Below, piece by piece: positions 1-64,000 of a stretch of 64,000 nucleotides of DNA (its first letter is position 1; each line of letters starts with the position of its first letter). The notes beneath the pieces are model-generated. The model made no database searches, had not been told where the DNA came from, and was given only the letters and a program-made list of their open reading frames with translations. The translations under genes and the position numbers were made by a program. Source of the DNA: Rickettsiales bacterium (GTDB lineage: Bacteria; Pseudomonadota; Alphaproteobacteria; Rickettsiales; UBA998). The stretch is taken from contig JANQNR010000003.1 of NCBI GenBank assembly GCA_028279475.1, positions 124,001-188,000 on the forward strand. The letters are read 5' to 3'.

Positions 1-2
1 CC

Positions 3-1235
3 TGTCTGGCCGCCCTCGCCTCCAGCTATTTTTATCATGAATACCTGGCGGATGTGGATGAACAGGAGCAATCCATCATTGATTCGCTGCAACAGCAAGA
101 TGATGATACGACGCCCGACATGCATTACCTTGCGCAACACCTGTTGTTGGGATGCTATCTTCCACTTTCACAACTAGGAGACACTGAAACGCTGGCGTCC
201 CGACTGGAATCTGCGTTGGCAGCGTTGGAACTTCCCGATGAACACAAGACCATGGTGGCCGATGTTATCACGGCGCAGTTAAGCGACTATCTGGAAGAAC
301 AGACACTCAAAGCCAGCATCCCTTCGCTATCAGGCGCGCTCAAGGACAGCATCTCACAACAGGTGCAGGCGCAATATGAACGCTACCCGTACCCACGTTG
401 GCGGCATTTGCCCGACCTGACACCCTGCACATTGCAGGCACATCTCACGCGGCTGTTCCCCTATGCAGCGCAGGAACCGGCAATACAGGCAGTCAGCCAG
501 CCAGTGACCACACTCGTGGCGGGATGCGGCACCGGGCAACACCCGCTACTGCGCTACCGCACCTATCAGATGCAGCGCATTCTGGCCGTGGATCTGAGCT
601 TTACCAGCCTGGCCTATGCCAAGCGTATGGCGCAGCAATTCGGGATTGATGCGATTGAATTCCTGCAAGGCGATATTCTGGAGCTAGACCAACTGGACGA
701 GCAGTTCGATGTGGTGGAAAGCTGTGGTGTCCTGCACCATATGCACGACCCGATGGCCGGGTGGCAACGCATCTGCGAACGCCTCAAGCCGGGCGGATTG
801 ATGAACATTGCGCTTTACAGCCAAACCGCGCGCAAGACCGTCTCCGACGCCAGAGCCGTGATCGCCAAAGAGGGATATACCGACGATGTAGCGAGCATGC
901 GCGCTCTGCGCCGCGACATTATCAACGGGGGCGAGGATCATCCGCTCGCGTCGTTGCAACGCTGGCGAGACTTTTTCACCACCTCGCAGCTGTGTGATCT
1001 GGTTTTTCACGTACAGGAGCACCAGTTCACCATCCCCATGATTCAAGAAGCGCTGGACACGCTGGGGCTGGCCTTCATTGGCTTTCAGTTCCCCGACCAC
1101 CATCACAAAATCTCGGCGTTTTGCCATCGCTTCGGCGCGGACGCACTGCGCGACCTCTCCGCCTGGGATACCTACGAGCAGGAGCACCCCCATACGTTCC
1201 GGGCAATGTACCAGTTTTGGTGCTATAAACATTAG
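3..1235 (+). CDS. SAM-dependent methyltransferase with N-terminal helical region, 5' end outside window
   Basis: The frame is open to the left edge, so the real start lies upstream; a GTG at 54 is only an internal candidate. The C-terminal half is a class I methyltransferase: a glycine-rich SAM loop (LVAGCGTGQH), an acidic strand end (ILAVDLS) and a post-I motif with FDVVESCGVLHH. The segment before it carries QYERYPYPRW, a signature often seen in methyltransferases fused to tetratricopeptide repeats, and the visible N-terminal part is helical as such repeats would be. The substrate cannot be read from sequence. The gene is the last on its strand before a toxin-antitoxin pair in the opposite direction. 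Confidence 0.8.
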   Translation, partial: CLAALASSYFYHEYLADVDEQEQSIIDSLQQQDDDTTPDMHYLAQHLLLGCYLPLSQLGDTETLASRLESALAALELPDEHKTMVADVITAQLSDYLEEQTLKASIPSLSGALKDSISQQVQAQYERYPYPRWRHLPDLTPCTLQAHLTRLFPYAAQEPAIQAVSQPVTTLVAGCGTGQHPLLRYRTYQMQRILAVDLSFTSLAYAKRMAQQFGIDAIEFLQGDILELDQLDEQFDVVESCGVLHHMHDPMAGWQRICERLKPGGLMNIALYSQTARKTVSDARAVIAKEGYTDDVASMRALRRDIINGGEDHPLASLQRWRDFFTTSQLCDLVFHVQEHQFTIPMIQEALDTLGLAFIGFQFPDHHHKISAFCHRFGADALRDLSAWDTYEQEHPHTFRAMYQFWCYKH

Positions 1236-1249
1236 CTGTTATCAGTTAC

Positions 1250-1555
1250 TTACCGTAATCGTCCTTTGATGCGATTCAACACATCCATACGCTCATGATA
1301 AATTGCTATAATGGCCATTGGACAGCCACGTTTTTCTAACCCAAATAGGTAATGGTGTTGACAATGCATCACCATTAACCGTAGGTGAATGCCGTCCAAA
1401 ACTTTGTAACTCCCAAACTTTTTTGCAAGATTTTCTGCGCAGTTTTCCAACTTTGCCACATAACGCACGGCTTGTTTTCGACCATGTCTGATTCGAGTAT
1501 ATTCAACAATCGCTTCAAGGTCTGCCCGTGCAAAGCGAGTGAACTCGTATGGCAT
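1250..1555 (-). CDS. RelE/ParE-family toxin
   Basis: A 101-residue protein with the ParE-like pattern: an N-terminal YEFTRFARADLEAIVEYT helix, a basic middle, and a C-terminal strand region (HHYLFGLEKRGCPMAIIAIYHERMD). Members of this family either poison gyrase (ParE) or cleave mRNA (RelE); which applies here is not visible. Its ATG lies directly after the stop of the upstream antitoxin gene with no gap, the usual arrangement for co-expression of a type II pair. Confidence 0.8.
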   Translation of the reverse strand: MPYEFTRFARADLEAIVEYTRIRHGRKQAVRYVAKLENCAENLAKKFGSYKVLDGIHLRLMVMHCQHHYLFGLEKRGCPMAIIAIYHERMDVLNRIKGRLR

Positions 1556-1813
1556 TTATGATGCGTCCATTTGGCGAAGCTTCTCGTCTGCTATATCTGA
1601 AAATTTTTTCTGTATCATGTGGCCGGTTTCTGCTTCCCTGATACGCTCGCCCAGCAATGTTTTTAATTCCTCCATGGCCTGCGCCTCCTCATCCATGTCG
1701 TTAGAAAACAGCCGCTCCATCACAAATTCTTTAATGGTTTTGCCTTGGATGGCTGCCATGGCCGTCACCTGCTGATGCTGTTCCACTGTAACATCAATCG
1801 TAATCCTGCTCAT
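1556..1813 (-). CDS. Ribbon-helix-helix antitoxin of the ParE-like toxin
   Basis: The N-terminus (MSRITIDVTVEQHQQVTAMA) has the strand-helix-helix pattern of ParD-like DNA-binding antitoxins, followed by an acidic C-terminal tail likely to wrap the toxin. I chose the ATG at 1813 because AAGGAGAATAAA precedes it; the frame is open 22 codons further upstream with a hydrophobic, non-family sequence. Antitoxin precedes toxin, as in parDE. Such antitoxins usually repress their own promoter, which would lie between 1813 and ntrY. Confidence 0.78.
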   Translation of the reverse strand: MSRITIDVTVEQHQQVTAMAAIQGKTIKEFVMERLFSNDMDEEAQAMEELKTLLGERIREAETGHMIQKKFSDIADEKLRQMDAS

Positions 1814-1899
1814 TTTATTCTCCTTATCAGACATAGAGTAGCAGAAAATGTAAAAACTTACAAATGATAAGAAAATCATTGCGTCACTTCCTCTGCCAA

Positions 1900-3996
1900 C
1901 TACCCACTCGGAAAGGTCAGTGTCACCACCGCTCCGCCTTCCACGCGGTTGGCGACCGTAATGGTTCCCTTGTGATCCTCGATGATCTTTTTGACGATGG
2001 CCAGCCCCAGCCCGGTGCCCTTGGCGCGTGTCGTCACATATGGCTCCATGATCTTGTGGATCAGCTCTTCCGGAAACCCGACACCGTTATCGGCAATAGC
2101 CACCACGATCTGATTGCCGGAAACATCACACGTCACCGCAATGGCACCTGGCTCTTCCGGTTGCTCGCGCCGTCCAATGCTTTCTGCTGCATTCTTTAAA
2201 ATATTGGTGAGCACCTGACTGATCTGCGACTCGTCACATTCCAGCATCAGCTTGCGATCCTCCACCTCCAGGGTAAATTCGATGTCCGGCTTACTGGTCT
2301 CCGCTGAAAAGATCGCCGCTTCCAGCAATGGCACCAACGGCAATTGCGCCAGTTTCGGTGCCGGCATCCGGGCAAAGGAGGAAAATTCTTCGACAATGGT
2401 GCCAATATCGCGCAAATGCCGGGTAATCGTTTCCAGATATTTCTCGAATGACTCGCGCGCTTTCGGGTCATCCGGTGCAAATTTCTTCTTCAATCGATCC
2501 ACGGACAATTTGATGGGTGTGAGCGGGTTCTTAATCTCATGCGCCACCCGCCGCGCCACATCCGACCAGGCGGCACTGCGCTGCGCGGAGATCAGCGGTG
2601 TGATGTCATCGAGCGTCACAATAAATCCTTCAACATAATTCTGACTGATCTCGGCGGAGACCCGTACATGCAGCACCGTACTCTGGCCATGACGCATTAG
2701 CGTAATCTGGTCTTCGTGAATATCGCCGGGATGCAGCAACACCCGCGTCAGCAAGGGGCTAAATTCCGGCAACAGAGAGCGCAGCGAACGCCCGGTCATT
2801 TCTTTCTCGCTGGAAAACCCTAACAACTCCAGTGCGGAAGAATTCGACAGGCTCACCACCAGATTGGTATCCAGCGCAATCACGCCTGCCGACACCCCAC
2901 TGAGCACCGACTCACTAAAGCGGCGGCGTTGGTCAAGCATCCGCGTCACCTGCGTTAATTCGAGCCGTCCGGTATACAGCTGCTCGGTCATTCGGTTAAA
3001 ATGCCGGATCAGCATATCCATCTCGTCATTATCGGTATCTTCCTCAATCCGGATGGAATAATCCCCGGCGCGCACCCGCTCCGTCGCCTGTGCCACGGTA
3101 ATCAGTGGCCGGGTAATCCGGGAGGCAAAATTAATCCCGTACCAGATTACACTCAGTAGTAAACCCAATGTCACCAGAATAAACACCGTGACAAATAGCA
3201 TCTGCAACTGATCAGCGGTGTTGAGCATTCGCTGGTAGCGCGCTGCCGCGCCTTTCGATTGCTCGATATGCTCGATGACCTTGCCATCCACCAGTCGGCT
3301 AATCACCAGATAGGTGTCCGTGAACGGATCAATGACCACCACCGCAAAAATACGATCCTCCTTCTCCATAATCGCCACTTCCCCATTACGGGCAATCTGT
3401 AGGATACGCTCCGGCAGACTCTCAAAACTCAGTGAAAAACTGAGCAGCGATCGAGCGATCACCTGATCCTGTTGCAGGACGATTGCTTCCGAGAGCGACC
3501 GCAGCGCCACCTGCCCGTTGAGAATTTCGTTGAAACGGGGCGGATTCACGACCACCTGTTCCAGATCATGGCGTAGATCATTGGCCATGGCCATGGCATC
3601 CGCACGTAATGTGCTTTCATGCTCCTGTACGTAAGCTTCGGCCACAGCGACCGACTCACTCAGCACCGTGCTGATGCGATCATTGAACCAGTCCTTCGCT
3701 CCGTAATAAAAGAAGGTGATGGAGAAAATAGAGATGACCAGGGTGGGAATGATGGTAATCAGCGAAAACGCCTTGACCACTTTGGTTTGCAACTGCGCCC
3801 CGGCATAGCCATGCTTCAACGCCGATTGCAACTGGGAAATGCGACGCAGGATCATCACCGCCACCGCCAGCATGAGCACCCCTAGCAACAGAATCAGTGC
3901 GATATTGGGAAGTGATACCGTTCCGACAACACCGGCCATCGCAACGGACGGCATCAGGCTGATTGGCAGCAAAATTACAGGAAAACGGCGCATCAC
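1900..3996 (-). CDS. ntrY: NtrY-type sensor histidine kinase
   Basis: The 698-residue protein has two N-terminal hydrophobic segments, a periplasmic region, another membrane segment near residue 265-285, a HAMP domain (ITRPLITVAQATERVRAGDY), a PAS domain and the kinase core. The H-box is RRVAHEIKNPLTPIKLS with the phospho-accepting His at about 486; N (LKNAAES), G1 (IADNGVGF) and G2 (GTGLGLAIV) boxes are intact. Order and length match alphaproteobacterial NtrY, which works with the regulator NtrX in nitrogen and redox control. The usual ntrX, ntrB and ntrC neighbours are not in the window, so this is either a split locus or a relocated copy. Confidence 0.9.
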   Translation of the reverse strand: MMRRFPVILLPISLMPSVAMAGVVGTVSLPNIALILLLGVLMLAVAVMILRRISQLQSALKHGYAGAQLQTKVVKAFSLITIIPTLVISIFSITFFYYGAKDWFNDRISTVLSESVAVAEAYVQEHESTLRADAMAMANDLRHDLEQVVVNPPRFNEILNGQVALRSLSEAIVLQQDQVIARSLLSFSLSFESLPERILQIARNGEVAIMEKEDRIFAVVVIDPFTDTYLVISRLVDGKVIEHIEQSKGAAARYQRMLNTADQLQMLFVTVFILVTLGLLLSVIWYGINFASRITRPLITVAQATERVRAGDYSIRIEEDTDNDEMDMLIRHFNRMTEQLYTGRLELTQVTRMLDQRRRFSESVLSGVSAGVIALDTNLVVSLSNSSALELLGFSSEKEMTGRSLRSLLPEFSPLLTRVLLHPGDIHEDQITLMRHGQSTVLHVRVSAEISQNYVEGFIVTLDDITPLISAQRSAAWSDVARRVAHEIKNPLTPIKLSVDRLKKKFAPDDPKARESFEKYLETITRHLRDIGTIVEEFSSFARMPAPKLAQLPLVPLLEAAIFSAETSKPDIEFTLEVEDRKLMLECDESQISQVLTNILKNAAESIGRREQPEEPGAIAVTCDVSGNQIVVAIADNGVGFPEELIHKIMEPYVTTRAKGTGLGLAIVKKIIEDHKGTITVANRVEGGAVVTLTFPSG

Positions 3997-4121
3997 ACCT
4001 AAACAGCTATCAGAGAAAGGGGGCGCTCCGCAAGCCGCCGCCGCCGTTGCACCGTACTTTACGGCTTAATAAGTGTAAACCGTTTCGTTAAAGCCATATT
4101 GGAAGTCCAGTGGAACCGTCA

Positions 4122-4140
4122 TTCCGGGCTTGACCCGGAA
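4122..4140. repeat. Palindromic TTCCGGG-CTTGA-CCCGGAA unit
   Basis: Perfect 7-bp inverted arms around a 5-base centre, in the gap between the divergent ntrY and the small gene at 4193. Units of this kind are common as dispersed palindromes between genes in Alphaproteobacteria. No second exact copy was seen in the window. It could fold as an RNA hairpin in the leader of the downstream gene. Confidence 0.6.
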
Positions 4141-4192
4141 CCCATTATTCACCATAAATAAATTAACCACTATCATTTCGGAGAAACCTGAA

Positions 4193-4330
4193 ATGACTGA
4201 TAAAGAAAAAATCGATGCTTTATATCAGCTAGTTGCAGAACTAACCAACAGATTAGAATCTGTTGAGCGTGATGCCAGGGAAGCCAAAAAAAGGGCTGAT
4301 GATAATTACGACCTTATCAAATACATTTAA
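4193..4330 (+). CDS. Small charged coiled-coil protein
   Basis: A 45-residue protein (starting MTDKEKIDALYQL) made of heptad-like charged helix, probably one coiled coil. GGAG at 4180-4183 sits 9 bases before this ATG, which decides the start over an in-frame ATG at 4130. A strong terminator follows the stop codon immediately, so it looks like a stand-alone transcription unit. No family recognised. Confidence 0.55.
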   Translation: MTDKEKIDALYQLVAELTNRLESVERDAREAKKRADDNYDLIKYI

Positions 4331-4331
4331 G

Positions 4332-4358
4332 CCTCTCAACGCTTTTGAGGGGTTTTTT
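4332..4358 (+). terminator. Rho-independent terminator of the small coiled-coil gene
   Basis: CCTCTCAA (4332-4339), 5-base loop, TTGAGGGG (4345-4352), then six T. Eight base pairs with one G-T wobble. It begins just after the stop codon at 4330. Confidence 0.85.
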
Positions 4359-4421
4359 CTTTAAGAACAGGTTCTAAGCCATCAACCTGCCTGCTGTTTA
4401 TTCCCGATCCGGTTGCCGTTC

Positions 4422-5213
4422 TCAGGCAAGCACCAGCAACATCACACTGCCCATGACAATCCGATACCAGGCGAAAATGCCGAAGCCGTGACGGGTGAGG
4501 AAGTTGAGCAGCCATTTCACCGTGAACAATGCCGCAATAAACGCCGTGACAAACCCTACCGCAATGATCACCCCATCATCCAGTGAAAGGTGATGGAAAT
4601 TCTTATAGAGGTCATAGGCCGTCGCCGCCGCCATCGTCGGAATCGCCAGCAGGAACGAGAACTCCGCCGCCGCCTTGCGATCAATGCCCAGCAACAGCCC
4701 ACCCATCATCGTCGCCCCGGAACGCGACGTACCGGGAATCATCGCCAGCGCCTGACAAAGTCCAATAATGAGCGCCTGTTTTGGTGTCATATCATCGACC
4801 GAATGGATACGGGATAGCGGCTTGATGCGCTCAATGATGAGGATCAGCACACCACCGACAATCAGCATTACCGACACCACGACCGGTGAGAACAGCACCT
4901 CCTTGATAAACCCATGGGCAAACACACCGATCACCGCCGCCGGCAGAAAGGCGAGGATCACGAGTAGCACAAAACGCTGGGTTTCGCGGCTGTCATGCAG
5001 GTGCAGCACCACATTAGTGACACGCTGGCGGAACACGGTGCAGATCGCCAGAATCGCCCCCAGCTGGATGACGACTTCAAATACCTTTCCTTTGGGCGCA
5101 TCAAATCCCAGAATCTCAATCAGCAGAATCAGGTGTCCGGTCGAGGAAATCGGCAAAAACTCGGTAATCCCCTCAACGATCCCCAGCAGTGCGGCTTGTA
5201 GCAGTTGCTCCAT
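4422..5213 (-). CDS. uppP: Undecaprenyl-diphosphate phosphatase UppP/BacA
   Basis: Recycles the C55 lipid carrier for peptidoglycan and other surface polymers by removing one phosphate in the inner membrane. The family signature is clear: EGITEFLPISSTGHL near the N-terminus, and the second motif PGTSRSGATMMGGLLLG in the C-terminal half, among seven to eight hydrophobic helices; length about 263 is normal. The ATG at 5213 is taken as start; a TTG four codons upstream is possible. It follows petC on the same strand after about 30 bases and may be read from the bc1 transcript. Confidence 0.93.
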   Translation of the reverse strand: MEQLLQAALLGIVEGITEFLPISSTGHLILLIEILGFDAPKGKVFEVVIQLGAILAICTVFRQRVTNVVLHLHDSRETQRFVLLVILAFLPAAVIGVFAHGFIKEVLFSPVVVSVMLIVGGVLILIIERIKPLSRIHSVDDMTPKQALIIGLCQALAMIPGTSRSGATMMGGLLLGIDRKAAAEFSFLLAIPTMAAATAYDLYKNFHHLSLDDGVIIAVGFVTAFIAALFTVKWLLNFLTRHGFGIFAWYRIVMGSVMLLVLA

Positions 5214-5242
5214 ACTAGCGACCAATGACTAAAGACAAGGGA

Positions 5243-6004
5243 CTAATGTAGCTCACGCCAGATCTTGCGCTTCGCCAGATAGAACACCAACGTCATCACC
5301 AGCAGAAACGCCATCACTTTCAATCCCATGGACTTGCGGCGTTCCATCTCCGGTTCTGCCGTCCATTGCAGAAAGTAGGTCAGGTCTTTGGCCATTTGCT
5401 CCACGCTAGCTTCCGTTCCATCCATATATTCGACCTGGCCATCGACCATCGGTATCGGCATGGATAGTCTGCCGCCGGGAAAATACGGATTATAATACTG
5501 GCCTTCCAGCAACTCAACATCCGCCGGCGGCTCTTCATAACCGGTCATCAGTGAATAGAGATAATCGGCACCATTCGGACGTGCCTTGACGATTAGGCTG
5601 AGGTCGGGCGGGTAGGCACCATTGTTAAGCGAGCGTGCCTGCTGTTCATTCGCATAAGGCGCTGGGAAGCGATCGGATGGGCGTCCGGGACGTGTGAACA
5701 TTTCGCCTTCATCGTCCGGTCCGTCGGTAATGTCATAGCCAGCAGCAAGCGTCTTGACTTCGGCCTCGGAAAAGCCAACATCCTGAAGGTTTCTAAAGGC
5801 GATACGCTTGATGCCATGGCAAGCGGCGCATACTTCCTTGTAGACCTGAAACCCACGTTGGATAGCCGGACGGTTGAAATGTCCCTTGGCACCTTCAAAT
5901 CCCCACTGCATATCTTTGGGTTGCTTACCATCTCCGGCAGCGAATGCAGATGATGCAAAGAGTGACGTGGCGACTAACAGGCCAAAGATTCGAACGAATT
6001 TCAT
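5243..6004 (-). CDS. petC: Cytochrome c1 of the bc1 complex
   Basis: Membrane-anchored c-type cytochrome that takes electrons from the Rieske protein and passes them to cytochrome c. A signal peptide ends at AFA, the haem site CAACH is at residues 59-63, an MPIPM segment downstream could supply the axial Met, and one transmembrane helix lies near the C-terminus (VMAFLLVMTLVFYLA). The ATG at 6004 shares one base with the petB stop (TGATG), so the two are translationally coupled. Confidence 0.95.
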   Translation of the reverse strand: MKFVRIFGLLVATSLFASSAFAAGDGKQPKDMQWGFEGAKGHFNRPAIQRGFQVYKEVCAACHGIKRIAFRNLQDVGFSEAEVKTLAAGYDITDGPDDEGEMFTRPGRPSDRFPAPYANEQQARSLNNGAYPPDLSLIVKARPNGADYLYSLMTGYEEPPADVELLEGQYYNPYFPGGRLSMPIPMVDGQVEYMDGTEASVEQMAKDLTYFLQWTAEPEMERRKSMGLKVMAFLLVMTLVFYLAKRKIWRELH

Positions 6005-7239
6005 CACGCTGTCCCCACGGTTTTATGTTTCAACACGGCCTCCGATATACTTCGCGGCAATGGCAACGGTTTCTCAATTTTCCCCAGTACCGGCAAGATA
6101 ATCAGGAAATAGGCGAAATAATAGGCGGTGAGAATCCGAGACCAGACCACGTACACGCCTTCTGCCGGCTTGGCACCCAGATAGCCCAGCCCAATGCATG
6201 CGACAACGAACAGCCAGAAAAACGGCTTGAACAGCGGACGGAAATTACCACTGCGTACCTTGGAAGAATCCAGCCACGGCAGCACGAACAAGATCAGAAT
6301 TGCTGCGAACATGGCCAGTACACCGCCCAATTTGTCAGGAATAGCGCGTAGAATCGCGTAGAATGGCAGGAAATACCACTCCGGCACGATATGCGCTGGT
6401 GTAACCATTGGATTGGCTGGAATATAGTTATCGGCATGTCCCAAATAATTCGGATTAAAGAACACGAAATAGCCGAACACCAGGAAGAACACACCAAAGC
6501 CGAAGAAGTCCTTGGCCGTATAATAGGGGTGGAATGGAACCTTATCTTGCGGCCCGGTGGCGTCAATGCCCAGCGGGTTGTTAGAACCATGCGTATGCAA
6601 TGCTACAAGGTGCAGAGCGACCACAGCCACCAGTACGAGTGGCAACAAATAATGCAGGGCAAAGAAACGGTTGAGTGTCGGGTTATCGACCGAGAACCCG
6701 CCCCAAAGCCACGTCACAATACTCTCGCCCACCAGCGGGAAAGCAGAGAACAGGTTGGTAATCACCGTTGCTCCCCAGAAGCTCATCTGTCCCCATGGCA
6801 GCACATAACCCATAAAGGCCGACGCCATCATCAGCAGTAGGATAATAATCCCCAACCACCAGAGAATCTCGCGCGGCGCTTTGTAGGAGCCATAATATAA
6901 GCCCCTGAAAATATGGATAAACACCACCACGAAAAACATCGACGCACCGTTGGAATGCATATAACGAATCAACCACCCATAATTCACATCGCGCATGATG
7001 TGCTCTACGCTGTCAAAGGCATAATCCACATGCGGCGTATAGTGCATGGCCAGAAAAATCCCGGTCAGGATTTGTGACACCAGCATAATCCCGGCGATCG
7101 ACCCGAAATTCCAGAAATAGTTCAGATTGCGCGGCGTCGGGTAGTCCACCAGCGAGTGGCGAAACATGGTAATCACCGGAATACGGTGGTCAATCCATCC
7201 GGCGATGCCGGGCTGTTGTTCTTTGGGTGCAGTACTCAT
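6004..7239 (-). CDS. petB: Cytochrome b of the bc1 complex
   Basis: The 411-residue integral subunit carrying both b haems and the quinol sites. Visible hallmarks are the paired helix-II and helix-IV histidines (HSNGAS..., [16 protein letters not shown]), the Qi/Qo region [16 protein letters not shown], and the Qo motif PEWY in [17 protein letters not shown]. Eight hydrophobic helices fit. The start overlaps the end of the preceding gene (7236-7823) by four bases, so an unrelated protein is coupled to it. Confidence 0.97.
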
Positions 7240-7823
7240 AGTCCTCCTGGTCCTCCGGCACTCTGGCCATCATTTTGCCCTTGTTGTCTTATCCGATCGG
7301 CAAATCCCGATTCCTGTCCCTGTGCTGCCAGCTCTCTGGTTGATTCAAAGAGGGTGCCTGCGGTTTCTGAAATACCCCTGATGTAGTAATCTCCCATCCT
7401 GCTTTCTTGTGCAACACGTTGCAACACTTCTTCTTTCACAGGAGGAAAGTTCTGGTGCAACTCTTCAATTAACGGCAAAAATTTCTGCTGTTGATCGGGC
7501 GGCAGTATATTAAAGAGTGAAGCAAACGCGGCCAGAATATTATGTGTATCATCCATACCAGCCCTTTCAGCCGCCTGAAGGAACGTGCCGTCCGGGTTTT
7601 GTTCAATTACTTCCGGTACGGTAATCATACCTGACTGCTTCATTTCTTCCGTATTCAAAAACAGGTAAGCCGTCATCGGCACTTGGGTAATTATGCCTTC
7701 ATTCGCCATATCAATGGTTTTGGAAGCATCAACAATGTCTTGCATATAAGGCTGAAAAATCCGGTCAATCACCGGATCAATATCCTCTTTCCTATGTAGA
7801 ATTTCTTTATTACCAGCGTTCAT
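7236..7823 (-). CDS. Uncharacterised soluble protein embedded in the bc1 operon
   Basis: Lies between the Rieske and cytochrome b genes, which are adjacent in ordinary petABC operons. It starts 3 bases after the petA stop and its stop overlaps the petB start by 4. The 195-residue product has no signal peptide or membrane helix; it is helical and acidic in the first 160 residues and ends in a low-complexity Q/G-rich tail ([15 protein letters not shown]). No cofactor motif was recognised. It may be a lineage-specific assembly factor or an unrelated hitchhiker. Confidence 0.8.
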
Positions 7824-7826
7824 TTA

Positions 7827-8369
7827 TCACCCGATCTTGATCTTGTTATCGCTGAGGAATTCATATTCCGGCACCACAAGGTTGGTCGGCGCCGGGCCTT
7901 TGCGGATGCGCCCGGACGTATCGTAATGCGAACCATGACACGGGCAGAACCAGCCATTATATTCCCCGGCATTATTGCCCAGCGGGACACAACCCAAATG
8001 CGTACACACGCCAAGCATCACGATCCATTGTTCCTTGCCTTCTTTGACCCGCGCGCTGTCTTCCTGCGGATCCGGCAGGCTGGCCATATCCACCTTTTTG
8101 GCGTCATCAATTTCCGCTTCGGTGCGATGGCGGATAAAGACCGGCTTGCCACGCCACATCACCCGAATTTCCTGCCCCGGTGCGACAGGCTCCAGGTTGA
8201 CCTCCGTGGAGGACAGTGCCAGCACGTCCGCCGCCGGGTTCAGACTATCGACAAACGGCCAGATCAGCGCCGCCGCGCCCAGCCCGCCCATCGCCTGCGC
8301 GGAGAGCACTAGGAAGTCGCGTCGCTTTTCATCCTGGGCAGTATTAGGGGATTGCTTGGTTTCAGACAT
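7827..8369 (-). CDS. petA: Rieske iron-sulfur subunit of the bc1 complex
   Basis: First gene of the bc1 operon. A KRRDFL twin-arginine motif precedes a hydrophobic anchor (residues 22-40). The [2Fe-2S] site is complete: box 1 CTHLGC (C122, H124, C127) and box 2 CPCHGSH (C142, C144, H145), with C122/H124/C142/H145 as ligands and C127/C144 as the expected disulfide. The 81-base gap to the upstream gene should hold the operon promoter; a TATAAG about 15 bases before the ATG resembles a -10 box but lacks a convincing -35. Confidence 0.96.
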
Positions 8370-8450
8370 ATCACTCTTTTCTTATACGAAGTATTTCCGC
8401 TCCACTAACTACAAAATGCATGGTTTTATTGCAAGAAATTCGTGACGGTT

Positions 8451-9176
8451 TTACGATTTTCGTACTATTCCGTCTTGTTTCAGTCTCTTACTTGCATCGG
8501 GAACCAGCTCCACCCCTCCCGGTTGCAGACCCTCCAAGGTAATCCCCGCGTAAGCAATGCGGATCAGGCGACTGACCGGATGGCCGAAATGCTCGAACAG
8601 GCGGCGGATCTCCCGGTTTTTTCCTTCCCGGAGCGTCACGCGCCACCAGCTATTGCTGCGCCCGGCTTTCTCATGCTCAATCTCAATCGGACGGTAGCGG
8701 ATGCCATCGATGGTGACTCCCGCGCGCATGGCCGATAGCGCTTCCTCCGACGGCGTCCCGCGCACCCGCACCCGATAGATGCGGGCATGACCGCTGTCCG
8801 GGTGCTCCAGGGAGCGTGCCAGTTCACCGCTATTGGTTAGCAGTAGCAATCCCTCGCTATTCAGATCGAGGCGTCCGACGGAAATCACTCGCCCCAGTTC
8901 CGCCGGCAGCGCATCAAACACGGTCGGACGCCCCTGCTCATCGGCATGGGTACAGACCAGCCCGGCAGGTTTATAATAGCGCCATAGCTGCACCGCCACA
9001 TGAGGAGATACGACCTCACCATCCACACTGACCGCATCATGATCGGCAATCTGCACCCCCGGCGAGTCCGCCACACTGCCATTGACCAGCACCCGACCCT
9101 CGGCAATCAGTGCCTCCGCCCCCCGTCGCGACGCCACGCCGCAGGAGGCAAGGTATTTATTGAGACGAGTGGTCAT
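8451..9176 (-). CDS. rRNA pseudouridine synthase, RluB/RsuA family
   Basis: An N-terminal S4 RNA-binding domain (RLNKYLASCGVASRRGAEALI) is followed by the RsuA-family catalytic domain with the conserved VGRLDLNSEGLLLLTN, whose Asp attacks the uridine, and the late GKNREIRRLFEHFGHPVSRL motif. Members modify uridines in 23S (RluB, RluE, RluF) or 16S rRNA (RsuA). The S4 domain and length of 241 favour RluB-like, but the exact target is not decided. Its start overlaps the preceding gene by 4 bases. Confidence 0.9.
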   Translation of the reverse strand: MTTRLNKYLASCGVASRRGAEALIAEGRVLVNGSVADSPGVQIADHDAVSVDGEVVSPHVAVQLWRYYKPAGLVCTHADEQGRPTVFDALPAELGRVISVGRLDLNSEGLLLLTNSGELARSLEHPDSGHARIYRVRVRGTPSEEALSAMRAGVTIDGIRYRPIEIEHEKAGRSNSWWRVTLREGKNREIRRLFEHFGHPVSRLIRIAYAGITLEGLQPGGVELVPDASKRLKQDGIVRKS

Positions 9177-10021
9177 ATAATAACTTTCAACCAGGCGCTT
9201 TTAAGAACCTCTTCTGAACATTGAATCCGCTCTCCTTCGGTACGAAATTTCACAAGCTCAAGAAACAGCTTTTGTTCCATTTCATAGGCCAGAGTTTCAT
9301 TCTCCCAACCCTGTCTATATGCTATACTCCATCGTGCTTTCGTTATTTCAAAAGGAATATGTTTATTAATATCTGCAAGGCGTTGAGCCATATTACTAGT
9401 ATGACCAACTTTCCAACAGTCAGTGACGCCAAACCGCAACGCATATGTTATACTTGCCTCACCTAATTGACGTGTCACTGTACTGGACCACGATGAAGGA
9501 ATAACACCTTGAGTAGGTTTGCCTCCCGTGATGACAGCCTCCCTTTTACGTAATCTTTTTATTACTTTAGATTCTGGAATTATAATCTTTTCCGCCACAA
9601 GGCTCTTAACTCGTTCGGTATCTGCGTCATTTAACAACACAGCTTGAGTGGTAGCATTACGTGGCAGTTGTTCTGAAAGGGCGTCTTTGAGTAAAGGTTT
9701 TGACGGAAACCTCCATGCTTCAGTCATTCCTAGTGCTTTTGGCCATTTATAATTACCGGCACTGTCAAAATCATCTGAACGTAAAACCGATTCATCTAAT
9801 ACATCAAGCGCATTGATCTCTACCCTACCAAATTTTGCAATTCCTAATAACCGCCCTCTATCTTCTTCGGCAGTTGGATCATTCAATGTACCCACAATTA
9901 AGATACAATCATCTACTCTAGATTCTTTAAGGAGTTTATTCCGATCTCCATCTCTTGCAAAGGCTATAATCGGATGAGTTATCGGATCAAACCCCCAAGT
10001 GCGGGTTGCAAATATTTTCAT
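9173..10021 (-). CDS. PUA/EVE-like domain joined to GIY-YIG-like nuclease domain
   Basis: The ATG at 10021 shares a base with the stop of the upstream amidotransferase gene (TAATG) and is preceded by a GA-rich SD. Residues 1-75 (MKIFATRTWGFDP..., VGTLNDPTAEEDRGRLLG) resemble PUA/EVE-type modified-base readers: an aromatic start, a strand pair and a turn with RGRLLGIAKFG. The C-terminus (ITYALRFGVTDCWKVGHTSN, then MAQRL and a Glu in AYEMEQKLFLEL) resembles GIY-YIG/T5orf172 nucleases with a changed first motif. The pairing suggests a modification-dependent nuclease, but both domain calls are by eye. Start choice is firm. Confidence 0.55.
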   Translation of the reverse strand: MKIFATRTWGFDPITHPIIAFARDGDRNKLLKESRVDDCILIVGTLNDPTAEEDRGRLLGIAKFGRVEINALDVLDESVLRSDDFDSAGNYKWPKALGMTEAWRFPSKPLLKDALSEQLPRNATTQAVLLNDADTERVKSLVAEKIIIPESKVIKRLRKREAVITGGKPTQGVIPSSWSSTVTRQLGEASITYALRFGVTDCWKVGHTSNMAQRLADINKHIPFEITKARWSIAYRQGWENETLAYEMEQKLFLELVKFRTEGERIQCSEEVLKSAWLKVII

Positions 10022-10761
10022 TACTTCGCCCTCTCGCTCCCACACGCCCCCATAAACGCCGCATAAAGCGCCTGATCCGCCTCGGTAATCAGGAATTCCG
10101 GGTGCCACTGCGCACCGATACAAAACGGGTGCGCCGGGTATTCGATGCCCTCAATCACGCCGTCGGGTGCCACGGCATTGACCAGCACCCCTGCCCCGAC
10201 CTGATCCACTGCCTGGTGATGCGCTGAGTTCACCATAATGGTGGTCTCAGCAATGATGCCTGCCAGTTGCGTACCTGCCACCAATTCCACCGCATGGCCG
10301 ACCTCATGACGCGGGTTGGGCTGTTCATGTTCAATGTCGCTCTCAATGCTATCGGGAATATGCTGAATCAACGTCCCACCCAGCACCACATTCAGCAATT
10401 GCTGCCCGCCGCATATCCCAAAAATCGGCATGCCCCGCGCCAGCGCTCCGCGCACCATACCATACTCAAACGCGGTGCGCTGATCCTTGACGCTCACCGT
10501 GTCACTGGTCACTGCCTGCCCATAGAGTTCCGGCGACACGTCAAATGCCCCCCCGGTGACCACCAGCCCGTCGATCATCGCCAGATACGTTTCCACCAGT
10601 TCCACCTGGTGCGGTAATGGTATCGGCACACCGCCATGTTCGGCGATGGAACCGGCGTAATTCTCCCGCAGCGCGTACCACGGATATTTGGAGTAGGTCT
10701 GCTCGACCTCGTGATCCATCGTAATCCCAATGCGCGGTGCATCCGTTGCATTTTGGGGCAT
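10021..10761 (-). CDS. Class I glutamine amidotransferase, gamma-glutamyl-GABA hydrolase type
   Basis: The 246-residue protein has the peptidase C26/PuuD layout: an early GGxxxP segment (AEHGGVPIPLP), DGLVVTGG, the nucleophile elbow GICGGQQLLNV with the catalytic Cys, and the partner motif AQWHPEF with His and Glu. PuuD hydrolyses gamma-glutamyl-GABA in putrescine breakdown, but no other puu gene is nearby, so the physiological substrate is uncertain. First gene of a coupled three-gene unit with the EVE/GIY-YIG-like gene and the pseudouridine synthase. Confidence 0.88.
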   Translation of the reverse strand: MPQNATDAPRIGITMDHEVEQTYSKYPWYALRENYAGSIAEHGGVPIPLPHQVELVETYLAMIDGLVVTGGAFDVSPELYGQAVTSDTVSVKDQRTAFEYGMVRGALARGMPIFGICGGQQLLNVVLGGTLIQHIPDSIESDIEHEQPNPRHEVGHAVELVAGTQLAGIIAETTIMVNSAHHQAVDQVGAGVLVNAVAPDGVIEGIEYPAHPFCIGAQWHPEFLITEADQALYAAFMGACGSERAK

Positions 10762-10804
10762 AGCGTTAGTCCTTTGTTAAATCTCACCCGATACTACTAG
10801 AGAG

Positions 10805-11092
10805 ATGAGCAAGCGCAAACAAAAGTCGCCAAAGCATGTCATCGCCCACGCGATTAAACGGGCGGACTCGTCCTATTTCTTTGAGGACTATACCAAGCAG
10901 GCCGCTGCCGTATTGCAGGCGCTGAAGCAGGAAGGCTATGCGCTGGTGCCCACCGACCCGTCCGAGGAAATGATCGGCGCCGGGGTCAACGCCATCGGTT
11001 CCGGCAAAATCCGCCCGGAAGACCATGTGCGCTATGTCTATACCGATATGATTAAGGAAGGCGCGAAGCAGAAGGCGTTGGTGAGCGGATAG
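10805..11092 (+). CDS. Small basic-to-acidic conserved-looking protein, function unknown
   Basis: The 95-residue product begins with a lysine-rich stretch (MSKRKQKSPKHV), then a predicted helix-rich body with PTDPSEEMIGAGVNAIGSG in the middle. AGAGAG precedes the ATG. It is divergent from the amidotransferase gene, 43 bases away, so the gap should contain two promoters. No family recognised; no signal peptide or membrane helix. Confidence 0.65.
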   Translation: MSKRKQKSPKHVIAHAIKRADSSYFFEDYTKQAAAVLQALKQEGYALVPTDPSEEMIGAGVNAIGSGKIRPEDHVRYVYTDMIKEGAKQKALVSG

Positions 11093-11208
11093 TGGGCTTT
11101 TTTCTTTACAAACCCCACCAATTCCCTTAGCTTTCAATTATCTTTTCTTCTTTTTCTGTATGGAAAAAGACCTTAAGATTTTCATGTCGTTCATTCATCA
11201 GTAAATCG

Positions 11209-11580
11209 ATGAAAGAATTATACGATTACAAAACTGTTAAAGTAATGTTTGAAGAAGCCTTTCCAACGGCTTCCTCAGATGCTTGCAGCATTTTAGCCGC
11301 CAAGCTTGGCGACCCAAAAACTGTGCAAATGGTGGGGCGGTTGCTAAGTGCCTATGATGGCTTCAAAGCCCGTGTTCATGGCACGTTGGGGTTTGCCGCA
11401 GGTGCTTTCGTGGCAGGCTTATTGTTGTCTCATTTTAACGGAGGGCCGGTGGTAATAGCAATAGCCTTTGCTGTGTTTTCCATACTCTTGGTGGTTTCCA
11501 TTGCCCTATGGGCATGGGCAAGAAGGCTGCGGTATAAAGCAGCGAAGGCACTCGATCTTCAAAAACAACTCTATAGCTGA
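11209..11580 (+). CDS. Small inner-membrane protein with two transmembrane helices
   Basis: The 123-residue protein has a soluble N-terminal half and two adjacent hydrophobic helices (about residues 60-80 and 83-103), then a basic cytoplasmic tail (WARRLRYKAAKALDLQKQ). Function unknown. A strong terminator overlaps its stop codon, so it ends its transcription unit. Confidence 0.65.
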   Translation: MKELYDYKTVKVMFEEAFPTASSDACSILAAKLGDPKTVQMVGRLLSAYDGFKARVHGTLGFAAGAFVAGLLLSHFNGGPVVIAIAFAVFSILLVVSIALWAWARRLRYKAAKALDLQKQLYS

Positions 11581-11606
11581 TAGCCCCTGCTTTCAGCTAT
11601 TTTTTT
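11573..11606 (+). terminator. Rho-independent terminator overlapping a stop codon
   Basis: ATAGCTGA (11573-11580) pairs with TCAGCTAT (11593-11600) around a 12-base loop and is followed by a T run. The left arm includes the stop codon of the gene at 11209. Confidence 0.8.
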
Positions 11607-11666
11607 GTCTTTATGTTGCTACAGTAGAAGACATCTGCCAGCAGCCATCACTATACGCATATAACC

Positions 11667-11903
11667 TTACCTACCAGATTCGACTCCTTTCTTACCATTA
11701 GGATTAGGGGTTGGTAGTGGTGTGACTTGCTTAGGCAATGGATCAGGCGTATCCTTTGCACCTTTCTCTAATTTGTTGGAAGGATTCCAACTGCCCGTGT
11801 CAAACGTTGGCGACATCTCTAGCACAGGATTTGTATAAACAGACTGCTCATATGCTGCTTTCAACCCATTCACCATATCACCAAGCTTACTATCATCCGA
11901 CAT
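11667..11903 (-). CDS. Small proline-rich hypothetical protein
   Basis: A 78-residue soluble product whose C-terminal half is proline-rich (PDPLPKQVTPLPTPNPNG). GGGAAGGGAAAT precedes the ATG and supports translation. It lies downstream of lpdA on the same strand and could be the tail of the pdh transcript. No family recognised. Confidence 0.5.
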   Translation of the reverse strand: MSDDSKLGDMVNGLKAAYEQSVYTNPVLEMSPTFDTGSWNPSNKLEKGAKDTPDPLPKQVTPLPTPNPNGKKGVESGR

Positions 11904-11971
11904 ATTTCCCTTCCCTATGTGTTACTACCACTTAAACATACAGCACATATATGAATGCTCTGTGACAAGCA

Positions 11972-13369
11972 TTACATATGGATCACCTTGCCATACGCAT
12001 CCAGCACCGACTCATGCATCATCTCAGAGAGCGTCGGATGCGGGAAGATGGTGTGCATCAGCTCGGCCTCGGTGGTCTCCAGCGTTTTGGCAATGCCATA
12101 GCCCTGAATCATCTCGGTCACCTCGGCACCAACCATATGCGCACCCAGTAACTCGCCGGTCTTTTCATCGAAGATGGTCTTGACCAACCCCTCCGGCTCA
12201 CCCAACGCAATCGCCTTACCATTGCCCATGAATGGGAAGCGCCCGACCTTCACCTTATACCCTTTCTCCTTCGCCGCTTTCTCGGTGAGCCCCACACTGG
12301 CCACCTGCGGACGGCAATAGGTACAGCCCGGAATGTTCAGCGTATTGAGCGGATGCACACCCTTAACACCGGCAATTTTCTCGACGCAGATCACACCTTC
12401 ATGGCTGGCTTTGTGCGCAAGCCATGGCGGCCCGGCGACGTCACCAATCGCATAGACGCCCGGTTCTCCCGTTTCGCACCATTCATTAATCACGATGTGT
12501 CCGCGATCGACCTTCACCTTGGTGCCTTCCAACCCGATAGTCTCGGTATTGCCGGTAATCCCAACAGCCATAATCACACGATCCACGGTAATGTCTTCCG
12601 TCTTGCCGCCTTTCTCCAGCGTCACGGTGACATTGTTCTTACCCTTCTTCAGTGCCTTCACGTTGGTTTTCACCTTCAGCGCCATGCCCTGCGCTTCAAA
12701 CTGCTTATGGACAAACTTGGAAATTTCCTCATCTTCGACCGGCAAAATCTTATCCTGTACCTCGACCAGCGTGACGTCCGCCCCCATATTCAGATAGAAG
12801 CTGGCGAACTCGGAGCCGATCGCCCCGGAACCGACCACCAGCAAGGATTTCGGCATGGCGTCCGGCACCATCGCTTCTTTATACGTCCAGACCAGCTTAC
12901 CGTCCGGTTCCAGCCCCGGCAGTTCTCGCGCCTGCGCACCGGTCGCCAGGATGATATGTTTGGCCGTAACGTCCTTGACCTTCTTGCCGTCCTTTTCCAC
13001 CGCCAGCTTACCCTTACCGGCCAGCTTGGCGTGGCCGTCAATCACCGTCACCTTGTTCTTTTTCATCAGATGGCTGATACCTTTGGTCAGTTGCGATGAG
13101 ACACCACGCGAACGTTCGATCACCTTCTTAAAGTCGAACGAAATGTCCTTCGCCGCGAAGCCATATTCATCCAGCGTATGCAGCAGGTGATTGATTTCGG
13201 AGGAACGCAGCAGTGCCTTGGTCGGAATACAACCCCAGTTCAGGCAAATCCCGCCCATATGTTCGCGTTCCACCACGCAGGTCTTCATCCCCAGTTGCGC
13301 CGCGCGAATCGCCGCGACATATCCACCCGGGCCACCGCCCACTACTACTACATCATAATTGTCTGCCAT
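11972..13369 (-). CDS. lpdA: Dihydrolipoyl dehydrogenase (E3)
   Basis: FAD enzyme that reoxidises the dihydrolipoyl groups of the E2 core with NAD. The FAD loop GGGPGGY is at residues 11-17, the redox disulfide is C42/C47 in GGICLNWGCIPTK, the NAD loop is GSGAIGSEFA, and the dimer-interface His-Glu pair is in HTIFPHPTLSEMMHE. Length 465 is usual. A GAGGAG Shine-Dalgarno lies inside the end of the upstream hepT gene, which overlaps lpdA by 17 bases, so E3 translation is tied to a toxin gene. Confidence 0.96.
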   Translation of the reverse strand: MADNYDVVVVGGGPGGYVAAIRAAQLGMKTCVVEREHMGGICLNWGCIPTKALLRSSEINHLLHTLDEYGFAAKDISFDFKKVIERSRGVSSQLTKGISHLMKKNKVTVIDGHAKLAGKGKLAVEKDGKKVKDVTAKHIILATGAQARELPGLEPDGKLVWTYKEAMVPDAMPKSLLVVGSGAIGSEFASFYLNMGADVTLVEVQDKILPVEDEEISKFVHKQFEAQGMALKVKTNVKALKKGKNNVTVTLEKGGKTEDITVDRVIMAVGITGNTETIGLEGTKVKVDRGHIVINEWCETGEPGVYAIGDVAGPPWLAHKASHEGVICVEKIAGVKGVHPLNTLNIPGCTYCRPQVASVGLTEKAAKEKGYKVKVGRFPFMGNGKAIALGEPEGLVKTIFDEKTGELLGAHMVGAEVTEMIQGYGIAKTLETTEAELMHTIFPHPTLSEMMHESVLDAYGKVIHM

Positions 13370-13706
13370 AAGTCTCCTCGAAATAGGGTTGTAATATTTG
13401 CTGCAACGGTTTTAGTTCATCCTGAATGACTTGCCAAACCAAATTATCGTCGATTTCTGCCAGGTAGCCATGGGCAAGCGCATTACGAAAGGTGCGAATC
13501 TTGTGCCAAGGAATTTCCGGAAAACGCTGTTTGACCTCTTCGGATAATTTTGTCACCGATTCGGACATGGTTTGCAAACGTTGAAGAATTGCTGATCGAA
13601 TGACCCAGTCTTCATCGTAACGCGCGCGTCCTTCTTTAGCCGCCAGTTCAAGAATCAAGGGAATAGACTCTAATATGTACGCAAGATGGGCTGCATCGCG
13701 ATTCAT
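13353..13706 (-). CDS. hepT: HepT-like (DUF86) toxin ribonuclease
   Basis: A 117-residue all-helical HEPN protein with the defining Rx4HxY motif, R74-NALA-H79-G-Y81. HepT toxins are RNases held inactive when MntA adenylylates the motif Tyr. The start overlaps the mntA stop by 4 bases and the end overlaps lpdA by 17. All catalytic residues are present, so the toxin looks functional rather than decayed. Confidence 0.88.
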   Translation of the reverse strand: MNRDAAHLAYILESIPLILELAAKEGRARYDEDWVIRSAILQRLQTMSESVTKLSEEVKQRFPEIPWHKIRTFRNALAHGYLAEIDDNLVWQVIQDELKPLQQILQPYFEETYGRQL

Positions 13707-13996
13707 AGTGGTCGGGCCTCCTGCAACACATCGTCTTTGATGTAATGGTATAACCCGCTGATGAAGACAATATCGACGTCCCTGTCGGTCATGGCTTCGA
13801 CGTCATCCTTAAAATTCACAAACCCAAACGCATCCTTGATCGGCTTTTCGATGTCTATCAGCAGGTCGATGTCGCTGTCGGGGCGCTCTTCGCGGCGGGC
13901 GACGGAACCGAATACGCGCACATCCTTGATGCCGTGCTTCTTCGCCGAAGCAAGAATGAGGTCGCGTTTGGCGTGCAATTCATCGAGGAGGGTCAT
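13703..13996 (-). CDS. mntA: MntA-like nucleotidyltransferase antitoxin
   Basis: The 97-residue minimal nucleotidyltransferase carries the GSx10DxD motif: G30-S31 with D42 and D44 (GSVARREERPDSDIDLL), and a third acidic site in RDVDIVF. In characterised systems MntA transfers AMP to the HepT Tyr. The order antitoxin then toxin fits. Its first 17 bases overlap the end of the upstream hypothetical gene, so the module is welded into the pdh cluster on both sides. Confidence 0.88.
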   Translation of the reverse strand: MTLLDELHAKRDLILASAKKHGIKDVRVFGSVARREERPDSDIDLLIDIEKPIKDAFGFVNFKDDVEAMTDRDVDIVFISGLYHYIKDDVLQEARPL

Positions 13997-14438
13997 TTTT
14001 CTTTCCCAGAATATTTTCTGCTGATATTAGAATTTGATGACCTATATCAGTTAATACAACGTATTGACCTTCTAATTTTACAATTTCTAAGTTCAATAAT
14101 GTTTTTGCCGCCACCTTAGCCGCAACCGGCAACTCTTCTATCTTTCTATCCTTAAATTCTTTTGAGAAACTCTCTAAAGCCCAAATTTCAGCGGATGTAA
14201 GTCCTCTTAACTCTTCCAACTGCAATTGTGACAGACTCATTTTCTCACTAAGATCAGCAAGAATGAACTCAATTCCTTTAGCAACAATTTTTATATCTTT
14301 TCCCTTAGCCAGTCGTATCAAATCCAACCACCTCTCTTTAAGAGAGAAGAGAGCAACAATCGCTACAGTTGGCCATGACAAGCCTATCAGTAATTCAACT
14401 ACCAACTCCGCATTAGGCAAATATTGGTAGAGTCCCAT
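13980..14438 (-). CDS. Membrane-anchored protein with C-terminal winged-helix-like region
   Basis: The 152-residue protein has one N-terminal hydrophobic helix (LLIGLSWPTVAIVALFSL), a charged linker helix and a C-terminal part (LTSAEIWALESFSKEF..., LLNLEIVKLEGQYVVLTDIGHQIL) that reads like a winged helix. It starts 4 bases from pdhC and overlaps mntA by 17. The role is unknown; a regulator or a partner of the MntA/HepT module are both possible. Confidence 0.65.
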   Translation of the reverse strand: MGLYQYLPNAELVVELLIGLSWPTVAIVALFSLKERWLDLIRLAKGKDIKIVAKGIEFILADLSEKMSLSQLQLEELRGLTSAEIWALESFSKEFKDRKIEELPVAAKVAAKTLLNLEIVKLEGQYVVLTDIGHQILISAENILGKKNDPPR

Positions 14439-14442
14439 AACC

Positions 14443-15711
14443 CTAAACCAGCATCATCACCGGGCTTTCGATGTAGCGTTTGAACGCGGCGAGGAATTCG
14501 GCACCGACCGCCCCGTCCACCACCCGGTGGTCGCAGGAGAGCGTCACTGTCATAGCCGTCATGGCCTTGAACTCACCGCCCTTGACCACCACGCGCTCCT
14601 CCCCGGCACCGACTGCGAGAATACAGCCCTGCGGCGGGTTAATGATCGCGTTGAAATTCTTGATGCCATACATCCCCAGATTGGAAATAGAGAACCCACC
14701 GCCCTGATATTCGGATGGTTGCAACTTGCCGGTACGCGCGCGAGTAATCAAATCTTTGGCCTCGTTAGAAATCTGCGCCAGCCCCTTCTGGTCGGCATTT
14801 TGCACAATCGGGGTAATCAGCCCACCTTCCATCGCCACCGCCACGGAAATATCGACATTATTATATTGCTGGATGGCGTTGTCCGTCCAGGAGGCATTGG
14901 CCGCCGGCACTTCCCGCAGCGCCATGGCCACGGCCTTAATCACCATATCATTAACGGAAAGCTTGTAAGCCGGCTTTTCATCTTTCCCAGCGGCCTTCGC
15001 TGCCGCATCATTCATCTGCTTACGCGACGCAAGCAACGCATCCAGTTCGCAATCGACACTCAGGTAAAAATGCGGCACCTGCTGCTTGGATTCGGTCAAG
15101 CGCTTGGCAATCGTCTTACGCATCCCGGAATTCGGGATTTCGGTATATTCCACCGGGTTGCGCCCGACCGATACAGTCGCAATGTTCGCCGCGCCGCCTT
15201 TAGCAACACCCTTGGCCAGTGCGTCTTCTACATCCGCTTTAATCACGCGGCCATGCGGCCCGGTGCCAGAAACCTGCCCAATATCGATGCCTTCCTGCCC
15301 GGCAATGCGCTTGGCTAGCGGGCTGGCAAAGACACGTTCACCCGATGCGCTTGCTGCGGCTGGTGCCGATGCCGTCGCGGCGCTTGGTGCTTCACTCACC
15401 GCTTCTGCCGGTGCTGCCGGTGCCGGAGCGCTTGACGCTTCATAACCATCCAATGCCGACGCATCTTCGCCATCCTCCAACAGCAGGGCAATCAACTGGT
15501 TCACCGGCACGCCTTCCGAGCCTTCCGGCACCATAATCTTGCCCAGCACACCTTCATCGACGGCTTCCACTTCCATCGTTGCCTTATCGGTTTCAATCTC
15601 GGCAATCACATCGCCGGACGCCACGGCATCCCCTTCTTTCTTGACCCAGCTGGCCAGGGTTCCTTCAGTCATGGTGGGAGATAATGCAGGCATTAACACT
15701 TCAATCGGCAT
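14443..15711 (-). CDS. pdhC: Dihydrolipoamide acetyltransferase (E2) of pyruvate dehydrogenase
   Basis: One lipoyl domain with the lipoylated Lys at 43 ([10 protein letters not shown]), an Ala/Pro-rich flexible linker (about residues 95-130), a peripheral-subunit binding domain ([20 protein letters not shown]) and the catalytic core ending with [13 protein letters not shown], where His and Asp act in acetyl transfer. Length 422. AAGGAA precedes the ATG. Separated from pdhB by two small exported-protein genes. Confidence 0.96.
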
Positions 15712-15753
15712 GGTTTTTCCTTGTGGTTCTCAGTTCATTATGGGGTGTATCTA

Positions 15754-16485
15754 TCAATTCTCTAACGCATAGACAATGGAAACCTGTGCACTGACGTCCA
15801 GTTCTCCAGCGGGTGGCACTTCTCCGCTTCCACCTCCAGCATCCATCGACATGGCTTCCATAGCCATCGGAGCCGCGCGCATCGCCATCACCGGCGGTTG
15901 GTAGCGCACATAACCTTCTTGGATACGGATTACGTCATCCAGTGCTGTTCCCGCCGCCTCGGCAAGGATTTCTGCTTTGGCTTTTGCCTTCATCACCGCC
16001 TGTTTCAGCGCATCACGCTTGGCCTGCTCGCTATCTTCCAGTGCATATTGCACATGGTTGATACGATCAATCCCGGCACCGACCAGACGCTCAATAATCA
16101 GTCCCATTTTTTCCAGTTCATGCACCGTCATACGAATGGCATAGGAGACGGTATAGCCTTCCAGCTTGCGGTCGCGATTCTGTCGGTACGTATAGCGCGG
16201 CTGAATGCTGACATGGTCGGTTTTGAGGTGCTTGGCCTCAATACCCAGTGACTTCGCCAGATGCTTGACATCGCGCAGCTTTTCATCTGCCTCTTTTTTG
16301 GCACGTTCGGACTGCGTATCTTCCGCATGCACCGAAAAACTGACATAGGCAATGTCCGGTGCAATCTTGACGCGATGATCCCCGGTGACATGGAGCGTGC
16401 GTTCGTCGAATGCCTCGGACGCGGCTGCCGGCATGGCCAGTAACACCGCAATCAACCAACCTAACAACCAGTGCTTCATACCCAT
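15754..16485 (-). CDS. Exported SIMPL-domain (DUF541) protein
   Basis: A signal peptide (cleavage near AAASEA) leads a SIMPL domain: the N-terminal LHVTGDHRVKIAPDIAYVSFSV strand pair, the long helix with QSERAKKEADEKL, and the repeat AEILAEAAGTALDDVIRIQEG. The family is periplasmic or outer-membrane associated, often linked to stress, with no known enzyme activity. A Met/Ala-rich insert (MAMRAAPMAMEAMSM) may bind metal, which is only a guess. The start shares one base with the preceding stop. Confidence 0.85.
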   Translation of the reverse strand: MGMKHWLLGWLIAVLLAMPAAASEAFDERTLHVTGDHRVKIAPDIAYVSFSVHAEDTQSERAKKEADEKLRDVKHLAKSLGIEAKHLKTDHVSIQPRYTYRQNRDRKLEGYTVSYAIRMTVHELEKMGLIIERLVGAGIDRINHVQYALEDSEQAKRDALKQAVMKAKAKAEILAEAAGTALDDVIRIQEGYVRYQPPVMAMRAAPMAMEAMSMDAGGGSGEVPPAGELDVSAQVSIVYALEN

Positions 16486-16925
16486 TACCGCTTACAATGC
16501 CCGGATTTATGCATGTTGACATTCATCGACGGATACATGCCTTCTTTGCTGAACACATCCATCAGTTCGGTGGCTTTTTCTACATCCTTGAGCATCAGCC
16601 CTACATTGCCGCTGGTATTATAAAATACCGGGCGGTTATTATTGTAGTTCTGCGGATTGATGTTGTAGTTCATCGAATTGATGACCACGTCCTCGATACC
16701 ACTTTCCTTGGCCTTGCTGCGAATCGTTTCCAGTGACGTCTCAAATGATTTCCGTGCTTCCGCCGGGCTATTGTCGGTCGACTGAATGCGAATATTCAGG
16801 GTGACATTCTCATTATACTGACAGTCCCCCATCAAGTGACTCAGTACGGAACGCTCCGCATGGGCAGGTGAAATGACCACTCCCGAAACCAATAACACTA
16901 CTATCAATCCCAAGTGTTTCAGCAT
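16485..16925 (-). CDS. Small exported protein, possibly SIMPL-related
   Basis: The ATG at 16925 begins a clear signal peptide (MLKHLGLIVVLLVSGVV..., cleavage after AHA). The mature part of about 120 residues has strand-helix patterning like half a SIMPL domain, with two Cys (GDCQYNENV and SGHCKR) that could form a disulfide and an Asn-rich segment (YNINPQNYNNNR). The frame is open further upstream but runs through what looks like a non-coding element. Coupled to the SIMPL gene by TAATG. Confidence 0.7.
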   Translation of the reverse strand: MLKHLGLIVVLLVSGVVISPAHAERSVLSHLMGDCQYNENVTLNIRIQSTDNSPAEARKSFETSLETIRSKAKESGIEDVVINSMNYNINPQNYNNNRPVFYNTSGNVGLMLKDVEKATELMDVFSKEGMYPSMNVNMHKSGHCKR

Positions 16926-17044
16926 TTTGCTGAGAACGAGTCGTTCGAGGCGAGTAGCGCGGAGTGTACGTGCAGGTACATGAGCACTGCGAGTCCGATG
17001 AAGGACGACGTTATCAGTGAAATGATGGAATACGTGATGTAGGG
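16926..17044. other. Non-coding spacer with small palindromes between pdhB and the exported protein gene
   Basis: Contains GAACGA-G-TCGTTC and GTAC-GTGCAG-GTAC, both small inverted repeats. The text looks like a dispersed intergenic element rather than leader sequence, but only one copy occurs in the window. Any reading frame through it encodes a non-natural, Arg/His-rich peptide. Confidence 0.4.
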
Positions 17045-18037
17045 TCATGCGGCAATCCTCCGATAACAGGTATTTTTGACTTCCTCGATAATATGCGCTT
17101 CCTGCGGCAATGCAAGCCTCTCAAGATTGGCGGCATACGGCAATGGCACATCTGCGCCGCAGACCCGTGCCACCGGCGCATCCAGCCAGTCGAAACAATG
17201 CTCATTGATAATAGCAGCGATTTCCGAGCCCATCCCAGCGACCGGCCAGCCTTCTTCCACCGACACGCAACGATTGGTCTTTTTCACCGACTCCACAATG
17301 GTATCAATGTCCAGAGGACGCAGGGTGCGCAAATCGATGACTTCCGCGTCAATCCCTTCTTTCGCCAGTTCCTCGGCCGCACGTAGCGCTTTGCCCACCA
17401 TGATCGAGAAGGTCACGATGGTCACATCCGCCCCTTCACGCTTCACGGAGGCTTTACCGATCGGCACGAGGTAATCCTCATCGTCCGGCACATCGAATTT
17501 CTCACCATAGAGAATTTCATTTTCCAGGAAAATCACCGGGTTCGGATCACGAATCGCCGCCTTCAACAACCCCTTAGAATCAGCGCTATCATACGGCGCG
17601 ATCACCTTGAGTCCGGGGACATGCGCATACCAGCTGGCGAAACATTGGGAATGCTGCGCCGCCACCCGCGCTGCCGCGCCGTTTGGCCCCCGAAATACCA
17701 TGGGGCATTTGATCTGCCCACCCGACATATAATGCGTCTTGGCCGCTGAGTTGATGATCTGATCCATTGCCTGCATGCCGAAATTCCAGGTCATGAATTC
17801 CACCACCGGCTTGAGTCCGGTCATCGCCGCGCCCACTGCCAGCCCGGCAAAGCCATGCTCGGTGATCGGCGTATCAATCACGCGCCCTTCGCCAAACTCG
17901 GCCAGCAGCCCTTCGGTAACCTTATACGCCCCCTGATATTCGGCGACTTCCTCGCCCATCACGAAGACGCCCTCATCGCGGCGCATCTCCTCCGCCATGG
18001 CATCTCGTAGTGCGACTCGTACGGTTTGTTCTGTCAT
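17045..18037 (-). CDS. pdhB: Pyruvate dehydrogenase E1 beta subunit
   Basis: Binds the thiamine diphosphate pyrimidine with PdhA. Recognisable are [31 protein letters not shown] with the catalytic Glu, the [16 protein letters not shown] loop, and the C-terminal transketolase domain ([16 protein letters not shown]). The 330-residue form has no N-terminal lipoyl domain, unlike the PdhB of many Alphaproteobacteria, so the complex depends on the single lipoyl domain of PdhC. Confidence 0.96.
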
Positions 18038-18074
18038 CGTTCTTATCCTTCCATTGGTTTAGAAATATTAAAGA

Positions 18075-18419
18075 TCATGCGGACAATCCCTGATCATTGT
18101 CAATGGGAATGCCCAAAGCCACATCAACTGCCTTCATGATGTCCTTTCTAACGCTATGTGCAACAAATTGCGCCCCTTTTGTTTCCACGTTTTGCCGAAT
18201 GTAGTCTTTCAGCGCATCGCCAAATGCTTTATATGATACGGGTGTCTCATAGAAGCCGACCAACCGAATGACTTCTTTGCACAGGCCTGCTACTTCGTTG
18301 TAATGGGGAGACTCTTTGCTAGTACTACGAAACACCTTTTGTGCTTCCTTTTCTGCTGCCTGCCTTACTGCATCTGGCAAATCTGCTTTCGGTTCTTCTC
18401 TGTGCGGAGGATATGCCAC
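18075..18419 (-). CDS. Hypothetical soluble helical protein in the pdh cluster
   Basis: A 114-residue product, hydrophilic and predicted mostly helical, with no signal peptide or known motif. It lies between pdhB and the 246-residue hypothetical gene, 38 bases from pdhB. No family recognised. Confidence 0.6.
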   Translation of the reverse strand: MAYPPHREEPKADLPDAVRQAAEKEAQKVFRSTSKESPHYNEVAGLCKEVIRLVGFYETPVSYKAFGDALKDYIRQNVETKGAQFVAHSVRKDIMKAVDVALGIPIDNDQGLSA

Positions 18420-18461
18420 ATTACTTCTCCATCACCACATTCATCATGTGCACTGTCCCGC

Positions 18462-19202
18462 TCATCGCCCAAACCCCTGCTGTTTTATCTGCTCTCTGGC
18501 CAACGCGTCACCAATATGCTCAACAGCAATATCCAGATAGCCTGACACCAACGCTCTTTCCCTGTCTCCCATGGGTCGCAACATATCCTCTATGGCTTGT
18601 CTGAATTCACCAAATGTGTTAACCGGTTGCTCCGAATCCGGATCAAGAATTTTAGACAGTTTCTTGAACGCACTCATCGCTTGCGGGCTAGTCTCTCCAC
18701 CCGCACCAAGAGCGATATCTTTTGCCACTTTTGTGATCGCGTTAAGCCGCATTTCCTTCGGTATCTCGACGCCCTTCAGCGCTTTGTAGGGATCAGGTCG
18801 CTCCGCTTCCTCCACCTGCATGCCTGGCACGTCACCCATCGCAAACGACAGGGTTAAAAACGCGTTCGCGGCATCGGTGCCCGCATCCAGAATGTCTTTT
18901 GTTTCCTGATCTTTTAGAGTCTGACGAAATTCCGTGACACGGTCGGAAAACTCGCCATAGGTGGTGACCGCCGTATCATCTTTGAATAAGTTTCTAAAAA
19001 ATACCTCAATCCCAAAAATTTTAGGACCAACTTTCTGTTGTCGCTCTTTTGTGTCTTTGCTTGTGAGTAATTGTGTGATTGCAGGTACAGCTTTGTGATA
19101 AGCACTGAGTGCCAACTCCGGCGAAATCGGCTGCGCCCGCAGCGCGTCCTTCGCTTGCTGCGGATCAGGTTCAGAAGGGCGGTCTTGTTCGGAATGACTC
19201 AT
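18462..19202 (-). CDS. Hypothetical helical protein in the pdh cluster
   Basis: The 246-residue product is soluble and helical, with an internal similarity between two stretches: TYGEFSDRVTEFRQTLKDQ (about residues 80-98) and TFGEFRQAIEDMLRPMGDRE (about 195-214), each followed by a helix containing a D-A-A/D-I-A segment. This hints at two copies of one domain. Start overlaps the four-helix-bundle gene by 4 bases (ATGA). No function inferred. Confidence 0.65.
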   Translation of the reverse strand: MSHSEQDRPSEPDPQQAKDALRAQPISPELALSAYHKAVPAITQLLTSKDTKERQQKVGPKIFGIEVFFRNLFKDDTAVTTYGEFSDRVTEFRQTLKDQETKDILDAGTDAANAFLTLSFAMGDVPGMQVEEAERPDPYKALKGVEIPKEMRLNAITKVAKDIALGAGGETSPQAMSAFKKLSKILDPDSEQPVNTFGEFRQAIEDMLRPMGDRERALVSGYLDIAVEHIGDALAREQIKQQGFGR

Positions 19203-19606
19203 GGTATCTGCGCCGGTATGGTTTCAGGTTTCAGGTTTGAGGTTTTAGCTGATGGCGTCAGGCTATCACGTAAACCAAATAGCATTCTGGTAATTTCTTC
19301 GGACTGATCCAGCAACGATGTAAGTGAGGCAGGATCAAGATAGTTCAAACGTTGTGCGATCAACAACTGTGTTTCCAATTCAGCTAATGAACCCCGAGCG
19401 ATATTGAGATGGTAGATGAAATCATTTCTGGAATGCCGTGAACGTCCCTCCGCAATATTTGAAGGAATAGAAAATGCAGAACGCTGAATCTGTGATGTTA
19501 GCACGTAACGTTGCTCTTTGGGAAAAGCATTGGTTATCGCAAATACCTCTACTGCAAGCTCCATCGCTTTTTGCCATACGATCAGATCTCTGTAACTCTG
19601 CACCAT
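19199..19606 (-). CDS. Four-helix-bundle protein (23S rRNA intervening-sequence protein family)
   Basis: Family hallmarks are the start YRDLIVWQKAMELAVEVF, the motif IQRSAFSIPSNIAEGRSRHS, and ARGSLAELETQLLIA. Relatives are encoded in 23S rRNA intervening sequences and as accessory (Avd-like) proteins of diversity-generating retroelements; the cellular role is unclear. The ATG at 19606 follows a repeat array starting in the pdhA stop codon, and the C-terminal 15 residues are encoded by a second, inverted array. No reverse transcriptase or rRNA is near. Confidence 0.9.
   Translation of the reverse strand: MVQSYRDLIVWQKAMELAVEVFAITNAFPKEQRYVLTSQIQRSAFSIPSNIAEGRSRHSRNDFIYHLNIARGSLAELETQLLIAQRLNYLDPASLTSLLDQSEEITRMLFGLRDSLTPSAKTSNLKPETIPAQIP
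19220..19249. repeat. GGTTTCA-type array at the 3' end of the four-helix-bundle gene
   Basis: On the + strand four degenerate units, GGTTTCA, GGTTTCA, GGTTTGA, GGTTTTA. It lies inside the C-terminal coding part of the gene and is the inverse of the array at 19608-19637. Confidence 0.8.
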
Positions 19607-19607
19607 C

Positions 19608-19637
19608 CCAACACCTAAAACCCAGAACCTAAAACCT
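19608..19637. repeat. CCTAAAAC-type array at the 5' end of the four-helix-bundle gene
   Basis: On the + strand degenerate units ACCTAAAACCC, GAACCTAAAACCT, inverted relative to 19220-19249. It spans from the last base of the pdhA stop codon to two bases before the ATG of the gene. Confidence 0.8.
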
Positions 19638-20649
19638 ATTCCTCTACCAGCACATCCGTCCATAGCTCGAACTCATCCGGTTCAGGCGAGGTCTTGGCGA
19701 ATTCCGCCGCATCGGCAATGGTGGCCTTGATCTCCTTGTCGATCTCTTTCAACTCCTCCTCACTGGCGATTTTTTCCGCCACCATCCATTCCTTGAGTGA
19801 ATTGATCGGGTCTTTCTGCTCCTTATACTCCTGCACCTCTTCCTTAGAGCGATACTTGGCCGGGTCGGACATGGAATGGCCGCGATAACGATAGGTCTTC
19901 ATCTCCAGCAGATAGGGCCCTTTACCGGAGCGCACATGATCGACGATCTCTTCTGATACCCGCGCCACTTCCAGCACATCCATCCCGTTGACCTGCTTGC
20001 CCGGAATGCCGAACGCCTCACCACGCCGATAGAAATTCGTGTCCGAACTCGCCCGGCTGGTCGACGTTCCCATCCCGTATTCATTGTTCTCAATGATGAA
20101 GATGCATGGCAGGTTCCACAGCGCTGCCATATTAAACGTCTCATAGACCTGCCCCTGATTGGCTGCACCATCCCCAAAATAGGTCACGCTGATCTTGCCG
20201 TTATCCCGGTACTGATTCGCGAAGGCAATCCCGGCTCCAATCGGCACCGACGCACCGACAATCCCGTGTCCACCGTAAAAATGCTTGTCGGTGGAGAACA
20301 TATGCATCGAGCCGCCCTTCCCGCGCGAATAGCCGTCAATCCGGCCAGTCAACTCGGCCATCACGCCCTTCGGATCCATACCGCAGGCCAGCATATGGCC
20401 ATGATCACGATAGGTGGTGGTCACGGCATCCCCATCGACCAACGCCGATTGCATTCCGACGACCACGGCCTCCTGACCGATATAGAGGTGACAGAACCCA
20501 CCAATCAGTCCCATTCCATAAAGCTGTCCGGCTTTTTCCTCGAAACGGCGGATGGTCAGCATGTCGCGATACATCTGCATGATCGCGTCGGTGGATGGCA
20601 CTGATTTCAGGCTAAGGTTTTTTGAAGTATTTGTTTTACGTCCGGCCAT
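19636..20649 (-). CDS. pdhA: Pyruvate dehydrogenase E1 alpha subunit
   Basis: Carries the ThDP diphosphate/Mg site (GDGAANQGQVYE...N) and the mobile loop YRYRGHSMSDPAKYR with the regulatory-type serines of the family. The MYRDMLTIRRFEEKAGQLYG opening is typical. The ATG at 20649, after GGGAATCTT, gives MAGRKTNTSK; an upstream in-frame start would add 11 atypical residues. First gene of the pdh cluster, with a good promoter candidate about 70 bases upstream. Confidence 0.96.
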   Translation of the reverse strand: MAGRKTNTSKNLSLKSVPSTDAIMQMYRDMLTIRRFEEKAGQLYGMGLIGGFCHLYIGQEAVVVGMQSALVDGDAVTTTYRDHGHMLACGMDPKGVMAELTGRIDGYSRGKGGSMHMFSTDKHFYGGHGIVGASVPIGAGIAFANQYRDNGKISVTYFGDGAANQGQVYETFNMAALWNLPCIFIIENNEYGMGTSTSRASSDTNFYRRGEAFGIPGKQVNGMDVLEVARVSEEIVDHVRSGKGPYLLEMKTYRYRGHSMSDPAKYRSKEEVQEYKEQKDPINSLKEWMVAEKIASEEELKEIDKEIKATIADAAEFAKTSPEPDEFELWTDVLVEE

Positions 20650-20719
20650 AAGATTCCCAATAAAAATGTTGCGGCGCAGCAATAAAACTTGCGCTACCCC
20701 GCAGAATTACTTGCGCGGC

Positions 20720-20747
20720 ATTATGGCAATCAGACGCTATATTGCAA
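20720..20747 (-). promoter_or_regulatory. Sigma-70-like promoter for the pdh cluster
   Basis: Read on the minus strand: TTGCAA (-35), 16-base spacer, CATAAT (-10; five of six bases of the consensus), about 70 bases upstream of the pdhA ATG. Confidence 0.45.
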
Positions 20748-20782
20748 GGGTAAAATGCTAATACTTGGCGGAACCAGAATGA

Positions 20783-21697
20783 CTAGCGTGTCATGGTCGA
20801 CTTGGATGCGCTTTGCTCATCCAGTAACTCTTCAAGGCGCTGCTCCATTCGCACATAGCTAGCATGTTCGTCAGTACTCACACGCGTCATAGGGGTATCT
20901 TGTATATCAGACGCATCCACCCCTTGCTCTTTTAGTTTCTTCGCTGCATCTTTATCCAAATACACATGACTGTTCTCATGATAATTCACCAACGTTGCCG
21001 GGATATCTGGATTGTAACCGTCAACAATCTCTTTGACGATGTCGGCCTTCTTTTCTCCATTGGCCAAGAACATCAATTCCTTGGCGTCCATAATGGTGCC
21101 CAGCCCCATGGTAATTGCTTGTTTTGACGGCGGCTCATTATCCGTTACCGTCGTGTCAGACAAATCCACCAAACGGGTACGTGAATCCAGAGAAAACGGA
21201 ACTTTTTTGAACGCCCGATCAACCGCTTCTTCTGTCTTGCTTTTTTTGCGCTCATTAAAACCCAAATGGCCATCCCGGCCAACTCCCAGCACCTGCAAAT
21301 CAATGCCGCCTGCATCTATGATAGCCTGCTCATAGCTTTGGCAATACGTCTCCAACTGTTCTTTTGGCACCGTACCATCGGGGATATGAATATTATCTTT
21401 CTTGATATCTACATGATTAAACAAATGCTCATGCATGAAACGGTGATAAGACTCAGGGTGGTTGGGGTTGAGCGGCCAATACTCATCCAGGTTAAACGTC
21501 ACGACATTGGCAAAACTTAGCTCTTCTTCCTTATACATCCGCACTAACTCTTTATACATACCAATCGGCGTATTACCCGTCGCTAACCCTAGCACGGTTT
21601 GTTTTCCCTCTGCATTATTGCTACGAATCAATTGAGCGATGCGCTGCGCCGCTTGTTTGCTCATCTCATCATAATTGTCGGCGGTCGTTACCTGCAT
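20783..21697 (-). CDS. nagB: Glucosamine-6-phosphate deaminase family protein
   Basis: Converts glucosamine-6-phosphate to fructose-6-phosphate and ammonia in the family prototype. The N-terminal VLGLATGNTPIGMYKEL phosphate loop, TFNLDEYWPL with the catalytic Asp, and GVGRDGHLGFNE are present. At 304 residues it is longer than the usual 240-266, with a charged C-terminal extension, and the segment after GFNE is KKSK-rich instead of the common EPGS-type motif. The core call is safe; exact substrate is less so. No nagA or transporter is adjacent. Confidence 0.85.
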   Translation of the reverse strand: MQVTTADNYDEMSKQAAQRIAQLIRSNNAEGKQTVLGLATGNTPIGMYKELVRMYKEEELSFANVVTFNLDEYWPLNPNHPESYHRFMHEHLFNHVDIKKDNIHIPDGTVPKEQLETYCQSYEQAIIDAGGIDLQVLGVGRDGHLGFNERKKSKTEEAVDRAFKKVPFSLDSRTRLVDLSDTTVTDNEPPSKQAITMGLGTIMDAKELMFLANGEKKADIVKEIVDGYNPDIPATLVNYHENSHVYLDKDAAKKLKEQGVDASDIQDTPMTRVSTDEHASYVRMEQRLEELLDEQSASKSTMTR

Positions 21698-21968
21698 AGT
21701 TTTCTCCAGTATAGTGCGTTAGAGCGGTGGTCATAGCCGCCCCATGTTAAGGATTCATGACAAAAGGTTGATTTTATATCGGCGTAGATCAGCTACTTTT
21801 GAACTCCTTACGCAATCGCCACCCCATTCAACTGCTACAAGGTTAGCATGACTTCCGGGCTGAGGTGATAGCGCCACTTCAATGCACTCACGCGCCTTCA
21901 TGCTCCTGCAATGCTGCCTTCAGCGCAACCTGCACCGGCTCACAGAGAAGAGCACATACGCGGGCAGC

Positions 21969-24689
21969 CTATTCCTCACTACCCTGTTCCATTGTGTCAT
22001 CGCTGCCTTCTTCTTCACTCTCCGCAACCATGGCGCCGTCAATACGCACGGCAGTGACGACCTGTTCATCCTGATCGACGGTGAACAGCTTCACGCCCTG
22101 GGTCGAACGCCCGGCGATACGTACATCGGCAATCGGGCAACGAATCAGCTTGGCCTTGTCGGTCATCAACAGCAACTGATCCTCCTCCTCAATCGGAAAG
22201 CTGGCCACCACCGAACCATTACGCTCACTGGTCACAATATTGACCACGCCCTGCCCGCCACGTCCGGAGACGCGATATTCATAGGACGAGGTACGCTTAC
22301 CATACCCGTTCTCGGTCACACTCAGGATGAATTGCTCGCGTGCCGCCAGTTCGGCAAAACGCTCTTCACTCAGTTCAATGCTATCCGCACCTTCCTCATC
22401 CACCGTGATCTCATCTCCATCCTGGCGGCGCAGCAGGCTGGCACGCTTCAGATAGGCGGTACGCTCCTCGACACTGACATCACTACCACCGGTCAGAATC
22501 GACATGGACATCACCGTATCCCCATCCGCCAACTTGATCGCCTTCACCCCGGTTGAAGCGCGGCTTTTAAACACACGAATCAGCTTCGCCGGGAAGCGAA
22601 TGCACTTGCCCGAACGCGCCGCCAGCAGCACATCCTGACTTTCATCACACGGCAACACGGAGACCAGCTGCTCCCCCTCACCCAGCTTCATCGCAATCTT
22701 TCCGTTCGACATCACATTATGGAAATCAGAGAGATCATTACGACGAATCGTACCCGTAGATGTCGCGAACATCACATGCAGATCATTCCATGTCTCTTCA
22801 TCCTCCGGCAATGGCATAAACGTATTGATCGTCTCACCGTCGGCAAGCGGGAAGATATTGACCAGCGCCTTGCCCTTGGTCGTCGCACCGCCCAGCGGCA
22901 GGCCATACACTTTCAGCTTATACACCTTGCCGTAATTGGAGAAAAACAGCACCGGCGTGTGAGTATTGGCAACAAACAACTCTTCAATCGCGTCTTCCTC
23001 TTTCATGCCCATACCGGAGCGCCCCTTGCCGCCACGACGCTGCGCACGGTAGGTATCAAGCGGCACGCGCTTGATGTACCCACCCGCCGTCACCGTCACG
23101 ACCATATCCTCTTTCTGGATCAGATCTTCCATGTCGGCTTCAAATTCGGTGTCGTCAATCTGCGTGCGACGCGGCACGGCATAGTTCTCTTTCACCTCTT
23201 CCAGTTCAGCTTTCATGATCGCCATACGCTCATCACGCGATCCCAGAATAAACAGATAACGAGAGATAGCCTCACCCAGCTCACCCAACTCGGTATGGAT
23301 TTTCTCGCGTTCCAGTCCGGTCAGACGTTGCAGACGCAGCTCCAGAATCCCGCGTGCCTGCTCCTCGGTGAACTTGATACGCGTACCATCCAGCGCATTG
23401 CGCTTGTCATCAACCAGTTCCAGCAGCGGCAATACATCCGCCGCATCCCAGTCACGCGCCATCAACTCTTCCTTCGCAGCCGGTGGGTTCGGTGCGGCGC
23501 GGATGACCTGAATCACTTCATCAATATTCGCCACCGCAATCGCCAGCCCGATCAGATTATGCGCCTTGTCACGGGTCTTGTTCAACAAATGCTGCGTCCG
23601 ACGGGTAATCACCCGCTCACGAAAGCGAATGAAGGCTTCCAGAATCTGCTTGAGATTTAATTGCTCCGGCCGCCCGTCATTAAGCGCCAGCGTATTCACT
23701 CCAAACGACGTTTGCAGCGGCGTGTAGCTGAACAGCTGGCTGAGCACCACGTCCGGCACTGCGTCGCGTTTGACCTCAACCACCACGCGCACGCCCTGCT
23801 TGTCCGACTCATCACGTAGATCGGCAATACCTTCGATTTTCTTATCCCGTACCAACTCGGCAATGCGCTCCACCAGCTTGGCTTTATTCACCTGATAGGG
23901 AATTTCGGTAACGATAATAGCGGTGCGCTTGTTGGCCAGCTCCTCAAACTCGGTTTTGGCACGCATGATGACCGATCCGCGTCCGGTATGCGCGGCATTG
24001 CGACTGCCGGAACGCCCAAGAATCAGGCCACCCGTCGGGAAGTCCGGCGCAGGAATCACCTGCATGAGATCATCAATCTCCGTCTCCGGCGCATCAATCA
24101 GCAGACAGGTTGCATCGACCACTTCCCCCAGATTATGGGGAGGGATATTGGTTGCCATCCCCACAGCAATCCCGTTGGCACCATTGACCAGAATATTCGG
24201 AAAACGCGCAGGCAATACGGTCGGCTCACTCTCGGAACCGTCATAATTATCCTGAAAATCGACCGTATCCTTATCAATATCTTCCAGCAACGACGTCTGG
24301 GAAATCTTATCCAATCGTGACTCGGTATACCGCATCGCCGCCGGCGGATCGCCATCCATCGAGCCGAAATTCCCCTGCCCGTCAATGAGCATCTTGGACA
24401 TGGAGAATGGCTGTGCCATACGCACCAGCGCGTCATAAATGGCGCTATCCCCATGCGGGTGATACTTACCCATCACCTCACCGACAATCCGCGCCGACTT
24501 CTTGTACGGCTTGTTGTAATCACAGCCCGATTCCTGCATCGCATACAGAATGCGGCGATGCACCGGTTTCAGCCCGTCACGCACATCGGGAATGGCGCGA
24601 CTGACGATCACGCTCATCGCATAATCAAGGTACGAACGCTGCATTTCGCGTTCAATGGAAATGGTTGGGGTATTACTCTGTTCGGACAA
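21969..24689 (-). CDS. gyrA: DNA gyrase subunit A
   Basis: The catalytic Tyr is Y121 in MRYTESRL and the C-terminal DNA-wrapping domain contains the GyrA box QRRGGKG, which separates it from ParC. The quinolone region reads [10 protein letters not shown] with Ser82 and Asp86, the residues of susceptible E. coli gyrase. Length 906. The stop is TAG, and the frame stays open for 26 further sense codons to a TGA at 21890-21888. Confidence 0.97.
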
Positions 24690-24813
24690 AATCGGTTACC
24701 GTGTTATTACTGCTATTCAAAATTCATTATCGCATGTGACTATCAGATGGCAACCCGTGAGGCAATAGGGAAAGCCTCTTGCAACATGCGACGATTCCGT
24801 TACAAGGAGGCAC

Positions 24814-27132
24814 ATGTTTCGCTGGTTCCTCGTAATCATAGGAGGGTGGCTATACCTGATGTTGCCCACTCCTTCACAAGCAGACGCCGCTCCAATCCCG
24901 CGCACCCTGTTCGTGTTGTATGACGCTTACACGGAAACCATTCCCCGCTATACCATCGTACATCGCACCCTGGAAATGCCGCTCAACTGGCTGGGCTATC
25001 ATCTGGAATATCATGAACATAACGACCCCCTGCCTGCATGGCGCAACGATGTGGCGGGCGTTGTACTTTGGCTTTCGCCGGGCATACCCGTTGCGAATCA
25101 AACAGCCTATCTGGACTGGCTAGATGAGGGGATTGAACAACAAAAGAAATTACTGGTGATGGGTAATCCCGGTTTTGATCCGAAGCTGCGCAGCACGTCC
25201 GAAGGGAGCGAACGGGTTAATGCCATTCTTTCTCATATCGGTATGCGAGATAATGGCGGCTGGGTCGGCATCACCTATAACAGTACACTGGCAGATAAAA
25301 ACCCAAACATGGTGGAATTTGAACACCGTTATGGCAGCATCCTTCCAGGATACCACACGGTTACTGCCTTGCCGGGAGCCGCCGTTCACCTCAGCATCCA
25401 TGACACAGATGAGGAAAATAATCCGCTCCTCAGTCACCTGGTGACCACCCATGCAAACGGCGGCTATATTGCTGAAGGCTACGGACTCTATTACGAATTG
25501 GATGACGATGGACAAACCGTGCTGGCACAACGCTGGCTGGTCAATCCATTTGCCTTCCTCAATGCGGCGCTTGGTGCAGGTGATCAACCACGTCCTGATG
25601 TTACGACACTCAATGGACGCCGCATTTTTTATAGTCATCTGGATGGTGATGGCTGGAATAATTATACGGAAATCCGCGAATATCAAAAAAAGAAAACCAT
25701 TTCCGCCGAAGTCTTGCTGGACGAAGTCTATCGTCCGTATCAACAGCTGCCCTTCACCATTGCCCCCATCGTGTCTGAACTGGATCCTGCCTGCCACGGC
25801 AGAGCGGAAAGCGCTGACATTGCCCGCACCATCTTTACTCTTCCCAACGTGGAACCGGCCAGCCACACCTACAGCCACCCCTTATTATGGCGCTTTTTTA
25901 AACATGATGACCCTTCTGCCGAAATTCGCTTTCTTAATCGCTATCCCGATCCCCCTACCGCTACAACCTCCATTTTCGATGCCGCGCGTGGTTGGCTGAC
26001 ACCAAACGAGCATTTGAACGAACAATGGCAACCCCTTGTTGAATCCTACAACGAAGAGCGACCACTCACGGAAATAGACCGGCAGGTGGACGAATATTTC
26101 AAAATCCCCCGCAGCTATGCCTGCGCTCCCTTTAACCTACACAAGGAGGTCGTTGGCTCGGTCGAGTATCTACAAGCACTGGCACCGCCAGAAAAAGAGA
26201 TATCGCTTTATCAATGGTCGGGCGACACCACCCCGGCAGAGAGCGCCCTGCGGGAAGTTCGGAAAGCGGGACTGCTCAATATCAATGGCGGGGACAGTCG
26301 CTTTGATCCCGACTATCCCTCTTATTCCTATGTGGCGCCGCTGGGGCTGAAGGTCGGTGCGGAACGCCAGATCTATTCCTCCAACAGTAATGAAAACACC
26401 TACACTGCGCTGTGGAGCGAGCGCTTTTTCGGCTTCCGCAATCTGGTCAGCACGGTGCGCAATACCGAAACCCCTCGTCGTATCAGCCCGTTTAACATCT
26501 ACTACCATACTTATTCCGGGGAAAAGCGTGCCAGCCTGGAGGCATTGAAGCAAAATCTCGACTATGCTCTCACCCAACCGTTAATCCCGCTATTCACCAG
26601 CCAGTACGCCCGCATTGCCCGTGATTATTTTTTAACAGAAATAACACCATTAGATGACGGACGCTGGCGCATAGATAATCGTGGCGCCTTACAAACCATC
26701 CGCTTTGATCGCGCTACATTGAGAACCATAGACTGGTCACGGAGTGAAGGCGTCATTGGTCAGCGCCACTATCAGGGAAGTCTATATATATTCCTGAACC
26801 CGTCGCATGACACGCCAATTATTGCACTACAACCGAATAACACGCTGACCTACCCGATCATGGCACCCAGACCCTACATACTGGAAAGCCGCTGGATCAT
26901 TGAAAATATTCAGCACCGGCCTGATGGCCTGACCATGCAGGTACGGGGTTTTGGCAAAGGACGGATACAACTCTACTGGCCTTATGGAGAAAATGTGACA
27001 TTTCAGTTACTAAAAGACAGTCAACGCTTGCAAACCCGGCAGGTTACTGCTAGAGGTAACGACGTGTTAACCTTAGTAATCGATCAGGATACTTCTTCAG
27101 CCTTGACCGTTCAACTACAACAGACAGACTAA
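24814..27132 (+). CDS. pelA: PelA-like polysaccharide deacetylase, without the hydrolase domain
   Basis: Signal peptide, then a Rossmann-like domain (about 30-260), and a CE4-like deacetylase: metal/catalytic Asp pair in HLDGDGW (D277, D279), metal His pair in ASHTYSHP (H351, H355), and a C-terminal beta-rich region. In Pseudomonas PelA deacetylates the polymer in the periplasm and also has an N-terminal glycoside hydrolase. Here the protein is 772 residues, against about 950, and the hydrolase part is missing. AAGGAGG six bases before the ATG is a strong Shine-Dalgarno. First gene of the operon, divergent from gyrA. Confidence 0.88.
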   Translation: MFRWFLVIIGGWLYLMLPTPSQADAAPIPRTLFVLYDAYTETIPRYTIVHRTLEMPLNWLGYHLEYHEHNDPLPAWRNDVAGVVLWLSPGIPVANQTAYLDWLDEGIEQQKKLLVMGNPGFDPKLRSTSEGSERVNAILSHIGMRDNGGWVGITYNSTLADKNPNMVEFEHRYGSILPGYHTVTALPGAAVHLSIHDTDEENNPLLSHLVTTHANGGYIAEGYGLYYELDDDGQTVLAQRWLVNPFAFLNAALGAGDQPRPDVTTLNGRRIFYSHLDGDGWNNYTEIREYQKKKTISAEVLLDEVYRPYQQLPFTIAPIVSELDPACHGRAESADIARTIFTLPNVEPASHTYSHPLLWRFFKHDDPSAEIRFLNRYPDPPTATTSIFDAARGWLTPNEHLNEQWQPLVESYNEERPLTEIDRQVDEYFKIPRSYACAPFNLHKEVVGSVEYLQALAPPEKEISLYQWSGDTTPAESALREVRKAGLLNINGGDSRFDPDYPSYSYVAPLGLKVGAERQIYSSNSNENTYTALWSERFFGFRNLVSTVRNTETPRRISPFNIYYHTYSGEKRASLEALKQNLDYALTQPLIPLFTSQYARIARDYFLTEITPLDDGRWRIDNRGALQTIRFDRATLRTIDWSRSEGVIGQRHYQGSLYIFLNPSHDTPIIALQPNNTLTYPIMAPRPYILESRWIIENIQHRPDGLTMQVRGFGKGRIQLYWPYGENVTFQLLKDSQRLQTRQVTARGNDVLTLVIDQDTSSALTVQLQQTD

Positions 27133-27146
27133 TCTCCACTTACCCC

Positions 27147-30100
27147 ATGAAACGAAAATCCTTATTTCTGATTCTGGCGTTTTGCTTTGTCGCTGTCGCG
27201 ATTGTCGGAAGCCTGTACTTGATTCCCAGCACCCGGGAACAGGCACTGACCAGCTATAAGGATAAGGAATATAACAAGGCACTGGCACTCTATGAAAAAG
27301 CCTATGCTGAGGGTAGCCTGCAACTGGATACCGTCATGCATCTGGTCGGAGTCTATCTGCAATATGCCGAAGTGGAAAAAGCCATTGAGGTAATGGAACG
27401 TTTTGTAGAAGAACACCCGGATCATATCCAGGCGCGTCAGGAGTTGGGCCGCCTGTATCAGTATGGGCAACGCCCTGAAGATTATCTGCGCAACCTGGAA
27501 ATCATCAACACGCTCTCTGCATCGGAAGAACATGGCCGCAAGCTCTCAGAGGCCTACACCGTTACACAGGAAATCGAAAAACAAATCCCCCTGATGATTA
27601 CACGCCTGATGGAAGAAAACCAGGGCAATGCACAGGAATTCCGTGATCTCATTCGCCTGCTGGCCGCCGGGCAACGCTTTAACGAAGCACTGGATGTGCA
27701 GACTCGTTTTCATGAGCGTTTCCCGAATGACCTAACCTTTTCCGACCATGAACTCGCACTGAGTCTCTATGCTGACACGCAGCAGCGAGAAACCGTCCAA
27801 CAGTACGCCATGCAACTGCATGGATTTCCAATGAAACCGGAAGAGATTGCACGCGTCACCAATATTCTGCTATATCGCGTTAACTCGGAAGCGGCATACG
27901 ATTTCATCATTCATTACAAACAGGAAATTGCAGAAAATACAGCTCTATTTGCCCAGCTCATCACCATACTGACCAATACCGGGCAACAGAAACAAGCCTA
28001 CGCACTGGCGTATGATCGCTACGAGCAAGGAACACTGGCAACGGAACTCTATGACGACCTGCTGCTGCTTGCCTCCTTTGCCGGTAATGAGGAATTGGTC
28101 AGCGATTTACGCGAAAAAATTTATTATGACCGGCTGGATGAAAATGAACTGATCGCACTGGTCGAACTGGCAATTAGTCGTAATGACGCCTTGCTGATGG
28201 CCAAATTGCGGGAACGTGCTACTCGTCTGGCCGAGCAGAGCAACGATTTTTATTTAAGTGCGATCATCATTATCGCCGACCGGAACAAAGTCGCCGAAGA
28301 TCGAGTAGCGGAAGTGCTTCGGAAAGAACCGACTTTTTCCCGACGCCTGCAACTGGCACTGCTTTGCGCTGAAAAAGGCTTTAACCGGTGCGTTGACGCT
28401 TTCCATGAAACATTGCCCCCGGCTGACAGCCTCAGTGAAGCGGAAATTATTGCCATTGCACGGGTACTGGATGCCAGCGGCAAACCAGAAGAAGCCTATG
28501 AATATATTAACGCCGCACGCGACCATAGCGTTTCCCCTGCTTTGGATGCGGCTTGGTTCCCTCTGGCAGCCGCCTACGGCGACGCGGAAACGACCACTGC
28601 TTTTCTTGACACGCGCAGTGAGCTACTTTCTTTTTCGACGTACCATGATGCGTACTACCGAGCACTGGATCAGAGAAACACCGCCAATGCCATCCTGATC
28701 GCCGAAATGCTCTATGGGCAAGAAGAAAGTGAAGAGCACAAGGAATTTGTGATTCAGGCGTACGTGCAAGCACATCGCTATGAAGAGGCATTACCAATGC
28801 TCCGGGAAGTGCGTGATACCAGCGATCAGGCAGAACGCGATTATCTCTATGTCCTTTCAAAGCTGGCACGTGATGATGAAACATATGCAGAAGAGCTAGG
28901 GGCTTACGGTATCCATATTCTCAATCAGGGCGCCGAACCCAAGCGGCGTCAGACCATCATCTATGCCCTGACCGATGCAGGTCAGCAGAACCGCATCATG
29001 CCCTATGTTAAGGATCTGGCGATGCAACGCCCCAATGAATGGGCGTTCCTCTATGCCGATTACCTCAAACAATCAGCCGGAAGCAAGCAGGAAGCGCTAT
29101 TCTGGCGGGATGTCGCCGCCCGTCATCCCAACAATCAAGAACTGCACACTCAGATCGCCTACCGATTGCTGGAACAGGGAAGTAAAGAGGAAGCAATTGC
29201 CATGTTCCGCGAGCAGGCGGAAGACGAAGCTCCAGATTCACAAATTGTATCACAATTGCTCTATCTCTGGGGACCAGTCTACCCGGAAGAAGGAATACAG
29301 TGGCTGCTCGCTCGTGCTGACAGTGCCGATACCATGGCAGAACGCCAAGCCTGGCTGAAGCGCGCCGTGAATGGCAGCAGCGACGAACATCTCATCCAAC
29401 GCATTCGTACGACGCCGCAATTGCTGGAAGCGTCGGAAATCGAACAGCGTTATGTCGCCGCCATAAGTCGTACAGTTCCGCAGGAAGAGATACCGGCAGC
29501 TGTAACGAACTACCTGGCCCCACGCATTGAAACTGCACAAGAAACCGAGTCCCTGCTGCGCTATGCCGAACTGGCACAGGCTTACCGGCTGGACGGACTA
29601 GAGCAAAAAGCCTATACGCAAGCGCTGGCAATGAACCCAGACCATCCGAAAACACTAGCACGTGCTGGAGTCGCCGCATATGGCGACGCGGATTACTCAC
29701 AGGCCAGACAACTATTATCACATTATTTTACGCTCGATGTTCCTACCGCGACCGCCAGCGCCGAGACCTATCGCCCGCATTTCTACTACGCGGAAGCGCT
29801 GCGGCGTGAAGGAAAGCACAAGGAAGCACGCGCGCATTATCGTGAAATCGTCGCCGCCGGTTCTGCCGTGGATGAATCCGACCATGCGTTCCACTCCATG
29901 GCTGCGCGCGCCCTGGCCTTTAGCGGTCAGGAAGATAAAGGGCTGGAAATCTATCGTCGCCTGATTGAGACATTCCCGGAAAATCGCCAACTTCGGGCAG
30001 ATTATTCTTCGACCCTGATCGAACTCGATCAACCGGAAGCGGCGCGTGCGTCTCTGGCTGCGTGGAAGACGCCAATGGCACCAACAACTGGCGAAGCATT

Positions 30101-31517
30101 GCCGCTCTCTCTTTCTAATCTGAAAGTTAGCGCCTACCGGTTGATTGATGGCGGTGACAAAGTATTATTGCGTCATGAGCCGGGCAACACACCGCTCATA
30201 CCGCTGGAACGTGAAGGCTATGCATGGCTGGCCTATGCCACGGAAGGCCATAGCGAAACCCTGCTGGCCACCACCTCCAACTACCAACTGGAAGTCATGC
30301 ATAACCAGCAAACCGGCACATGGCTACACCCGGTACGCACAGAAGACGCGCAGCTTGCCCTACTGAATGACGACTATGCCATTCAGAATGAATTGATGCA
30401 TGCCCGTATCGAAGTCGAAACCGGAGAGGCCTACGAAGCATCACAGCGTGTGCGTCCGTTGGTCCAACAATATTCTGAAAATCCGCAAGTGCTAGGCTTC
30501 AGTGCGAATGTGGAAAACTATATCGGCAACTGGCCCTATGCTCGCAAGCTGATTGACAGAGCCCATGCCTTGCAGCCGCACAACGAGGATATCATTGAAT
30601 TACAGCGGAGCATTGAACGCCTGCACGCATCCAATGTCTATCTGGACGGTGAATGGCGCTCACTCGACGATAATGACGAATTCATTACCACGATCGGCGG
30701 CGTTTACGACATCAACGAGACTATGCAAGTCGGTATCGAAGTGCAAAATGACAGCGTGGATTCGGCGACGCTTCGTCTTCCTGACGGACGCCAAGACACA
30801 TTTGATGTCGAGCGGCAACGCGGCGAACTGTTCCTGCGTCACTTCGACGATGACGGTGCACAGGCGCAAGTTTCATTGTTTGCCAATAACGATACGGCGG
30901 GACTCGGTGCCTATTATCGCTTTGTCAATCGCTTTGGATTTACCCGACTGGGCGTTGAATACCACCGCCCCTACTGGGAATTTGTTGAAGGCGTGATCGA
31001 TAATGCCACTCGCGACCGTCTGAAAATCGGCCATCGTTACACGCCGGAAAATGACATTATCATTGACGGAACCCTGGCCTATAACCGCTACAACACCGCC
31101 TTTGATGATGATTTGTCTTCGACAGTCAGTATTGGCGGCACCGTTTCCCATGCCTTCCATGAAGAGCCGTATCTGGCCGTGGGTTACGGGCTGGACGCCG
31201 AATATGAGATTGACGAAGACAACGGCGTCGATGCGAATGGCATTCCATTCCAACGTTTCCCGCTGGATAGCCGGGAAGTGCATTCAATCTTGTTATTCGG
31301 CAATCATAATTTCTCACTGGATACCAACGCCGAAGGGCTCATCAGTTACGGCTTTGACCGAATCAGCGGTGACAGTGGCCCTGCGGCAGAAGGGCGCTTG
31401 ACACATTACCTGACCGACGATTTATCCATTCAGGGACGAGCATCTTACGGATTCAGAGGGGGGGCGGATGACGGCGACGTCACACGCGCCGGTATTCGAC
31501 TTCAATACAGATATTAA
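27147..31517 (+). CDS. pelB: PelB-like TPR scaffold and outer-membrane porin
   Basis: Secretes Pel polymer across the outer membrane. An uncleaved or signal-type hydrophobic N-terminus (SLFLILAFCFVAVAIVGSLYLI) is followed by about 1,000 residues of tetratricopeptide-like helical pairs, then a beta-barrel from about 1,150 to the end, closing with GIRLQYRY. At 1,456 residues it is longer than the Pseudomonas protein (about 1,190), with the extra length in the TPR part. Fifteen bases separate it from pelA and 15 from pelD; there is no room for pelC. Confidence 0.9.
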   Translation: MKRKSLFLILAFCFVAVAIVGSLYLIPSTREQALTSYKDKEYNKALALYEKAYAEGSLQLDTVMHLVGVYLQYAEVEKAIEVMERFVEEHPDHIQARQELGRLYQYGQRPEDYLRNLEIINTLSASEEHGRKLSEAYTVTQEIEKQIPLMITRLMEENQGNAQEFRDLIRLLAAGQRFNEALDVQTRFHERFPNDLTFSDHELALSLYADTQQRETVQQYAMQLHGFPMKPEEIARVTNILLYRVNSEAAYDFIIHYKQEIAENTALFAQLITILTNTGQQKQAYALAYDRYEQGTLATELYDDLLLLASFAGNEELVSDLREKIYYDRLDENELIALVELAISRNDALLMAKLRERATRLAEQSNDFYLSAIIIIADRNKVAEDRVAEVLRKEPTFSRRLQLALLCAEKGFNRCVDAFHETLPPADSLSEAEIIAIARVLDASGKPEEAYEYINAARDHSVSPALDAAWFPLAAAYGDAETTTAFLDTRSELLSFSTYHDAYYRALDQRNTANAILIAEMLYGQEESEEHKEFVIQAYVQAHRYEEALPMLREVRDTSDQAERDYLYVLSKLARDDETYAEELGAYGIHILNQGAEPKRRQTIIYALTDAGQQNRIMPYVKDLAMQRPNEWAFLYADYLKQSAGSKQEALFWRDVAARHPNNQELHTQIAYRLLEQGSKEEAIAMFREQAEDEAPDSQIVSQLLYLWGPVYPEEGIQWLLARADSADTMAERQAWLKRAVNGSSDEHLIQRIRTTPQLLEASEIEQRYVAAISRTVPQEEIPAAVTNYLAPRIETAQETESLLRYAELAQAYRLDGLEQKAYTQALAMNPDHPKTLARAGVAAYGDADYSQARQLLSHYFTLDVPTATASAETYRPHFYYAEALRREGKHKEARAHYREIVAAGSAVDESDHAFHSMAARALAFSGQEDKGLEIYRRLIETFPENRQLRADYSSTLIELDQPEAARASLAAWKTPMAPTTGEALPLSLSNLKVSAYRLIDGGDKVLLRHEPGNTPLIPLEREGYAWLAYATEGHSETLLATTSNYQLEVMHNQQTGTWLHPVRTEDAQLALLNDDYAIQNELMHARIEVETGEAYEASQRVRPLVQQYSENPQVLGFSANVENYIGNWPYARKLIDRAHALQPHNEDIIELQRSIERLHASNVYLDGEWRSLDDNDEFITTIGGVYDINETMQVGIEVQNDSVDSATLRLPDGRQDTFDVERQRGELFLRHFDDDGAQAQVSLFANNDTAGLGAYYRFVNRFGFTRLGVEYHRPYWEFVEGVIDNATRDRLKIGHRYTPENDIIIDGTLAYNRYNTAFDDDLSSTVSIGGTVSHAFHEEPYLAVGYGLDAEYEIDEDNGVDANGIPFQRFPLDSREVHSILLFGNHNFSLDTNAEGLISYGFDRISGDSGPAAEGRLTHYLTDDLSIQGRASYGFRGGADDGDVTRAGIRLQYRY

Positions 31518-31532
31518 CAGGAAACTACATCT

Positions 31533-32918
31533 ATGAGCACTCAGGATATGACCATGGAATATGATACACCGATTCACTCACAGGAGCATCGCCGCTTCCT
31601 GGGGCTGCGCGCCAGCGCCATTGTAGAGATATTCGCGTTCTTTGTAATTGCATTGGTCATACAGTATCTTTTCGGCACCAGCCCACGTTTCATTGACTCC
31701 TGGCCACATCCGTTCTGGGTGATCGTTATCCTTATCAGTGCCCAATATGGCTCCAATGAAGGCCTGTTTGCCGTACTGGCCGCTTCGCTGGTTTTGCTGG
31801 TCGGTAACCTGCCGGAACAACGCATTGACCAGGATTTTTATGACTGGCTGCTGGAAGTCGCCGCCCGCCCAATGATGTGGCTGGTAACGGCGGTGATTCT
31901 AGGAGAAATTCGCCTACGCCATATTCGTGAGCGCGACATTTTACGCAATGAGCTGGAAGACAGCCGTCGTCGGGAAAGCACCTTCGCTGATTCTTACGAA
32001 AAAGTGCGCGCCCGTAAAGAACGGCTGGAACTAAATATCGCCAGCCGGGTACGCACGGAGACCGACGCCCTGCGCGCTGCGAAGGCCATTGAAAAACTCA
32101 ACCCCGACCAGGTGATTGACGGCGTCACTTCCATGGTCAGCTCAGCCATCGGTGCTGAAAAATTCTCTCTGTTCTTGCTGAATCGGGATACGTTGAGCCG
32201 TCACCTCACCGAGGGATGGACAGAAGAAGACGAAGACGCACTGAATACCTCATACCGGGCACAGGATCACCTGTATCAGGCCGTGATTGCCCGCAAGGAA
32301 ACCTTGTGCGTGATCAACGAGGAGCATGAGCATATTCTTGATGGGCAAGGCATTCTGGCCGGTCCACTATTGGATACCGAAACCGGCAATATTATCGGGA
32401 TGCTGAAAATCGAGGCCATGCCGTTTCTGGAATTGAATCTAGAAGCCGTGGAAAGCTTCCGGGCGCTATGCGAATGGATTGCACTGGCGATCAGCAACGC
32501 CCGCTATTATCAGAGTGCGGTGAGTGATACGACAGTCAACCCGGAACATAACCTGATGACCAAAGGCTTTTTCAACCGCTACCGCGATTATATCACGGCA
32601 CTGGCGCGCCGCCTGAAATTCAATGTGTTTACACTGAATGTTGATGTCGTCAATCATACATCGCTGGACGCAGATACTCGCATTAAGGTAGCGCGCATTT
32701 TGTCCAAAACCGTAGATAAAACGCTTCGAAATGTTGACTTTGCTTTCGATCATCAGCAGTCAGGCGGACATTACGCGATCGTCCTGCCAGCCACTGATAA
32801 AAAAGGCGCAAAAATCGTGCAGGAAAAAATCGAAAAAGCCTTATTGAAAGCAACGAACAAGGAAGCACGTGGCGTGCATTATACATTCACCCTTAATGCA
32901 TTACACGAAGAGGCGTAG
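31533..32918 (+). CDS. pelD: PelD, c-di-GMP receptor of the Pel machinery
   Basis: Several N-terminal membrane helices (FAFFVIALVIQYLF, PFWVIVILISAQYG), a coiled segment, a GAF domain (about 180-335) and a degenerate GGDEF domain. The inhibitory-site motif is kept as RNVD (R399-D402), eight residues before GGHY, which stands where the active-site GGDEF would be. In Pseudomonas this site binds c-di-GMP and switches on export while the enzyme activity is lost. The same reading applies here. Confidence 0.9.
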   Translation: MSTQDMTMEYDTPIHSQEHRRFLGLRASAIVEIFAFFVIALVIQYLFGTSPRFIDSWPHPFWVIVILISAQYGSNEGLFAVLAASLVLLVGNLPEQRIDQDFYDWLLEVAARPMMWLVTAVILGEIRLRHIRERDILRNELEDSRRRESTFADSYEKVRARKERLELNIASRVRTETDALRAAKAIEKLNPDQVIDGVTSMVSSAIGAEKFSLFLLNRDTLSRHLTEGWTEEDEDALNTSYRAQDHLYQAVIARKETLCVINEEHEHILDGQGILAGPLLDTETGNIIGMLKIEAMPFLELNLEAVESFRALCEWIALAISNARYYQSAVSDTTVNPEHNLMTKGFFNRYRDYITALARRLKFNVFTLNVDVVNHTSLDADTRIKVARILSKTVDKTLRNVDFAFDHQQSGGHYAIVLPATDKKGAKIVQEKIEKALLKATNKEARGVHYTFTLNALHEEA

Positions 32919-32927
32919 TCACTGATT

Positions 32928-34046
32928 ATGGCTTCTGTGTATCACACTCCCTATCAGACCGTCGCCGACTACTTCACCCCTGCCGATGTGCATGAGGTGG
33001 AGCGGGTCGAGAATGGTGACACCCTAATTGCACTGGTATTTTCCCTGCTCTGGACCTTTCTACACGGGCTAGTCACCTATTGGGTGTTCTGGAATGAATT
33101 ACCGTTCGTTTATGGACTCGCCATTCATGCCATACTAACACTCGTCGTTGCCGTTGCCACCCTGATACTCAAAGGCATGGGGCGGGACATTCGCCATCTC
33201 TATATTCTTTCGATCAGCAGCGCTGGTGCCGGAGTGTTCGGCGCAGCAGGCACCCTACTCTGCACACTACTAACGTTTTTCTATACCCGCTTCTCCCTGC
33301 CGTTTGGCGATTGGTACCGCGCCATCTATCCAGACTTCCGCCACACGCATGAGGAAACCCTGTATGAACATCTGGTGTCCGGTAAAGATGAAGCGCCCCG
33401 GCCTTACAGTGTGGTGTCGTTCCTTGATGTGATGGCATTGGGAAGTGAAGCACAGAAACGCCGGGCGCTAACCCGCATGACCGATCATTTCCAGCCCGCC
33501 TTTGCACCGGCCTATCAGCGCGCCCTTCAGGATGAAAGCAACACGATCCGCGTACAGGCAGCGGCGTCGATCGCTGCGATTGAGCAGCAATTCGGCACCA
33601 TGGTGATGGATGTTGAACGGCTGGAACGCCGTCACCCGGACGATCCAATCCTTAAGCTGGGACTGGCACGATTCTATGACAGCTATGCCTTTACCGGGCT
33701 GCTCGATGAAGAACGGGAAGAAGAAAACCGACTCAAAGCATTGGAGAAATACCGGGAATATCTGGAAATGCGTCCTGCCGATGTCGATGCCCGCATTGAG
33801 GCCGGTCGCCTGTTACTGCGAAGCGGTGATTATGATCAAGTGATTGTGTTATTGCGCGACTGTATGGACGCCGGTTATGGCACCGACACGTTGAAACTGT
33901 GGATGCTGGAAGCGCTCTATGCTTCCGGGCGCTTCGGCGAATTACGTAAAATGGCGCCGGAATGTCTGCCACTAGTAGAGTGGCTGAAAGAGATCCGCCC
34001 CCGACTGGCACGAGCCGTTGAAACCTGGGGAGGTGCCACCACATGA
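32928..34046 (+). CDS. pelE: PelE-like membrane protein with TPR-like C-terminus
   Basis: Two or three N-terminal transmembrane helices (VFSLLWTFLHGLVTYWVF, GLAIHAILTLVVAVATLIL, a third near 95-112) precede a helical repeat region resembling HEAT and TPR units (AEQ-type SIAAIEQQFGTMVMDVERL, RLLLRSGDYDQVIVLLRDCMD). Size and order match PelE, a partner of PelD, PelF and PelG at the inner membrane. Its stop overlaps the pelF start by 4 bases. Confidence 0.85.
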   Translation: MASVYHTPYQTVADYFTPADVHEVERVENGDTLIALVFSLLWTFLHGLVTYWVFWNELPFVYGLAIHAILTLVVAVATLILKGMGRDIRHLYILSISSAGAGVFGAAGTLLCTLLTFFYTRFSLPFGDWYRAIYPDFRHTHEETLYEHLVSGKDEAPRPYSVVSFLDVMALGSEAQKRRALTRMTDHFQPAFAPAYQRALQDESNTIRVQAAASIAAIEQQFGTMVMDVERLERRHPDDPILKLGLARFYDSYAFTGLLDEEREEENRLKALEKYREYLEMRPADVDARIEAGRLLLRSGDYDQVIVLLRDCMDAGYGTDTLKLWMLEALYASGRFGELRKMAPECLPLVEWLKEIRPRLARAVETWGGATT

Positions 34047-35551
34047 CCTCCCATGCCAAACCAAATAACCACAGAGAAACCGCAGATGTCTGCCTGATCC
34101 TGGAAGGCACCTACCCCTACGTGCGCGGTGGCGTCTCCGGCTGGACGCATGATTTGATTACCCATCAAAGTCACCTCACCTTTCACCTGATCTGCATCCT
34201 GCCACCTGGCACGGAAGCCCCCACCCCGATTTATGATCTTCCACCCAATGTCTTAAGCGTCACCGACGTGGTGCTGGGACGCATTCCTGACGGCAGAGGA
34301 CATCCTGGGCGCAACGTACTCAAACGACTGCACCCACATCTGGAACAATTGTCTGGTACGCAAGCATCCTTCGATCACCTACAACAAATACTCGCTATTC
34401 TTCATGCAGATAAAGACATCTCCAGTGAAGAGTACCTACTCAACAGTAAGGATACCTGGCAGGTCATCGAACAGATGTACGAGGCATACTATCACGACAG
34501 TTCCATGCTGGATTATTTCTGGTCGTGGCGCGCGCTGTTCGGCAGCGTCTTTTCAGTAATGCTGTGCCGCTTGCCTGACGCTGGCGTCTATCACACACTG
34601 TGCACCGGCTATGCCGGGTTGCTGGCCGCCCGCGCCAAAGCAGAAAAAGACAAACCGGTCATTGTCACCGAACATGGCATCTACACCAATGAGCGCCGCA
34701 TCGAAATAGCTTCCGCAAAATGGTTAGAGGAAACCGCTACCAGCCAATTGACGATTGACACGCTACGCAGCGATCTGCGCGATCTGTGGATGCATGCTTT
34801 CAGTAATTACTCACGCATCTGCTACGAAGCCAGCGACCGCATCCTCACCCTGTTCGCCGGCAATCAGGAGGCACAGCGCAATGACGGTGCAGCAGAAGAC
34901 AAGCTGGCCCTGATCCCCAACGGGGTCGATGTCAAGCGCTTTGGCGCCCTCTCCCGCAAATCTCATGATGTCCCTACCATTGCCATGATTGGTCGTGTGG
35001 TGCCGATCAAGGATGTGAAAAGCTTCCTGCGTGCCTGCGCCATGATGCGCGATACGCTGGGCGAATTGAAAGCCTACATCATGGGGAACCTGGAAGAGGA
35101 CCCGGAATATGTTGCCGAATGCCAGGAATTGGCTGCACATTTGCTGCTGGATGATGTCGTCGAATTTACCGGGGCCGTGCGGGTGGATGACTATCTACCG
35201 AAGATCGATGTGGTGGTGTTTACCTCCGTCTCCGAAGCGCAGCCACTGGTGATTTTAGAAGCGGGCGCAGCAGGCATCCCGGTTGTGGCAACCCGCGTCG
35301 GTGCCTGCGAAGAAATGATTATGGGCACGGAAGACGAATTGCCACCATTGGGTGCCGGGGGCGCAGCAGTGCCGCTGGCTAACCCCAGCGCCGTCGCAGC
35401 AGAAACCCTCAAACTACTGACGGATAAGGCATGGTACGAAGAATGTGCCAATGCCCTGCGCACCCGCGTCCATCGCGACTACACCAAAACCCAACAGCAG
35501 GACGCCTATCGCGGACTGTATGCATCGCTGATGGAGAAAGAGCATGTTTGA
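34043..35551 (+). CDS. pelF: PelF, GT4-family glycosyltransferase
   Basis: The cytosolic polymerase of the Pel system, using UDP-GlcNAc in Pseudomonas. The EGTYPYVRGGVSGWTHDLI start, LIPNGVDVKRFG hinge and EAQPLVILEAGAAGIPVVAT donor-site motif with the two Glu are intact. Length 502. The end overlaps the next gene by 8 bases, so the inserted hypothetical gene is coupled to it. Confidence 0.94.
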   Translation: MTSHAKPNNHRETADVCLILEGTYPYVRGGVSGWTHDLITHQSHLTFHLICILPPGTEAPTPIYDLPPNVLSVTDVVLGRIPDGRGHPGRNVLKRLHPHLEQLSGTQASFDHLQQILAILHADKDISSEEYLLNSKDTWQVIEQMYEAYYHDSSMLDYFWSWRALFGSVFSVMLCRLPDAGVYHTLCTGYAGLLAARAKAEKDKPVIVTEHGIYTNERRIEIASAKWLEETATSQLTIDTLRSDLRDLWMHAFSNYSRICYEASDRILTLFAGNQEAQRNDGAAEDKLALIPNGVDVKRFGALSRKSHDVPTIAMIGRVVPIKDVKSFLRACAMMRDTLGELKAYIMGNLEEDPEYVAECQELAAHLLLDDVVEFTGAVRVDDYLPKIDVVVFTSVSEAQPLVILEAGAAGIPVVATRVGACEEMIMGTEDELPPLGAGGAAVPLANPSAVAAETLKLLTDKAWYEECANALRTRVHRDYTKTQQQDAYRGLYASLMEKEHV

Positions 35552-36305
35552 TCACAGTGATATTACTCCCAAAGCTTACTTCGATAAAATGTTAGGTGAT
35601 GCATACAACATCACATGCTCAGCGATTGAAACGACCGAAGCACAGGAGCTTCCTCATCTCAACGTTTTTGGGGAAAAACTCTATTTGGTGAAAGCCACAG
35701 GACTGCCGGATACACATGAAGAAAGGCACGCGGATGTCAATGAAACACAGCCTTATTTTGTTGCTGAGGGAGAGCCTCAACCTGATGAGATTCACCCTTT
35801 ACCGGTTAATGATGACCTTGAATATTGTCAGTTATTTTTCAAAATTCCACTGACTGAGGAACAAATTGAGGCAAAAATTGAAGAAAGAAAGTCCTGGGGT
35901 ACGAATACAAATATCAACAGCGACGAACCACCCACCGCAGATATTGCCATTGAGTTCACACAGGAGGGCATTCATATTTCCGGATGGAATGGTCTGCTGG
36001 AACAACCTTATCGCCAAACTGAAGAGGGCGCAGAACCAGGAGAACTGGAATTTGATGAGGCAAGTAAATGCTTCGCCCCTGCTGAACACGGAGAATACTG
36101 GCAAGGTGAAGTCATAGGTGGCAATGGGAAGGAGCAAGATATCCTTGGTCAGATCAGTGATGCATTAGAACAGGATGCACAGTTCAGACAAGCATTTGAG
36201 GCGTTGATCACCCAGGATCAGCAAGTCTCTAATACTGTTGATAATCCACAATCAACAGGACGCATTGAAAACAATATGGGGCAAACGCCTGATTCTCTAT
36301 CATAA
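35544..36305 (+). CDS. Acidic hypothetical protein inserted between pelF and pelG
   Basis: The 253-residue product is acidic and soluble, with no signal peptide, membrane helix or recognised motif. Its start lies 8 bases inside pelF and its stop is 4 bases before the Fic gene, so the three are one translational series. A strand-rich central part (IAIEFTQEGIHISGWNG) is followed by a charged tail. Possible partner of the Fic protein, purely from position. Confidence 0.7.
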   Translation: MFDHSDITPKAYFDKMLGDAYNITCSAIETTEAQELPHLNVFGEKLYLVKATGLPDTHEERHADVNETQPYFVAEGEPQPDEIHPLPVNDDLEYCQLFFKIPLTEEQIEAKIEERKSWGTNTNINSDEPPTADIAIEFTQEGIHISGWNGLLEQPYRQTEEGAEPGELEFDEASKCFAPAEHGEYWQGEVIGGNGKEQDILGQISDALEQDAQFRQAFEALITQDQQVSNTVDNPQSTGRIENNMGQTPDSLS

Positions 36306-36309
36306 GCAC

Positions 36310-37389
36310 ATGACATCCTTCGACCCGCAATTTCTGGAACGACTGACCTTCCCACATCGTATGTTCGGCATCATTCGCAAGATTGGTGCCTATCAGGGAA
36401 AGCAGGAAATGTATGCGGAAAAGGCTCCGGAGATGCTGGCGAATCTGCAAATGGTGGCTATCATCGAGAGCGTGGAATCCTCCAACCGCATCGAAAATAT
36501 TGTGGTTGGACCGAAAACAATTGCGGCGATTGTCAGAGAACAGCAACCTCCTGCTAAAGGGAACCGCCCCCAAGGAGAAGTAGCCGGCTACCGCGATGTG
36601 CTGAAGCAAATGCACGAACGCCATGAAAATATTCCTTTTACAGACAATCTTGTCCTTCAATTTCACCGGGACATGATGAAATATACGGCAGCGGGTGGAG
36701 GTGTGTGGAAAAACAGTCAGAACCAGATCGCCGAGAAATTTCCTGATGGCACGATCAAGAAGATTCGCTTTGATCCCACGCCTCCACACCTGACTCCCGA
36801 TGCCATGCGTCAATTACATACTTCATTCAATTATCAACTGGAAAAAGGGGAAATAGACCCGCTTTTGTTGATTCCACTTTATGTACTCGATTTTCTGTGT
36901 ATCCACCCCTTCAGTGATGGTAATGGACGCATGTCACGTCTACTCACGACATTACTATTATACCATCAACACTATGATGTATGCTGCTACATATCATTGG
37001 AACGTCTGGTCGAACAAACCAAAGATTCCTATTATGAAACTCTTTATGAGTCATCGCAGGGCTGGCATGAAAACAATCATAATCCTTTGCCATTCGTTGA
37101 ATACCTGCTAGGCGTGATACTGGCCGCATATGGTGAACTGGAAGACCGTATTGAAACAGTGCGTGACATTCCCGGCGTTAAAACTCAGATGGTACATACA
37201 GCACTCAAACAGTTCAAAGGCGAATTTTCATTTGGTGAACTGATTGAGGCATGTCCATTTGTCAGTAAGCAGATGGTTCGTAAAGTTTTAAATGACATGA
37301 ATGAGGATGGAAAAGTTATGCATAACAATAAGCAAGGAAGATCAGCAAAATGGAGAGTCACAGATAATGATACTAATGAGCACGAATAG
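36310..37389 (+). CDS. Fic-domain protein (class II, probable AMP transferase)
   Basis: The catalytic motif HPFSDGNGRMSR is complete, with His199 and the phosphate-binding GNGR. An N-terminal inhibitory helix carries the S-x-x-x-E-N motif (S58, E62, N63), the mark of self-inhibited class II Fic enzymes that AMPylate targets. A C-terminal winged-helix region (SFGELIEACPFVSKQMVRKVLNDM) suggests DNA or protein binding. ATG 36310 is chosen over an upstream TTG because the 24 extra residues do not fit the family. Target unknown. Confidence 0.9.
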   Translation: MTSFDPQFLERLTFPHRMFGIIRKIGAYQGKQEMYAEKAPEMLANLQMVAIIESVESSNRIENIVVGPKTIAAIVREQQPPAKGNRPQGEVAGYRDVLKQMHERHENIPFTDNLVLQFHRDMMKYTAAGGGVWKNSQNQIAEKFPDGTIKKIRFDPTPPHLTPDAMRQLHTSFNYQLEKGEIDPLLLIPLYVLDFLCIHPFSDGNGRMSRLLTTLLLYHQHYDVCCYISLERLVEQTKDSYYETLYESSQGWHENNHNPLPFVEYLLGVILAAYGELEDRIETVRDIPGVKTQMVHTALKQFKGEFSFGELIEACPFVSKQMVRKVLNDMNEDGKVMHNNKQGRSAKWRVTDNDTNEHE

Positions 37390-37435
37390 TACTAATAGAT
37401 AGGTATTTATTAGCACCATTCGTGCTCCATTAGCA
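37371..37435. repeat. Inverted repeat between the Fic gene and pelG
   Basis: TACTAATG-AGCACGAAT (37371-37387) against ATTCGTGCTCCATTAGCA (37418-37435), nearly perfect with one extra base, around a 30-base centre that repeats TACTAATAG. The left arm includes the Fic stop codon. No T run follows, so it looks more like an operator or mRNA stem than a terminator. Confidence 0.7.
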
Positions 37436-37453
37436 CTATTAGGAAATAAAATT

Positions 37454-38842
37454 ATGGCAGGCATTGGATTTGAACTGAAGAAACTCACCAACCACGATAA
37501 CCTCATCGGGGTGATGCATGCCTATATCAGCGCCGGTTTTGCAGCGGCGGGGCCATGGCTGTTCACCATTCTCGCCATTGCCGGGATTACGATCCTCTAT
37601 GCCGATTTTCTCTCATATGACGCGCTGATCAATTTCCGGGTGATTCTGGTCTATAACCTCGCCGCTTCGCTGGTGCTCTCGGCACCGGTATTCATGGTCA
37701 TCACTCGCTACATTGCCGATGCCATCAACCAGAAAGACGTCACCAGCGTCCCCTCAACCCTGCTGGGCTGCCTGCTACTCACCCTGCTATTCCAGCTACC
37801 CGTCGCCATTACCCTTTACGGCTGGTATGTCGATCTGCCGCTATCCCTGCGCCTCTCGGCGATTGCCAATCTGTTCCTGCTAACGGGTGTCTGGCTGCTT
37901 GGCGTCTTCCTGATGGCACTGAAAGATTTCCGCGCCGTTAACTGGTCCTACGGCATCGGCATGTTGATTGCCGTACTGGCAGCGCACTGGTTGCGTGTCG
38001 ATTACGGTGCGGCGGGTATGCTCAACGGCTTTAATATCGGGATTGCCATCATCGTCTTCTCACTCACCGCCAAGGTATTCGCCGAATACCCCTACCGCTA
38101 TGGCACACCGTTTTCCATGCTGCCGGCCTTCCGCCGCTACTATCAACTGGCCTGGGGCGGGTTCTTCTATAATCTGGCCATCTGGATCGACAAGCTGATT
38201 ATGTGGTTTGCGCCGGAGCGGGTCAAGCTGCCCAGCAAGATGATCTTCTATCCCGACTATGACAGCGCCATGTTCCTGGCCTATGTCACCATCGTCCCCG
38301 CCATGGCGATTTTCTTCTTCAGCGTGGAAACGCACTTCTTCCAGCGCTATCGCCGCTTCTATGACGACATCCTCGACCATAAACCGCTCTGGCGCATCAA
38401 GGAGAACGGTCAGAAAATGCTCGACTCCATCCTCTACCATGCCCGCACCTTTATGGTCGTGCAGGGGGCGATTACTTTCCTGGCGATTATCCTGGCGGCG
38501 GAAATCCTGGAACTGGTCAATTTCAGCTACCGCCAGATCGGGATTTTCCGGCTGGGGACGCTCGGCGGCATGCTGCATGTGCTGGCGCTGTTCATGATGA
38601 TTATTCTGTCCTATTTCGACAGCCGCTCACGGGTGATGTGGTTGCAACTGTTCTTCCTGGTGAGCAATATCATCCTGACCTATATCAGCATGCAGATGGG
38701 CTTTGCCTATTATGGGTATGGTTATTTCCTTTCCTCGGCACTGACCTTCCTGCTCACCGCTTTCGTGCTCTACCGCTTCATGAGCCACCTGCCCTACCAT
38801 GCATTTATAACGCATAACAATGCAATTCGTGGTGGTGCGTAG
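37454..38842 (+). CDS. pelG: PelG, multi-helix membrane protein of the Pel system
   Basis: The opening MAGIGFELKKL is characteristic of PelG and the 462-residue product has about 12 hydrophobic helices, as in MATE/MVF-fold flippases. It is the expected inner-membrane exporter with PelD and PelE. Separated from pelF by the two inserted genes and an inverted repeat, but on the same strand. Confidence 0.93.
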   Translation: MAGIGFELKKLTNHDNLIGVMHAYISAGFAAAGPWLFTILAIAGITILYADFLSYDALINFRVILVYNLAASLVLSAPVFMVITRYIADAINQKDVTSVPSTLLGCLLLTLLFQLPVAITLYGWYVDLPLSLRLSAIANLFLLTGVWLLGVFLMALKDFRAVNWSYGIGMLIAVLAAHWLRVDYGAAGMLNGFNIGIAIIVFSLTAKVFAEYPYRYGTPFSMLPAFRRYYQLAWGGFFYNLAIWIDKLIMWFAPERVKLPSKMIFYPDYDSAMFLAYVTIVPAMAIFFFSVETHFFQRYRRFYDDILDHKPLWRIKENGQKMLDSILYHARTFMVVQGAITFLAIILAAEILELVNFSYRQIGIFRLGTLGGMLHVLALFMMIILSYFDSRSRVMWLQLFFLVSNIILTYISMQMGFAYYGYGYFLSSALTFLLTAFVLYRFMSHLPYHAFITHNNAIRGGA

Positions 38843-38904
38843 AAATATTTTCACTTGTCAGAAATAAACAGAAATTTTACAATGATTTCGTTAGGATGGA
38901 AGTA

Positions 38905-39150
38905 ATGAGTAACCTTACCTTTGATAAATTGGCCTATGTCGATAAGCTCAAGGCCGGCGGCATTAGTCCTGAACAGGCAAGAGTGCAAGCCGATGCGCTG
39001 GATGACGCGTTACGCGACAGCGTTGTGACCGAAATGAGTCTGCAAAAACACCTTGAGCCGATTCGCCAGGATCTGGCACTGCTGAAATGGGGCGTGGCAT
39101 TGATTGTCGCTGCCGTCATATTACCCTTACTGAAACAGTTTTTTGAATAA
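38905..39150 (+). CDS. DUF1640 coiled-coil protein with C-terminal membrane anchor
   Basis: An 81-residue product: FDKLAYVDKLKAGGISPEQARVQADALDDAL is the DUF1640 pattern, followed by one hydrophobic helix (WGVALIVAAVILPLL). The family is related to mitochondrial CCDC90/MCUR1 and common in Alphaproteobacteria; its bacterial role is not known. GGAAGTA before the ATG at 38905 favours this start over the ATG at 38896. Confidence 0.8.
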   Translation: MSNLTFDKLAYVDKLKAGGISPEQARVQADALDDALRDSVVTEMSLQKHLEPIRQDLALLKWGVALIVAAVILPLLKQFFE

Positions 39151-39170
39151 CGCTTTTATAACGAGAATCC

Positions 39171-39755
39171 ATGAACGACAGAATCCTGCTTATCCGCACC
39201 GGCGGCACCATTGACGCCAAACCCTACGATGATCCGCGCAATCCGCCTTCCTATGTGGAGACATTGCAGGCGGAGGACAGCTTGATTAACGTATTGCTGG
39301 CAACATCAAAGCAGGAAGATGTGGATCAGTATTCCTGGGTTCCTGATCTGGAAACACAGTTTGTCAAAGACTCACAACTCTTTGATGGCGAAGATATTCA
39401 GGCATTGGCAAATATTATTCGCAACGACGATCATAGATTCTTCATCCTTACGCATGGCACGGATGCAATGATAAAAAATGCAACAGCATTGGATGAGGCA
39501 CTGAAAGGCAGTGGCAAAACCGTGATGTTCGCCGGTGCGATGGTGCCACTCTCTATGGGCGATAAAGCTCCCAGCGATGGAACCCCTGCCGTGGATTTCG
39601 CATTGCGTGAAGTGAAGGGCGCACCGCCCGGTGTGTATGTCGTCGGCCGTGATGCACATACCAAACGGCTGGAATATACGCCCCCTCAAGAGGTTACCAA
39701 GGATCGGAAAGCGAGCCTGAAAGACCTGACCTTCACCCTGTCGCATCGTCGTTAA
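39171..39755 (+). CDS. Single-domain asparaginase-like protein
   Basis: Matches the N-terminal domain of L-asparaginases: TGGTID with the nucleophile Thr at 13, and THGTDAM (94-100) with the Thr-Asp pair. The product is 194 residues, against 320-350 for the enzyme, and ends before the C-terminal domain that completes the active site. It has an intact frame, so it is a short family rather than an obvious fragment. Activity is uncertain. Confidence 0.8.
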   Translation: MNDRILLIRTGGTIDAKPYDDPRNPPSYVETLQAEDSLINVLLATSKQEDVDQYSWVPDLETQFVKDSQLFDGEDIQALANIIRNDDHRFFILTHGTDAMIKNATALDEALKGSGKTVMFAGAMVPLSMGDKAPSDGTPAVDFALREVKGAPPGVYVVGRDAHTKRLEYTPPQEVTKDRKASLKDLTFTLSHRR

Positions 39756-39773
39756 CAAATATCCACATCCCCC

Positions 39774-39802
39774 TTGTTGCATTCCGGCGTGTTTCTTATA
39801 TA
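39774..39802 (+). promoter_or_regulatory. Sigma-70-like promoter of trxA
   Basis: TTGTTG (39774-39779), 17-base spacer, TATATA (39797-39802), 38 bases before the trxA ATG. Confidence 0.5.
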
Positions 39803-39840
39803 AGGGAGAGACAATATACAGTTAACAAGGAGAAGACGAG

Positions 39841-40161
39841 ATGGCCAAACAAGTCAGTGATGAGAATTTTGAAGCAGAAGTATTAAAGGCCGATAAGCCC
39901 GTATTAGTGGATTTCTGGGCGGAATGGTGCGGCCCGTGCCGTCAGCTCTCCCCCATCATCGACCAGCTGTCCGAAGAGCTGGGCGAAAAGGTGAACATCG
40001 TGAAAGTTAACATTGACGAAAGTCCTGAAACGCCTGGGAAATATGGCGTACGTGGCATCCCAACCATGATCATGTTCAAGGGCGGCGAGGCGATCGGCAC
40101 CAAGGTCGGTGCCATTCCGAAATCTCAGCTAAAAGAGTGGATCGAAGGCCAGGTGGCATAA
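39841..40161 (+). CDS. trxA: Thioredoxin
   Basis: The redox site WCGPC (C30, C33) follows VLVDFWAE, with the cis-proline loop GVRGIPTM. Length 106. Cytosolic disulfide reductant for enzymes such as ribonucleotide reductase. AAGGAG precedes the ATG. Confidence 0.96.
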   Translation: MAKQVSDENFEAEVLKADKPVLVDFWAEWCGPCRQLSPIIDQLSEELGEKVNIVKVNIDESPETPGKYGVRGIPTMIMFKGGEAIGTKVGAIPKSQLKEWIEGQVA

Positions 40162-40196
40162 GCCTTTCGGTACGCTTGCCGGACATATAAAAGCAT

Positions 40197-40685
40197 ATGG
40201 CCAACCGACTGTCATGGCCAGGGGTAAAGCGCTGCCTCCTCACCATCTCCGGTATCCTTTATGCATGGGTAGTACTGGGGAATGTGGTAGGACATATTCT
40301 TGCATTCCGCTTCTTTTTCACCTTTTGGCAGGCAACGGATCGCTTGGTGCTCTGTTATCCCTCGTTCTCTCTTGGTGGTTACTATACGAATTGTGAAAAT
40401 TGGTGGGCTGATTTGTTCTGGTTGGTGACCGTAAAAATTCCGGGGCTTGTATGGAATACTTTTTCCATTGCCGGGGGATTTACCTTAATCAGTTTGGATC
40501 AACTACACCTTCGCTATTTCATAAATAGTTTGCCCTTCTGGGCGCTTGGGTTGTTCATCTTCGGCTTTATTATGTTTCCCGGTATGCTTTATTGGAAGCA
40601 ACAGAACATCAGAGGCTATTACTTGTTGAATACTCTTTTGGTGCTGCTGATATTATGGGGCATATACGCATATTACATGGGATAG
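40197..40685 (+). CDS. Four-helix inner-membrane protein, function unknown
   Basis: The 162-residue product has about four hydrophobic helices and aromatic-rich loops (NCENWWADLFWL). No motif recognised. It lies 35 bases after trxA; no clear Shine-Dalgarno was seen, so the exact start is less certain. Confidence 0.65.
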   Translation: MANRLSWPGVKRCLLTISGILYAWVVLGNVVGHILAFRFFFTFWQATDRLVLCYPSFSLGGYYTNCENWWADLFWLVTVKIPGLVWNTFSIAGGFTLISLDQLHLRYFINSLPFWALGLFIFGFIMFPGMLYWKQQNIRGYYLLNTLLVLLILWGIYAYYMG

Positions 40686-40699
40686 ACGGCCATTTCCGA

Positions 40700-41515
40700 T
40701 TAACGGTTCAAGAGACTTTGGGGGCTTAATGTGCGCTCGGATTGGTGGTAACGCATCATTTGGTCAAACGCTTCATGGACGAAAGGTGCACGAATATGAA
40801 TATCCGCCCGCCCCTCCGGCTCATCATTCCATGCACCTCCTACGCCTCTCAGAAAATCGCCGAAACTTGTGCCTTCAGAAACGGCATTTACATTTACCCA
40901 TAGTTTTGTATTTTGGCGAATACTATCATAATCGATGATGTTAAGATGACTTACGGGGTCGATTGTAATCAAAGTATGAATACGTTCTGGTAGTCGTTCG
41001 GCTACCAATACAGCGCTATCACCACCATAGCTATGACCAATTAAATTGACGCGGCGCGTTTTGGGTAACGTCTCGATAAAGCGAATAATATCACGTTCGT
41101 TCACGTCAGCTGTCGTATAATAATTATCGCCATATGAATACTTCTTTAAGCTATCCGATGTGATGACCGGGCCTGTAAAGGTTCTGTCACCACCACCCCC
41201 CACAAAGATATTCGCCTGGTTCAGGCGCTCTCCCGACGGAGGCAGGATCGTCTTCACATAATCAACTTCCTCACTGCCGGGAACCGCACCGATCAATGTC
41301 CATCGCCCATCTTCATCACGGGGCTGCAGGGGATTGTAATTGGCCTTTATCTCACGCATCACCTGCATGAGTTCCTGTAACGCAAGGCCAAGATTACGCA
41401 GCTTCCACGCTTCGACAAAGCGCTCATGATCCAGCGCTTTAAGCCGATACAGCTGCGACTCAATGTAGATGCGTTCAACATCTTCCAGACTTTCCATTTC
41501 CATATACGCGAACAT
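40700..41515 (-). CDS. Alpha/beta-hydrolase-like protein with a phage-type NxxQPRxxxGxWT motif
   Basis: A nucleophile elbow GHSYGG (S162) sits after a strand (RRVNLI), and later Asp (ITIDPVSH) and His (FVHEAF) are candidates for the triad. The first 60 residues are helical. NPLQPRDEDGRWT (61-73) resembles the short motif found in phage head-associated and polymorphic-toxin proteins of Alphaproteobacteria. Likely a lipase or esterase-like fold; substrate unknown. Confidence 0.65.
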   Translation of the reverse strand: MFAYMEMESLEDVERIYIESQLYRLKALDHERFVEAWKLRNLGLALQELMQVMREIKANYNPLQPRDEDGRWTLIGAVPGSEEVDYVKTILPPSGERLNQANIFVGGGGDRTFTGPVITSDSLKKYSYGDNYYTTADVNERDIIRFIETLPKTRRVNLIGHSYGGDSAVLVAERLPERIHTLITIDPVSHLNIIDYDSIRQNTKLWVNVNAVSEGTSFGDFLRGVGGAWNDEPEGRADIHIRAPFVHEAFDQMMRYHQSERTLSPQSLLNR

Positions 41516-41544
41516 ATAAGGGGTAGGGAAACCCGGAAGGAGAA

Positions 41545-42237
41545 TTATTCAGATTCTGTCGCCTTCCCTCTCGCTTCCTGCAAAAATGCCTGAAACCCGT
41601 CGCGCGTCGTTTCATATAATGCACCATCGCATGGCGCACGGCGATACAGGTTCTGATACGACCCCTGCGCCGCAGCGATGATATTGTTCGCTACCGCTTC
41701 ACTATCTCCATAGCGAGCAATATCGTGCATCATGGCAGAGGATAATGTTACATATTCATCGTCACCTGCCTCACCACAATGATTCAGTATCAGATAGCTG
41801 ACCAGGGCATCCTCATAGACGACCTTCAATTGATCCAGCGCCGTATCCACATCCTGCACCGGCGCTTCAGGTGCCACCGCCGTTTGCACTTCCTCTTCAT
41901 ACGGCACAAAGGTGGTTGACTCCGCCGGGGTGATACGTGCCACCTCAGGATAGATGCGGGTCTGTGTGATCTGCGCTGCCACATCCATATACATCACCAG
42001 CCCGACCAACAGGGACCATAATCCCAGCGCCACCTTCCCGCGCAGCAATACAGCCTCCAGCAAATCCTGGCGTTCCTGCGAACGCCGCCCCTGCGTTACT
42101 ATATCGCTGTATTGCCGGTTTTGCTTCTGCATCGTACGTATTAACACAATGGTGAGCACGATCATTACTCCCCAACGCAACCACACCACGCCATCAAGCT
42201 GGGTCAGCGCGTAATGAATTAGGGTAACATCCGGCAT
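41545..42237 (-). CDS. Membrane protein with two helices and a soluble C-terminus
   Basis: Two hydrophobic helices (WGVMIVLTIVLI near 25, ALGLWSLLVGLVMYM near 80) flank a charged loop; the rest is soluble with three Cys (NHCGEAG, APCDG). The ATG at 42237 is taken; a GTG at 42243 overlaps the upstream stop. Co-linear with the lectin-like gene, probably the same operon. Function unknown. Confidence 0.65.
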   Translation of the reverse strand: MPDVTLIHYALTQLDGVVWLRWGVMIVLTIVLIRTMQKQNRQYSDIVTQGRRSQERQDLLEAVLLRGKVALGLWSLLVGLVMYMDVAAQITQTRIYPEVARITPAESTTFVPYEEEVQTAVAPEAPVQDVDTALDQLKVVYEDALVSYLILNHCGEAGDDEYVTLSSAMMHDIARYGDSEAVANNIIAAAQGSYQNLYRRAPCDGALYETTRDGFQAFLQEARGKATESE

Positions 42238-42239
42238 AT

Positions 42240-42647
42240 TCACTCACATTGCAACGTGGCGCGCTGCCCTTCATACAGGAACACATGCCGTTCGGTTTCA
42301 TCAAAGAAATAGGTCTTACCGGCATCGGCCAGGCAATAATAGTCAATCAGAATCTCTTCCGTGCAATTCGGCGTCGGGTCATCCTTATACAGCGTGGTTG
42401 TATCTATTTCACACATGGCCCGACCATCACAGGACGCTTTCAATGCCGCCACCATAGCATCCTGCGACGGCAACCCGGCCACATCGGCGTCAATGCTTTG
42501 CGGACAATGGGGTTTAACCGATGCAATATGCAGCGTCGTTGCCGGCTCCGGCGGGGGACCGAAACGCAATTCCCCACTTAGAATCACCGCGCCCATCAGG
42601 GCAAAGACGGCGACAGTAGCAATGGTGAAGGCCAGCGGATGTTTCAT
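42240..42647 (-). CDS. Single-pass anchored protein with a SUEL-lectin-like cysteine pattern
   Basis: A hydrophobic N-terminal segment (FTIATVAVFALMGAVILSG) is followed by about 100 residues with five Cys. The spacing CDGRAMCEID...PNCTEEILIDYYC resembles the C-terminal part of rhamnose/galactose-binding lectin (SUEL) domains, where C-G-x-x-x-C, a P-C turn and a V-x-Y-x-C end are conserved. This is a match by eye and may be convergent. The ATG 42647 is preferred to an in-frame TTG. Confidence 0.5.
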   Translation of the reverse strand: MKHPLAFTIATVAVFALMGAVILSGELRFGPPPEPATTLHIASVKPHCPQSIDADVAGLPSQDAMVAALKASCDGRAMCEIDTTTLYKDDPTPNCTEEILIDYYCLADAGKTYFFDETERHVFLYEGQRATLQCE

Positions 42648-42725
42648 GATGTGAGTCAAAGCATGAAATGCACATCAACGCAAGCCATGCCTTGAAGTAA
42701 CCAATCATGCTCCTATATTTGCGCT

Positions 42726-42986
42726 ATGACATCGGTCAAACACCAGCTGGAAACTCTGCTGACAGAGGCGTTGAGCCCCAATTTTCTGGACGTGCAGGAT
42801 GAGTCGCATTTACATGCTGGCCACCGGGAGGCGGGCGATGCCCAGGAAACCCATTTTCGGGTTATCATTGCCTCCACGGCATTTGATGGGCATTCCAAAG
42901 TGCAGCAACACCAAATGATCTACCGGGCCGTGAACGGATTGATGCCCAAACCGGTGCACGCGCTAGCGATTGATATTCGCACCTGA
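42726..42986 (+). CDS. bolA: BolA-family protein
   Basis: The 86-residue product has the BolA core: DESHLHAGHRE, FRVIIASTAFDG and QHQMIYRAVNGLM. BolA proteins pair with monothiol glutaredoxins to sense or carry Fe-S clusters, with His of the HAG motif as ligand. Divergent from the lectin-like gene and 31 bases before the inverted element upstream of murJ. Confidence 0.9.
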   Translation: MTSVKHQLETLLTEALSPNFLDVQDESHLHAGHREAGDAQETHFRVIIASTAFDGHSKVQQHQMIYRAVNGLMPKPVHALAIDIRT

Positions 42987-43017
42987 AACCCTTTCATATC
43001 CTTCAGCCCAAAGCAGC

Positions 43018-43166
43018 TTATAATTGCTTCACCTAGCATTTTCTGGTTCAGCGAAAATGTTGCGCTTTTCATGTTTTCTGCGTAAGTGTAGACATGCTAC
43101 ATGCGCAAAGGAAACATAAAAAAGTGACATTTGCAGCAAGCAGAAAATGTTAGGTGAAGTGATTAT
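43018..43166 (+). promoter_or_regulatory. Long inverted repeat in the murJ leader, covering its Shine-Dalgarno
   Basis: CTTCACCTAGCATTTTCTG (43027-43045) pairs with CAGAAAATGTTAGGTGAAG (43141-43159) with one mismatch, and ATAAT beyond each end extends the stem. The inside also pairs imperfectly (AAATGT...ATGTTTTCTGCG with the inverse of GCGCAAAGGAAACAT...ACATTT), so nearly all 149 bases could form one hairpin. The AGGTGAAG (43152-43159) is the only Shine-Dalgarno-like sequence before the murJ ATG at 43167. Either a translational switch, a MITE, or both. Confidence 0.7.
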
Positions 43167-44708
43167 ATGTCCCTGTTGCGCTCCTCCGCCATTATTGGCT
43201 CGTTTACGATGCTCTCACGCATTTTCGGCTTTCTGCGCGACGTCATCATCGCCAACGTCATGGGTGCCGGGATGCTCAGCGACGCGTTTTTCGTCGCCTT
43301 CAAAATCCCCAATTTCCTACGCCGCCTGTTTGCAGAGGGAGCCTTTAACGCCGCTTTCCTGCCAATGTTCGCCGGCATGCTGAAGGTAGACGGGCAAGAC
43401 GCCGCCATGCGCTTTGCCTCTATCATTATGACCATACTGACCCTGTGCCTATTAATGATTGCCGCACTCGCCATCTTCTTTATGCCGGAGGTACTGGCAC
43501 TGATTGCTCCCGGCTATCGTGACGACCCGGAATTGCTAGCGCTGACCATTGATCTAAGCCGTGTCACGTTTCCCTACATCATCTTTATTTCTCTAGTCAG
43601 CCTGCTAAGCGGCATTCTGAATAGTCATGATCGCTTTGCCGCCGTCGCCTTTACCCCGGTACTGCTCAATCTCTCACTGATTTTCTTCATTCTGGTGCTG
43701 GCACCACACTTTCCCAGCCATGCCCATGCACTGGCCACCGGTGTATTCTTTGCCGGGCTGGTACAATGCCTGTGGCTGGTCTGGGTATGTGCACGGCATG
43801 ACAGCCTGCCGAAATTTGTTCGCCCGCAATGGACAGACGATGTGCGCACTATGATGCGCGCTTTCGTGCCAGTCGCCTTCGGGGCCGGGGTGGCGCAAGT
43901 GAACCAGTTGATTGACATCATATTAGCCACCTACTTGGATACGGCTGTGTCGTACCTCTATTATGCAGATCGCCTGTATGAATTGCCGCTGGGTGTGATC
44001 GGTATCGCCATCGCCACAGCACTGCTTCCCATGCTTTCGCGCCATATTCGTGCCAAAGAACACGAGGAAGCCACGGCTGCCATCAACCAGGCACTACGTT
44101 TTACCGCGCTCATCGGTTTACCGGCAACGGCCGCATTGATTGTCATCGCTTCACCGATTGTGACTGTCATTTATGAGCATGGTGCCTTCAGCCCAGAAGA
44201 CAGTGCTGCCGTAATTCCAGCATTAATCGCTTATGCCTGTGGCCTGCCGGCCTTTCTGGTGATTAAAATCTTTTCTAACTGCTTCTTTGCTGCCGGAGAC
44301 ACCAAAACACCGGTCAAGATCGCTATTGTCTGCGTGCTGACCAACCTGATCCTGAACTTGATTCTGATCGAATATTATGCCCATGTCGGGCTGGCAATCG
44401 CCACCAGCGCCGCAGGATGGTTGAATGCGATACTGCTGGGATATTTTCTCTATATGCGCCATCTGTTCCGCCCGGCTCCGGGATTGGGAATCTACCTACT
44501 AAAACTACTCATTGCTATTGCCGCCATGACGTTTGCGCTACTCATATGCACGCAATGGTTGAATAACTGGCTGACAGGTCACACTCTGCAGAGGGCTGGA
44601 GCGATGTTAATACTCGTGGTTGTAGGGAGTGTTTCATATTTTGTTTTTGCGTTCATATGTCGTGCCTTTACGCGCCAAGACGTTACTTTAGGAACACAAA
44701 AACCATAA
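43167..44708 (+). CDS. murJ: Lipid II flippase MurJ
   Basis: Thirteen to fourteen hydrophobic helices and the MVF-family opening SLLRSSAIIGSFTMLSRIFGFLRDVIIA are diagnostic; AEGAFNAAFLPMF is also conserved. Length 513. Flips lipid II across the inner membrane for peptidoglycan synthesis and is essential in most bacteria. The ATG at 43167 follows the inverted repeat directly. Confidence 0.96.
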   Translation: MSLLRSSAIIGSFTMLSRIFGFLRDVIIANVMGAGMLSDAFFVAFKIPNFLRRLFAEGAFNAAFLPMFAGMLKVDGQDAAMRFASIIMTILTLCLLMIAALAIFFMPEVLALIAPGYRDDPELLALTIDLSRVTFPYIIFISLVSLLSGILNSHDRFAAVAFTPVLLNLSLIFFILVLAPHFPSHAHALATGVFFAGLVQCLWLVWVCARHDSLPKFVRPQWTDDVRTMMRAFVPVAFGAGVAQVNQLIDIILATYLDTAVSYLYYADRLYELPLGVIGIAIATALLPMLSRHIRAKEHEEATAAINQALRFTALIGLPATAALIVIASPIVTVIYEHGAFSPEDSAAVIPALIAYACGLPAFLVIKIFSNCFFAAGDTKTPVKIAIVCVLTNLILNLILIEYYAHVGLAIATSAAGWLNAILLGYFLYMRHLFRPAPGLGIYLLKLLIAIAAMTFALLICTQWLNNWLTGHTLQRAGAMLILVVVGSVSYFVFAFICRAFTRQDVTLGTQKP

Positions 44709-44824
44709 TTTCACTTTTTTCTGATAGATAACCAGTGTTTCCTACACGAACATCACTTGCAATCTAGGTGATTCAGCGTAATGCTCACGCGTATTAGGTT
44801 CTATAAAATTAAACTTAAAGTTGT

Positions 44825-45340
44825 ATGCTGCGTATTGACTCCCGTTCCGCCTCTTATTTCAGGGTGCTTATTGCTGAGGATGATGCACGTTTTCGCGTCA
44901 TGCTAGAAGATGCGCTTACTATTTTCGGATTTCGTAAACTGACCTTCGTCGAAACCGGAAAAGAAGCGCTGGAAATGATTGAGGCGTATCGCAATGGATT
45001 CCGCTATGATTTTATCATCACAGATTGGGAAATGCCAGACATGCAGGGCATTGAATTACTTGAAAATATAAGGCAAAGCACGGAACTGCCAGATTTTTCT
45101 ATTCCCATCCTGCTTTGCACCGGAATGGCACAAAAACGACATGTAATCGGCTCTCGAGATTTAGGCTGTACCGAGTTTCTGGCAAAGCCGTTCACGATTG
45201 AGCAATTAGCTGGTAAAATTCAGGCGCTATTATCACGACCGCGTAATTTCATCATATGCGACCGGTTTATCGGACCGGATCGGCGCCGTCAGGATATAAC
45301 GCTACCAGATGGTCAAATAGAACGCAGGAGGGCTGCATAA
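44825..45340 (+). CDS. Single-domain response regulator with basic tail
   Basis: A receiver domain with the acidic pair in LIAEDD, phospho-acceptor Asp67 in ITDWEMP, Thr in LLCTGMA and Lys in LAKPF. No output domain; the last 35 residues are basic (GPDRRRQDITLPDGQIERRR). Such proteins act as CheY-like shuttles. Coupled to the next gene by TAATG. Confidence 0.9.
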   Translation: MLRIDSRSASYFRVLIAEDDARFRVMLEDALTIFGFRKLTFVETGKEALEMIEAYRNGFRYDFIITDWEMPDMQGIELLENIRQSTELPDFSIPILLCTGMAQKRHVIGSRDLGCTEFLAKPFTIEQLAGKIQALLSRPRNFIICDRFIGPDRRRQDITLPDGQIERRRAA

Positions 45341-45837
45341 TGAGTAATGCTGATAATAGTACGGGTTCTGGCGCTGAAGCGATTATCTTTACCACCGGTG
45401 TGGAAATCTCGGAAAAGTTTCGTAAATACGCAACCATCAATGATACCACGATTGCGCAAGCCAACAAACAGTTCCAGAAGCGCAAGGGCGAATTTGAAAC
45501 GTCGCTATTACAGGACATCCATTCTACACAGCAATATTTTTCCCAATACTGTATTGCCTATAGTTCCGAAATGCTGACCCGGGTAAAACGCCTGGTGCTT
45601 GGTATCAAAAGTGGTGCCGGGATGGCTGAACATACGGTCATTTCGGAGATAGCGACACTGCTCTTTGAACTGTTTGACGATGGCTATGATATGCAAAACA
45701 GTAAAGTGCTGGAGAGTGTCAGCCTATATCTGAACACGATGGAAGACCTGATGACTGGCCAGCTCACCCCTGTAAATCAGGCGGAAATCGACATATTGGT
45801 CGGACATTTTAGCAAGTTAAATAGTGAGATACGCTGA
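45340..45837 (+). CDS. Helical protein coupled to the response regulator
   Basis: The 165-residue product is helical throughout with a Gly/Ser-rich first 20 residues. CAGGAGGG precedes the ATG, which shares a base with the previous stop, so the two are likely a functional pair. No family recognised; a receiver-binding or histidine-phosphotransfer-like helical protein is possible, but no conserved His motif is evident. Confidence 0.65.
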   Translation: MSNADNSTGSGAEAIIFTTGVEISEKFRKYATINDTTIAQANKQFQKRKGEFETSLLQDIHSTQQYFSQYCIAYSSEMLTRVKRLVLGIKSGAGMAEHTVISEIATLLFELFDDGYDMQNSKVLESVSLYLNTMEDLMTGQLTPVNQAEIDILVGHFSKLNSEIR

Positions 45838-45882
45838 TTTTTCCAAAAATTTCGCCTTGTGTCATGATTCTGTAACAGCGGC

Positions 45883-45911
45883 TTGATATTCTGTTAATAG
45901 TGAGAAATACT
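45883..45911 (+). promoter_or_regulatory. Possible promoter before the gene at 45931
   Basis: TTGATA, 17-base spacer, AATACT. The -10 matches four of six consensus bases. Confidence 0.3.
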
Positions 45912-45930
45912 CAACAGAACACAGAATACT

Positions 45931-46593
45931 ATGTCACAGCCACCTTACAACCAGCCAGGCGCTAATTTTATGAATCCTGACGTACAGGCAGATTTGCATC
46001 GGAATCCGAAATTTAAGAATCCGGTGCTGGAGGCCGGTATTGCCCTATTTGCCGGATCGACGATTGCCGGTATAGGTAATCAGGCCTTTCGCACAGTCTA
46101 TAATACAACGATCACTGATGGCCGCCCTAGCGCAGCTGGACACGTCGTAAACTGGGTACTTCCCGCTGCTGTCGGTGTCATTGCTGCAGGAAAAGCCTGG
46201 ATAGACACCAATCGGGACAACCAATTGTTCGAACGCACACAAGCCACTGCTATTGGCGCGACACAGGAAGGCGCAGCGCTTGCACAACAAAATGCGGCAA
46301 TGCAGATGGAAAATCAATATCTCTATAATACGGCAGCGCAATTGGCACAACAGAACACAGCTTTACAGCATTATGCAGCACAGACATCGGCAACTACTGC
46401 TCCTGCACAGCAACAGTGGACAGAGCGCTACCCGCAACAGCAGCCACAACAACTCGTCCGTCCGGAAGGACAAAATAATATCACGAAGGCGCAACAGATC
46501 ATTCGTGATAAAGAAGGACGCGCCGATCTCAGCCGAGCCGAGATGATGGCACAGGAATCGGCGCAGGCATCCCCTACCGAAACGCAGATATGA
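45931..46593 (+). CDS. Glutamine-rich protein with hydrophobic segments
   Basis: The 220-residue product has two hydrophobic stretches (VLEAGIALFAGSTIAGIG and NWVLPAAVGVIAAG), then a long Gln/Ala-rich helix (AQQNAAMQMENQYLY...) and a Gln-rich C-terminus. Probably membrane-associated with a coiled coil. Fifteen bases separate it from the next gene. No family recognised. Confidence 0.65.
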   Translation: MSQPPYNQPGANFMNPDVQADLHRNPKFKNPVLEAGIALFAGSTIAGIGNQAFRTVYNTTITDGRPSAAGHVVNWVLPAAVGVIAAGKAWIDTNRDNQLFERTQATAIGATQEGAALAQQNAAMQMENQYLYNTAAQLAQQNTALQHYAAQTSATTAPAQQQWTERYPQQQPQQLVRPEGQNNITKAQQIIRDKEGRADLSRAEMMAQESAQASPTETQI

Positions 46594-46607
46594 GGTAACG
46601 CGTCTCC

Positions 46608-47390
46608 ATGGTTTCCTCGTATTACACTTCAGCCCCTCCCCCAGCAGCAAAAGGTACTGGCTTTAACACCGTGATCGCGGCTGCTACCGCAGGGCTGGCG
46701 ATCGGCGGCGCATTATTCGGTCTGACCGAACTGGTCGACGCCGATATTTCAGAAGGATTCGGCATTGGCAATAATGAGATCGACAGCGGCCTGAGCCATA
46801 TCGCCGAACCGGACGCCCTGAAGTTTGAAGCAGAAAAAATGGATAAGCTGTTCAATGAGCGTATCCCTGATGCACTGGGAGAAACGAGAGATGGTTTTGT
46901 TGAGTTTTTCACCGGCACACCGCTAACGCCGGAGCAAGTACAGCAGTTCAGAAGCATTTTTCAGGAGATTGACACAGACAGCCTGTCTCCAGACATATTG
47001 GAGCAATTTAAAGATAATCCTGTCGTTGTCGACACCGGTTCCGACTCGCTGTATTTTCAACTGGGAAATGGTGACACGATTCGTGCTGACATCAGTGAGC
47101 TGAAAGAGCACGGACCTGAATTAAAAAAGGCGATCAATGGAAAAGCCTTGGAAGCCGTTGAAGTCGGCCTGAAAGCACTAGATAAACTGGAAGGTGGCAT
47201 CGACTTAAACAAAGGGTTGATTTATGCAGGCACCGGTGCTGCGGGAATGGGGACGCTAGCCTTTGCAGCCAATGCAGCTAGCGCTGCACCTACTGCATCT
47301 GCCATACCTCTGCCAGCGATTTACGGCAATACGGTGTCCTATCAGCAACCGGTAGCCGCCAATCCGTATCTGAGCGTCCAGCAGAATTAA
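46608..47390 (+). CDS. Hypothetical protein with two glycine/alanine-rich hydrophobic segments
   Basis: The 260-residue product has a hydrophobic stretch near residue 20-40 (VIAAATAGLAIGGALFGLTEL), an acidic middle, a second stretch near 205-230 (YAGTGAAGMGTLAFAANAASAA) and a Pro/Gln-rich tail. It shares style and operon with the previous gene. Its end overlaps the convergent PP2C-like gene by 4 bases. Confidence 0.65.
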   Translation: MVSSYYTSAPPPAAKGTGFNTVIAAATAGLAIGGALFGLTELVDADISEGFGIGNNEIDSGLSHIAEPDALKFEAEKMDKLFNERIPDALGETRDGFVEFFTGTPLTPEQVQQFRSIFQEIDTDSLSPDILEQFKDNPVVVDTGSDSLYFQLGNGDTIRADISELKEHGPELKKAINGKALEAVEVGLKALDKLEGGIDLNKGLIYAGTGAAGMGTLAFAANAASAAPTASAIPLPAIYGNTVSYQQPVAANPYLSVQQN

Positions 47391-48685
47391 AACACGGGTT
47401 GGTCCGGCGGCGAACTGCCCTGCTGCTGCCCCTGATTTTGTACATCGGAGATGTGATGGTCAGGCGCTCCATTTACATCCCTACCCTCCTGCCATAATTG
47501 TTGAAATGCTCCAGATGATTCCGAAGGAATACGTAATTCCGTAATATCCTTCCCATCTTCGCCACCCATTACTGAAATGGCAAATATTCGTTCATCCGCT
47601 AATGCGTTAGCCACATCTTTCAACCATGACGATTCACCTTGCAATATCTGACTTCCATCCGTCTGACTCTCCACACGATTATTGCTAAAAGCCTCATGGA
47701 TCATCGCCGCTAATTGCTGTCTTCCAGTTTGTTGACTTGATGCACTCGCAGACGGCTGACGCATGGAGGCCGGTATATCTTCCGGCGCAACTAATGGCTC
47801 CTGCCCTTGCAGGGGCACGTCTCTGCCAATCAACGCATCAACCATTGACTCTGCATACTTTGCCGCTTTATCAGCAATTATCGCTGAACGCTCGCCTCCC
47901 TGACTGATCCCGTCAAAGGCAAAGATGACGGCCTGTTCTTGTGCGATTTGCGGCTTTTTCGCCGTGACAATCACAATATCATCGTCTTTGGGGTGCGGAT
48001 GAGGGGGAATGGCATCTGCATTACGCACGGCCGTCAACAATGTCTCAGAAAACTTCGGATCATCAATCGACAGCTCATCCCGTGCCATCAGAAATGCTAT
48101 ATCACTTGCTACCTCGTCCGTTGTATTGGCACGACTTACCCCATCCGACATCACGGCAATGGCATAATGTTCCGTACCAATATACTCACGTATAGCATCC
48201 CAGGAATAGTCGGCTTCTTCCGGATCGGCCTGTTCCTCCTGCAACACCTGCCTCCTACCGGGTATCAGACAATTGGTAAGAGCGCCTCTTTGGTGTTGAT
48301 CACTACTTACATCAAACCGGTTCAACACAACCACCTTCCCATTATCGCCAATGGCGGCAATGATTGAATCCCCAGCGTTGCGCGTTACCAGGCTATCCGT
48401 GGTCAAGACAGCGCCAACCGCTGTCGTTCCAGCATGAAGATTATCATTATCACGTGATTCCGCACGTACCGCCTGAAACGTATTGCTAAGCACATTTCGT
48501 GCAATATCATCATCTATCGCTTGACCACTCAACGCCGTTGCTGCAAACGCATTATCTTCAATCTTCGTATGCGCCCAGTCACGTGAAGCTTTCCCCACCC
48601 GTGCCGCCGAGACGGTTGCACCCATCTGCACCGCTTCCACTGGCCTACCCCGCGTTGTTGCTAACTCAAACCGATGCGTTTCCAT
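47387..48685 (-). CDS. PP2C-like phosphatase with unusual motif order
   Basis: Residues 1-260 contain PP2C elements IEDNAF, GTTAVGAVL, NAGDSIIAAI, AVMSDGVSR and KDDDIVIVTA, but the early metal-binding DG motif is missing. A matching element, FAFDGISQGGERSA, appears only later, at about 270, followed by a degenerate stretch. The protein could be a circular rearrangement or two partial domains. Start at 48685 follows CAGGAGTATGGC. Confidence 0.65.
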   Translation of the reverse strand: METHRFELATTRGRPVEAVQMGATVSAARVGKASRDWAHTKIEDNAFAATALSGQAIDDDIARNVLSNTFQAVRAESRDNDNLHAGTTAVGAVLTTDSLVTRNAGDSIIAAIGDNGKVVVLNRFDVSSDQHQRGALTNCLIPGRRQVLQEEQADPEEADYSWDAIREYIGTEHYAIAVMSDGVSRANTTDEVASDIAFLMARDELSIDDPKFSETLLTAVRNADAIPPHPHPKDDDIVIVTAKKPQIAQEQAVIFAFDGISQGGERSAIIADKAAKYAESMVDALIGRDVPLQGQEPLVAPEDIPASMRQPSASASSQQTGRQQLAAMIHEAFSNNRVESQTDGSQILQGESSWLKDVANALADERIFAISVMGGEDGKDITELRIPSESSGAFQQLWQEGRDVNGAPDHHISDVQNQGQQQGSSPPDQPVF

Positions 48686-48821
48686 GCCATACTCCTGCAT
48701 TGTTTCAATACGTTAAAGTAGCAGAAAAATAAGAAATATTTATGACGACGGAAATATTTACAGCCATTCCGAAATGTGCTCAAAAAGGCGAGTATATCCG
48801 GAATCCATCAAGTAATGTGTC

Positions 48822-48841
48822 ATGCCGTCGCATGACGGCAT
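48822..48841. repeat. Perfect hairpin ATGCCGTC-GCAT-GACGGCAT
   Basis: Eight-base arms with a 4-base loop, 34 bases after the pcm stop on its strand. No T run follows on the pcm strand, so it is a REP-like unit or a mRNA-stabilising stem rather than a classical terminator. Confidence 0.6.
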
Positions 48842-48875
48842 CCGGCCAGACCCCGGGGTGACAATCATCCGCTTT

Positions 48876-49541
48876 TTATGCCGCCGCTTCAATCATCGGG
48901 TCGAATGGTGCTTCAAACAGGGTCGTCGTCGAGAAATTCCACTTATCCCGATCGACCCGTAATACTTTCTGCGGATGGCCGGGCTGCCCTACCGGCGCAA
49001 TCAGTCGGCCATCATCACTGAGTTGCTCCAACAAGGCACTTGGAATCGCCTGCAACGCCGCCGTCACGATAATCCGGTCATAAGGCGCCGCATCCGGCCA
49101 GCCTTTATGCCCATCGCCACCCAACGTAGCAATCGTGCTATACTGCAACTGCTCAAGCCGCTGCCTCGCCTCCTCTCGCAATTCCGGATAGTATTCCATC
49201 GTAAATACCCGGCGTGCCAATTGCGCCAGAATCGCCGCCTGATAGCCGGAACCGGTACCAATCTCCAACACGATGGAGCGCTCCTGCACATCCAGCGCTT
49301 CCAACATCCGCGCCACCAGCTCCGGCGCGTTGATCGTCTGCCCGGCAGAAATCGGCAACGCCGTGTTTTCGTAGGCACGATCCGCAAACATTCTCGGCAC
49401 AAACACTTCACGCGGCACCAACTCTACGGCGCTGAGCAGCCGATTATCACGAATACCGGCCGTACGTAACGCCATCACCAGTTGAATCTTGGCACTGGCC
49501 AGATCGTCATCAGGCGGGTTGAACAGGTCGGGTTGAGGCAT
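48876..49541 (-). CDS. pcm: Protein-L-isoaspartate O-methyltransferase
   Basis: Repairs isoaspartyl residues in aged proteins using SAM. Signatures are the pre-motif QTINAPELVARMLEAL, SAM motif VLEIGTGSGYQAAILAQL, and PYDRIIVTAAL. ATG 49541 gives 221 residues; an in-frame GTG at 49574 is possible. A second paralogue lies beyond priA. The 195-bp structured segment is about 100 bases upstream of this start. Confidence 0.92.
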   Translation of the reverse strand: MPQPDLFNPPDDDLASAKIQLVMALRTAGIRDNRLLSAVELVPREVFVPRMFADRAYENTALPISAGQTINAPELVARMLEALDVQERSIVLEIGTGSGYQAAILAQLARRVFTMEYYPELREEARQRLEQLQYSTIATLGGDGHKGWPDAAPYDRIIVTAALQAIPSALLEQLSDDGRLIAPVGQPGHPQKVLRVDRDKWNFSTTTLFEAPFDPMIEAAA

Positions 49542-49643
49542 GGGTTCTGTGTTCTCTTTCTTCGCCCATACCACAGGTCACGTTGCAACGCCAGCATTCT
49601 TGGGGTTTATCATCATACAAAGCTTCTTTTTACAGAGCACATG

Positions 49644-49838
49644 CAAAATGGATTTCTGTGGAGCAGATACGAGGAGTGTCTGCCCGGAAAACCGGAATGT
49701 ATGGCAAAGCACTTGCCACCGAGGGTGGCAGTAGTGTTTGCATATTTAATGCACAGCACCCCACAGGTGGGTGCTGTGGGATACATGAGGATTTGAGGAC
49801 AGACACGACAAAGTAGGTGCCCTCAGAAATCCATTTTG
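49644..49838 (-). ncRNA. Candidate structured RNA or MITE between priA and pcm
   Basis: Nested pairings in order: CAAAATGGATTTCTG (49644-49658) with CAGAAATCCATTTTG (49824-49838), 15 perfect pairs; GTGTCTG (49676-49682) with CAGACAC (49800-49806); CCGG-AAAA-CCGG at 49684-49695; ATGTAT (49697-49702) with ATACAT (49781-49786); inside that, hairpin A (GCAAA...TGCCACC-GAG-GGTGGCA...TTTGC, 49704-49741) and hairpin B (CACAGCACCC-loop-GGGTGCTGTG, 49752-49778). The element starts 3 bases after the priA stop. No plausible coding frame. Strand is given as that of priA and pcm but is not proven. Confidence 0.5.
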
Positions 49839-49841
49839 TTC

Positions 49842-52034
49842 TTACATAAAACTGATCGGGTCAATATCAATGGAGACACTCACCGTCGCCGGACGCTTTA
49901 TGGAATCACGCCACTGCAACATGACTGGCTGCAAGGCTGTCTGCTTCGACGCCTTGACCAGAAAACGCTGCCGATAGAGGTTTTTCAACTTATAGAGCGG
50001 CGCCGGCGCCGGACCAAAGACCGCAACCCCTTCCAGATTCGGTGTCCGGCGTACTAATGCACCCACCACCTCTTCCACCAGTGCCTCCGGCTTACCCTCA
50101 ACAATCAACGCCGCCAGACGTCCATAAGGCGGCATCCCGGTCATGCGGCGTTGCTCCAGTTCCAGCTCCATGAACCGCTGACGATCCCACTCGGTCAGTG
50201 CCTCCATCAGCGGGTGAGCGGGTCGATAAGTCTGAATATAGACCTCCCCGCGCTCCGATTCCCGCCCGGCACGCCCCGACAGCTGATGCAACAACTGATA
50301 GGTCTTCTCTGCACCACGAATATCGCCGCCCTGCAACCCAGCATCGGCATCGACGACCCCAACCGTCGCCAATGCCGGGAAATGGTGCCCCTTCGCCAGT
50401 AACTGCGTCCCGATAATGATGTCGATCTCCCCCTCTGTTACTTGCGTCAGCGTCTCCTGCAACCGCGCCGGGGACTGGCTGAGCTCTCCGGACAGCACTA
50501 CACTGCGCGCCTGCGGGAATAGCGCACGGACTTCCTCCTCAATACGCTCAACACCCGGCCCGCACGCAACGATCTTGTCCCTGCCAGCACCACAGGACAC
50601 ACAGGCAGACGGCACCGGCATCGCCAACCCACAATGATGGCATTGCAACTGGCGGCTGGAAGCATGATAGACCAGCCAGGCGCTACAACTGGGACATTCA
50701 TACCGATGGCCGCATTCCTGGCAAATCATGAGCGGCGCATAGCCGCGGCGATTGAGAAACAGCAAAGATTGCCTACCCTGCTCCAATGTTTTGGTCAGAG
50801 CTTCCCGCAACATCGGCGATAACCAGCACTGCTTGTCCATCGCCTGACGGCGCATATCGATCAGCGTCACCTGCGGCAGACGCGCCTGCTCAACGCGGCG
50901 CTGAATATGCACATGCCCGTATTTTCCCTGATTGGCATTCACCCAGCTTTCTAGTGAGGGGGTGGCGGAGGTAAGAACCACAGGAATCTGCTCTTCCCGC
51001 CCGCGCAAAACTGCCATGTCACGGGCATGGTAGCGTACCCCATCCTCCTGCTTGTACGAACTGTCATGCTCTTCATCAACGACGATGAGCCCCAGATCGG
51101 CATAGGGGAGAAACAACGCCGAGCGTGCACCAATCACCAGCGACGTACCGCCATGCATGATCTGACGCAACGCCTGCCTGCGCCGCGCCGGTGTTTCGGA
51201 GGAATGCCAGACGGTCGGCGCGATACCAAACCGCTTTTGCACTCGCTCCACCAACTGCATACTCAGCGCAATTTCCGGCACCAGCAACAACACCTGTCGC
51301 CCTTCGCGCATCACCGCCTCGGCCACTTCCAAAAACACTTCCGTTTTCCCCGATCCTGTCGCACCATCCAGCAGAAATGTGTGAAAACCCTGTCCAATCG
51401 CAGCGCACATATGCTGCGCCGCCTGTCGCTGTAAATCGCTGAGTGTCGGTGCACAGGGCTGCAACAGTGGCGATACATAATCCGGCAGGCGGCTGACCAT
51501 CTGGATTGCCCCCTCGTCCCGCATTCCCTTCAGAACGGAAAGGCTGATGCCACGATCCCGCAACACTTCCTGTGGTAGAGCGCCCTCCTCCTGCAACCAG
51601 TCCAGCACCCGCTTCCTGCTTACCGTCATCCGCATGTCAGGTACTGGCTTCATGGACTCAACCCATATCTCGGACTCCGGCTCTAATAAGGCATCCATCG
51701 CCGGCATCGCCAGTTTCAGCGCTGCTCCCAGTGACGTAGCATTATACCGCGCTGTCCCTTCGATGAACCGCCGTAATGCCTCTGTCATCGGCAGCAAATG
51801 AGGCAGCACACACTCTATCGGCTTGAGTTTACCGGGATCAATATCCCCCTGCCCTTCGCCCCAGACAATTCCCGTGACCTGGCGATTGGAAAATGGCACC
51901 CGCACATAACTGCCAGGCGCAACGTGCATATTTGGTGGCACCACATAATCAAAGCATCGATCCACCGCCACCGGCAAACAGACGGAAATACTCGAATCTT
52001 CTGGGGTATCGTGAGAAAATAAATCTGTATGCAT
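49842..52034 (-). CDS. priA: Primosomal protein N' (PriA helicase)
   Basis: Restarts collapsed replication forks. Walker A (LLDGATGSGKTEVF), Walker B (VVDEEHDSSYKQ), the zinc-binding Cys series (CQECGHRYECPSC..., CHHCG...CVSCG) and C-terminal helicase motifs (SGRAGRESERGEVYIQT) are all present. Length 730. Divergent from the PIMT-family gene 47 bases away. Confidence 0.96.
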   Translation of the reverse strand: MHTDLFSHDTPEDSSISVCLPVAVDRCFDYVVPPNMHVAPGSYVRVPFSNRQVTGIVWGEGQGDIDPGKLKPIECVLPHLLPMTEALRRFIEGTARYNATSLGAALKLAMPAMDALLEPESEIWVESMKPVPDMRMTVSRKRVLDWLQEEGALPQEVLRDRGISLSVLKGMRDEGAIQMVSRLPDYVSPLLQPCAPTLSDLQRQAAQHMCAAIGQGFHTFLLDGATGSGKTEVFLEVAEAVMREGRQVLLLVPEIALSMQLVERVQKRFGIAPTVWHSSETPARRRQALRQIMHGGTSLVIGARSALFLPYADLGLIVVDEEHDSSYKQEDGVRYHARDMAVLRGREEQIPVVLTSATPSLESWVNANQGKYGHVHIQRRVEQARLPQVTLIDMRRQAMDKQCWLSPMLREALTKTLEQGRQSLLFLNRRGYAPLMICQECGHRYECPSCSAWLVYHASSRQLQCHHCGLAMPVPSACVSCGAGRDKIVACGPGVERIEEEVRALFPQARSVVLSGELSQSPARLQETLTQVTEGEIDIIIGTQLLAKGHHFPALATVGVVDADAGLQGGDIRGAEKTYQLLHQLSGRAGRESERGEVYIQTYRPAHPLMEALTEWDRQRFMELELEQRRMTGMPPYGRLAALIVEGKPEALVEEVVGALVRRTPNLEGVAVFGPAPAPLYKLKNLYRQRFLVKASKQTALQPVMLQWRDSIKRPATVSVSIDIDPISFM

Positions 52035-52081
52035 TATCGCCGGGATTGCAACTTAAATCAAATGCATGTAAGTAGGTTACT

Positions 52082-52774
52082 ATGATGAATACAACTGAAA
52101 ATCCGCATTCTGAGCAACTTTCTTCCATGCTGAAAGGGCAGTTGGCTACCAACGGCATCCATGATTCCATGGTGCTGGAAGCAATAAAAGCAGTAGATCG
52201 CGCACGCTTTGTTCCGGAATCTCTCAGTCATGTTGCCTATGTTGACGACGACATCCCACTCTGCGCCAACCGTTACCTGCTCGAACCGCTGATATTCGCT
52301 AAGATGCTCGAATATGCCGAGATTGAATCGCATCACCGTGTGCTGGATGTGGGCGCTGGCCTTGGCTATAGTAGTTGTGTTATCGCACACATGGCCGCGC
52401 AGGTTATCGCCGTTGAGGAAAGCGCAGAACTAGTGGCAGCAACCCGTAAAAAACTGGCCATGGCACATATTCAGCATGTGGATCTGGTAACAGCCCCCAT
52501 GGATGCGGGATGCGTCGCGCACCAGCCTTATGACCGCATCATTATCGAAGGAGCTGTGGCGGAGATATCACAAACACTGGAAGAACAACTGGCAGAAGGT
52601 GGCCGTATTGTTGCCATTCGTGCCAGGGGTCGCATGTTCGCCACGCAAAAAACGCTGGCAGACATTATTATCGGTACAAAACATGGGAATCGGGTGACTT
52701 ATGTTGAAAAGGATCGGGTCAGCGCCTATCCTTTGCGCAGAGTGATGGATGAGGATCATTTTTTCAGCTTCTGA
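52082..52774 (+). CDS. Second PIMT-family methyltransferase
   Basis: The SAM motif VLDVGAGLGYSSCVIAHMA and the YDRIIIEGAV strand match protein-L-isoaspartate methyltransferases, but the QTI-type pre-motif that contacts isoaspartate is not obvious. Genes of this type commonly precede tolC in Alphaproteobacteria, as here. Two ATGs in tandem (52082, 52085) are possible starts. True substrate uncertain. Confidence 0.8.
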   Translation: MMNTTENPHSEQLSSMLKGQLATNGIHDSMVLEAIKAVDRARFVPESLSHVAYVDDDIPLCANRYLLEPLIFAKMLEYAEIESHHRVLDVGAGLGYSSCVIAHMAAQVIAVEESAELVAATRKKLAMAHIQHVDLVTAPMDAGCVAHQPYDRIIIEGAVAEISQTLEEQLAEGGRIVAIRARGRMFATQKTLADIIIGTKHGNRVTYVEKDRVSAYPLRRVMDEDHFFSF

Positions 52775-52816
52775 CGCGTTGCTAAAACCACAACCAACCA
52801 ATAACGGATACGCCAA

Positions 52817-54244
52817 ATGACGAAAAATCGCTTTTTGTATTACACGCTTGCTTCTGCTGCATTCATCCTGCACGGCCACGCCTACGCACAGTCTGAACCG
52901 TCTAACGCCTCTGCGACTGAGGAACAGATACAGGTTGAAGAAGCGGCTCCACAACTTCCTGTTATCGGCGACGACAGTGTGTTCCGAGAAGCACTAATCT
53001 CAACCTATGTCTCTAATCCACGCATTATTGCTCAACGTAAAGCATTTGAAGAGACAGGCGAGTCTTACAACCAGGCACTGTCCGGCTGGCTGCCAACCAT
53101 TACTGCACGCTATGGAAAAGGCCGGCGGCGCAACCGTACAGCCGGTGCAGATTGGAGCTATCTGGACGCAGAAGATCGCGAACTAAACCTGTCACAACCC
53201 ATTGTTGATGTCAGCACCTATTTTGAATTAGGGCAGGCAGATAATACCATCAAAGCCAGCGGCGCTGAGTTGATTGATGTCACTCAAACCACATTGCTCA
53301 GTGGTATCAGCGCTTATCTTGATGTCGTCCGGGATCGCGACATCCTGGATCTAAGCCGTAATAATGAGACTGTACTAGGTCGCAACCTGGCCGCCACACG
53401 CGAACGCTTCGACGTCGGCGAGGCTACTCGTACAGACACCTCACAGTCGGAAGCGCGTCTCTCCCGTGCCGAATCCGATACCATTCAGGCGCAGGGCAAT
53501 CTGGCGATTGCTGAAGCAACATTTGAACGCGTGATCGGCTATGAACCCATCGAAGGGTTGATCTACCCTGAAACCATGCCGGAGATCCCTGCCACACTGG
53601 ACGAGTTGCTGGAAGAAGCATTACAACATAATCCCAGTGTCGTTGCAGCCCGCTACAACGAAGAAGCAGCATCCGATGCCGTAGGTGCCAATGTATCGGA
53701 TCTATTACCCGTTGCTTCACTGGACGGTAGCGCCAGCCGAGCGGAAGGTTCTGGATTTACCGGCGTCGATTTTGATTCAGACTCTGTGTTGCTGAATGTG
53801 ACGCTGCCCTTATATCGCGGGGGTGCACAGTATTCCCGCATCCGTGAAGCAAAAACACAAAAAAGCCGCCGCCGTTACGAGTTGATGGAAGCGACCAACG
53901 AAGTACAGCAGCAAACCATTACCGCCTGGGAGGAATACCAGACAGCACTGGCAGCGATTGAAGCACAGAAAGATACGATTCGTGCGGCAGAAATCGCATT
54001 AGACGGCGTACAGCAGGAACAACTCTATGGCTCTCGAACCGTACTGGACGTACTCGACGCTGAACAGGAATTGTTTGTCGCACGCGTTAATTTGGCACGC
54101 TCTGAGCGCAACCGGCTGGTTTCTGTCTATAATTTGCTATCCGTCATGGGTAAGTTAAGTCCGGAAGCGCTTGGACTAGGCGTCGATGCCTATGACCGCG
54201 AAGAAGCCTATGACAACATCAAATATCAACTGATCGGCTTTTAA
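52817..54244 (+). CDS. tolC: TolC-family outer-membrane channel protein
   Basis: A signal peptide (cleavage near AYAQS), then two repeats with the outer-membrane efflux pattern: FREALISTYVSNPRIIAQR and ELLEEALQHNPSVVAARYN, each followed by long coiled helices and a short strand. VSVYNLLSVMGKLSPEALGL-type end is usual. Length 475. Works with RND, ABC or MFS pumps or type I secretion; no partner gene is adjacent. Confidence 0.93.
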   Translation: MTKNRFLYYTLASAAFILHGHAYAQSEPSNASATEEQIQVEEAAPQLPVIGDDSVFREALISTYVSNPRIIAQRKAFEETGESYNQALSGWLPTITARYGKGRRRNRTAGADWSYLDAEDRELNLSQPIVDVSTYFELGQADNTIKASGAELIDVTQTTLLSGISAYLDVVRDRDILDLSRNNETVLGRNLAATRERFDVGEATRTDTSQSEARLSRAESDTIQAQGNLAIAEATFERVIGYEPIEGLIYPETMPEIPATLDELLEEALQHNPSVVAARYNEEAASDAVGANVSDLLPVASLDGSASRAEGSGFTGVDFDSDSVLLNVTLPLYRGGAQYSRIREAKTQKSRRRYELMEATNEVQQQTITAWEEYQTALAAIEAQKDTIRAAEIALDGVQQEQLYGSRTVLDVLDAEQELFVARVNLARSERNRLVSVYNLLSVMGKLSPEALGLGVDAYDREEAYDNIKYQLIGF

Positions 54245-54302
54245 CGTTTAAATAACCAATACGCGGCATAGTGGCACCACGCAGTAATTATGGGAAACCG
54301 GA

Positions 54303-54896
54303 ATGGCAGAAAACAAAGAAGAAGCAAATGACCAGTCCATGGAGGAAATCCTCCAGTCCATCAAGCGTATCATCGCAGATGAGGATGGTGAGTCTCCGGA
54401 TAGTTCTGCCACGGCCACTGAAACGCCTGCCGAGGAAGAGGAGAAGGACGCCGTGAAGGGGTCCGATGTCCTGGAGTTAAAGGATATGGTTGAGGAAGGC
54501 AGTAAACCGGAAGAAGTGGCTGAGCCGGAAAAATCGGATGATGGCGACGTATTGGCCGCCATTGACAATAGTCTCTCCGATGCGCCGGATGAGACGCCAG
54601 CGCCAGCGCAGGAAGAAAAAGCGGACGACGTACTGGCCGACATTGACAGCCTCCTCTCTTCCGAAACAGTGGCCACGTCGTCAAAAGCACTGGAGAACCT
54701 CAAACAGCAGGCACAAACTACGGATAGCGAGCTACCATCCACAACGATGAATATCAATTTCCGCGCCGGCCATACGCTGGAAGATTTGGTCGTTGAAGCG
54801 CTGAAGCCGGAACTGAAGCAATGGTTGAACACCAACCTGCCTGCCATTGTCGAGCGCCTTGTCGCTGCCGAAGTCAAGAAAATCACGGGATCGTGA
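54303..54896 (+). CDS. popZ: Polar organizing protein PopZ (DUF2497)
   Basis: An N-terminal helix (SMEEILQSIKRIIADED) binds client proteins in Caulobacter, an acidic Pro-containing disordered linker makes up the middle, and the C-terminal assembly region reads HTLEDLVVEALKPELKQWL...NLPAIVERLV. Length 197. PopZ condenses at cell poles and anchors the chromosome origin. In many Alphaproteobacteria valS follows; here it is absent and uvrB is convergent. Confidence 0.92.
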   Translation: MAENKEEANDQSMEEILQSIKRIIADEDGESPDSSATATETPAEEEEKDAVKGSDVLELKDMVEEGSKPEEVAEPEKSDDGDVLAAIDNSLSDAPDETPAPAQEEKADDVLADIDSLLSSETVATSSKALENLKQQAQTTDSELPSTTMNINFRAGHTLEDLVVEALKPELKQWLNTNLPAIVERLVAAEVKKITGS

Positions 54897-54909
54897 TTAC
54901 GACATAAAA

Positions 54910-54945
54910 AAAACGTCATACCGGCGCAGGCCGAAGTGACGTTTT
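54910..54945. terminator. Bidirectional terminator between popZ and uvrB
   Basis: AAAACGTCA (54910-54918) pairs with TGACGTTTT (54937-54945). An A run to the left gives a T run for the uvrB strand. Confidence 0.75.
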
Positions 54946-54965
54946 CAATAAGACTTATACAATTT

Positions 54966-57026
54966 TCAAGACGCCGCTTTCGTTGCCAGCCGATCCAGTT
55001 CATCCCGCAGCCGTGCCGCTTCCTCAAACTCCAGGTTAGAGGCCGCTTCCAGCATCTGTTCACGCAGGCGTACCATCAGCGCTTCCCGCTCCGCTTCAGT
55101 TTTCGGTACCTGATAGTCGCTCTTGCCACCATCGGCCGCCAGTAGCATCTCGGATGGATCGGAAGTCGGATACACCGCCGGGCGCTGGCGCTTCGGTTGC
55201 CCATCTTTCTGACTGGTATCCTCAATCGCTGCGGCAATGGTGCGTTTGGTGGAGCGCGGCACGATGCCATGCGCCTCGTTGTGCGCTAATTGCTTACTGC
55301 GGCGGCGTTCGGTCTCCTCCAGCGCCTTCTTCATCGAATCGGTGATACGATCCGCATAGAGAATCACCCGTCCATCCACGTTCCGCGCCGCCCGTCCGAT
55401 CGTCTGAATCAGCGACGTTGCCGAGCGCAAAAATCCTTCCTTGTCGGCATCGAGAATCGCCATCAATCCGCATTCGGGAATGTCCAGCCCTTCTCGCAGC
55501 AAATTCACGCCGACCAGTACATCAAACGTTCCCAGCCGCAAATCGCGAATAATGTCGATGCGCTCAAGCGTATCAATGTCGGAATGCAGGTAGCGCACCG
55601 CGATCCCGTTCTCATCCAGATATTCGGTGAGTTGCTCCGCCATTTTCTTAGTCAGCGTCGTCACCAACACACGATAGCCCTTATCCAGCGTTGCCTTGAT
55701 TTCACCCAACAAATCATCCACCTGCGTCGCTACTGGGCGAATTTCCGGCTGTGGGTCGACCAGCCCGGTCGGACGGATTACCTGCTCGACAAACTCCCCG
55801 TCCGTCCATCCCAACTCAATCCCACCCGGGGTTGCAGACACATGCAGTGTCTCTGGGCGTCTTCCATCCCATTCCTCGAATTTCAGTGGCCGATTATCCA
55901 TGGCGCTCGGCAGGCGAAACCCGTATTCCACTAGCGTCTGCTTACGGGCACGGTCACCATTATACATGCCGCGAATCTGCGGTAGCGTTACATGGCTTTC
56001 ATCAATAAACAGCAAGGCGTTCTCTGGCAGATATTGAAACAGGGTCGGCGGAGGCTCACCGGGTGCCGTACCAGCCAGATAACGGGAATAATTCTCGATG
56101 CCTTTGCAGGTTCCCGTCTCTGCCAACATCTCCAGATCAAATGCGGTGCGCTGCTCCAATCGCTGCGCTTCCAGCAATTTATTGAGTGAGCGCAACTGCT
56201 CCAACCGCTCGGCCAGCTCTTCCTTAATATGCTTCACTGCCTTATCGATCGTCGGGCGCGGCGTGACATAGTGGCTGTTGGCATAGATAGTGACCTTGGG
56301 CATCGCCCCCTGCCCCTCCCCGGTCAGTGGATCAAACGCATAAATCTCGTCCACCTCATCGCCAAAGAACGACAGCCGCCACGCCGTATCCTCCAGATGC
56401 GACGGATAGAGATCCACCGTATCGCCCCGCACCCGGAACGTCCCGCGCTTGAAGCCAATATCATTACGGCTGTACTGCAACTCCACCAGCCGCTTGAGAA
56501 AATCATCCTGCCGGATCGTATCACCTGGCGAAAGCTGGATAATCATCTCGCTATACGTCGCCGCGGAACCAATACCATAGATGCAAGACACCGAAGCAAT
56601 CACAATCACATCCTCGCGTTCCAGCAGGGATCGCGTAGCCGAGTGACGCATCCGGTCGATCTGCTCATTGATCGACGCATCCTTTTCAATATAGGTATCA
56701 CTGCGCGGCACATACGCTTCCGGCTGGTAATAATCGTAATAGGAAACAAAATATTCGACAGCATTATGCGGGAAGAATTCCTTCATCTCGTGATAGAGCT
56801 GCCCGGCTAGTGTCTTGTTATGCGCCATAATCATCGCCGGACGCTTGCTGCGGGCGATCACATTGGCCATGGTGTAGGTCTTGCCCGACCCCGTCACCCC
56901 CAACAGCACCTGATCTTTCTTCTGCGCATCCAGCCCTTCCAGTAACGCCTCAATCGCCTGTGGCTGATCCCCGGCGGGGGCATAGTCCGATACAAGCTGA
57001 AACGGTTTGGCGGCGCGGGGTTCCAT
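54966..57026 (-). CDS. uvrB: UvrABC excision nuclease subunit B
   Basis: Damage verification helicase of nucleotide excision repair. Walker A ([16 protein letters not shown]), the beta-hairpin region ([20 protein letters not shown]), DEAH-like [11 protein letters not shown], motif VI ([19 protein letters not shown]) and a C-terminal UVR helix pair ([14 protein letters not shown]) are present. ATG 57026 matches family starts ([11 protein letters not shown]); the frame is open 28 codons upstream. Confidence 0.96.
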
Positions 57027-57090
57027 AGGAGATATGTAGTGGGATGGGATGGAATTGCAAGCGTAGCCGGTGAATAAGATACTTGTGAGA

Positions 57091-57109
57091 TGTATCCGAA
57101 AAGGATACA
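57091..57109. promoter_or_regulatory. Palindromic operator candidate TGTATCC-GAAAA-GGATACA
   Basis: Perfect 7-base arms ending 11 bases before the ATG of the HicB-like gene. The position would block initiation, as expected for an autorepressor site. Confidence 0.5.
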
Positions 57110-57120
57110 ATAATTATGCT

Positions 57121-57366
57121 ATGCCAATTGAAAAACAGCCTTATGTTATCACTGTGACGTATGACCCTGAACACAAGGTGTTTTTGGGGTGGTGTGATGA
57201 CGTGCCCGGCTTGAATGTCTGCTGTGAAACAGTCGATGAATTAATGGAAGTGGTGGAAAGTTCGCTGCCCTGGGTGCTGGAAGGCATCGCTGAACGTGAT
57301 GACACAATCGACATCGCGCCGGTGTATCAACTGGCAAAATTCTCAGAAACACGCGCTCACCAGTAA
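57121..57366 (+). CDS. HicB/DUF1902-like small protein
   Basis: The 81-residue product has the HicB-like fold pattern YVITVTYDPEHKVFLGWCDDVPGLNVCCETVDELMEVV split here as strands around GWCDDVPG and a helix. No HicA toxin (dsRNA-binding-like, with GSH motif) is adjacent, so it is an orphan. A palindrome lies just upstream. ATG 57121 fits the family better than the in-frame GTG at 57070. Confidence 0.75.
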   Translation: MPIEKQPYVITVTYDPEHKVFLGWCDDVPGLNVCCETVDELMEVVESSLPWVLEGIAERDDTIDIAPVYQLAKFSETRAHQ

Positions 57367-57414
57367 TGGGTAAGGGGTATAGAAAAGATAGCATGTAATC
57401 ACAAAGTCAAACTG

Positions 57415-57537
57415 CTATATAAGCCACTGACTGATATTATAAGCTTTGGTGCCTGCAACGGAAGCGGCCGCAACGGTACTACCGACCACACCGGAACCAA
57501 CGGCTTCTTCCCAGCCAAATGATTTTTTATTACTCAT
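57415..57537 (-). CDS. Possible 40-residue hydrophobic microprotein
   Basis: MSNKKSFGWEEAVGSG followed by a Gly/Val/Ala helix (VVGSTVAAASVAGTKAY). Gly-rich and bacteriocin-like in style, but no Shine-Dalgarno was seen, so it may not be expressed. The rest of the gap 57367-57672 shows nothing else. Confidence 0.3.
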   Translation of the reverse strand: MSNKKSFGWEEAVGSGVVGSTVAAASVAGTKAYNISQWLI

Positions 57538-57672
57538 ACGCAGTGCAGTATACATGGTGTTTATGAAAACCCTGTGACAGCTTTTCTTAAACATTTCTAA
57601 AACACTCAATCTACCAATCGTACTCCCACAAAATTTACGGAATCTTTAGGATTGGGGTGCATAACAGATAGG

Positions 57673-58317
57673 ATGGAAAATACTGCCCTCACCCTCTCGC
57701 AATTGCTGATGACCCGGTTCTGCCACGACATTACCGGGCCAGTTGGCGCCGTGAATAACGGGGTGGAGTTCCTGGAAGAAGGCGCAGGCATGGATGCACA
57801 AGCCATGGAACTCATTGCAGGGAGCGCCACCGAAGCATTGGCACGCATTCAGTTCTACCGCTACGCCTACGGCATCCTGAAAGAAAGCGGTCCGGTGGAT
57901 GTGCAGGAAAAAAAGGAACTGATTGAGGCGTTCTACGCCCCATCCAAGGTACAGGTTACCTGGAATGACGTCGCATCTGGTCTGGATACAAAAGACTGCC
58001 AGATCCTGTTCAACCTGTTGCTGATTATTGCTGCCACCCTGCTACGCGGCGGCGAAGCAACCATTACCGTACATCATGAAGCGGAACATATCGACGCGGT
58101 CGTCATCACTGGAGTCGGAGAACTGGTCAAACTTGATGAACAAATACAACAGACGCTGACAGCTAAGGATCTACCGCAACCGGATACAAAAACGGTACAA
58201 GCCTATTACACCCGCCGTCTGATCGAACAATTGCAAGGCACACTGAATCTTACGATGCAGGAAGATAGTTGCAGCGCCACCTATCACCCTGCCCTGATAC
58301 AAGGAGCGCACGAGTAA
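57673..58317 (+). CDS. chpT: ChpT-like histidine phosphotransferase
   Basis: The helix RFCHDITGPVGAVNNGVEFL carries the conserved His of the ChpT DHp-like dimer, and the C-terminal half is a degenerate ATPase-like fold (DCQILFNLLLIIAATLLRGGEATI). In Caulobacter ChpT relays phosphate from CckA to CtrA and CpdR. It sits 4 bases before cheA, so it likely shares an operon with chemotaxis genes. ATG 57673 is chosen over an upstream TTG. Confidence 0.8.
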   Translation: MENTALTLSQLLMTRFCHDITGPVGAVNNGVEFLEEGAGMDAQAMELIAGSATEALARIQFYRYAYGILKESGPVDVQEKKELIEAFYAPSKVQVTWNDVASGLDTKDCQILFNLLLIIAATLLRGGEATITVHHEAEHIDAVVITGVGELVKLDEQIQQTLTAKDLPQPDTKTVQAYYTRRLIEQLQGTLNLTMQEDSCSATYHPALIQGAHE

Positions 58318-58321
58318 TAGT

Positions 58322-61024
58322 ATGGATGATCTCATCGCAGAATTTATCACGGAAACCTCCGAAAGCCTGGGCATGCTGGACTCGGAACTGGTCAAGCTCG
58401 AACAGAATCCGAACGATAAGGAAATTCTAGGTAATATCTTTCGACTGGTGCATACGATTAAGGGTACGTGTGGCTTTCTGGGGCTGCCACGTCTGGAATC
58501 GGTTGCTCATGCCGGGGAAAACGTGCTGGGTAAAGTGCGTGACGGTGAAATTGAAGTCACACCACAAGCCATTTCACTGGTACTGGAATCGCTTGATCGC
58601 ATCAAAGAGATCATGGATCACCTTTCTGAGCACGCCGTAGAACCGGAAGGAGATGATACGGAACTGATCAATCGGTTGAATGCATTTGCCGATTCCAACG
58701 GGGCATCCACGGGCAGCGAGGACAACGGCGATACGCCGCCGCCCCCCGAAACGTCCGAAGATACGGCAGACAATGAAAGCACGGATGACACAACATCAAC
58801 GGCGTCCGATGAAACGGTGCAGACCGACACCGAAGAAAAGAAGGAAACACCGCCACCAGCTCCTGCTGCAGAAACAGCGCCCGCCTCAGCACCTGCCGCC
58901 CCAGAACTGCCCGACAAGGTAAAAGAAGCCGCGATTAAACAGGGATTGGATGACACACAGAAAGAAAGCAGCGGAGCTGCCATGAGCAACCAGACCATCC
59001 GGGTCAATCTGAGCGTGTTGGAAAATCTGATGCAAATGGTGGGAGAACTGGTACTGACCCGTAATCAGTTGCTGCAATTATCGCGCAACAAAGATAATGA
59101 CGAATTTTCCACCCCTCTACAACATTTAAGCCATATTACAACCGAGCTGCAGGAAGGCGTGATGAAAACCCGGATGCAGCCCATCAGCAATGCCTGGGCA
59201 AAATTCCCACGCCTGATTCGTGACCTCTCCATTGACCTGAACAAGAAAATTGACTTGAAAATGGTCGGCTCGGAAACGGAGCTGGATCGCCAGTTGCTGG
59301 AGATGATCAAAGACCCACTGACCCATATGGTACGCAACTCCTGTGACCATGGCTTGGAAACGCCGGAAGAACGTCGCGCCTCAGGCAAGCAGGAAACCGG
59401 TACCGTTACATTAAGCGCTTATCATGAAGGGGGGCATATCATTATTGAGATTGCCGATGATGGACGCGGCGTGAATATTGAGCGCGTTAAACAGAAGGCC
59501 GTCGAAAACGGTCTGGCAACGGAAGAGGAACTGGCAGGACAAACCGATAACCAGATCATTCAATATATTTTTAAACCAGGGTTTTCGACTGCGGAAACCG
59601 TCACCAGTGTATCGGGACGCGGCGTCGGTATGGACGTAGTACGCACGAACATTGAAAAAATCGGCGGCACGGTAGAACTTGACTCCATTCCCGGCAATGG
59701 CTCCACCTTCCACATCAAGATTCCACTGACGCTGGCCATCGTATCCGTGCTTATCGTGGAAACTAGGGGTGAGCGCTTCGCTGTTCCGCAGATTAATGTG
59801 GTGGAACTGGTACGCGTCGAGGAGGAAATCGGTAATAAGGTCGAAATGATTAACCGCTCCCCTGTGTTACGCCTGCGCGACAAACTCTTGCCGCTGATCT
59901 CTCTGTCCCGCGTACTTCAACTCGATGAAGGACAACCGGTCGATTACGATAATGTATTTGTTGTGGTATGCAAGGTGGGAGGTAGTGAGTTCGGCCTGAT
60001 TGTTGACGGCATTCACGACACGGAAGAAATTGTTGTCAAACCGGTTTCACGCTGTATGCAGCATATACCGGTTTACTCCGGCAACACAGTGCTGGGAGAT
60101 GGTAGTGTCATTATGATTCTGGATCCAAATGGCATTTCAAAAACCACTGAGTCCGAGCTGGAATCGCAAACCATGAGCAACAAGTTGACTGAAGGTCAAA
60201 ACGATCGGCTCGATAGTAAAGTTAATTTCCTGCTATTCATGACCAATGGTGACACACCAAAGGCCGTAGCACTGGAACTGGTCTCACGATTGGAAGAAAT
60301 TGAAGTTGAAGACATTGAATATTCCAATCAGCAGCCGGTTGTTCAATATCGTGGTGATTTGATGCGCCTGACTGTAACGGATGATCACGAAATTCCTGCA
60401 GAAGGCACATGCGAGGTAATCGTATTCAATTACGATGACCGTACCGTAGGGCTGGTGGTCAAAGAAATCACGGACATTGTCGCGGCAGAACCGGTTGTAT
60501 CGCTGGTTGCCGATAATGAACTCTACCACGGCAGCATTGTCATGAAAGGCGCATCAACCGATGTACTGGATGTCGGTCGACTGCTGTCTGAAGTCATTTC
60601 CAGTACGGTTTCCCTTAATATTATGGAAGAAGGGCAGGCAAAGGAAACCCGTGTCCTACTCGTAGAAGACAGTATGTTCTTCAGAAATCTGACCGTACCG
60701 TTCCTTGCAGAGGTTGGGCTTCAGGTGGTCGCAGTACCAGGCGCCAAAGATGCACTGGAATTGCTTGAAAAACAGGAAATTGACGTCATTGTCACGGATA
60801 TTGAAATGCCGGTGATGGATGGATTTGAACTGGCCATGACCATTCGCTCCATGCCGCAATATAACCATATTCCCATCTTCGCTTTTACCTCGACTACCAA
60901 CGAATCCGTAGAACGACGCGTTCAGGAATGTGGCATGGATGGCTTCGTCATAAAAACGGAACGAGAAAAACTGATTAAACTGATCTCGGCAGCACAGCAT
61001 AGCCTGGCGACGGAGGAGGTGTAA
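58322..61024 (+). CDS. cheA: CheA hybrid histidine kinase with C-terminal receiver
   Basis: HPt domain with H44 (RLVHTIKGTCGF), an acidic/Pro-rich linker (about 125-210), a dimerisation helix pair, the HATPase domain (RNSCDHGLETPEERRASGK; ADDGRGV; SGRGVGMDVV), a CheW-like domain, and at 775-900 a receiver with Asp826 (VTDIEMPVMDG). Length 900, against about 650 for the E. coli kinase. The receiver may act as phosphate sink or intermediate. Confidence 0.95.
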   Translation: MDDLIAEFITETSESLGMLDSELVKLEQNPNDKEILGNIFRLVHTIKGTCGFLGLPRLESVAHAGENVLGKVRDGEIEVTPQAISLVLESLDRIKEIMDHLSEHAVEPEGDDTELINRLNAFADSNGASTGSEDNGDTPPPPETSEDTADNESTDDTTSTASDETVQTDTEEKKETPPPAPAAETAPASAPAAPELPDKVKEAAIKQGLDDTQKESSGAAMSNQTIRVNLSVLENLMQMVGELVLTRNQLLQLSRNKDNDEFSTPLQHLSHITTELQEGVMKTRMQPISNAWAKFPRLIRDLSIDLNKKIDLKMVGSETELDRQLLEMIKDPLTHMVRNSCDHGLETPEERRASGKQETGTVTLSAYHEGGHIIIEIADDGRGVNIERVKQKAVENGLATEEELAGQTDNQIIQYIFKPGFSTAETVTSVSGRGVGMDVVRTNIEKIGGTVELDSIPGNGSTFHIKIPLTLAIVSVLIVETRGERFAVPQINVVELVRVEEEIGNKVEMINRSPVLRLRDKLLPLISLSRVLQLDEGQPVDYDNVFVVVCKVGGSEFGLIVDGIHDTEEIVVKPVSRCMQHIPVYSGNTVLGDGSVIMILDPNGISKTTESELESQTMSNKLTEGQNDRLDSKVNFLLFMTNGDTPKAVALELVSRLEEIEVEDIEYSNQQPVVQYRGDLMRLTVTDDHEIPAEGTCEVIVFNYDDRTVGLVVKEITDIVAAEPVVSLVADNELYHGSIVMKGASTDVLDVGRLLSEVISSTVSLNIMEEGQAKETRVLLVEDSMFFRNLTVPFLAEVGLQVVAVPGAKDALELLEKQEIDVIVTDIEMPVMDGFELAMTIRSMPQYNHIPIFAFTSTTNESVERRVQECGMDGFVIKTEREKLIKLISAAQHSLATEEV

Positions 61025-61025
61025 T

Positions 61026-61508
61026 ATGCTGCAAACTACAGAAACCAAAGAAATGCAGACCAGGCAATCCGGTAATGTTGAACGCCAGAGCTTTGTAACC
61101 ATGCGCGTTAACGGGCAATTGTTCGGTGCCTCGGTAAAAACCGTACAGGATGTTGTACGAGCCCAGAAGATTGCCCGTATGCCGCTAGCACCCTACATTA
61201 TTGAAGGGGCGCTGAATTTGCGAGGACGTATTGTCACCGTGATCAACATGCGCAAACGGCTGGGACTCTCAGATACTTCCATGCCCGAGAAACATATGCA
61301 AGTTGTCATTGAATACCGGGATGAACTGTTCAGCCTGATGGTGGACTCGGTTGGCGATGTGCTTAACCTGCCAATCGACAAAATTGACAAAGTTCCAGTC
61401 AATATCGATGCATCCTGGAAAGATATAGCAGCCGGCGTCTGCCGGTTGGAATCGGAACTACTCGTATTATTCGACATTGGCGAATTACTCCATTTTGACG
61501 CTAACTAA
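61026..61508 (+). CDS. cheW: CheW coupling protein
   Basis: The 160-residue two-subdomain beta protein links receptors to CheA. ALNLRGRIVTVINMRKRLGL is the signature. It begins one base after the cheA stop. Confidence 0.93.
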   Translation: MLQTTETKEMQTRQSGNVERQSFVTMRVNGQLFGASVKTVQDVVRAQKIARMPLAPYIIEGALNLRGRIVTVINMRKRLGLSDTSMPEKHMQVVIEYRDELFSLMVDSVGDVLNLPIDKIDKVPVNIDASWKDIAAGVCRLESELLVLFDIGELLHFDAN

Positions 61509-61523
61509 TGTGAGGACAGTGAC

Positions 61524-61895
61524 ATGAACAAAACCTGTCTGATTGTAGAAGATTCAACAATTGTTCGAAAAATTTCCCGTACCATACTGGAAGATATAGG
61601 GTTTAAGGTAGAGGAAGCAGAAGACGGTGTGTTTGCTCAACATGCCATCAAGCAGCAGATGCCCGATATTATTTTATTGGACTGGCACATGCCGAACATG
61701 AATGGCATCGAGTTTCTGAGATGGTTACGGCACGAGGCGCCAGGGGGTGACACTCCTCAAGTCATTTTCTGTACAACAGAAACTGAAATGACGCATATTC
61801 AGGAGGCTTTAACGAGCGGTGCAAATGAATATGTGATGAAGCCGTTTGACGCAGAGATACTCAAAAGCAAGCTAGAACTGCTAGGTATACTGTAA
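61524..61895 (+). CDS. cheY: CheY-like response regulator
   Basis: A single receiver with acidic pair in LIVEDS, phospho-acceptor Asp53 (LLDWHMP), Thr in IFCTTETE and Lys in VMKPF. Length 123. Its stop overlaps the cheB start. Confidence 0.92.
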   Translation: MNKTCLIVEDSTIVRKISRTILEDIGFKVEEAEDGVFAQHAIKQQMPDIILLDWHMPNMNGIEFLRWLRHEAPGGDTPQVIFCTTETEMTHIQEALTSGANEYVMKPFDAEILKSKLELLGIL

Positions 61896-62998
61896 TGGCT
61901 GAAGAACGACCGATAGAAGTCATCATCGTTGATGATTCGATCGTGGTGCGCGGCATTGTGTCGCGCCTTTTGCGTTCCCAACCTGGCATTCGTGTCGTCA
62001 GCACCGCCATTGATGGCGTCATGGCCATTGAACATACACGAAGCCTTCTCCCCGATATTGTCATATTGGATATTGAAATGCCCAATATGGATGGGCTAAC
62101 AGCATTACCAAAAATCCTGGAGGCATCGCCAAAAACCAAAGTGTTGATTGCTTCAACGCTCACGGAACGGAATGCCGACATCAGCATGAAAGCGCTAGAA
62201 CTTGGCGCGTCTGATTATCTGCAAAAACCGAATGCCAGTGACCGTGAAGAAATGGAGCGTTTCTCACGAGAACTGACAGAAAAGATCTATGCGCTGGTGG
62301 GACGCGAGGATTTAGCGCCTGGAAAAACGGAAATCATTCAGGATCGACAGGCGGAAGCGGGTGATGACACAGCTCCTCCTCAGACCGCAACCATTGTCAC
62401 AAAATATCCTGCGATACCACCCAAGGCATTGGCCATTGCCTCTTCAACCGGGGGACCGCAGGCGCTGACCGCTTTATTCACAGATCTGAGCGGCTATTTA
62501 CTGGATGTGCCTATCTTCATTACCCAACACATGCCTCCTGCATTTACCACCATTCTGGCCACCAATATTGCCTCTGTAAGTGGCAAGCATTGTAAGGAAG
62601 CGGAAGACAACGAGATCGTACGCCCTGGCGCTGCATACGTAGCACCCGGCGACTACCATTTGCTACTGCAACGTCAAAATTCCGATATAGTTATCAAACT
62701 GAATCAAGGAGAGATGGAAAATTTCTGCCGTCCCTCTGCCGACCCGATGCTGCGTTCCCTGGTTGAAATATATGGTAATCAGTTGTTACTGGTCGTACTG
62801 ACCGGCATGGGACATGACGGACTCAATGGCGCGCAATCATTGGTCAATGCTAAAGGAACAGTCGTAGCCCAGGATAAGGAAAGCTCTGTCGTTTGGGGTA
62901 TGCCGAAAGCCGTAACGGAGGCCGGACTGGTTTCCGCTATATTGCCTCTGGAAGAAATGGCACATTACATCAAACGTGCATTCGGGGAGGTCGGCTGA
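61895..62998 (+). CDS. cheB: CheB receptor methylesterase
   Basis: Receiver domain with Asp59 (ILDIEMPNMDG), linker, and methylesterase domain with triad Ser in SSTGGPQALT, His in ITQHMPP and Asp in GMGHDGLNGA. Removes methyl or amide groups from receptors. Stop and cheR start share a base. Confidence 0.95.
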   Translation: MAEERPIEVIIVDDSIVVRGIVSRLLRSQPGIRVVSTAIDGVMAIEHTRSLLPDIVILDIEMPNMDGLTALPKILEASPKTKVLIASTLTERNADISMKALELGASDYLQKPNASDREEMERFSRELTEKIYALVGREDLAPGKTEIIQDRQAEAGDDTAPPQTATIVTKYPAIPPKALAIASSTGGPQALTALFTDLSGYLLDVPIFITQHMPPAFTTILATNIASVSGKHCKEAEDNEIVRPGAAYVAPGDYHLLLQRQNSDIVIKLNQGEMENFCRPSADPMLRSLVEIYGNQLLLVVLTGMGHDGLNGAQSLVNAKGTVVAQDKESSVVWGMPKAVTEAGLVSAILPLEEMAHYIKRAFGEVG

Positions 62999-63813
62999 TG
63001 CATCCCTCCGAATTCAAATTCTTAAATGACGTCATTAAAAGTCGATCCGGCATCGACCTGAAAGAAGACAAACTCTATTTGTTTGAGTCTCGCCTGTTGC
63101 CAATCGCTAGCAGGCAAGGACACGACAACCTGTCCTCCTTTGTATCTTCCCTGATGCAATCCCAACCATCGGAAACGGTGATTCAACAGATTATCGAGGC
63201 AATGACCACGAATGAATCCATGTTCTTTCGGGATACGCGCCCATTCCAATGGCTCAAAGACATCGTCTTCACCGAGCTGTTGGAAAAACGGCCAGGACAG
63301 CCCATTCGCATCTGGTGCGCCGCCTGTTCCAGCGGCCAGGAACCCTACAGTATTGCCATGCAGGCGGAAGAAAACCGCGCCATACTCAAGGGAAGTAACA
63401 TTTCAATACTTGCCACCGATATTGACCAGCAGATCATTTCCAAGGCTCAAGACGGTATCTACAACCAGTTTGAAGCGCAACGTGGACTACCCATGCAGCT
63501 ACTGCTCAAATATTTCACGCAACTCGAAGATAATCGTTGGCAACTAAATGATACGATCCGCCAAATGGTTATGTTCAAACAGCATAATCTGATGGAAAAC
63601 GCCACTCGCCATGGTCAGTTTGATGTTATTTTTTGCCGGAATGTACTGATCTATTTCGATGAGGAGACCAAAATCAAGGTACTCACCAATCTTGCGGAGG
63701 CGATGTCAATCGGCAGCTATCTGTTTCTTGGTAGTGCCGAAACGCTACCGCCTGGTCTGAATCAATTTACACCACACCCAGAGCAACGCATGATCTATGT
63801 GAGGACATCATAA
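62998..63813 (+). CDS. cheR: CheR receptor methyltransferase
   Basis: Methylates receptor glutamates with SAM. NESMFFRD, the SAM loop WCAACSSGQEPYSIAM, and FCRNVLIYFD are the family marks. Length 271. The ATG 62998 is coupled to cheB by TGATG. Confidence 0.95.
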   Translation: MHPSEFKFLNDVIKSRSGIDLKEDKLYLFESRLLPIASRQGHDNLSSFVSSLMQSQPSETVIQQIIEAMTTNESMFFRDTRPFQWLKDIVFTELLEKRPGQPIRIWCAACSSGQEPYSIAMQAEENRAILKGSNISILATDIDQQIISKAQDGIYNQFEAQRGLPMQLLLKYFTQLEDNRWQLNDTIRQMVMFKQHNLMENATRHGQFDVIFCRNVLIYFDEETKIKVLTNLAEAMSIGSYLFLGSAETLPPGLNQFTPHPEQRMIYVRTS

Positions 63814-64000
63814 TGGAACAGGAATCTCCCCAACACGCTCAACCGAAACGAAAAATGAAAATCCGCCGCCGGCATGCTCGGCTACAATTACCAGTGACGA
63901 TGCAAATCCGTGGTGTTGTAGTCGATATTGTTGACTGGTCGCATAGCGGTGTTTCTTTCAGCACGGCCCCGCTTCGGGCACAAAAAACCACGCTTGCCGT
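63813..64000 (+). CDS. PilZ-domain protein, 3' end outside window
   Basis: The first 62 codons are visible. RRRHARLQLPV and DWSHSGVSF are the two c-di-GMP contact motifs of PilZ domains (RxxxR and D/NxSxxG). Its ATG shares a base with the cheR stop, placing a c-di-GMP receptor at the end of the chemotaxis operon. Confidence 0.8.
   Translation, partial: MEQESPQHAQPKRKMKIRRRHARLQLPVTMQIRGVVVDIVDWSHSGVSFSTAPLRAQKTTLA

Follow-up and report, generated by a model that had tools for sequence, protein, structure and literature searches.

The window analyzed here, a stretch of 64,000 nt from the genome of a Rickettsiales bacterium, contains between priA and pcm a strongly folded segment of 195 nt, and the question is whether this segment acts as an RNA of the two genes or is a piece of mobile DNA. 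An earlier note, made from the letters of the window alone, had proposed a leader RNA, an RNase III target, or a small RNA, and alternatively a MITE whose ends form the closing stem. Our analysis supports the mobile-repeat reading and does not support a leader RNA or small RNA. The segment is very probably a nested, non-autonomous mobile DNA repeat, in which an outer hairpin related to RPE1 carries a 76-nt core at its tip.

The identities of both priA and pcm were confirmed, and the two genes are co-directional on the minus strand. The element is given here on the plus strand, which is the orientation of its RPE1-like reading frame and antisense to both genes. Most of the architecture described in the earlier note was borne out: the perfect 15-pair closing stem, the stacked helices GTGTCTG/CAGACAC and ATGTAT/ATACAT, and two long internal hairpins are present, and the segment starts 3 nt past the priA stop codon. 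The local CCGG hairpin is only an alternative conformation to the pairing that the minimum free energy (MFE) structure makes there with the opposite arm, and the distance to pcm, stated as about 100 nt, ranges from about 70 to 100 nt with the pcm start codon chosen. In the comparison with shuffled sequences that the note had proposed, the RNA MFE of positions 49644 to 49838 was -94.2 kcal/mol against a shuffled mean of -53.9 kcal/mol (z = -9.1), and none of 200 shuffles folded as low. The minus strand of the same segment, folded as DNA, gave a z of -9.5. Because both strands fold about equally extremely, the segment is a DNA palindrome and not a strand-specific structure, and the fold alone cannot assign it to a one-strand RNA. 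As a separate observation, genes of the protein-L-isoaspartate methyltransferase family stand on either side of priA (48876-49574, minus strand, and 52082-52774, plus strand), and the second of them scores below the curated cutoff.

When the segment was searched against the host genome (1.98 Mb in 19 contigs), as the earlier note had suggested, copies were found, one of them near full length (L002, 89% identity over 197 nt). Two loci, L003 and L004, match only query positions 60 to 153, that is, the core; L005/L006 and L011/L017 match only the two outer parts; and many further places match only query positions of about 106 to 139. Of these, L005 and L011 each form an entire palindrome that folds as one hairpin and has a short loop at its apex. 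The outer layer is an imperfect hairpin of about 120 to 140 nt with a conserved tip: once the core is subtracted, the window copy measures 119 nt (195 - 76), compared with 140 nt for L005 and 142 nt for L011. The window itself holds a second, core-less element, which is 78% identical to L004; its matches to the two sides of L004 cover 51 nt at 88% and 45 nt at 82%. Dispersed copies thus comprise L002, L005, L011, L026, a second subfamily (L003, L004, and the window element at 16928), and the tip matches L219 to L221, an inventory that combines searches with targeted stretches and is a lower bound. The copy at L026 (1430-1540, contig C17) is diverged, lies immediately upstream of a radA-like start, and differs in its center; CCTCCCGGCT/AGCCGGGAGG form its closing stem. 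The window copy and L002 have their end type in common; comparison of ends with arms among the window copy, L002, L005, and L011 gives a mosaic pattern, at few sites only.

Table 1. Features of the nested element and of the second element in the window
Feature	Position	Strand	Evidence
Whole nested element, 195 nt	49644..49838	+	Fold z -9.1; repeat copy L002, 89% over 197 nt
Closing stem, left arm (element end), 15 pairs	49644..49658	+	Pairs within copy, differs between copies
Outer hairpin, left arm, RPE1-like, ending with tip motif AACCGgAaTGTA	49659..49702	+	R1 match
Twin-hairpin core, 76 nt, replacing apex loop	49703..49778	+	95-97% identical in 4 copies
Core hairpin A, GGCAAAGCACTTGCCACC..GGTGGCAGTAGTGTTTGC	49703..49741	+	Predicted folds
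Core hairpin B, GCACAGCACCCCACAGGTGGGTGCTGTG	49751..49778	+	Also in other twin-hairpin repeats (L007-L016)
Outer hairpin, right arm, RPE1-like, beginning in tip motif (A)TACATGAGGATTTGAG	49779..49823	+	R1 match; invariant tip columns in alignments A1 and A3
Closing stem, right arm, 15 pairs	49824..49838	+	Pairs within copy, differs between copies
Core-less second element, L003/L004 subfamily, between pdhB and next gene	16928..17020	+	R1 16.6 bits, E = 0.086

RPE1 is known as a Rickettsia-specific coding palindrome whose mechanism of mobility is unknown. Rickettsia palindromic elements (RPEs) are stem-loops of 105 to 146 bp that lie between and inside Rickettsia genes and for which target duplication is unknown (PMC2229807); RPE1, Rickettsia palindromic element 1, is represented by the NCBIfam model TIGR01045 (Ogata et al. 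2000, as summarized in PMC2229807). For the arms we built the covariance model R1, which uses 14 copies taken from the host genome, genomes G054 and G084, and record JAJTIB010000198.1. It aligns to positions 49659 to 49823 of the window with 82.9 bits and treats the 76-nt core as an insert, the window copy being itself part of the model. At an E value of 0.01 or less, R1 has matches in at least 110 of the 344 genomes of the order, in 47 of 134 genera. Copies from the genomes that we call Rickettsia-like, a label that rests partly on RPE1 content, match TIGR01045 when translated (93.6 and 70.4 bits, with a cutoff of 30), while a copy from G003, in the host's own family, and one from G054 score below that cutoff (15.8 and 15.3 bits). 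TIGR01045 had no match in L011, in L100, or in the reading frame of the window copy after removal of the core. Since the window copy does not reach the cutoff, we name the element RPE1-related rather than RPE1.

An independent test is provided by a second model, R2, built from 19 Rickettsia-like copies only. This model finds L156 (E = 1.2e-17), L031 (E = 2.9e-17), and the sister copies in the host genome (L011, E = 1.1e-11; L005, 1e-10; L002, 1e-9). The window copy alone, with its insert present, scores 8.2 bits over the tip, a low value owing to the insert and to divergence; its tie to RPE1 would run through the sister copies L002, L005, and L011. The elements found by R2 and the Rickettsia-like copies have in common the tip CCGnAgyGTA..TACrTGAGGAT, and the Rickettsia-like copies have the end TAGACyTCTTGCATAAC in common with L005 and L011. 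We take the outer layer to be a member of an RPE1-related superfamily of hairpin elements that is spread through the order; for the sisters this membership is established by sequence, structure, and covariation, and for the window copy it would follow from its sisters. Like RPE1, the element is a long imperfect hairpin of similar length (the 119 nt lie within the range of about 105 to 146 bp for RPE1-type elements free of inserts), with the same tip motif, coding potential on the same side and in the same frame, and dispersed copies for which no target-site duplication is established. Unlike RPE1, it is intergenic and antisense to both neighbors, carries the 76-nt twin-hairpin core at its apex, has other ends, resides in a host that does not belong to the genus from which RPE1 takes its name, and by itself falls below the RPE1 cutoffs. 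In-frame insertion within genes, which RPE1 also shows, is seen in relatives: in the alr-like gene described below and, outside the Rickettsia-like family, in a queG-like gene that holds an RPE1-like element in frame (L161, 1501-1592, genome G262). In the host genome, L219, L220, and L221 (contigs C11, C3, and C10) make up a third subfamily, which is shorter and has GCAGTGTACGTTGAGGTACATGAGCAGC as its tip; R2 assigns it E values of 2e-4 to 3e-3.

Pairing in the arms is conserved through paired change. Over 79 copies, 93.3% of the pair cells hold standard pairs, 22 of 26 pairs have changed on both sides, and double changes were observed in 429 cells, compared with 119 in shuffles and at most 75 with slid pairing; fitting the alignment to the structure biases these statistics in its favor, but the margin is large. 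The compensatory changes that the earlier note had made a test of the RNA reading do exist, but they belong to the dispersed repeat and not to the priA-pcm locus. In the closing stem this goes further: the mean pairing score of its flanks is 16.1 within a copy, against 7.2 between copies from different genomes, which mostly do not pair. In genome G064, two modules (L196, 101-192, and L201, 101-192) are 96.7% identical, yet their closing stems are unrelated (48% and 52%), each self-complementary and pairing with its own partner. In G003, G032, and G054, the ends are common to the copies, as in an ordinary MITE burst. Pairing may be maintained by selection for a folded single-stranded intermediate, by arm-to-arm copying, or by both.

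How such an element arrives can be seen at one site, an alr-like gene of a Rickettsia-like genus, in which the element is present in two genomes and absent from most relatives. The filled allele reads TTTAA[TAGACC...GGTCTA]CAGAATCC, the element standing in the first brackets, and the empty allele reads TTTAA-CA-CAGAATCC. The filled gene is longer by a net 144 nt (48 codons), with no target duplication. Comparison of the two alleles indicates that the closing stem arrived with the element there. Insertion into a preexisting host hairpin was ruled out at this single examined empty site, as the empty alr-like gene has no palindrome; it may apply to the copies in G064 and G338. The outer element would likewise have inserted whole, with its closing stem, between priA and pcm; in none of the relatives examined is priA followed by pcm, and therefore there is no empty site for exactly this locus. 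No target-site duplication of 2 to 29 bp is consistent among 39 Rickettsia-like copies, and none is evident at the window copy. The MITE proposal is thus essentially right: diverged copies recur in the host genome and in the order, and the element comes with its closing stem at the relatives' empty site, but there are two nested elements instead of one and no target-site duplication was found.

Candidates for a mobilizing enzyme were sought in the host genome. We found no DDE_Tnp_1 domain, no Y1_Tnp domain (PF01797, present in the family member G005), and no intact autonomous insertion sequence (IS) with matching ends, a terminal-repeat search yielding two element copies and single matches; an exact match to the right-arm pattern was not found in the viral collection. 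Because the host genome lacks DDE_Tnp_1 and Y1 transposases, its copies are probably relics. In G054, the terminal repeat GACCTCTGCATAAC of the elements also lies upstream of a damaged IS5-like transposase gene (transpos_IS5_4, 3e-19, below the model's full-length cutoff). This remnant, one damaged copy in another family, is a hint to the mobilizing enzyme. Movement was probably through an enzyme acting in trans, perhaps IS5-like and since lost from the host genome, and a non-autonomous element that was mobilized in trans and is now stranded is a reasonable reading of what we infer from these data.

The core consists of two hairpins and, between them, a short A/T-rich spacer; the TGTAT/ATACA stem of the tip closes the block. 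It is 95 to 97% identical among the window copy, L002, L003, and L004, whereas the arms of the window copy are 51 to 58% identical to those of L003 and L004. Sister elements that lack it (L005, L011, and 16928-17020 of the window) are 72 to 91% identical to the core-bearing elements of their own subfamily. A core that is near-identical while the arms have diverged, together with core-less elements that have arms of the same type, indicates that this block has a separate history. The core appears to have passed from one element subfamily to another at the same tip, or to have been exchanged there: a separate 76-nt twin-hairpin repeat would have replaced the apex loop and spread between at least two outer subfamilies, the observed pattern being compatible with insertion or with recombination at the conserved tip. 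Alternatively, the core is ancestral to the host's element and was lost from L005, L011, and 16928-17020, in which case there is one element and not two. That the core occupies the same position in all four copies, that it is closed by the same pairs, TGTAY/RTACA, as the element tip, and that the window copy and L002 have a common end type would agree with such a history, which we nevertheless consider unlikely, because the disparity between core and arms makes the core much younger than the subfamily split, or exchanged since, because the relatives listed and inspected have a short loop, and because hairpin B also occurs in other twin-hairpin repeats. With its two GC-rich hairpins and spacer of about 10 nt inside a closing stem, and with hairpin B in many copies in the host genome, the core, which we regard as a separate repeat, resembles REP/BIME twin-hairpin repeats, from which it differs in that the host genome has no Y1 (RAYT-type) transposase and in that this copy sits inside the tip of another element. 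The host genome is rich in palindromic repeats. Loci L007 to L016 (contigs C7, C4, C18, C2, and C9; e.g., L013, 1490-1580) are twin-hairpin repeats in a CTCTCCC/GGGAGAG stem that have hairpin B in common with the core and adjoin further repeats of the type CCCCTCACCCAATCG..CTGCGCTCGGTCTC, and G003 has tandem arrays of the hairpin ACACAGCATCCCACAGGTGGATGCTGTG with a period of about 38 nt (L033 and L044), which resemble hairpin B.

Two other explanations concern the element as a whole. A cis-acting structured RNA or small RNA (leader, attenuator, or RNase III target) belonging to the priA-pcm transcript, with the fold under selection, would account for the very stable fold, the strong covariation, and the position between co-directional genes. 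Apart from covariation, what marks such an RNA, namely a fixed gene neighbor and the use of one strand, was not found: the opposite strand folds equally, the copies are dispersed over unrelated loci, the gene neighborhood is not conserved in relatives, and the apex is largely a separate repeat. An Rfam search of the segment gave only weak chance matches, none above the gathering score, and neither a promoter-like site nor a minus-strand terminator was found within it. The RNA proposal of the earlier note is therefore left with no positive support, and we hold it to be improbable. In a transcript reading through from priA to pcm, the very strong hairpin could conceivably invite RNase III cutting or slow the polymerase, a possible but unsupported effect. 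The element at this locus is most likely a tolerated relic, and if it affects the read-through mRNA at all, this would be a by-product of its folding. Slightly less credible still is an IS5-derived MITE of the host lineage whose likeness to RPE1 is a convergence of palindromes. The conserved terminal repeats and the amplification in G054, with a matching terminal repeat adjoining the IS5-like pseudo-transposase, speak for it, as does the general resemblance to bacterial MITEs with IS5-type ends, which are small and palindromic and have terminal inverted repeats. However, the window copy has different ends, neither an IS5-family transposase nor a target-site duplication was found in the host (nor a duplication among the 39 copies and at the one empty site), and the closing stems vary between copies yet stay paired. 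Moreover, a model built from Rickettsia-like copies alone finds the elements at E values of 1e-9 to 1e-17, and it is the tip and end sequences, not pairing alone, that are held in common; the R2 alignments speak against a tip similarity that would vanish once paired columns are disregarded.

We favor the nested mobile repeat, and three of its aspects are new: an RPE1-related family that is recognizable across the order, a second repeat lodged in the tip, and closing stems that are copy specific yet paired. A more tentative proposal, which we regard as possible but doubtful, is that an RPE1-type element is a palindrome built in concentric layers (closing stem, arms, and apex core), each of which is exchanged as a matched pair; the tip would serve as a landing site for another repeat, and closing stems would be replaced by new paired ones. 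If this is true, layered exchange implies movement or repair through a folded hairpin, with one arm copied from the other. Because the closing stems are specific to each copy and still paired, such a hairpin-templated mechanism is testable. The nested core marks the hairpin tip as a place where further palindromes can lodge. Relatives of RPE1 in 47 genera, some of them far from Rickettsia and some having conserved ends next to the remnant of an IS5-like gene, offer a route to the origin of RPE1 and to its enzyme.
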